A stretch of 23,408 nt of DNA, taken from a virus. The stretch's first letter is position 1. Each line of letters starts with the position of its first letter. The DNA lies in the IMG/VR virus record IMGVR_UViG_3300042882_000673, positions 1-23,408 of that record. One strand, 5' to 3'. Below are positions 1-23,408 of the stretch, piece by piece. The position numbers and the translations under genes were made by a program. The notes below the pieces were generated by a model. It did not search any database and was not told the DNA's origin. It saw only the letters and a list, made by a program, of their open reading frames with translations.

Positions 1-1
1 T

Positions 2-394
2 GGTGGTGAAAATAAAAAGAACTCATCGTCTTGGATTTTACAAGAATGGAAAGCACCAAAGACACAAAGACCTTGGGGCTACTATCGAGTACTTCACGAG
101 GTTCCTGGTGTTAAGGTTAAGGAATTCACAATCAACCCACATCAAAAACTATCAATGCAAAAACACTCAGAACGTTCTGAGCATTGGTTAGTTTCTGAAG
201 GTAAAGTTGATGTTCAAGGTCGTCTAGATGATGGTCAAACCACACCAACATTTATATTAATAAAACACGACTCTCATAACATAGAACAAAAAGAATGGCA
301 TCAATTAATGAACCCATACGATGAGCCTTGTCGTATTATTGAAATTCAATATGGAGAGCAATGTGTTGAAGAAGACATCGAGAGGGAAGAATGA
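2..394 (+). CDS. Mannose-6-phosphate isomerase type II cupin (5' partial)
   Basis: The reading frame is open from base 2 to a TGA at 392-394, so the gene starts outside the window. About 130 residues are visible. The motif RPWGYYRVLHEVPGVKVKE followed by INPHQKLSMQKH and RSEHWLVSEG is the signature of the cupin domain found in type II phosphomannose isomerases and at the C-terminus of bifunctional mannose-1-phosphate guanylyltransferases. This domain binds a metal through the His/Glu residues of the cupin barrel and interconverts fructose-6-phosphate and mannose-6-phosphate. Whether a guanylyltransferase domain precedes it cannot be seen. The stop overlaps the next start by 4 bp (ATGA), so it is co-translated with the glycosyltransferase. 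It pairs functionally with the phosphomannomutase at 15517-16239. The family call is firm; the enzyme activity is inferred. Confidence 0.85.
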   Translation, partial: GGENKKNSSSWILQEWKAPKTQRPWGYYRVLHEVPGVKVKEFTINPHQKLSMQKHSERSEHWLVSEGKVDVQGRLDDGQTTPTFILIKHDSHNIEQKEWHQLMNPYDEPCRIIEIQYGEQCVEEDIEREE

Positions 395-1140
395 AGGTAG
401 CTATTGTTACGCCTACTATAGGCTCTAAACATTTAAAAAAATGTATCGATAGTGTAGACAAACAATCATACGAAAATATAACACACTATATTTTTATTGA
501 TGGTATTGAACACTTTGAAGCAGTAGAAAATATTGCGGAAGGTGCTTCAAAAACAAAAATTGTTGCGCTTGAAGAAAATGTGGGTAAAGGTTGGTATGGA
601 CATCGAGTATATGCCGCATGTTCGTTTTTAGTTAATGCCGATGTTATAGTATACCTTGACGAAGACAATTGGATAGATAGAACGCACATAGAGTCTCTCG
701 TCGATAAGTTAAACGAAACTAACGCTGAGTGGGTTTATTCACTGAGAAATATCTACGAAGAAGACGGTCAGTATGTGTGCCAAGATAATTGCGAGTCTTT
801 AGGTAAATGGTCTACATTCTTCGATAAAGATGTGTATCATATCGATACGTCGTGCTTTGCTGTTAGAAGAGACGTTGCCGTAAAAGTTGGACATTCTTGG
901 TATGGACAGTGGGGTGCTGATAGGCAGTTCTATCATACACTAAAGAAACATTTTCCAAACTACGTATGCACAAATCAACATACAGTCAACTATAGACTAG
1001 GTGGTAACGAAGGATCCGTTAAAAAGGATTTCTTCCTAAAAGGCAACAAACTAATGAGTCATATTCATACAGGAGACTTCCCATGGCTAATAAAAGAGCA
1101 CTTGTTACTGGGGGATCAGGTTACCTTGGTTCTCACGTAG
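391..1140 (+). CDS. Glycosyltransferase, GT-A fold (family 2-like)
   Basis: A 249-residue protein. The start MKVAIVTPTIGSKHLKKCIDSV is the usual beginning of GT-A family 2 enzymes (nucleotide-sugar binding strand plus helix). The acidic motif YLDEDN at about 88-93 fits the metal-binding DXD motif, and WGADRQFY (about 174-181) fits the acceptor-side acidic region. It should move a sugar from a nucleotide donor to an unknown acceptor in the cytoplasm. It overlaps the upstream cupin gene by 4 bp and the downstream epimerase by 58 bp, so the three are one operon. The last 19 or so residues are encoded inside the epimerase gene, in another frame. Donor and acceptor cannot be told; the neighbours suggest a GDP-mannose or UDP-hexose donor. 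Confidence 0.85.
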   Translation: MKVAIVTPTIGSKHLKKCIDSVDKQSYENITHYIFIDGIEHFEAVENIAEGASKTKIVALEENVGKGWYGHRVYAACSFLVNADVIVYLDEDNWIDRTHIESLVDKLNETNAEWVYSLRNIYEEDGQYVCQDNCESLGKWSTFFDKDVYHIDTSCFAVRRDVAVKVGHSWYGQWGADRQFYHTLKKHFPNYVCTNQHTVNYRLGGNEGSVKKDFFLKGNKLMSHIHTGDFPWLIKEHLLLGDQVTLVLT

Positions 1141-2021
1141 CCAAGAAACTTGTGGAAGAAGGCTATCAAGTCGACATATTAGACATCGAAGAGCCACAAC
1201 ATAATTATTATACCGCGTTTTATCGTATCGATATACGAAAAAACCTAGAAACGATATTTAAAATTAACGAGTTTGATATTGTTTATCACTTCGCTGGTCG
1301 AATTGAAGTTGGATTATCTAAACTACAACCAACTGAGTTTTGGGATGTTAATGTTGGTGGTACCGTGAACTTACTAAACACGATGAGCAAATACTCAGTT
1401 AAAAATATAGTGTTTGCTTCCACAGCAGCTGTTTATCTTGCAAGTAACTTACCATTAAGAGAAAACTCTGCTCTAGCAAGTAACTCAGTCTACGGTAAAA
1501 CTAAAAGAGCTTGCGAAGAAGCTATCGTAGATTCAAATCTAAATTATATAATACTTCGATTCTTTAATCTTGCTGGTGCTGACGATTCTGGTCTGATAGG
1601 TGAGAATCATTTTCCAGAAACACATTTGATACCAAACTTACTAAGACAAGAGACTTCGTTGGTTTATGGTAACGATTACAATACGCCCGATGGAACTTGT
1701 ATCAGAGATTATGTTCATGTGAATGATGTTTCGGACGCATGCCTTAAAGCACACAAACACTTAAACGATGGTAAAGTTTCGGATATAATAAATCTAGGTT
1801 CAGGACAAGGTAACTCTGTGTTAGAAGTTATCAATGAGATTGGAGTAGAACTGGGTAAAGAATTAAGTTACGATATCAGAGAAAGAAGAGAGGGCGATCC
1901 ATCTTTTCTAGTTGCAGACATTAGTTATGCAAAAGCAAGACTAGATTGGAAACCAAAATACTCGCTAACTGATATTATAAAGACAGCAATAAAATACGAA
2001 AATAGATTGACAAAAATTTAA
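1083..2021 (+). CDS. galE: NAD-dependent UDP-hexose 4-epimerase (GalE-type)
   Basis: A 312-residue extended short-chain dehydrogenase. The NAD-binding GGSGYLGSH loop is at residues 10-18, STAAVY at 113-118, and the catalytic pair Tyr137-x3-Lys141 in SVYGKTK. Downstream, HFPETHLIPN, YGNDYNTPDGTCIRDYVHV and RREGDPSFLVAD are diagnostic of GalE. It interconverts UDP-glucose and UDP-galactose, or the N-acetyl forms. The ATG at 1083 is correct although it lies 58 bp inside the preceding gene: the nucleotide-binding strand begins at once, and AGGAG at about 1070 is well placed. The length is slightly short of the bacterial 335-340 residues. Host substrate preference cannot be read from sequence. Confidence 0.93.
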   Translation: MANKRALVTGGSGYLGSHVAKKLVEEGYQVDILDIEEPQHNYYTAFYRIDIRKNLETIFKINEFDIVYHFAGRIEVGLSKLQPTEFWDVNVGGTVNLLNTMSKYSVKNIVFASTAAVYLASNLPLRENSALASNSVYGKTKRACEEAIVDSNLNYIILRFFNLAGADDSGLIGENHFPETHLIPNLLRQETSLVYGNDYNTPDGTCIRDYVHVNDVSDACLKAHKHLNDGKVSDIINLGSGQGNSVLEVINEIGVELGKELSYDIRERREGDPSFLVADISYAKARLDWKPKYSLTDIIKTAIKYENRLTKI

Positions 2022-2223
2022 TTTAATGTATTATGGCAGTGTGAATAGATTTATGAATAGAGTATTGAAAGTGACGATTCTTCCTTTGTCGTGTGTCTAG
2101 ATGCGATATACAGTAATGATGCTAATAATAGTTAACACCTCAGAATTGTCATGCTTTCATTTTTAGAGGTGAATCATTGCACTAGAGCAGTATTTTTTTA
2201 TTATTTGATAGGAGTATTATATT
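2022..2223 (+). other. Intergenic region with a weak inverted repeat
   Basis: About 200 bases with no ORF that I trust. CACCTC (2136-2141) and GAGGTG (2166-2171) can pair across a 24-base loop. A T-rich run (2192-2199) precedes the ribosome binding site of the next gene. No clear sigma70 promoter was found. It could be a spacer where a lost small gene once lay, or a leader. Confidence 0.35.
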
Positions 2224-2433
2224 ATGTTACAGGATTTCACAATGAAAATTAAAAACAAACGTTACTTTGATGTCACTGACAAAAAAGATTTAGCAGTATA
2301 TAAAAACTTCTTAACTAAAAAAGGTTGGGGAGCTGAATGTTGCCCATTTTTAATCGAAGAGCCTTACTTAAGTATTCCATATATGATTCAAGAAAAAATT
2401 ACGAAGCATGTGTTGGGTGTTCAAAAAGCTTGA
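2224..2433 (+). CDS. Conserved phage protein of unknown function (69 aa)
   Basis: A small protein whose centre (KKGWGAECCPFLIEEPYLSI, then PYMIQEKI) looks like a short protein I recall in T4-like marine phages, with no known function. The ATG at 2224 has AGGAG ten bases upstream; a later ATG at 2242 is possible but has a worse ribosome binding site. The last codon and the stop (GCT TGA) form part of the -35 box of the promoter at 2430-2457. No membrane segment or enzyme motif is visible; the paired cysteines in ECCPF are notable. Confidence 0.75.
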   Translation: MLQDFTMKIKNKRYFDVTDKKDLAVYKNFLTKKGWGAECCPFLIEEPYLSIPYMIQEKITKHVLGVQKA

Positions 2434-2457
2434 CTTTAATTTTCAATGCGCTATAAT
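2430..2457 (+). promoter_or_regulatory. Sigma70-type promoter
   Basis: TTGACT (2430-2435), a 16-bp spacer and a perfect TATAAT (2452-2457). The -35 box includes the TGA stop codon of the preceding gene. It drives the membrane peptide at 2489 through a leader ending in TTGAGAGG. Confidence 0.8.
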
Positions 2458-2488
2458 AATTATGTGTTATTTATTGAGAGGTAAAAAA

Positions 2489-2587
2489 ATGATTGAAAAT
2501 TCTATTTTGTTAATGATTGGTTTGTTCATATTTTGTTTTGTTGCTGTGGTTGGAGAATACTTAGCTAAGAAATTTGGTTGGGAATAA
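2489..2587 (+). CDS. Single-span membrane peptide (32 aa)
   Basis: A 32-residue ORF with a strong ribosome binding site (GAGAGG, 2476-2481) and its own promoter. The sequence is one hydrophobic stretch, ILLMIGLFIFCFVAVVG, followed by a short Lys-rich tail (AKKFGWE), so it should insert in the inner membrane with the tail inside. It ends one base before the next ATG. No family is recognised. The clean promoter-leader context makes it more likely real than chance. Confidence 0.65.
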   Translation: MIENSILLMIGLFIFCFVAVVGEYLAKKFGWE

Positions 2588-2588
2588 C

Positions 2589-3155
2589 ATGAATATTTTT
2601 TATCTTCACCAAAATACTAAAGTATGTGCAGAAATGCATGTTGATAAACATTGTGTAAAGATGATACTTGAATATGCCCAATTGCTTTCTACTGCTCATC
2701 GCGTTCTTGATGGTAATCAATCTATTGGCGTCAGTAAAACTGGTCGAAAGCAAACTCGATATGTTCTTCCCAATAGTCTTGAATCTGTTCTGTATAGCGC
2801 TACTCATATCAACCATCCATCTGCCGTATGGGTAAGACAGTCTAAAGAAAACTATGACTGGTTAGCCGCAATGCTATTGGATTTATGTAAAGAGTATACA
2901 TATCGATATGATAAAATACACAAATGCGAACAAATCGGTCTTGTAGAAGTATTATCAAACGCACCAAAAAATATATCTAATAATAGTTTCACTGAGCCAA
3001 CACCAGCTATGCCAGATGATGTCAAAGTAGAAAAAAATTCTATAAATAGCTATAGAAACTATTACATTAAACATAAAACCCATTTAGCATCATGGAAAAA
3101 ACGTGACACGCCTAAATGGTATGCTGAAAGCACTATATGCCAACCTACGTATTAA
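2589..3155 (+). CDS. Conserved phage protein, unknown function (188 aa)
   Basis: The start is the ATG at 2589, directly after the stop of the membrane peptide; an upstream in-frame TTG lies within that peptide and is unlikely. The N-terminus NIFYLHQNTKVCAEMHVDKH, then VKMILEYAQLLSTAHR, and the middle HINHPSAVWVRQSKENYDWL are hallmarks of a family common in T4-like and other marine phages, of unknown function. The C-terminus (SYRNYYIKHK, then RDTPKWY) is faintly like the end of T4 endonuclease V, but I would not assign that activity. The ordered His, Cys and Asp residues suggest an enzyme. It overlaps the next gene by 19 bp. Confidence 0.8.
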   Translation: MNIFYLHQNTKVCAEMHVDKHCVKMILEYAQLLSTAHRVLDGNQSIGVSKTGRKQTRYVLPNSLESVLYSATHINHPSAVWVRQSKENYDWLAAMLLDLCKEYTYRYDKIHKCEQIGLVEVLSNAPKNISNNSFTEPTPAMPDDVKVEKNSINSYRNYYIKHKTHLASWKKRDTPKWYAESTICQPTY

Positions 3156-3397
3156 AGAATATTGATACAAATGAAATATTTGAAAAAGTGATGAAAATTT
3201 CTGAGTATGATAGTTACATGAAAGAAAATACTCATGTGATTAGACACCATGATTCAGTTGCACCTCTTGTTGACCCAGGCACTGTCGGTAGACAAAAACC
3301 ACCATCAGATTTTCAAAAGTATATCGTTGACGGTATTCAAAAGCGAAATCATGGCGCATCACCTTCTAGGAAATATAACACACCTAAAGAATGGTAA
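3137..3397 (+). CDS. FmdB-like conserved phage protein (86 aa)
   Basis: The start MPTYVLKNIDTNEIFEKVMKISEYDSY resembles the N-terminal strand of FmdB-type regulatory proteins and their phage homologues. The zinc-ribbon cysteines of cellular FmdB are absent, as is usual for the phage forms I know. The rest (VDPGTVGRQKPPSDFQKYI, then a basic tail) matches the phage version. It overlaps its neighbours on both sides (19 bp and 7 bp), in the operon leading to the exonuclease and PhoH. Function unknown. Confidence 0.75.
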   Translation: MPTYVLKNIDTNEIFEKVMKISEYDSYMKENTHVIRHHDSVAPLVDPGTVGRQKPPSDFQKYIVDGIQKRNHGASPSRKYNTPKEW

Positions 3398-4056
3398 AAC
3401 ATTTTAATCATGTAAAAATACCGCAATTGGATTTTGAAATGGAAGCGGTAACACTAGAAAGCGGTAGAACATACAAAACCCCGCAGGGTAATGTATATAA
3501 GTCAATCACCACCGCATTATCAAAATACAACAAAGACGTAATACAGGAGTGGCGAAAAGCTGTTGGAGAGGAAGAAGCCAATAGAGTTTCTGGTCTTGCT
3601 GCGCGTAGAGGTTCCGCAGTCCATTTAGCGTTCGAAGACTATATCGCAAATAAACTAAACGACATGAAAATTCGAATGATGATGCCAAACATCAAAGAGT
3701 TATTCATGCAACTTAAGCCAGAGATTGATGAACATGTTGGTGTAGTTTATTCTATTGAGCAAGCGCTATATTCAGACACACTTAAAATTGCTGGTCGTTC
3801 GGATTTGATTGCTGAATGGGACGGTGAGATTGCAGTTATCGATTACAAAACATCAACCAGGGAAAAATTAGAAGAGAACATACAGAATTATTTTATGCAG
3901 GGTACCGCTTATGCTTTGATGTTTGAGTATTTAGTTGGGACTCCTATTGATAAGATTGTTATTGCGATTGCGGTTGAACAAAGTAAAAAGCCGCAAATCT
4001 TTGTGAGATATAAAAACAATTATATAAACCATCTCATGGAACTTTTAAATGGCTAG
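3391..4056 (+). CDS. PD-(D/E)XK exonuclease (Cas4/RecB-like)
   Basis: A 221-residue nuclease of the PD-(D/E)XK superfamily. The helical motif RGSAVHLAFEDYI (residues 73-85), the GRSDLIAEWDG motif with Asp138, and VIDYKTS (Asp151-x-Lys153) give the metal-binding core in the usual order. Such proteins are common in T4-like cyanophages and other marine myoviruses, where they are thought to act in DNA end processing or recombination. It overlaps the next gene, PhoH, by 8 bp, so the two are translationally coupled. No iron-sulphur cysteine cluster is visible, unlike Cas4. Substrate and polarity cannot be told from sequence. Confidence 0.88.
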   Translation: MVKHFNHVKIPQLDFEMEAVTLESGRTYKTPQGNVYKSITTALSKYNKDVIQEWRKAVGEEEANRVSGLAARRGSAVHLAFEDYIANKLNDMKIRMMMPNIKELFMQLKPEIDEHVGVVYSIEQALYSDTLKIAGRSDLIAEWDGEIAVIDYKTSTREKLEENIQNYFMQGTAYALMFEYLVGTPIDKIVIAIAVEQSKKPQIFVRYKNNYINHLMELLNG

Positions 4057-4801
4057 ACAAAAAGCAAACACACAAATACAGACGGACGATAATGTCAGAA
4101 TCATAAACAATCGATTAACACTAAGATTAGATGACCTGAAGAAATTTGATCCTCTTACAGATAATCAAAAGAAATTTTTTGATGCATATAAAATTGGCGA
4201 TTACTTTATTGCATTACACGGAGTAGCGGGGACAGGTAAAACGTTTTGCGCTCTTTACAAAGCAATCGAAGAAGTATTGGATAAAGGTAATCCTTTCAAT
4301 AGAATCATCGTTGTTAGGTCTGCGGTTCAGTCTAGGGACATTGGACATTTACCCGGCGACATTGAAGACAAGATGTCTATCTATAAACAACCGTATATCC
4401 AGATATGTGAGACTTTGTTTGGTAGAAAAGATGCTTGGAGTAGACTCGAAGAGCAAAATAAGATAGAATTTATATCTACAAGTTTTATTCGAGGAATGAG
4501 TTTTGATGACGCTATCATTATTGTGGATGAAATGCAGAATCTAACTTACGAAGAAATTGATACCGTGATGACTCGTGTCGGATACAGGTCTAAAATATTG
4601 TGGTGTGGTGATTACAGACAAACGGATTTAAACAAGAAGAAGAATGATATGACGGGTATTTTAAAATTCTTTGATATTGCTCAACATATGAGTGCTTTCA
4701 CTAGAATTGAATTTACACCAGAAGATATTGTTCGTAGTAGTCTAGTGAAAGATTACATTTTAGCAAAATTAAAATATGAGGATTTAGTGGAGAATGCATA
4801 A
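4049..4801 (+). CDS. phoH: PhoH-like P-loop ATPase
   Basis: A 250-residue protein. Walker A GVAGTGKT is at residues 58-65 and Walker B IIIVDEMQN at 157-164. VVRSAVQSRDIGHLPGD and WCGDYRQTDL are typical of the PhoH family, related to the ATPase core of superfamily 1 helicases. PhoH is widespread in marine phages; its role is uncertain (RNA or nucleotide metabolism, or phosphate-stress related). It follows the exonuclease with an 8-bp overlap, and its stop overlaps the next start by one base (TAATG). The family assignment is very secure; the function is not. Confidence 0.95.
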   Translation: MARQKANTQIQTDDNVRIINNRLTLRLDDLKKFDPLTDNQKKFFDAYKIGDYFIALHGVAGTGKTFCALYKAIEEVLDKGNPFNRIIVVRSAVQSRDIGHLPGDIEDKMSIYKQPYIQICETLFGRKDAWSRLEEQNKIEFISTSFIRGMSFDDAIIIVDEMQNLTYEEIDTVMTRVGYRSKILWCGDYRQTDLNKKKNDMTGILKFFDIAQHMSAFTRIEFTPEDIVRSSLVKDYILAKLKYEDLVENA

Positions 4802-5643
4802 TGAGTTATTGGACAATTGGTAAATTTGCGGACTGGCTCAGAGGTACAAAAATTATTGCCTCTGGTACAAGTGAAGAATGGTCAGCATGGAAAAGAAAAG
4901 CGAAAGCTAATCATCCATTTCGATATTGGCTAACTGAAGATGTTTTAGATTCTGTTGAAAAATTTGTTAAGCTTTTGCCTAATAAAATAAATGATGTTAG
5001 GTATTATCTAAACAATCGCTTCACCAGCAAAACACACGCACTTACAAGCACACTCAAACGAGGACAATGGCACGAATTTAATGAAAGACTACTGTTTTGT
5101 TCTTTTGATAGCTTCGTTGACCACATTGAAATTGAAAATGCGTGGAGTCACTTGGTGTGGAGTGATAAAGAAACACGAGCAAAGTATAAAATGCCTTGGT
5201 GGAGACAGAGGTGGTATACCAGGTGGTTTATGGAATGGCGTTCACCTGAAGCAGCAATTGCATATTTAGAATGGGAAATGTCTCTACGAAACACAGAATG
5301 GTATGCAGAAACTGACCCCTTGTATGATACTCCAACAACACAAGCTATAGCAGCAAAAGAGAAATGGAATCTCTACTACTGGTGGAAACACGTTCGACCA
5401 CATCGAGTAGACGTTCACGAATATTGCGGATGGAATGCATATTGTGAAGAACGTAGACTGGGTGTTTTATCTAAAGGTGGAGAATTAGGTGACTATATTT
5501 TTGATAACGATGAATCTAACCAAGATAAAGAGCGTAGCCGTAAAATATTGAAAGATATGGACACACTCGAAAAACAGTTTTCTAGTGAAGACGAAGACAT
5601 GCTTATTCGACTAGTGAAACTAAGAGATAGTCTCTGGACATAA
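4801..5643 (+). CDS. Trp-rich conserved phage protein (280 aa)
   Basis: A soluble protein unusually rich in tryptophan and aromatic residues: GKFADWLRGT near the start, NHPFRYWLTEDVLDSVEKFV, PWWRQRWYTRWFMEWRSPEA, NLYYWWKHVRPHRVD. It belongs to a family seen in many unrelated phages, without an assigned function. The C-terminal 60 residues are acidic and probably form a helix. Its start overlaps the PhoH stop by one base, so it closes that operon; a new promoter follows at 5654. No catalytic motif is evident. The many conserved aromatics hint at binding of nucleic acid or carbohydrate, which is only a guess. Confidence 0.85.
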   Translation: MSYWTIGKFADWLRGTKIIASGTSEEWSAWKRKAKANHPFRYWLTEDVLDSVEKFVKLLPNKINDVRYYLNNRFTSKTHALTSTLKRGQWHEFNERLLFCSFDSFVDHIEIENAWSHLVWSDKETRAKYKMPWWRQRWYTRWFMEWRSPEAAIAYLEWEMSLRNTEWYAETDPLYDTPTTQAIAAKEKWNLYYWWKHVRPHRVDVHEYCGWNAYCEERRLGVLSKGGELGDYIFDNDESNQDKERSRKILKDMDTLEKQFSSEDEDMLIRLVKLRDSLWT

Positions 5644-5653
5644 TATAAATCGC

Positions 5654-5681
5654 TTGACTTAAAATCTCATTATGCTACAAT
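5654..5681 (+). promoter_or_regulatory. Sigma70-type promoter with extended -10
   Basis: TTGACT (5654-5659), 16 bp, TACAAT (5676-5681), with TGC just before the -10 box. It starts the operon of three small genes at 5722, 5952 and 6143. Confidence 0.8.
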
Positions 5682-5683
5682 GT

Positions 5684-5717
5684 TTATGTAGTGATGAGAT
5701 TTTACTTTGTGAGAGGT
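5684..5717 (+). repeat. Leader repeat, type C copy 1
   Basis: A 34-base 5' leader, 33 of 34 bases identical to 6473-6506. It lies between the promoter and the start codon and ends in the GAGAGGT ribosome binding site. Confidence 0.85.
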
Positions 5718-5721
5718 TTAT

Positions 5722-5943
5722 ATGATACGAAATAAAGTTGTTGCTCCCAATGCAGAAATCGTGATTGACCTAAACGGTCCTCAAGGTAATGCATTCTTTC
5801 TACTAGGTTATGCTAACAAACTAGCAAACCAACTAGGTCTAGATGTTCCCCCAATTTTAGAAGCCATGAAAGCTGGTGATTACGAAAACTTAATTCAAGT
5901 GTTCGATAACCACTTCGGTAATTTTGTTGTTCTTGAGCGATAG
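5722..5943 (+). CDS. Conserved phage protein, unknown function (73 aa)
   Basis: The protein reads IVIDLNGPQGNAFFLLGYAN, then LANQLGLDVPPILEAMKAGDYENLIQVFDNHFG. The IDLNGPQGNAF motif marks a small family seen in many phages of diverse type, of unknown function. GAGAGG (5711-5716) lies five bases before the ATG. First gene of a three-gene transcript. Confidence 0.8.
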   Translation: MIRNKVVAPNAEIVIDLNGPQGNAFFLLGYANKLANQLGLDVPPILEAMKAGDYENLIQVFDNHFGNFVVLER

Positions 5944-5951
5944 GAGATATA

Positions 5952-6134
5952 ATGTTAATTTACAATTTTAAAGTCGGTAAAAAAGATTACGAAGTTAAAG
6001 CTGAGTCTGCTGGTCACGCTATGGAGTGGATGAATCGAAACGTGATGGACCAGTTAGATGCTCATCCTTTTGCGTGGTTTGATAGCGCTAAGCCAAATAG
6101 CTACTACGCTGCTTCAGGAAACTTCTTTGATTAA
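5952..6134 (+). CDS. Small phage protein, unknown function (60 aa)
   Basis: TAGGAGATATA precedes the ATG. The protein starts with two short strands (MLIYNFKVGKKDYEVKAES), then a helix (AGHAMEWMNRNVMDQLD) and an aromatic tail. I do not recognise the family. It lies 8 bp after the previous gene and shares its transcript. Confidence 0.7.
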   Translation: MLIYNFKVGKKDYEVKAESAGHAMEWMNRNVMDQLDAHPFAWFDSAKPNSYYAASGNFFD

Positions 6135-6142
6135 AGGTTATA

Positions 6143-6430
6143 ATGTATAATTTTAATCCGTTAGATTCTGATGATTATGATTCCGAATTGGCAGATATTA
6201 TAGAATCTTGCAAATCAGGATATCTAATATCAAATTATTCTATTCCTGATAAAAAAATTGATATAAACAGGAAAGAGAATAAACTTGCTAATGAAAATTT
6301 TGAACAGTATGAAAGACAAAGAAAGAGAAATAATCTTGCACGGGTTGATTCACATTTAGAAAAAGTAAAAAAACATAAATCAGGTTTAATATACTATCCT
6401 GAAAAAAATTATCCAAAAGAATATCAATGA
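6143..6430 (+). CDS. Hypothetical protein (95 aa)
   Basis: A charged protein with an acidic N-terminus (NPLDSDDYDSELADIIES) and a Lys/Arg-rich middle (YERQRKRNNLARVDSHLEKV). No family recognised. It follows the previous gene by 8 bp, with AAAGG before the ATG, and ends just before the next promoter. Confidence 0.7.
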   Translation: MYNFNPLDSDDYDSELADIIESCKSGYLISNYSIPDKKIDINRKENKLANENFEQYERQRKRNNLARVDSHLEKVKKHKSGLIYYPEKNYPKEYQ

Positions 6431-6442
6431 CAACAAAAAAAC

Positions 6443-6470
6443 TTGACTTAAATTCTAATTAGTGTATACT
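6443..6470 (+). promoter_or_regulatory. Sigma70-type promoter
   Basis: TTGACT (6443-6448), 16 bp, TATACT (6465-6470). It drives the genes at 6514, 6829 and 7100. Confidence 0.78.
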
Positions 6471-6472
6471 GG

Positions 6473-6506
6473 TTATGTAGTGATGAGATTTTACTTTATG
6501 AGAGGT
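6473..6506 (+). repeat. Leader repeat, type C copy 2
   Basis: A 34-base leader differing from 5684-5717 at one base. It carries the GAGAGGT ribosome binding site of the gene at 6514. Confidence 0.85.
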
Positions 6507-6513
6507 AATTGAG

Positions 6514-6816
6514 ATGCAAAAATATGATGTTTACCAAATGAATTTCAGAAATGTTCCAGAAGCATTATTAAATATTACTTTTAGACCAAACGCTGAAATG
6601 ATTGTGAATGCAAAAAACTACTATCAAAAAGTTGCTGTGATTGAAGCAGACGGTTTTGATGATGTGTTTGCTATTAGTAATCTAGGTGAAGAAGAACACT
6701 TGATTACTCGTTTAGCTCCGATGCACTCTGTATCTGTCGGTGACGTGATTGTCGATGAAGCAGGTAAAGCAGTGTTTGTCGATATGTTCGGTTTCGGTGA
6801 AGTTCAGTTTAATTAA
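6514..6816 (+). CDS. Conserved phage protein, unknown function (100 aa)
   Basis: A mostly beta protein: YDVYQMNFRNVPEALLNITF, a helix (NAEMIVNAKNYYQKVAVIEA), then DDVFAISNLGEEEHLITRL and a C-terminal SVGDVIVDEAGKAVFVDMFG. The pattern of a small barrel ending in a 'should be visible in the sequence' GDVI strand recurs in phage accessory proteins. No enzyme motif. First gene behind the type C leader. Confidence 0.75.
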   Translation: MQKYDVYQMNFRNVPEALLNITFRPNAEMIVNAKNYYQKVAVIEADGFDDVFAISNLGEEEHLITRLAPMHSVSVGDVIVDEAGKAVFVDMFGFGEVQFN

Positions 6817-6828
6817 GAGGTGAACTAG

Positions 6829-7098
6829 ATGACAACAATCTACCAAGACATTACTAAGAGTAGCGAGTTGATGAATTCGCTAGAGAACATTAGCACTGAT
6901 GACAAGTGCGAGATTACCGATTACACCAATGAAGAATTAATCCACGAAGCTAAGTATGTGTTGTCTTGTTTCTACGAGTCTGGCCATATAAACAATTTTG
7001 CTTTGATAGGAGAAGATGAGGACGATGAGTATAATCGTGCTTGGGCATTAGGTGAAGTGAGTGCATTGAAAAAACTTATTAAAAAGTGGGAAAAATAA
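6829..7098 (+). CDS. Hypothetical acidic protein (89 aa)
   Basis: A strongly acidic helical protein (NEELIHEAKYVLSCFYESGH, GEDEDDEYNRAWALGEVSAL). Low isoelectric point and small size resemble DNA-mimic or inhibitor proteins of phages, but no family is recognised. AAGAGGTG precedes the ATG. It lies between two genes of the same transcript. Confidence 0.72.
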   Translation: MTTIYQDITKSSELMNSLENISTDDKCEITDYTNEELIHEAKYVLSCFYESGHINNFALIGEDEDDEYNRAWALGEVSALKKLIKKWEK

Positions 7099-7099
7099 T

Positions 7100-7366
7100 A
7101 TGAATACAAACATTACACTAAACTATTTTACTGACCCTGGACATGGGTGGATTGAAGTCCCCGTTGATATGCTGAAAGACTTGGGCATAGTTAACAAAAT
7201 AACAACATACTCTTACCGTAAAGGTAACACAGCATTCTTAGAAGAAGATTGCGATAGTGCACTTCTCATTCAAGAATTGACAAAGAACAATATTACATAC
7301 ACACTTAATCAAAAACACACCAATAACGATTCAAAAATTCGAGACTATTACAGTTATTATGCTTGA
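7100..7366 (+). CDS. Conserved phage protein, unknown function (88 aa)
   Basis: The motifs FTDPGHGWIEVPVDMLKDLG, TTYSYRKGNTAFLEEDCD and KHTNNDSKIR define a small family spread over many phages of different types. Its function is unknown. The ATG is one base after the previous stop. The final Ala codon and TGA stop (GCT TGA) lie in a TTGACC box that looks like the -35 of a decayed promoter. Confidence 0.82.
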   Translation: MNTNITLNYFTDPGHGWIEVPVDMLKDLGIVNKITTYSYRKGNTAFLEEDCDSALLIQELTKNNITYTLNQKHTNNDSKIRDYYSYYA

Positions 7367-7390
7367 CCTAAATCTTAAACAAAGCACCAT
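7363..7390 (+). promoter_or_regulatory. Decayed promoter (-35 kept, -10 lost)
   Basis: The sequence CTTGACCTAAATCT (7362-7375) is identical to the start of the cassette at 7919, but the place of the -10, 16 bp on, reads CACCAT. It probably has little or no activity. The methyltransferase at 7405 would then depend on read-through. Confidence 0.5.
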
Positions 7391-7404
7391 TTCAGGAATA
7401 TATC

Positions 7405-7911
7405 ATGGCTAAAAGGTCTAATTTTGAAAGGGTAGAAAGAGATTATTACCCAACACCTTACGAAGCTGTGAAGCCACTATTGTCACACTTACCTAGTAGC
7501 TTTACATTTATAGAGCCGTGTGCGGGCGATGGAAGATTAATTAAACATATTAATGCTAACTGCATTGATGCTTACGACATAGAGCCACAGTCTAGTGCCG
7601 TTAGAGTTGGGAATGTGTTTGACTATCCTACGATAAAACCTGATTATTTTATAACTAATCCACCTTGGGATAGAAAAATATTGCATCCAGCTATTGAACA
7701 CTTATCTTTCATAGCACCAACTTGGTTATTATTTGATGCTGACTGGGCGCATACAAAGCAATCAAGTGAGTTAATTAAAAGATGTGTAAAGATTGTGTCT
7801 GTGGGTCGTGTTAAATGGATAGAAAATAGCAAGATGACAGGTAAAGATAATTGTGCATGGTATTTATTTGATAACACATTTAATGGAAAAACTGAATTTA
7901 TTGGAAGATAA
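7405..7911 (+). CDS. SAM-dependent DNA adenine methyltransferase-like protein
   Basis: A 168-residue class I methyltransferase. DYYPTPYEAV (13-22) and FIEPCAGDGRL (35-45) give the start and SAM-binding motif I, Asp58 in YDIE is the acidic residue of motif II, and NPPW (85-88) is catalytic motif IV, typical of N6-adenine or N4-cytosine enzymes. Order I then IV is the gamma-like or alpha-like arrangement. It is short and has no visible target recognition domain, so it may recognise a short site or lack specificity. CAGGAATATATC precedes the ATG. It may protect phage DNA from restriction. The fold is clear; the substrate (DNA rather than another molecule) is inferred from NPPW and context. Confidence 0.85.
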   Translation: MAKRSNFERVERDYYPTPYEAVKPLLSHLPSSFTFIEPCAGDGRLIKHINANCIDAYDIEPQSSAVRVGNVFDYPTIKPDYFITNPPWDRKILHPAIEHLSFIAPTWLLFDADWAHTKQSSELIKRCVKIVSVGRVKWIENSKMTGKDNCAWYLFDNTFNGKTEFIGR

Positions 7912-7918
7912 CAAAATG

Positions 7919-7990
7919 CTTGACCTAAATCTCAATTCATGTATAATGTATCTGTTGTCGTGATTAATTAATGAGAGGTATTTTGATATG
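7919..7990 (+). repeat. Promoter-leader cassette, type A copy 1
   Basis: 72 bp, 69 of them identical to 8337-8408. It comprises -35, -10, leader, ribosome binding site and ATG. Confidence 0.9.
7920..7947 (+). promoter_or_regulatory. Sigma70-type promoter
   Basis: TTGACC (7920-7925), 16 bp, perfect TATAAT (7942-7947). It drives the genes at 7988 and 8099. Confidence 0.85.
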
Positions 7991-8098
7991 TTTATTTGTA
8001 ACCAATTAGTTTTCAATAACGTAGATAATGCAATTGCTTATGCGAATGCTTATTATGCAAAATATAAAGTTATTTTAGGTATAGCGGAGGTTAACTAG
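7988..8098 (+). CDS. Hypothetical small protein (36 aa)
   Basis: A 36-residue ORF directly behind the type A cassette, with GAGAGG placed at normal distance. The sequence (FICNQLVFNNVDNAIAYANA, then YYAKYKVILGIAEVN) contains a helix rich in Ala and Tyr. The stop TAG is immediately followed by the ATG of the next gene, and GCGGAGG in its last codons serves that gene as ribosome binding site. No family recognised. Confidence 0.65.
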   Translation: MFICNQLVFNNVDNAIAYANAYYAKYKVILGIAEVN

Positions 8099-8341
8099 AT
8101 GCCAGCTTATATTAAAGGTTTAAAAAATAGCCAAAAAATTCGTGTTATCATCAATGAAGTAGTTCTCAACACAACAGTTAAAAATGTTTTTGATATTTTA
8201 GCCAACGCAAATCATCGAGTTGCTGTGTCAATATTCCTATCTAAAATAGTGCAAGAAAAAATTGTTGGGTTTGGCGGTAATTACGGCCAAAACAATATCC
8301 AAATCAATTTGATTGATAATCAACACACATATTTCGCTTGA
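8099..8341 (+). CDS. Hypothetical protein (80 aa)
   Basis: A mixed alpha/beta protein (KIRVIINEVVLNTTVKNVFD, ANHRVAVSIFLSKIVQEKIV, GFGGNYGQNNIQ). No family recognised. It begins right after the previous stop. Its own stop codon (TGA 8339-8341) is part of the -35 box of the next promoter cassette. Confidence 0.72.
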   Translation: MPAYIKGLKNSQKIRVIINEVVLNTTVKNVFDILANANHRVAVSIFLSKIVQEKIVGFGGNYGQNNIQINLIDNQHTYFA

Positions 8342-8408
8342 CCTAAATCCTAATTCATGTATAATGTATTTGTTGTCGTGATTAATTAATGAGAGGTATT
8401 TTGATATG
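8337..8408 (+). repeat. Promoter-leader cassette, type A copy 2
   Basis: 72 bp with three mismatches to 7919-7990, including the first ATG of the gene at 8406. Confidence 0.9.
8338..8365 (+). promoter_or_regulatory. Sigma70-type promoter
   Basis: TTGACC (8338-8343), 16 bp, perfect TATAAT (8360-8365). It drives the genes at 8406 and 8610. Confidence 0.85.
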
Positions 8409-8591
8409 AATATGAATCAAGCGTGTGAGATAGTTCAAAAAGTTGCCGACGATAGAGGTATGCCTATATTAGAAGCTTTAATGCAATATGTCGAAGCGGG
8501 TCGTCGTGAAGCGCCAAATTATTGGCCAGACGAAATTGAAGCTTGTGAAATTTTTATGAATGCCGGTGCGCGTATGTTTGCTCCAGCTTAA
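8406..8591 (+). CDS. Small phage protein, unknown function (61 aa)
   Basis: A helical protein (MNMNQACEIVQKVADDRGM, PILEALMQYVEAG, DEIEACEIFMNAGARMF). The pattern of two or three amphipathic helices ending in YWPDEIEAC recurs in small phage proteins I have seen, without known role. GAGAGG (8391-8396) precedes the ATG. The ribosome binding site of the next gene starts right after its stop. Confidence 0.75.
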   Translation: MNMNQACEIVQKVADDRGMPILEALMQYVEAGRREAPNYWPDEIEACEIFMNAGARMFAPA

Positions 8592-8609
8592 TTGAGAGGT
8601 AAATTTATT

Positions 8610-8963
8610 ATGATTACAGAATTCAACAAAACAAATCTTAACACCGTTCGTGCAGATATTAATGCGTTACTAGCAAAATACGGTGCTGATAACGGTATTG
8701 ATTTTGATATCGGTAGTATCAGCTTCAACGGTAGTTCATTCACAACAAAACTAAAAGCCACTGTCAAGGGTGCAGTCACAAAAGAAGACATTGTCCTAAA
8801 TCATGTTATGGCTGTCAAGAATTTAGCCAAAAAATCTATGTGCGGTAAAACATTGATTGAGTATAACACTCGTGCGGGTAAGTATCCATTCATTTACCAA
8901 GATGCTGTAGGTAAAAAATTCAAATGTTCTGAAGCTCAAGCTAAAGTATATTTCCAGTTTTAA
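8610..8963 (+). CDS. Conserved phage accessory protein (117 aa)
   Basis: The ATG at 8610 is preferred over the in-frame TTG at 8592, because translation from there would run through the GAGAGG ribosome binding site (8594-8599). The sequence TEFNKTNLNTVRADINALLA and the end GKKFKCSEAQAKVYF match a common family of small phage proteins of unknown function that often sits beside the types encoded at 9154 and 9553. A KATVKGAV strand and a helix follow. No catalytic motif. Confidence 0.8.
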   Translation: MITEFNKTNLNTVRADINALLAKYGADNGIDFDIGSISFNGSSFTTKLKATVKGAVTKEDIVLNHVMAVKNLAKKSMCGKTLIEYNTRAGKYPFIYQDAVGKKFKCSEAQAKVYFQF

Positions 8964-8976
8964 ACGCAATGCGTTT
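8962..8976 (+). terminator. Small hairpin at gene end
   Basis: AAACGC-AAT-GCGTTT overlaps the stop of the preceding gene and is followed by only one more T. It is a weak terminator or an mRNA 3' end stabiliser. Confidence 0.35.
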
Positions 8977-8980
8977 TACA

Positions 8981-9055
8981 AGTTTAGGGTGTTGCTATAA
9001 TTTTTTATTAATGTTACTACTAAGGGTTAGCAGTGCTTAGCAACATCCTAAAACT
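8981..9055 (+). ncRNA. Candidate structured RNA (long stem with inner hairpin)
   Basis: AGTTTAGGGTGTTGCTA (8981-8997) pairs with TAGCAACATCCTAAAACT (9038-9055), with a single bulge and one G-U pair. Inside, 9016-9023 pairs with 9027-9034 around a GGG loop. It lies just upstream of an intrinsic terminator. It could be a 3' UTR element or a small phage RNA; no family is recognised. Confidence 0.5.
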
Positions 9056-9062
9056 AAAAAAT

Positions 9063-9096
9063 AAAGGTATCAGAGTCTTGACTTTGGTACCTTTTT
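9063..9096 (+). terminator. Intrinsic terminator overlapping a promoter
   Basis: A stem of 15 pairs (9063-9077 with 9080-9094, two G-U pairs, TT loop), followed by T through 9096. It ends the transcript of 8406-8963. The -35 box of the next promoter lies in the loop and descending arm. Confidence 0.75.
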
Positions 9097-9105
9097 CTGT
9101 ATAAT
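9078..9105 (+). promoter_or_regulatory. Sigma70-type promoter embedded in a terminator
   Basis: TTGACT (9078-9083), 16 bp, perfect TATAAT (9100-9105). It drives the gene at 9154. Confidence 0.85.
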
Positions 9106-9111
9106 GGTATC

Positions 9112-9141
9112 TGTAGTGATTGATTATTAATTTTATTGAGA
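9112..9141 (+). repeat. Leader repeat, type B copy 1
   Basis: A 30-base leader identical to 9511-9540. It ends at the GAGA of the ribosome binding site. Confidence 0.85.
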
Positions 9142-9153
9142 AGGAATTATATT

Positions 9154-9474
9154 ATGAATATTTCAGTGATACTAAATGAAGCCAACAAAGCAGCAAATGA
9201 TGCTCAAAACGACTATCTTGCACAATACGGTGAGCAAGCCTACTGCGGTTTTGCTTGGGTTGATGTGTATGTTGACCGAGTTAATTCTAAAGAAGCCAAT
9301 GTCTTAAAAGATATCGGTTTCAAAAAAGATTACAGACCAAAAGTTTTAAACTTGTGGTCACCCGGTAATTACAGAGGTCAAAGTATGGATATACTTTATG
9401 CTGGTGCCCAAGCTTTTGCTAAAGTGTTACGTATGCACGGTTTCAAAGCTTACGCGGGTTCACGAGCAGATTAG
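9154..9474 (+). CDS. Conserved phage accessory protein (106 aa)
   Basis: The ATG at 9154 is chosen over the TTG at 9136, which lies ahead of the ribosome binding site GAGAAGG. The motifs YGEQAYCGFAWVDVYVDRVN, LNLWSPGNYRGQSMD, and AFAKVLRMHGFKAYAGSR mark a family widely seen in phages and some plasmids, without known function. The gene stands alone behind its own promoter and is followed at once by another. Confidence 0.82.
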   Translation: MNISVILNEANKAANDAQNDYLAQYGEQAYCGFAWVDVYVDRVNSKEANVLKDIGFKKDYRPKVLNLWSPGNYRGQSMDILYAGAQAFAKVLRMHGFKAYAGSRAD

Positions 9475-9476
9475 TA

Positions 9477-9504
9477 TTGACAAATAATCCATTATCTGTA
9501 TAAT
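9477..9504 (+). promoter_or_regulatory. Sigma70-type promoter, consensus boxes
   Basis: TTGACA (9477-9482), 16 bp, TATAAT (9499-9504): both hexamers match the consensus exactly. It is the strongest looking promoter in the window and drives 9553 and 9961. Confidence 0.9.
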
Positions 9505-9511
9505 GGATTAT
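9484..9511 (+). promoter_or_regulatory. Perfect palindrome over the -10 box (possible operator)
   Basis: ATAATCCATTAT (9484-9495), loop CTGT, ATAATGGATTAT (9500-9511). The 12-bp arms are perfect reverse complements and cover the spacer, the -10 and the likely transcription start, which fits an operator for a dimeric repressor. Confidence 0.55.
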
Positions 9512-9540
9512 GTAGTGATTGATTATTAATTTTATTGAGA
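9511..9540 (+). repeat. Leader repeat, type B copy 2
   Basis: Identical over 30 bases to 9112-9141. Confidence 0.85.
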
Positions 9541-9552
9541 GGGACTTATATC

Positions 9553-9957
9553 ATGGCTTACATGAACCAAGAAAAGAAAGCTCAGATTGCTGCTTTAATT
9601 AAACCACTTCTAAAAGAATACGGACTGAAAGGTACCTTATCTGTCCACAACCACAGCACTATAACTCTGAACGTTAAACAGGGTCCAATAGATTTTATAG
9701 CTAGTGCGAACGAAGTCATTGAAAAAAATTCAGGTATCCACGTAGATGGTGTTAAGAAATATCTAGATGTAAATGTGTATTGGGTTGCAGAGAACTACAC
9801 AGGTGTTGCCAAAGAATTCTTGTTGAAAGCAGTTAAAGCCTTACAGGGTGCTAATTACTATGATAAATCAGACGCCATGATAGACTACTTCGACACTGCT
9901 TACTACTACGGTATCAAAATCGGTAATTGGGACAAACCCTATAATTTAGTGAAATAG
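9553..9957 (+). CDS. Conserved phage accessory protein (134 aa)
   Basis: The ATG at 9553 follows GAGAGGGA; the in-frame TTG at 9535 lies before it and is rejected. MAYMNQEKKAQIAALIKPLL, YGLKGTLSVHNHSTI, GPIDFI, and FDTAYYYGIKIGNWDKPY define a very widespread phage family found in lytic and temperate phages and on plasmids. No function is established. It follows the consensus promoter at 9477, so it should be strongly expressed early. No enzyme motif is visible. Confidence 0.87.
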   Translation: MAYMNQEKKAQIAALIKPLLKEYGLKGTLSVHNHSTITLNVKQGPIDFIASANEVIEKNSGIHVDGVKKYLDVNVYWVAENYTGVAKEFLLKAVKALQGANYYDKSDAMIDYFDTAYYYGIKIGNWDKPYNLVK

Positions 9958-9960
9958 TTA

Positions 9961-10263
9961 ATGACTGACGATGACATAAAATCGCTAATCAAACGACGTC
10001 GGTCTCAAATGCTAGTGCACTCTTACTTGTATTATGAAGCCGACGATCCTATTATATCCGATGATTTGTGGCAACAATGGGCAAATGAATTAGAAAAACT
10101 TCAAAAAGACAATCCCAAATGTTGTAAGATAAAATACTACGATAAAGAATTTGAAGATTGGGATGGTACCACGGGTAATCATTTACCAAGACATATAGTC
10201 GTAGAAGGTCTTGCTTTACAAGTTAAAAGAGCTTATGATAACGTTAAACCTAAAAAACCATGA
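9961..10263 (+). CDS. LigA-related small phage protein (100 aa)
   Basis: The segment VHSYLYYEADDPIISDDLWQ followed by QWANELEKLQKDNP resembles the N-terminal Ia domain of NAD-dependent DNA ligase (tyrosine pair, then D-x-P-x-I-S-D). Small phage proteins with only this segment are known as LigA-related; the adenylation domain with its catalytic lysine is missing, so ligase activity is not expected. It starts 3 bp after the previous gene and shares its transcript. It could bind a nicotinamide nucleotide, as domain Ia does; this is inference. Confidence 0.7.
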   Translation: MTDDDIKSLIKRRRSQMLVHSYLYYEADDPIISDDLWQQWANELEKLQKDNPKCCKIKYYDKEFEDWDGTTGNHLPRHIVVEGLALQVKRAYDNVKPKKP

Positions 10264-10297
10264 CTAAAAACAAAAAATTAAATTGAAGGGAAAGATA

Positions 10298-10366
10298 ATG
10301 ACTAAATGGATATATTATTTATTGGGAATTTACTTAGGAATACTTATAGGGTATTTAATTTGGTAA
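10298..10366 (+). CDS. Tiny single-span membrane peptide (22 aa)
   Basis: An ATG with a good ribosome binding site (GAAGGGAAAG) opens a 22-residue peptide that is almost wholly hydrophobic (WIYYLLGIYLGILIGYLIW). It ends 5 bases before the next gene, whose weak ribosome binding site suggests translational coupling. It is too short for a family call. Confidence 0.5.
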   Translation: MTKWIYYLLGIYLGILIGYLIW

Positions 10367-10371
10367 TAAGT

Positions 10372-10707
10372 ATGATTATTCATCCTTATATACCTAAACG
10401 TAAATCTAAAAAACCTAACGCTAAACAAAGAGAGCTTAGGGCATCCTGGGAAGAGATTCTAAAAAAATATGATGTTAAGCCGAGCAACAAAAAAATTTCT
10501 AGCAGACCTAGTGTTTCTAGGCCTATTCGTGCTGGTTCTAGCACTAGTCATATTCCTAGCTTGGATAGTGGCATCGGGATGACGCCTAAAAAAACTTCTG
10601 AATATACTGGTGATGCTATGATTGGTATTTCAGTATTACATAAATCAAACGGTATACCTGTATTTCGCCAAGAAGATATACTCGATATTGGCAAGATGAG
10701 GAGATAA
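10372..10707 (+). CDS. Conserved phage protein, unknown function (111 aa)
   Basis: MIIHPYIPKRKSKKPNAKQR, then HIPSLDSGIGMTPKKTSEYT, GDAMIGISVLHKSN and a final DIGKMRR define a well spread phage family, basic and probably partly disordered, with no known function. The ATG at 10372 gives the family start; a further upstream in-frame ATG (10306) would add 22 residues that overlap the membrane peptide and match nothing. It directly precedes the methyltransferase. Confidence 0.82.
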   Translation: MIIHPYIPKRKSKKPNAKQRELRASWEEILKKYDVKPSNKKISSRPSVSRPIRAGSSTSHIPSLDSGIGMTPKKTSEYTGDAMIGISVLHKSNGIPVFRQEDILDIGKMRR

Positions 10708-10713
10708 GAACAT

Positions 10714-11478
10714 ATGGTTGATTTAAGACTTGGTGATTGTTTAGAAGTAATGAAGACTATGGATAGCAATAGCATAGATTTAACTGTTACCAGTCCACCC
10801 TACGATAATCTACGCACATACAATGGGTTTAACTTTGACTTTGAAGGCATAGCACAAGAGTTATATCGTGTTACAAAAGATGGTGGTGTAGTCGTGTGGA
10901 TTGTCGGTGATGCTACCGTCAAGGGTAGTGAAACTTTATCATCGTTCAAACAAGCGATACATTTCAATGAAATTGGCTTTAATGTGCATGACACAATGAT
11001 TTGGGAAAAACCTAATTTTTCTAATCCATCAACAAATAGATACCATCAAATTTTTGAATATATGTTTATCTTTTCAAAGGGTAAACCAAAAACATTTAAT
11101 CCTATACTAGATGTAAAAAATAAACATGTTACTGGTTGTGTTGGAAAAAATACTGGAAGACTCCCTGATGGTAGAATGGTTGATAGAAAAAAGAATTTAG
11201 GTAGAGAATTTGGGATGCGAAGAAATATTTGGAGAAATAACACAGTTGGTCAAGACTTCATGTGTAAAAAACCTCCTCATCCTGCCATGTTTCCAGAAAA
11301 GTTAGTGCACGACCATATCGTTTCTTGGTCAAATGAAGGTGATACTGTGCTAGACTGTTTTCTTGGTAGTGGCACAACGGGTAGAATGTCCAAGAAATTA
11401 AATAGAAACTTCATTGGCATAGAAATTAGCCAAGAGTATCTAAACATAGCAAAAGAAAGAATTGAATCTTTTATATGA
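10714..11478 (+). CDS. Site-specific DNA methyltransferase, beta class (N6-adenine or N4-cytosine)
   Basis: A 254-residue enzyme with catalytic motif IV TSPPY at 26-30, then HPAMFPEKL (189-197) and the SAM-binding motif LDCFLGSGTTG (213-223), ending in FIGIEIS. Catalytic motif first and SAM motif last is the beta-class order. The variable middle (about 120-185), with KNTGRLPDGRMVDRKK, is probably the target recognition region. It should methylate an amino group of A or C in a specific site and so block host restriction. No restriction endonuclease lies nearby, so it acts as an orphan. It overlaps the Mom-like gene by 4 bp (ATGA), so the two proteins are made together. Confidence 0.93.
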   Translation: MVDLRLGDCLEVMKTMDSNSIDLTVTSPPYDNLRTYNGFNFDFEGIAQELYRVTKDGGVVVWIVGDATVKGSETLSSFKQAIHFNEIGFNVHDTMIWEKPNFSNPSTNRYHQIFEYMFIFSKGKPKTFNPILDVKNKHVTGCVGKNTGRLPDGRMVDRKKNLGREFGMRRNIWRNNTVGQDFMCKKPPHPAMFPEKLVHDHIVSWSNEGDTVLDCFLGSGTTGRMSKKLNRNFIGIEISQEYLNIAKERIESFI

Positions 11479-12056
11479 AAAAAGCATTTAGCGTTGTAAA
11501 AATTGAAAGTAAATTGTCGTATCCATTTTTATTGGATATACATTACGCAAAAAGAATTCCAAGTATTAGCTACGCATACGGCATGTATGATGACGATGAG
11601 CTAATCGGAGTAATAACATTTGGTTCACCAGCAAGTCCATTTTTATGTAGAGGTCTTTTGGGTGAAGAACATAAAGAAAAAGTGATAGAGTTGAATAGAC
11701 TATGTTTAAAATACAATAGAAAAAATGAAGCTAGTTATCTTATTGCAAACGCAATTAAACTACTACCATCACCTAAAGCTATTGTTTCTTACGCAGATAC
11801 AAAACAAAATCATTTGGGCGTAATATACCAAGCAGCTAATTTTATTTTTACTGGCACGACTAAATTGAGAACTGATATGGCATCTCAAGACGGTAAACAT
11901 AGCAGACACAGTTTAGGTGACCCAACAAAAAGAGTTGTTAGAAGTGCAAAACATAGATACGTATTTTTTCACGGGAATAAATATAGAAAAAAAGAGATGT
12001 TGTCGTGTCTAAAATATCCAATTTTGGATTATCCTAAAATACAAAAACAGGAGTGA
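11475..12056 (+). CDS. Mom-like DNA adenine modification protein (GNAT-related)
   Basis: A 193-residue protein. HYAKR (23-27), ELIGVITFGSPAS (42-54), ELNRLCL (72-78), ASYLIANAIKLLP (86-98), IVSYADTKQNHLG (103-115) and VIYQAANFIFTG (116-127) follow the pattern of the Mom family of phage Mu. Mu Mom, a GNAT-fold protein, adds a carbamoylmethyl-type group to N6 of adenine in phage DNA and makes it resistant to many restriction enzymes. Here no Com-type translational activator is seen; instead the start overlaps the methyltransferase stop. The family likeness is strong at the motif level. Whether it makes the same modification is inferred. Confidence 0.82.
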   Translation: MKKAFSVVKIESKLSYPFLLDIHYAKRIPSISYAYGMYDDDELIGVITFGSPASPFLCRGLLGEEHKEKVIELNRLCLKYNRKNEASYLIANAIKLLPSPKAIVSYADTKQNHLGVIYQAANFIFTGTTKLRTDMASQDGKHSRHSLGDPTKRVVRSAKHRYVFFHGNKYRKKEMLSCLKYPILDYPKIQKQE

Positions 12057-12058
12057 TT

Positions 12059-12208
12059 ATGGAAATGCTAATAATATTTTTATGTTTATGTAATATAGTT
12101 ACGGTGTGTGTGGTTATATACCTACTAGCAAAAGATACCGAAAGCTCAAGTGGATGCACGGGTAACTGTAACCAAGGTCGTCGCTGTGATTGTAAGGATA
12201 TAAAATGA
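12059..12208 (+). CDS. Membrane-anchored Cys-rich small protein (49 aa)
   Basis: Residues 3-24 are a hydrophobic span (MLIIFLCLCNIVTVCVVIYLLA). The tail SSSGCTGNCNQGRRCDCKD carries four cysteines as C-x3-C-x5-C-x-C. The CNQGR-x-C-x-C motif recurs at the ends of small membrane proteins in unrelated phages, without known function; it may hold a metal or form disulphides. CAGGAGTG precedes the ATG, and its TGA overlaps the next ATG by 4 bp. Confidence 0.72.
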   Translation: MEMLIIFLCLCNIVTVCVVIYLLAKDTESSSGCTGNCNQGRRCDCKDIK

Positions 12209-12426
12209 AAACTATAGTGCATGTCAATCAACATATCATTAAACACAATTCGAAATTTCCAGAAGATAGAAAACCTGTCTTGACTGTGAAGACGTATAAG
12301 AGTAATATATACGCTAATGAAGTAGTTATTAAAGGGGATTCGAAAATCGTATACTCTCCTGATAAACCACTATCTTGCGGCGCCAAAGTTTGGATAGAAA
12401 CCGATGGTGAAGTAACTACATTTTAG
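12205..12426 (+). CDS. Conserved phage protein, unknown function (73 aa)
   Basis: The motifs IVHVNQHIIKHN, PVLTVKTYKSNIYANEVVI and VYSPDKPLSCGAKVWIETDG match a small, beta-rich family common in phages. It has no known role. It overlaps the Cys-rich membrane gene by 4 bp and sits 11 bp before the phosphoesterase; genes of these kinds often travel together in phages. Confidence 0.82.
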   Translation: MKTIVHVNQHIIKHNSKFPEDRKPVLTVKTYKSNIYANEVVIKGDSKIVYSPDKPLSCGAKVWIETDGEVTTF

Positions 12427-12437
12427 GATTGATAGTA

Positions 12438-13184
12438 ATGAAAATAAAATTATTGAGTGACCTCCACATGGAAGGTTATAAGTTTACATATGAATACGCT
12501 GGTGAAGATGTAGTTGTTCTTGCTGGTGATATCCATACTCGTAACCGCCACGAAGAAATCATTTCACAAATACATGCCGCACAACCAAACCTAGATATCA
12601 TCTTCATTACTGGTAACCACGAATACTATGGCGAAGAGTTCTCTGCTGTTAATGAGTGGTTCAGTAATCAAGCTGAAACCCATAATCATGTCCACTTCCT
12701 AGAAAACACAAGCATCAAACTAAATGGTGTAAACTTCTATGGTGGCCCCATGTTTACTGACTTTAAGTTATATGGCGAATCTTCCGCTCATGTCTCTATG
12801 ATGATAGCTAGAAATATTTCGGACTTTCGATACATAGAAACTAAGGGAACTAGGTGGGTAGTCCAAGACCATATAGACGAGCATGCTAGATTTGTTACAG
12901 GTCTAGAAAAGTTCTTACAACAAGACCACGAGAAACGCGTAGTCATATCTCACTTCATGCCATCTGAAAAAATGAGTGATCCTAAGTACGCCGGTGATGC
13001 CATGAACCCTTTCTTTATAGCGAATATGGAGAAATATATGGGATGGAAAGGTCTTTGGTTGTGTGGTCACGGACATAGTTCTGGTGATGTTATGGTAGGT
13101 GATACTAGAATCGTAATGAACCCACGTGGTTATGGTGATGAGAATGTTTGGGGTTTTAATCCTAATTTAGTATTGGAAGTTTAA
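12438..13184 (+). CDS. Calcineurin-like metallophosphoesterase
   Basis: A 248-residue protein with the full set of metal ligands of the superfamily: SDLH (7-10), GDIH (30-33), GNHEYY (59-64), SHFMP (near 173) and GHGHSSGD (near 212). Two metal ions in this site hydrolyse phosphoester bonds; the substrate may be a nucleotide, cyclic nucleotide or nucleic acid end. The ATG at 12438 is preferred; an in-frame TTG nine bases upstream is less likely. Phage proteins of this type could degrade host signalling nucleotides, for example those of defence systems, but this is speculation. The enzyme class is certain. Confidence 0.92.
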   Translation: MKIKLLSDLHMEGYKFTYEYAGEDVVVLAGDIHTRNRHEEIISQIHAAQPNLDIIFITGNHEYYGEEFSAVNEWFSNQAETHNHVHFLENTSIKLNGVNFYGGPMFTDFKLYGESSAHVSMMIARNISDFRYIETKGTRWVVQDHIDEHARFVTGLEKFLQQDHEKRVVISHFMPSEKMSDPKYAGDAMNPFFIANMEKYMGWKGLWLCGHGHSSGDVMVGDTRIVMNPRGYGDENVWGFNPNLVLEV

Positions 13185-13775
13185 ATGAAAAAAGAACTTG
13201 ACGAGAAACTATGTAATGACCACCCTTTAATATTTGCTAATAGAAACGCAAGTATGCAATCAACAGCAATGTGTTGGGGATTTGATTGTGGTGATGGTTG
13301 GTATAATATCATAGACAAACTATGTGAAAACATTCAACAACATATCGATTGGAACACTAAGAATATATCCGACGCAAAACGATACAACAATGCACTATCT
13401 TTATACCAAAAGAAGAGAGACGATTCTGAGCTAATCAAATGGTATAATTATGGTAATGGTGAACCCAACGAGGCGTGCCTAAAAAGGGTTAGAGATGCCG
13501 TATTTAATCCTGTGCGTAAGATTGCTCCTAAAAAAATACATCAAGTAGTAGCAACTCAAGTCAAAGAGAAGTTTGGCACTTTGAGATTCTACTATGAAGG
13601 CGGCGATGAAACCATTCACGGCATGGTGAGTATGGCAGAGAGTATGTCATCAGTAATGTGTGAAACGTGTGGTGCACCAGGAGAGTTACGGGGTCTTATT
13701 TGGAGATACACTTCGTGCGAAGAACATAGTAGAGATGCAATCGTCAATTATGACATGCAACTTGAGTTGTTTTAA
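13185..13775 (+). CDS. Conserved phage protein with C-terminal zinc-ribbon-like motif (196 aa)
   Basis: The start carries CWGFDCGDGWYNIIDKLC (about 30-47). The middle VKEKFGTLRFYYEGGDE and the end CETCGAPGELRG, then TSCEEH, complete a family common in phages. The C-x2-C...C-x2-H arrangement fits a zinc-binding knuckle. Function unknown. It starts directly after the phosphoesterase stop, so is the last member of that operon. Confidence 0.82.
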   Translation: MKKELDEKLCNDHPLIFANRNASMQSTAMCWGFDCGDGWYNIIDKLCENIQQHIDWNTKNISDAKRYNNALSLYQKKRDDSELIKWYNYGNGEPNEACLKRVRDAVFNPVRKIAPKKIHQVVATQVKEKFGTLRFYYEGGDETIHGMVSMAESMSSVMCETCGAPGELRGLIWRYTSCEEHSRDAIVNYDMQLELF

Positions 13776-13798
13776 TTTTTAATTGAGAGGATATTGAT

Positions 13799-13960
13799 AT
13801 GAATATGAAAGAAGCTTTGTTAATAGTTGGTATGGTTTCGTTGTATGCTTTTTTAAATTACTTATATGGTAGTGATTACGAGAACGTCTTTAAACTTATT
13901 GGAAATGTTGCTGTTGGTTGGATGATTTGTGATATCGTGACTACTGCACCTAAAAAATAA
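13799..13960 (+). CDS. Small membrane protein (53 aa)
   Basis: GAGAGG (13785-13790) precedes the ATG, in a context (TTGATATGAATATGAA) very like the start of the gene at 8406. Two hydrophobic segments are visible: EALLIVGMVSLYAFLNYLY and LIGNVAVGWMICDIV, with a short acidic loop (GSDYEN) between them. Two-span membrane protein of unknown function. The next promoter starts right after its stop. Confidence 0.68.
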   Translation: MNMKEALLIVGMVSLYAFLNYLYGSDYENVFKLIGNVAVGWMICDIVTTAPKK

Positions 13961-13962
13961 CA

Positions 13963-13990
13963 TTGACTTATAATTTTAATATAGTATAAT
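13963..13990 (+). promoter_or_regulatory. Sigma70-type promoter
   Basis: TTGACT (13963-13968), 16 bp, perfect TATAAT (13985-13990), for the gene at 14016 and probably the glycosyltransferase and phosphomannomutase behind it. Confidence 0.82.
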
Positions 13991-14015
13991 ATGGTAAAAG
14001 TGAAGAGGAAAATAA

Positions 14016-14456
14016 ATGAAACAAATTAATAGTTCAGACAGGCTTATTAAGATAATAGCTGAGAGTGATAAATGGAAAGAAGTGATATACAAATTGCTTT
14101 TGACAGAATCACTATCACGCAAAGTGTGTTGTGATAGGTTAAATTTAACTAAGAATCAACTAAAACATCACACAGAATATCTGATTAAAAACAAGCACGT
14201 CAAAGCAACTAAAGGTCCATGTAAAATTTATAATGGTATTAGAGTGGATATTCTAAAATCTAATATCAATCATCCATTTATCGCAAAATCTTTTGATGAA
14301 ATAAAAGCCGAGAAATTGGCAGAAATTGCTAAACAAAAGATAGTGAATAAACACCTTACGGTTTATAATCTTCTCGATAGAAAAGAACACAACCATGTTA
14401 AATTATCTGATAAATCATACAGACCACACATAAAAAGTAGTTTTAACAGTATCTAA
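14016..14456 (+). CDS. Putative winged-helix DNA-binding protein (146 aa)
   Basis: The N-terminal half (KWKEVIYKLLLTESLSRKV, NLTKNQLKHHTEYLIKNKHV, KATKG) has the layout of a winged helix-turn-helix: a helix, a recognition-like helix starting NLTKNQL, then a short wing. The second half is Lys-rich with no recognised domain. It is the first gene after a good promoter, a usual place for a regulator. GAAGAGG precedes the ATG. The DNA-binding role is inferred from the helix pattern only. Confidence 0.6.
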   Translation: MKQINSSDRLIKIIAESDKWKEVIYKLLLTESLSRKVCCDRLNLTKNQLKHHTEYLIKNKHVKATKGPCKIYNGIRVDILKSNINHPFIAKSFDEIKAEKLAEIAKQKIVNKHLTVYNLLDRKEHNHVKLSDKSYRPHIKSSFNSI

Positions 14457-14474
14457 TTTGGGACATATATCCAT

Positions 14475-15515
14475 ATGAAAATATTAATGCCGTATATTAA
14501 TGTTTCTGGCGAGAGCATAGAATCCGATATAATTTCTGGTGGAACAGAGTTATTTTCTAAGTTAGTATACGAAAACTTTGATGTTGAAGTTGTCAATATA
14601 TCTTGGAACACCACGAGAGACGACAATAAAAAATATGTTGAACTACTCCATAGCGTTGCTAAAGAGAAAAAAGTTGATTTGATTTTAAGTAATAATATCA
14701 AATCTGTTTGTCTGCGCTCACTCAAAAATTTTGGTATACCTATAATGCATATTACACACACGAACTATGGTAATATAAATTCAAATGATATTCTCAATGA
14801 AATGACTGATTTGGGACACTCTCTGTATGCTGTTTCCAATTCAAACATGGATTTTCTAAATAAAAAATCAAAAAGGTTAAATTTACCAAACCTAAGTTAT
14901 TCTGGAATAGTTAGTCCTGCTTATTGCATGTATGATGTGCCTGTGAACAAAACACCACAAAATACTGTAGTAACTATAGGTAGAGCGAATAGTTATAAAA
15001 TGCCATTTTACATTATTCCAAAATTGAAAAATAGTAAATATAGCCCATTGATTATAACTAGTCAAGGTGAAGACGATGATTCTATCAAGTATTATGCTTC
15101 TAATAAACATCATCCACACATTTTAAATGTCAATCACAATGATGTTATAGAACACCTTAGAAACTCAGTTGCATCCGTTATTACTTGTCCAGTAGAAACT
15201 TTCGGTATAACTGCACTTGAATCACTATCTGTTGGCACACCTATATTAATACACACTAACAAATCGGGTAAACATGCAAGTGCTGAGATAGTCGATAATC
15301 CAAACTATTATGTTTGTTTTAGTGGTTCTGATACTATTGAGGATAAGATAGACCTGTTATCCAAAATCGATAGAATGGAAATCAAACAGAGAACCCAAGA
15401 ATTACATTCAAAAGCTAACTGGATAAAAACTATGTCAAATGCTTTTGATAAAACTATAGAAATCTATAATAAAAAACATTCTTCAGATTCTAACCTTTCT
15501 CAGTTTTTTATGTGA
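14475..15515 (+). CDS. GT-B glycosyltransferase (family 4-like)
   Basis: A 346-residue protein. The N-terminal domain has SGGTELFSKLVY (21-32), like the GG-x-E loop of GT4 enzymes. The C-terminal domain starts VVTIGRANSYK (165-175) and holds CPVETFGITALESLSVGTPI (238-257), the donor-binding E-x7-E motif. It should transfer a sugar from a nucleotide donor. Two bases after its stop sits the phosphomannomutase, which suggests a mannose-derived donor. The IGR-x2-SYK segment is faintly like WIGRTTTWKG of the T4 alpha-glucosyltransferase that decorates DNA, so DNA is one possible acceptor; surface glycan or virion protein are others. No strong ribosome binding site is visible. Confidence 0.85.
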   Translation: MKILMPYINVSGESIESDIISGGTELFSKLVYENFDVEVVNISWNTTRDDNKKYVELLHSVAKEKKVDLILSNNIKSVCLRSLKNFGIPIMHITHTNYGNINSNDILNEMTDLGHSLYAVSNSNMDFLNKKSKRLNLPNLSYSGIVSPAYCMYDVPVNKTPQNTVVTIGRANSYKMPFYIIPKLKNSKYSPLIITSQGEDDDSIKYYASNKHHPHILNVNHNDVIEHLRNSVASVITCPVETFGITALESLSVGTPILIHTNKSGKHASAEIVDNPNYYVCFSGSDTIEDKIDLLSKIDRMEIKQRTQELHSKANWIKTMSNAFDKTIEIYNKKHSSDSNLSQFFM

Positions 15516-15516
15516 T

Positions 15517-16239
15517 ATGCAGAATCCTATTTTTTTATTTGATGTCGACGGAACATTAACGCCAAGTAGAGGCAAAATAGACAAAAGTTTTGGGCTTTGG
15601 TTAAAACAGTTTATGTTGTTAAATAAAGTTGCTTTTGTTACGGGAAGTGATATAGATAAAACTATTGAGCAGCTTGGCACAGAACTAATGTCTTTAGCGA
15701 TATATTCATTTAACTGCTCTAGCAATACCATTTATGTAAAAAATAATTTGATTTATCAATCTGACTGGAAGTGTCCTGAAGAAATAATAGATTATTTACT
15801 ATGTAAATTAAACGAAAGTGTGTATAATTATAAGTATGGTAAACATATAGAACCTAGAATAGGTATGATAAATTTCTCTATTGTAGGTAGAAACGCTTCG
15901 ATTGAAGAGAGGAAAAAGTATTACGAGTGGGATAAAATTCACGGTGAGAGACTATCTTTAGCGAAAGATATAAATTCTAAGTGGAATAATATTCAAGCTG
16001 TTGTTGGTGGTGAAACTGGTGTAGATATATTCGAAAAAGGACATGACAAAGCCAGAATACTCAAACACTTTAAAGAACATCAGAAGTTTGTATTTTTCGG
16101 TGATAGTATGAACGAGTCTGGAAATGATTACTCACTTGCCCAAGAAATACTAATGAATAACCGGGGTATTTGCCATACAGTAAGTAACTGGAATGAAACT
16201 TGGAATATATTGAGAGAAAAATATGATAGCAAAAATTGA
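15517..16239 (+). CDS. Phosphomannomutase, eukaryotic type (HAD family)
   Basis: A 240-residue HAD-superfamily protein. DVDGTLTPS (9-17) carries the nucleophile aspartate and its partner. EPRIGMINFSIVGRNASIEER (112-132) is the substrate-binding signature of the PMM1/PMM2-type enzymes, and GVDIFEKGHDK (168-178) and FFGDSMNESGNDY (193-205) complete the cap and metal-binding parts. It converts mannose-6-phosphate to mannose-1-phosphate, the step before GDP-mannose. This is the eukaryotic-like family rather than the usual bacterial ManB. It follows the GT-B enzyme by one base and overlaps the next gene by 17 bp. Together with the cupin at 2-394 it supplies two steps of GDP-mannose synthesis. Confidence 0.9.
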   Translation: MQNPIFLFDVDGTLTPSRGKIDKSFGLWLKQFMLLNKVAFVTGSDIDKTIEQLGTELMSLAIYSFNCSSNTIYVKNNLIYQSDWKCPEEIIDYLLCKLNESVYNYKYGKHIEPRIGMINFSIVGRNASIEERKKYYEWDKIHGERLSLAKDINSKWNNIQAVVGGETGVDIFEKGHDKARILKHFKEHQKFVFFGDSMNESGNDYSLAQEILMNNRGICHTVSNWNETWNILREKYDSKN

Positions 16240-16681
16240 ACCCGATGAGAATGGTGAATTGTATTTGGTGTTTCCTGAAGGTGCCATTGATGGTCTTGGT
16301 TGGCAGACAGGCGATAAGATTATGTGGATTGATAACAATGATGGGAGTTGGACATTGAGAAAACAAGAGAATAAAAAAGAATATGTGGTGATTGACGCTA
16401 TTCAATCGTTTAGAGTTAGATACGTTGTTGAAAGAGATTTAACGAATGACAACATTGAGGATGTTATGAATTCTTTGGATAACATCGACACAAGCGTATT
16501 AAAAGAGTTTTCGCAAAAATACATAGGCGAAAATATTAGTAGTGTTAGAGTTATAGATACTGTAGATGAAGTCATTTCGTTATGTGATATAGATAATGAT
16601 TACACCAAGTCATGGAATACAGACCATAAAATAAAAACATTTATTAATACTGAAAACGATTATGATGCTGAAGCTCTTTAA
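16223..16681 (+). CDS. Phage protein with N-terminal AbrB-like domain (152 aa)
   Basis: Residues 1-48 (MIAKIEPDENGELYLVFPEG, GLGWQTGDKIMWIDN, SWTLRK) show the swapped-hairpin pattern of AbrB/MazE-like transcription factor domains. The C-terminal part, with FRVRYVVERDL, FSQKYIGENISSVRVID and NDYTKSWNTDHKIKTFIN, matches a conserved phage protein segment of unknown function. The domain may bind DNA as a dimer, although phage versions can be degenerate. It overlaps its neighbours on both sides by 17 bp. Confidence 0.78.
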   Translation: MIAKIEPDENGELYLVFPEGAIDGLGWQTGDKIMWIDNNDGSWTLRKQENKKEYVVIDAIQSFRVRYVVERDLTNDNIEDVMNSLDNIDTSVLKEFSQKYIGENISSVRVIDTVDEVISLCDIDNDYTKSWNTDHKIKTFINTENDYDAEAL

Positions 16682-16829
16682 CGGCAGAAATGGTGTTATA
16701 GGAATTAATCCCATTCACGTCATGACAGTATACAAAGTGGGCAATGAAGTTCTGGTTACATTAACGAACGGTGACCAGCATTTATTAATTGATGATTTTA
16801 CTTTCATTATTGAAAGTTTGGATGTATAA
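16665..16829 (+). CDS. Small hypothetical protein (54 aa)
   Basis: The ORF starts inside the end of the previous gene (17-bp overlap) and ends with TAA that shares its last base with the next ATG. The sequence MLKLFNGRNGVIGINPIHVM, then VYKVGNEVLVTLTNGDQHLL and FTFIIESLDV is beta-rich, like a small barrel or a Sm-like or flagellar FlbD-like fold (the INPIHV and VTLTNGD segments are similar). The exact linkage at both ends supports a real gene. Function unknown. Confidence 0.7.
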   Translation: MLKLFNGRNGVIGINPIHVMTVYKVGNEVLVTLTNGDQHLLIDDFTFIIESLDV

Positions 16830-17104
16830 TGAGACTTATGAATATAATACCTGAATACACAATAGCCTTTAGTGATGACAAAGGTGTTGTCGCTAAACTA
16901 AATTGGTCATCTGGCTCAATGGTAGTAGAAGGTAATTTAGAGCATGGCGCTGAGATATTTTTTGATTATCTAAAGCCATACATAAACTCATATATTGAGA
17001 AGCAACTAGCATTATCTAATGAAACAATAAAATCGTTAGAGGATAAATTGTATATGTCTAGAATACAAAATGACATATATAAGAAAACACTTGACGAATT
17101 TTAA
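16829..17104 (+). CDS. Hypothetical protein with C-terminal coiled coil (91 aa)
   Basis: The first half is beta-rich (DDKGVVAKLNWSSGSMVVEG); the second half (YIEKQLALSNETIKSLEDKL) is a likely coiled coil with regular Leu/Ile spacing. No family recognised. The start shares one base with the previous stop, so it is the last gene of the operon begun at 14016. Confidence 0.72.
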   Translation: MRLMNIIPEYTIAFSDDKGVVAKLNWSSGSMVVEGNLEHGAEIFFDYLKPYINSYIEKQLALSNETIKSLEDKLYMSRIQNDIYKKTLDEF

Positions 17105-17272
17105 TAAAGAATTTAACCTTGGACCGTTAAATACTGGCGGGATAACCAGTCTAAAACCCAAATTACTATGATGTATCTTTGATTCAACCCAGTTCAGTTA
17201 CACCAAAATAAGTTCCAACTAACTGTAAGTCGTAAGCAAAAAATCGCTTTAACTAAAAGAAAGGAAAAACCT
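17105..17272 (+). other. Intergenic leader before the lysis-type genes
   Basis: 168 bases without an ORF. Short inverted repeats are visible: ACTGG/CCAGT near 17133-17150 and CAGTTA/TAACTG near 17195-17226. No good sigma70 promoter and no exact TATAAATA late promoter were found. AAAGGAAAAACCT precedes the ATG at 17273. It probably holds a promoter of another class or a regulatory leader. Confidence 0.4.
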
Positions 17273-17761
17273 ATGAGGGTATTATTAACTCTTGCACTAT
17301 TAACCGTATCGTTTAATGCTTTTGCTTCAAGCGATATATCTTATTATGAAGAAAAACAAATATCGTGTTTAGCACAAAATATATTCTTTGAATCTAATAC
17401 AGAGTCTAAGAAAGGTCAATACGCTGTCGGTATGGTAACAATGAATAGAGTAAAATCTGGAAAGTTTCCAGACAGCGTGTGTGGTGTCGTTAAGCAAAAA
17501 GTAAAAGGCTATTGCCAATTTTCTTGGGTATGCGACCCAGTGAAGAAACTAAAAGATATTAAACACACAGACTCATACCAAAAGTCTTTACACCTTGCCA
17601 AACATATATATCTAGAGCACGACCAGATGCCTGATATAACTAAGGGTGCTATGTATTTCCATACTGTTTACGTACAGCCAAACTGGGTAAACTTGAAGAA
17701 AACTACTAGAATTGGTCAGCACATTTTTTATAAACCTAAAGATAGGAAATACGAATCATGA
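17273..17761 (+). CDS. Exported cell-wall hydrolase (SleB/Hydrolase_2 family)
   Basis: A 162-residue protein. It has a classical Sec signal peptide (MRVLLTLALLTVSFNAFA, cleavage after Ala18 likely). The mature part has LAQNIFFESNTESKKGQYAV with the catalytic Glu40, GMVTMNRVKSGKFPDSVCGV, YCQFSWVCD and GAMYFHTVYVQPNW, which define the SleB-type lytic transglycosylase/amidase family. It should cut peptidoglycan in the periplasm. A signal sequence instead of a holin-dependent form suggests Sec-dependent export; it may serve lysis or superinfection effects. It overlaps the nuclease gene by 4 bp. Confidence 0.9.
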   Translation: MRVLLTLALLTVSFNAFASSDISYYEEKQISCLAQNIFFESNTESKKGQYAVGMVTMNRVKSGKFPDSVCGVVKQKVKGYCQFSWVCDPVKKLKDIKHTDSYQKSLHLAKHIYLEHDQMPDITKGAMYFHTVYVQPNWVNLKKTTRIGQHIFYKPKDRKYES

Positions 17762-18186
17762 AAAAAACGTTATTAGCAAGTCTGTTAGTATTATTACCAA
17801 CATTTGCATATGCACAAGACTATGTGTATAATTGGAAAGTTGAGAAGGTTCTTGATGGTGATACCGTTAAGTTTCAAGTGCCTTTCTTACCACTACCACT
17901 TAAACCTGTGTTATCTGTTCGAGTATTGGGTGTTGATACACCCGAAAAGAAACCACGCAATCACTGTGATAAAGAAGATGCAATGGCCCAAAAAGCTTCA
18001 GCATTTACTAAAGAAGCGGTTGCAAAGGCTAAAGTAGTTCAAGTAAAATTAGATAGTTGGGATAAGTATGGTGGTCGTGTATTAGGTGATGTCATCTTAG
18101 ATGGTAAACCGCTATCACAGTTACTAATTCAAAACGGCCATGCTCGTGCCTATTTTGGCGAAAAGAAATCTGATTGGTGTATTTAA
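17758..18186 (+). CDS. Exported staphylococcal-type nuclease (SNase)
   Basis: A 142-residue protein with a Sec signal peptide (MKKTLLASLLVLLPTFAYA, cleavage near Ala19). The active site is complete: DGDT (33-36), RVLGVDTPE with Arg55, Asp60 and Glu63, and DKYGGRVLGDV with Arg107. These correspond to the calcium-binding and catalytic residues of staphylococcal nuclease. It should cleave DNA or RNA in the periplasm. It is coupled by 4 bp to the cell-wall hydrolase, so both enzymes are exported together. Possible roles are removal of incoming foreign DNA or clearing of DNA at lysis; neither can be told from sequence. Confidence 0.92.
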   Translation: MKKTLLASLLVLLPTFAYAQDYVYNWKVEKVLDGDTVKFQVPFLPLPLKPVLSVRVLGVDTPEKKPRNHCDKEDAMAQKASAFTKEAVAKAKVVQVKLDSWDKYGGRVLGDVILDGKPLSQLLIQNGHARAYFGEKKSDWCI

Positions 18187-18201
18187 TTATTAGGAGTTAT
18201 T

Positions 18202-18474
18202 ATGTCTGTTGACCAAGTAAGCGTTAATGTGTTATCTAATCCTGCTGACCGTGATAAGTTACTGGGAGTTTTAAAAGAATTATCTGCCTCTATGGCTAGA
18301 GTTCAAGGTGAGCGTAGTTTCATGAAAGAAGCTACTGCTGATATCTGTGAGCAGTTGCAGATACCAAAGAAACTAGTATCAAGAATGGCTAAGGTATATC
18401 ATAAACAAAATTATGATGAAGAAGTTGCTGTGCATGAGCAATTCGAATTGTTGTATGAAACTGTAGTGAAGTAA
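18202..18474 (+). CDS. dsbA: DsbA-like double-stranded DNA-binding protein
   Basis: A 90-residue helical protein. The middle and end (ASMARVQGERSFMKEATADI, LQIPKKLVSRMAKVYHKQNY) match T4 DsbA, whose end reads LSTKYLKAVAKLYHKQ. In T4, DsbA binds double-stranded DNA near late promoters and aids late transcription. It stands next to genes 33 and 59 as in T4. TAGGAG precedes the ATG, and the next gene begins one base after its stop. This name is unrelated to the bacterial disulphide oxidoreductase. Confidence 0.85.
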   Translation: MSVDQVSVNVLSNPADRDKLLGVLKELSASMARVQGERSFMKEATADICEQLQIPKKLVSRMAKVYHKQNYDEEVAVHEQFELLYETVVK

Positions 18475-18475
18475 C

Positions 18476-18709
18476 ATGGCAGTCAAAGCATCCAAAGAAG
18501 AAATTCAAAACTTCTCTAAAGCTATTGAAGATATAGTTAACAATACTCAGTATAATTATATTGAAGCTATTGTTGAGTATTGTAAAAAAACTGGATTAGA
18601 AATAGAGGTAGCGTCATCACTGATATCTTCCTCACTAAAAAGTAAAATTCATTATGATGCTCAACGAAATAATATGCTAAAAGAGAAAACGGTGAGATTA
18701 CCATTTTGA
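18476..18709 (+). CDS. 33: Late promoter transcription accessory protein gp33
   Basis: A 77-residue protein. IEDIVNNTQYNYIEAIVEYC, then ASSLISSSLKSKIHYDAQRN and NMLKEKTVRLPF line up with the C-terminal half of T4 gp33 (MVEEFGMSYLEATTAFLEEN, then GIIEKIQSEAIDENLLRPS). T4 gp33 binds the RNA polymerase beta flap and links it to the sliding clamp for late transcription. The long T4 N-terminus is missing, as in cyanophage versions. Its TGA overlaps the TTG start of gene 59. Synteny with dsbA, 59 and 32 backs the call. Presence implies gp45-dependent late transcription in this phage. Confidence 0.88.
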   Translation: MAVKASKEEIQNFSKAIEDIVNNTQYNYIEAIVEYCKKTGLEIEVASSLISSSLKSKIHYDAQRNNMLKEKTVRLPF

Positions 18710-19290
18710 CAGGTTATGAAGCATTTTGTCTATACACTGGATTGAAACTACACTTTACTAGTTCATACGATTTTTTTAAGTATAACGGTAAAGTGCGAGT
18801 GACAATTGACGCGTTTGATAATCGTAAAGACAAATACTTCTTCCATAGGTTATCTAGAAAGTATGATAAAGAACAGCTTGAGCAGTTTCTCATTGCTAAC
18901 TTTCTCCACGACCCCGGTGTTTGGATTGGTAAACTACTAGACGAAGAAGCGAATACTCGATACGTAGAATATCAAAAGAATATACAAAGCTTATCTTATA
19001 TATTTGAAAATGAGTGTAGAGAGTTGTTTTCTATGCTAGAAAATCCAAACGAGATACTAAAAACTTCAGGTGAACATCCTGTTCTATTAAAAAAAGCATT
19101 ACGAGGCGAAGTGTCTATTCAAACGGTGTTTATTTTAAATTCCCTGATTAACTTTATTCCTAAGTGGCAAGAAAAAATTCAAGACACTGTAGTGTGGCCA
19201 AATTACGACAAACTATTGTTGAATTATAGGGGGTTTCTTAAATATGATATCAACAAATGCAAGCAAATTCTTAGAAAGGTTGTCTCTTGA
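18706..19290 (+). CDS. 59: Loader of the replicative helicase, gp59
   Basis: A 194-residue protein. The segment KYNGKVRVTIDAFDNRKDKY, FFHRLSRKYDKEQLEQFLIANF, and WIGKLLDEEA align with T4 gp59 (KYNWCMRVSDAAYQKRRDKY, FFQKLSEKY, WIGDISDADA). Near the end, VWPNYDKLLLNYRGFL matches VWNNYSIKLKAYRKIL. gp59 loads helicase gp41 on gp32-coated DNA at forks and recombination intermediates. The start is TTG (18706), since no ATG precedes the conserved beginning (GYEAFCLYTGLK); it overlaps the gene 33 stop by four bases. It also overlaps the next gene by 4 bp. Confidence 0.92.
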   Translation: MTGYEAFCLYTGLKLHFTSSYDFFKYNGKVRVTIDAFDNRKDKYFFHRLSRKYDKEQLEQFLIANFLHDPGVWIGKLLDEEANTRYVEYQKNIQSLSYIFENECRELFSMLENPNEILKTSGEHPVLLKKALRGEVSIQTVFILNSLINFIPKWQEKIQDTVVWPNYDKLLLNYRGFLKYDINKCKQILRKVVS

Positions 19291-19640
19291 GTAAAATATT
19301 ATTTTCTTCTATAATTATGTCATCTGTATTTCTTTTGTTATTGTATAGATCGATAGGATTAAATGAAATAAAATCATGTATGATGTTGTGGTTAGATTCC
19401 AATTATTGGAGTCGTAATTATAATAAGATAGAGTTTGCAGCTTGGTTTTCTAAGGGGATTATCATCTTACCAGGGATATTGTTTGGGGTTCAGGTATGGT
19501 GGTTTTTTATTATTAGTGGAGTGACGTCCTCTTTGTTAATTTGGGCCTCCATGAAAAAACTTTTACCTACATTAGTAGCATTCAATTCTCTGTGGATTTT
19601 TATATCGATAACTGCCATCATTAAACATTTTGTAATTTAA
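19287..19640 (+). CDS. Multi-span membrane protein, unknown function (117 aa)
   Basis: Translation starts at TTG (19287), overlapping the gene 59 stop by 4 bp (TTGA). Four hydrophobic segments are visible: residues 4-20, 53-72, 73-88 and 94-115. The loop NEIKSCMMLWLDSNYWSRNY carries the polar residues. No family is recognised. Its place inside the replication block, coupled to gene 59, is unusual for a membrane protein and could mean a membrane anchor for replication, or only cotranscription. Confidence 0.72.
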   Translation: MSKILFSSIIMSSVFLLLLYRSIGLNEIKSCMMLWLDSNYWSRNYNKIEFAAWFSKGIIILPGILFGVQVWWFFIISGVTSSLLIWASMKKLLPTLVAFNSLWIFISITAIIKHFVI

Positions 19641-19653
19641 TTTTTAAAAACGC

Positions 19654-19681
19654 TTGACTTAATTTTTAATGGTGATATAAT
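19654..19681 (+). promoter_or_regulatory. Sigma70-type promoter with extended -10
   Basis: TTGACT (19654-19659), 16 bp, TATAAT (19676-19681), with TGA just before the -10 box. It drives the nucleotidase gene and possibly gene 32. Confidence 0.83.
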
Positions 19682-19707
19682 AATATGTAAACGAAAGAGA
19701 GTATAAA

Positions 19708-20190
19708 TTGATTAGAAAAATATATTTAGATATGGACGGTGTTCTGTCTGATTTTGAACGACGTTTCCGAGAACTTTTTAATATTGAACCATCTTCTGTT
19801 AGAAAAAACAAACAATTTTCAGAACACTGGACTATGTTTGTTGAAGGTAACAACTTCAATAGCTTAGATTACCATGACGGTGCATTAGAGCTACTTGATT
19901 ATCTTGCAAATAAAAATATTGAGATTGAGATTTTAACTTCAAGCGGTGGTGAGAAATATCACGATATCGTTGAGAAAGATAAAATTGTCTGGTTATGTGA
20001 GCGAGGTATTCCTTATCATCCTAACGTAGTTTCAAATAGAAGCAAGAAAAAAATGTTTGCTGAGCCTGATGTGTTGTTGATTGATGACCACGCAGACAAC
20101 ATTAAACAATTTTTAGAAGCTGGTGGACAAGGCATCTATCATAAAGATGTAAAAGTCACTATCGCTAGATTAGAAGAATTGTTAGCTTAA
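19708..20190 (+). CDS. HAD-family 5'(3')-deoxyribonucleotidase-like protein
   Basis: A 160-residue HAD hydrolase: YLDMDGVLSDF (residues 6-16) carries the nucleophile Asp8 and acid Asp10, ILTSSGG the second motif, the Lys-rich SNRSKKKMFA region the third, and VLLIDDHADN the fourth. This pattern fits the NT5C family, which removes phosphate from deoxynucleotides and could help steer nucleotide pools during phage replication. The start codon is TTG (19708) after GAGAG; the first in-frame ATG lies within the catalytic motif and cannot be used. Exact substrate is not known. Confidence 0.85.
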   Translation: MIRKIYLDMDGVLSDFERRFRELFNIEPSSVRKNKQFSEHWTMFVEGNNFNSLDYHDGALELLDYLANKNIEIEILTSSGGEKYHDIVEKDKIVWLCERGIPYHPNVVSNRSKKKMFAEPDVLLIDDHADNIKQFLEAGGQGIYHKDVKVTIARLEELLA

Positions 20191-20196
20191 TAAAGA

Positions 20197-20204
20197 TATA
20201 AATA
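20197..20204 (+). promoter_or_regulatory. T4-type late promoter box
   Basis: TATAAATA matches the T4 late consensus exactly and sits right after the nucleotidase gene, about 150 bases upstream of gene 32. The presence of gp33 makes T4-type late transcription likely. Confidence 0.6.
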
Positions 20205-20208
20205 CATG

Positions 20209-20313
20209 GTTGATTGATAATTTCAGTCAACTTAAATAATTTTAACTATAGACTTGCAATCTATGAAGTCTATGGCTAAAATATCATTATGTAATCTGTG
20301 AATAAATTACATA
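20209..20313 (+). promoter_or_regulatory. Structured leader of gene 32 (three hairpins)
   Basis: Three consecutive stem-loops: 20209-20217 with 20223-20231 (9 pairs, one G-U), 20246-20255 with 20266-20275 (10 pairs, one G-U), and 20288-20295 with 20306-20313 (8 perfect pairs). They are followed by an unstructured, U-rich stretch up to the ribosome binding site ACGAGG. In T4, gp32 represses its own translation by binding such a leader. The same is inferred here. Confidence 0.6.
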
Positions 20314-20348
20314 TATTTTTTAATACATTTTTTATACGAGGTAATACT

Positions 20349-21272
20349 ATGTCAGATTTTTCAAGTCTAAAACGCAATCGAGATGGTCTAGATAAACTAA
20401 CCAAAGCGATTGAATCCACAACACAAAATCCAAACACAAACTCAAGAGATGACGACAGATACTGGAAACCAGAAGTAGATAAAGCTGGTAACGGTTATGC
20501 TGTGATTCGTTTTCTTCCTGCACCAGCAGTTGATGGTGACGAAGCTCTTCCTTGGGTTCGATATTGGGACCATGGCTTTCAAGGCCCAGGCGGTTGGTAT
20601 ATCGAGAATTGTTTAACAACTATCGAAGGTAAATGTCCAGCTTGTGAACATAACTCTACATTATGGAACTCTGGTATTGAAGCCAACAAGAAAATTGTTA
20701 GCACACAAAAACGTAGACTACACTATGTTTCAAATATTCTAGTTGTATCAGACCCAGCTCATCCAGAAAATGATGGACAAATTAAATTGTTCACTTTCGG
20801 TAAGAAAATCTTTGATAAACTTACAGAAGCAATGAATCCAGAATTTGCAGATGAAACTCCATTGAATCCATTTGATTTGTGGGAAGGTGCGAACTTCAAA
20901 TTAAAAATTCGTAACGTAGAAGGTTATCGTAACTACGACAAATCAGAGTTTGCCGACAAGTCACCAGTGCATGACGGTGATGACGCAAAATTAGAAGCGT
21001 TATGGAAAGCAGAACATTCATTGACATCAATAGTATCTAAAGATAACTTTAAATCCTATGATGAATTGAAAGTTCGATTAGATAAAACTCTAGGCTTTTC
21101 TGGTAATCTAGCATCAACTCCTATGTCACGAGCTGACCAAGAAGATGATTTTACATCACAGTTTGAAGAGAGAGCACCAAAAGTGCAGTCACCAAGCACT
21201 CCTGAAATTACAACTGGAAGTGACTCTGATGACGATTTAAACTTTTTTAAATCATTAGCTGAAGAATCATAA
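20349..21272 (+). CDS. 32: Single-stranded DNA-binding protein gp32
   Basis: A 307-residue protein. The start MSDFSSLKRNRDGLDKL holds the basic LAST-like motif (SSLKR) for cooperative binding. The core VIRFLPAP, then LPWVRYWDHGF and ENCLTTIEGKCPACE give the zinc ligands His75, Cys88, Cys96 and Cys99, spaced as in T4 gp32. The C-terminal tail is acidic (SDSDDDLNFFKSLAEES) and should recruit other replication proteins such as gp59. The ATG at 20349 follows ACGAGG; the upstream in-frame ATG at 20298 would lie in the leader hairpin and is rejected. It is followed by a strong terminator. Confidence 0.96.
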   Translation: MSDFSSLKRNRDGLDKLTKAIESTTQNPNTNSRDDDRYWKPEVDKAGNGYAVIRFLPAPAVDGDEALPWVRYWDHGFQGPGGWYIENCLTTIEGKCPACEHNSTLWNSGIEANKKIVSTQKRRLHYVSNILVVSDPAHPENDGQIKLFTFGKKIFDKLTEAMNPEFADETPLNPFDLWEGANFKLKIRNVEGYRNYDKSEFADKSPVHDGDDAKLEALWKAEHSLTSIVSKDNFKSYDELKVRLDKTLGFSGNLASTPMSRADQEDDFTSQFEERAPKVQSPSTPEITTGSDSDDDLNFFKSLAEES

Positions 21273-21288
21273 TCTTTAGATAGGTATA

Positions 21289-21315
21289 GGGGAGCTAAAT
21301 GCTCCCCTTTTTTTT
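21289..21315 (+). terminator. Strong intrinsic terminator after gene 32
   Basis: GGGGAGC (21289-21295), loop TAAAT, GCTCCCC (21301-21307), then eight T. It works for the plus strand; on the minus strand the hairpin is followed by TATACC, a poor U-tract, so it does not serve the convergent gene well. Confidence 0.93.
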
Positions 21316-21319
21316 ATGC

Positions 21320-21817
21320 CTAGAAACCTTGAGCTGCTCTAGATTTGAATAGCGCTAGCAAATCGTCGTTGTATGGTGATGCCATACCACCAGTAGACAC
21401 TGATGTATTATTAACGTTAGTTACATTCGTACCAGTTGTCGTTGAAGCCATAGCTTGAATAAGTGCAGCAAGTGTCGCTGTAAAAGTATCTTCTTTTTCT
21501 GCTTCTGCTTGTTTGGTTAATTCTATTGTAGCTTTTGTGTTTTCAACAACAGCGTCTTTATGTTCCATCTGTAATTTAGCGAAGACGTTACTTCTATAAT
21601 TTGTAGACTCTTCAGGTTTTTCTAGTGTTCCTGTCCAACGTTTTAAAGCATCGTCTAAAGATAAGTCTCTATAGTTTTTACCTTTAGATAATAAATCTAT
21701 TTGCGCTGCTTCACCAGCCGCAAGCGAAGGAAATTGCGCTAACTTACCTTTAACATCACCAGTTCCTCTATCGGAACGGTCTCTAACAGCACCAAACCTA
21801 GCAGTTTGTTCTGAATA
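21320..21817 (-). pseudogene. C-terminal part of the virion-type gene, shifted frame
   Basis: This frame is open on the minus strand from 21817 down to the TAG at 21320. It begins YSEQTARFGAVRDRSDRGTG, runs on through KLAQFPSLAAGEAAQIDLL and LDDALKRWTGTLEKPEEST, and ends with KSRAAQGF. It reads as the direct continuation of the domain that starts NNPGNI in the gene at 21739-23337. The only good internal start is an ATG at 21568, which would give 82 residues without the domain core. It is therefore best read as the tail of a frame-disrupted gene, 165 residues long. The Asn/Thr-rich end (TTTGTNVTNVNNTSVSTGG) looks like a virion-protein linker. Confidence 0.75.
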
Positions 21818-23337
21818 TTGCCAGGATTATTCAAGTCGTATGATGCTGAACCTGGAAAGAATCCTTCTTGTTTTCTTTGTTCTCTAATTACAACTAATTG
21901 TTGTTCAGGAGTTAAATCATTAAATTTAACGTCTGAATTTAATTTTGTGGGTGTTATATTCGAACCTCCAGATATGTTTTCTACAGAAGGTTCGACTGTA
22001 GGAGAAGCGCCTCTTAAACTTCTTTTCTCTTTTTGGAGTTTAGAAATTTCTTCTCCTATAGATAATTTACGAGCCTCACTTACTGCATTTTGTTTATTAT
22101 TTAATTCTGATGTTAATATATCTATTCTTTTTTGCACTTCCATCTGTTCTTTGTTCATCGATGGACCGACACCATATGATGCGTCTAAACGATTTAATGC
22201 TATCTGTGCTTTTTTAGACCCACCAGCAATAGCTTTCTCTAATCTCTTTCTAACTTCAGCGCGTTCCATTTCGTCTAGTTTTTTGTTGATGGGATTGTAT
22301 CCCAATCTCTTATCAAAATCTTCGTCTAAAAACGATTCAGCAACACCAAGTTTTAATTTTTCTAAATTGCCTTCTTCGGCAAATTTTTGAGTTTCTTTAG
22401 ATTGTTTCTCTTCAGCTTTTGCTTGAGCTTTAAACGCAACCGCTCCAGCAACACCGACTGCGGCAAACGCTAGAACTGCAGGATGCTTTAAAAATGCCGC
22501 TAACACAGAAGATATGCCTGTCGCTGTTTCTGTTATTGCTGCTGTTAAAAGGTTTGATGCTACTTTAAATGCTAGATATGAACCACCAATGATTAAAGCA
22601 CCATCCATAAGACCATTTTTTAAATCAGTTTTCAGACTTTCCCAATACTCTGCACCAAAAATTGCTGTACCTAAACTGTTCACCATATCGTTGACTGATT
22701 TTCTAAACTCCGGGTCTGTGAAATACTTACCTATACCCACAAGAACTCCTGCAATTAAACCACCCTTCAGAAGTCCAATAAGTAAGTCTTTAAATCCTAA
22801 TCCTAAAATACCACTTAATAAATTACTGAAGAAACCACCCTTTTCTTTTACAGCATCTTTTACACCATCTCTAGTTGGAGACTTCGTTGCAATCTGAGTC
22901 TCGTACGCGGCTTCTCTTTCCTTAGCTTTCAAGAAAAATGCGTCAGCACGATTTGTTGCGCTACCCGTTGATTGCTTGGTCATATTGACAATGTTCTGTC
23001 TCATCACGTTCATGTCACGTGCCATGCCGGGTAGAACCATTGAATTCTTTGCTGATACTGCTGTACTTAATCGAATTGCATTTAATGTTTTATTATCAAA
23101 ATTTGAGGTTGTTCTATCAACAACACCAGTAGGACCTTTACCTTTAGACTTATATGCTTTACCAAAGGCAGATTCGAGCATTGCACCAAGAACACCAGTA
23201 GTTGGAACTAACCGACGCAAATCGGTTAGTTCTTTTCTACGCTCGGATGCACTAGATTTTAGAGCAGAAAAAGTGCCTTCACCAGCTTGTGTTTTCTGTC
23301 TATAAATCTCTTCAAATCTACCTCTTTTTTCAGCCAT
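21739..23337 (-). CDS. Putative virion protein with NNPGN-type C-terminal domain, frame-disrupted
   Basis: 532 residues are read from the ATG at 23337 (ribosome binding site AGGAAA). Residues 1-165 are basic and helical; 168-205 (FFSNLLSGILGLGFKDLLIG and on) and 245-305 are strongly hydrophobic and Gly/Ala-rich; 306-470 are charged and probably coiled. Near residue 500 begins SASYDLNNPGNI, the start of an NPGN domain found in phage tail-associated and wall-active proteins. After NPGN the frame no longer makes sense and ends 26 residues later; the proper continuation lies in the -1 frame (21817-21320). Ancestral length is about 672 residues. The role is probably a structural or tail-associated protein, acting at the host membrane during entry; this is inference from hydrophobic pattern and domain. 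Confidence 0.72.
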   Translation of the reverse strand: MAEKRGRFEEIYRQKTQAGEGTFSALKSSASERRKELTDLRRLVPTTGVLGAMLESAFGKAYKSKGKGPTGVVDRTTSNFDNKTLNAIRLSTAVSAKNSMVLPGMARDMNVMRQNIVNMTKQSTGSATNRADAFFLKAKEREAAYETQIATKSPTRDGVKDAVKEKGGFFSNLLSGILGLGFKDLLIGLLKGGLIAGVLVGIGKYFTDPEFRKSVNDMVNSLGTAIFGAEYWESLKTDLKNGLMDGALIIGGSYLAFKVASNLLTAAITETATGISSVLAAFLKHPAVLAFAAVGVAGAVAFKAQAKAEEKQSKETQKFAEEGNLEKLKLGVAESFLDEDFDKRLGYNPINKKLDEMERAEVRKRLEKAIAGGSKKAQIALNRLDASYGVGPSMNKEQMEVQKRIDILTSELNNKQNAVSEARKLSIGEEISKLQKEKRSLRGASPTVEPSVENISGGSNITPTKLNSDVKFNDLTPEQQLVVIREQRKQEGFFPGSASYDLNNPGNIQNKLLGLVLLETVPIEELVMLKVS

Positions 23338-23339
23338 TT

Positions 23340-23408
23340 TTATTTCCTAATTTTTTGCTGTTCTAGTCGTTGTTTTTCTTGTTCTAAGTGCTGTGTCAAC
23401 AAAGTCAT
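23340..23408 (-). CDS. 3' end of an upstream minus-strand gene (partial)
   Basis: The minus strand reads an open frame from the window edge to TAA at 23340-23342. The visible 22 codons include LEQEKQRLEQQKIRK, a charged coiled-coil-like end. An ATG happens to lie at the very edge, but the gene may begin further out. It ends two bases before the start of the virion-type gene, so both belong to one operon. Confidence 0.5.
   Translation of the reverse strand: MTLLTQHLEQEKQRLEQQKIRK

Follow-up and report, generated by a model that had tools for sequence, protein, structure and literature searches.

The 23,408-nt stretch of viral DNA analyzed here (IMG/VR record IMGVR_UViG_3300042882_000673, positions 1 to 23,408; hereafter the window) encodes a true Mom protein, and in many relatives of that protein a glycine-type tRNA gene is joined to mom. 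We consider it quite likely that Mom is a glycyl-tRNA:DNA transferase, that the non-decoding tRNA-Gly fused to mom in many phages has as its sole task the supply of glycine for transfer to DNA adenine, and that the Mom of the window relies on another Gly-tRNA. In the window, mom overlaps the gene of a beta-class methyltransferase, and it is fairly likely overall that the two enzymes place different anti-restriction marks, with N4-methylcytosine made by the methyltransferase and Mom acting by way of Gly-tRNA and a rearrangement. As an example of DNA modification in phages, the gene pair departs only modestly from what is known. The union of tRNA and mom is the new part of the finding; we could not find a glycyl-tRNA linked with Mom described in the openly licensed literature, and an earlier discovery is possible.

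The methyltransferase and Mom of the window

The original prediction described a beta-class methyltransferase and a Mom-like open reading frame (ORF) overlapping by ATGA in a T4-like phage, and the sequence agreed with this description. The methyltransferase gene lies at 10714..11478 (+ strand, 254 aa) and mom at 11475..12056 (+ strand, 193 aa), and the ATGA at 11475..11478 on the + strand holds the stop codon of the first gene and the start codon of the second. Profile searches of the ORFs in the window identified gp59 and gp32 homologues and PhoH, which make the surroundings T4-like. A near-identity search of phage records with the window returned no match. A Shine-Dalgarno-like AGGAG (10699..10703, + strand) precedes the methyltransferase gene, and a clear Shine-Dalgarno of its own was not seen for mom in the sequence 5' of its start (AAAGAATTGAATCTTTTATATG). 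Because such a site is clear only for the first gene, coupled translation of the two appears plausible; of the coupling claimed earlier, the overlap stands, and the missing ribosome site is consistent with coupling without being proof of it. Such overlaps are ordinary in this phage. Of the 44 gene junctions in the window, 7 overlap by exactly 4 nt, including the junction between mom and the next ORF (12053..12208, + strand, 51 aa), and the pair may be co-translated only in the way that many genes of the same phage are. No Com-like zinc-finger gene precedes mom, as had been noted, and the methyltransferase fills that place. The 51-aa ORF, which overlaps mom at the 3' end of the latter, is not in a Com-like position; a single membrane stretch is predicted in it, and its tail is rich in Cys (CTGNCNQGRRCDC).

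Profile search and structure prediction both placed the product of 11475-12056 inside the Mom/GNAT group, confirming it as a true Mom. It matched Pfam family PF25680 'Mom' at 9.9e-35 (120.5 bits, against a curated cut-off of 27.1) and PHROGs family phrog_1384, 'Mom-like DNA modification protein', at 1.8e-55, and phmmer matched it to PDB entry 8bv8, 'Methylcarbamoylase mom' (Mu Mom), at 1.2e-11. The AlphaFold model had a pLDDT of 89, and its best structural match was also 8bv8 (E 2.9e-12, TM 0.77). Residues H23, Y24, S87, D108, and Y118 aligned with Mu H58, Y59, S124, D149, and Y159 (all 5 of the residues checked were kept) and were invariant in 34 of 34 aligned sequences. The title of 8bv8 names an 'inactive mutant S124A', and Mu S124 corresponds to S87 in the window. 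The Mu modification is N6-carbamoylmethyladenine, a purinyl glycinamide, and the Mom of the window would be expected to add the same type of carbamoylmethyl (glycinamide) group at N6 of adenine. Mu com-mom and the window have in common the Mom family, the GNAT fold, the active-site residues, and an overlapping operon; however, the partner of mom in Mu is Com, a translational activator whose gene shares 80 nt with mom, whereas in the window it is the methyltransferase. Relatives of the Mom of the window were found in 286 of 50,697 phage records, and Mom was already annotated among T4-like phages in Aeromonas AS-zj.

The product of 10714-11478 is a SAM-dependent amino-methyltransferase. It matched PF01555 (2.6e-47) and phrog_67 (1.6e-65), its best PADLOC match was an orphan methyltransferase (1.5e-94), and motif IV (TSPPY, at about residues 26-30) stands ahead of motif I (DCFLGSGTTG, with FLGSG at about 216-220), which together with PF01555 identifies it as a beta-class N6_N4 enzyme. 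Motif IV is TSPPY also in the N4-cytosine enzyme structures 8s9m and 8s9n, whereas DPPY stands at this position in CcrM and MboIIA, which are adenine enzymes. PF01555 and a motif of the (T)SPPY type unite the window enzyme with the N4-cytosine beta-class enzymes M.PvuII, whose motif we take to be of this type, and 8s9m. In contrast to these, no partner endonuclease was found for the predicted window methyltransferase; a restriction endonuclease gene was not among the larger window ORFs scanned against Pfam and PHROGs. Because motif IV is TSPPY and not DPPY, the enzyme probably makes N4-methylcytosine, and the suggestion that both enzymes act on adenine is disfavored. The likeliest reading of these motifs is a division in which the methyltransferase would make m4C and Mom would carry out the N6-adenine modification, with the two enzymes putting different marks on phage DNA against host restriction. 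A second, small methyltransferase gene at 7405..7911 (+ strand; EPCAGDG and NPPW; phrog_799, 3.9e-35), probably N6-adenine specific, completes the three modification enzymes that had been predicted within 5 kb.

The claim that the pair forms a distinct two-enzyme cassette did not hold. Among 79 Mom loci sampled by Mom similarity alone, a beta-methyltransferase lay within 2 kb of mom in 2, and in two further sets of loci one was near mom in 8 of 116 and 2 of 66. The pairing is sporadic and one of several combinations, and a conserved methyltransferase-mom cassette was rejected on these counts. There were also precedents: methyltransferases of differing kinds stand beside mom in the loci that we labeled L036, L003/L004, and the L084 group, and in Polaribacter phage P12002L. 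In L003/L004, a homologue of the window enzyme at 7405 directly overlaps the 3' end of mom. P12002L, an isolate, has a DNA methyltransferase gene directly before mom, as the window does, but its enzyme is of the D12 class and is separated from mom by a gap of 102 nt, compared to a beta-class enzyme and an ATGA overlap in the window. Since pairing is rare, yet varied methyltransferases recur beside mom, the arrangement in the window is one of several sporadic combinations. It is fairly likely that its methyltransferase and Mom are unrelated neighbors without a functional cassette, which is compatible with the best explanation of each enzyme. The rarity of the pairing (2/79, 8/116, and 2/66) and the commonness of 4-nt overlaps in the window agree with this, although the recurrence of several methyltransferase types beside mom in separate lineages (L036, L003, the L084 group, and P12002L) does not. 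A beta-methyltransferase, an m5C-type methyltransferase, and two Mom-like proteins are encoded at L084:714-4379, making four modification genes in a row, and two Mom-like proteins were also seen in L105, L178, L179, and L182.

A tRNA-Gly-like gene joined to mom in relatives

In the contigs of several relatives, ARAGORN and Rfam identified a tRNA that immediately precedes mom and whose anticodon loop is abnormal. L123, whose Mom is 62% identical and belongs to the window's own subfamily, carries a mom-linked tRNA at L123:3885-3960, and L155 has a version with a canonical loop about 340 nt upstream of mom. Further examples were found at L020:5840-5915 and L093:7708-7783, and mom-joined tRNA-Gly-like genes are present in L200-L404. 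Two scans were performed blind to Mom. The first searched 2.9 million viral contigs for a pattern describing only the tRNA and yielded at least 118 new loci; among the matches listed, a same-strand Mom ORF lay no more than 1 kb away in 115 and no more than 100 nt away in 114. For random positions in these loci, Mom is this close (100 nt) in 14% of cases. The second scan, with the T-arm and 3' end fixed and the anticodon left free, yielded 74 more loci, of which 66 had Mom within 100 nt. In 6 of the other 8 loci, no more than about 360 nt separated the tRNA from the end of the contig at which mom would be cut off; a partial Mom was present in L341 and L395. Both scans together gave at least 192 loci, and among those listed 181 had a same-strand Mom within 1 kb and 180 within 100 nt, counts that come from a pattern derived from mom-adjacent copies and show the company of this tRNA family, not of every phage tRNA-Gly. 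Many contigs were near-duplicates, and there were 171 distinct tRNA sequences in all, 2-3 of these being chance matches.

Genuine exceptions without a linked Mom were L387 and L402, the latter with an m5C methyltransferase upstream. Further exceptions were L307, where a Mom-like ORF is truncated, and Verrucomicrobia phage P8625, with a methyltransferase upstream and Mom not found. In P8625 (L418:1995-2070) and L402 (about 792-860), the same kind of tRNA thus stands beside a DNA methyltransferase with no Mom found; Mom may have been lost there, or the tRNA may have another use. Three isolates also carry a tRNA near mom: Salinibacter phage B2_17 has an annotated tRNA-Gly 32 nt after mom, Arthrobacter phage Sonny has an unannotated tRNA with a normal T-arm overlapping the end of mom, and Microbacterium phage MenE has the tRNA on the other strand. 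Bacterial and archaeal genomes (257 Gb) gave only 13 matches to the pattern, 8 of them next to Mom and 3 by chance. With the pattern almost missing from these genomes, the possibility that the tRNA is a host att remnant was rejected.

GlyRS recognizes tRNA-Gly by features such as those seen in this tRNA. Among the distinct sequences, G1:C72 with C2:G71 occurred in 168 of 171, U73 in 164 of 171, and an encoded CCA in 139 of 171. C35 and C36 were present in nearly all scan-2 tRNAs even though the anticodon had been left free, and position 33 was often not U. The anticodon loop had 6 nt in 58 of 170 distinct sequences. The T-stem contains a conserved extra A (GGCGG...CCGACC), bulged at the region of contact with EF-Tu, and binding of EF-Tu would be reduced. 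Judged by sequence, the mom-linked tRNA appears to have glycine identity features without those needed for decoding.

The acceptor stem was 98.7% paired, and its covariation amounted to 103 double-change cells compared to 28 ± 6 in shuffled data. The 5' end of mom carried the tRNA in 69 cases, and the loops there were mostly of 6 nt; the 88 tRNAs at the 3' end mostly had loops of 7 nt. The tRNA overlapped the mom ORF in 98 of 115 loci from scan 1 and 54 of 66 from scan 2. At the 3' site, all three reading frames run through the tRNA (35, 17, and 11 cases), and because the frame varies, what selection preserves there is the RNA, not a peptide. The frame was fixed at the 5' site in 61 of 62; there, a start codon after the tRNA was missing in 37 of 62, so the tRNA and mom truly overlap. 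Frame variation and stem covariation led us to reject the tRNA-like stretch as a peptide artefact. In the same phages, a second tRNA-like stretch (GAAATGG ... GTTGGTTCGATTCCAAC CATTTC) was seen directly before a large DPPY methyltransferase gene (L093:5870-5945, L099:1770-1850, and L086:2370-2450).

The linkage of tRNA and mom is not universal, since the tRNA was missing from the window (by ARAGORN, pattern, and covariance model), from 77 of 79 Mom relatives in the sample of the window's subfamily, from Mu, and from most named Mom phages. Mu and the window are alike in this respect. Of 39 further whole contigs with Mom, 37 had no match to the tRNA model anywhere. Along starred branches of the Mom tree, at least 14 changes of the tRNA state were counted, which indicates that the association was gained or lost repeatedly.

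Glycyl-tRNA as the proposed donor for Mom

GNAT-fold enzymes that use aminoacyl-tRNA exist, and the fold of FemXAB is related. In the mechanism that we propose, Mom, with a GNAT fold like that of FemXAB, would take glycine from glycyl-tRNA and acylate adenine at N6 to give N6-CO-CH2-NH2, an isomer of the known Mu product. The free amine would then attack C6 through a five-membered ring, in a Smiles-type shift, to give N6-CH2-CO-NH2. Many relatives would supply their own non-decoding Gly-tRNA, presumably charged with glycine, from a gene fused to mom, and the phage of the window, like most of its clade, would use a Gly-tRNA of the host or one encoded outside the fragment. Because the window is without such a tRNA, we infer a glycyl-tRNA donor for its Mom from homology and the invariant active-site residues. 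FemXAB enzymes use a non-proteinogenic Gly-tRNA that is shielded from DTD by U73 (PMC6097841), and such a transferase with its U73 Gly-tRNA can be likened to Mom and the tRNA of its relatives. The acceptor of FemXAB is a peptidoglycan precursor, whereas that of Mom would be DNA adenine, and in the tRNA-linked Mom relatives, unlike FemXAB, enzyme and tRNA are encoded by physically joined genes. The tRNA in the relatives bears on an old puzzle, namely the source and chemistry of the glycinamide-like group that Mom places on adenine, and the union of mom with a glycine tRNA of its own opens the identity of the donor to direct test. If the proposal is true, DNA joins the short list of molecules receiving amino acids from tRNA, and glycylation followed by rearrangement accounts for the carbamoylmethyl group.

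Alternatively, the tRNA-like element could be a cis-acting operator or processing site in the mom mRNA that mimics Gly-tRNA, a counterpart of control by Com, and Mom may regulate itself by binding it. Such a site would fit an element that mostly overlaps the mom ORF (98/115 and 54/66) and has a fixed frame at the 5' side (61/62). However, the element occurs at either end of mom, is separate from it in B2_17 (32 nt) and L155 (about 340 nt upstream), and has the full glycine identity set, including C35, C36, and the encoded CCA, for which an operator would have no use. We consider an operator unlikely.

An earlier proposal for Mu Mom, in which a two-carbon unit is moved from acetyl-CoA by iron-dependent radical chemistry and the linked tRNA would have another role, seems quite unlikely. 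Karambelkar et al. reportedly found in 2020 that Mu Mom binds acetyl-CoA and iron, which counts against a glycyl-tRNA donor. The GNAT fold matches many acetyl-CoA enzymes, and the four residues H23, Y24, D108, and Y118, at positions that we take to be Fe-binding in Mom, are invariant. The scheme nevertheless leaves unexplained why a glycine tRNA, and no other, has become fixed next to mom in well over 100 loci, and also the glycinamide structure of the Mu product. It is very improbable that the tRNA translates glycine codons and accompanies mom by coincidence or because it marks an integration site. Its identity elements are those of a glycine tRNA, and phages often carry tRNAs, but the 6-nt anticodon loops, non-U33, the T-stem bulge at the EF-Tu contact region, the near-absolute linkage to one gene, and the near absence from host genomes, which speaks against an att remnant, all oppose it.

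Other genes of the window

On the minus strand, a 532-aa ORF (21739-23337) was by far the longest and matched no family in Pfam or PHROGs. A stand-alone 100-aa NAD+-binding Ia domain of DNA ligase is encoded at 9961-10263 (PF22745, 3.7e-29; phrog_6466), and no ligase body was seen beside it. The segments 15517-16239, 391-2021, and 14475-15515 hold genes for a phosphomannomutase (eukaryotic-type; PF03332, 2e-30), a nucleotide-sugar epimerase, and two glycosyltransferases, which appear to form a small sugar pathway in the phage.
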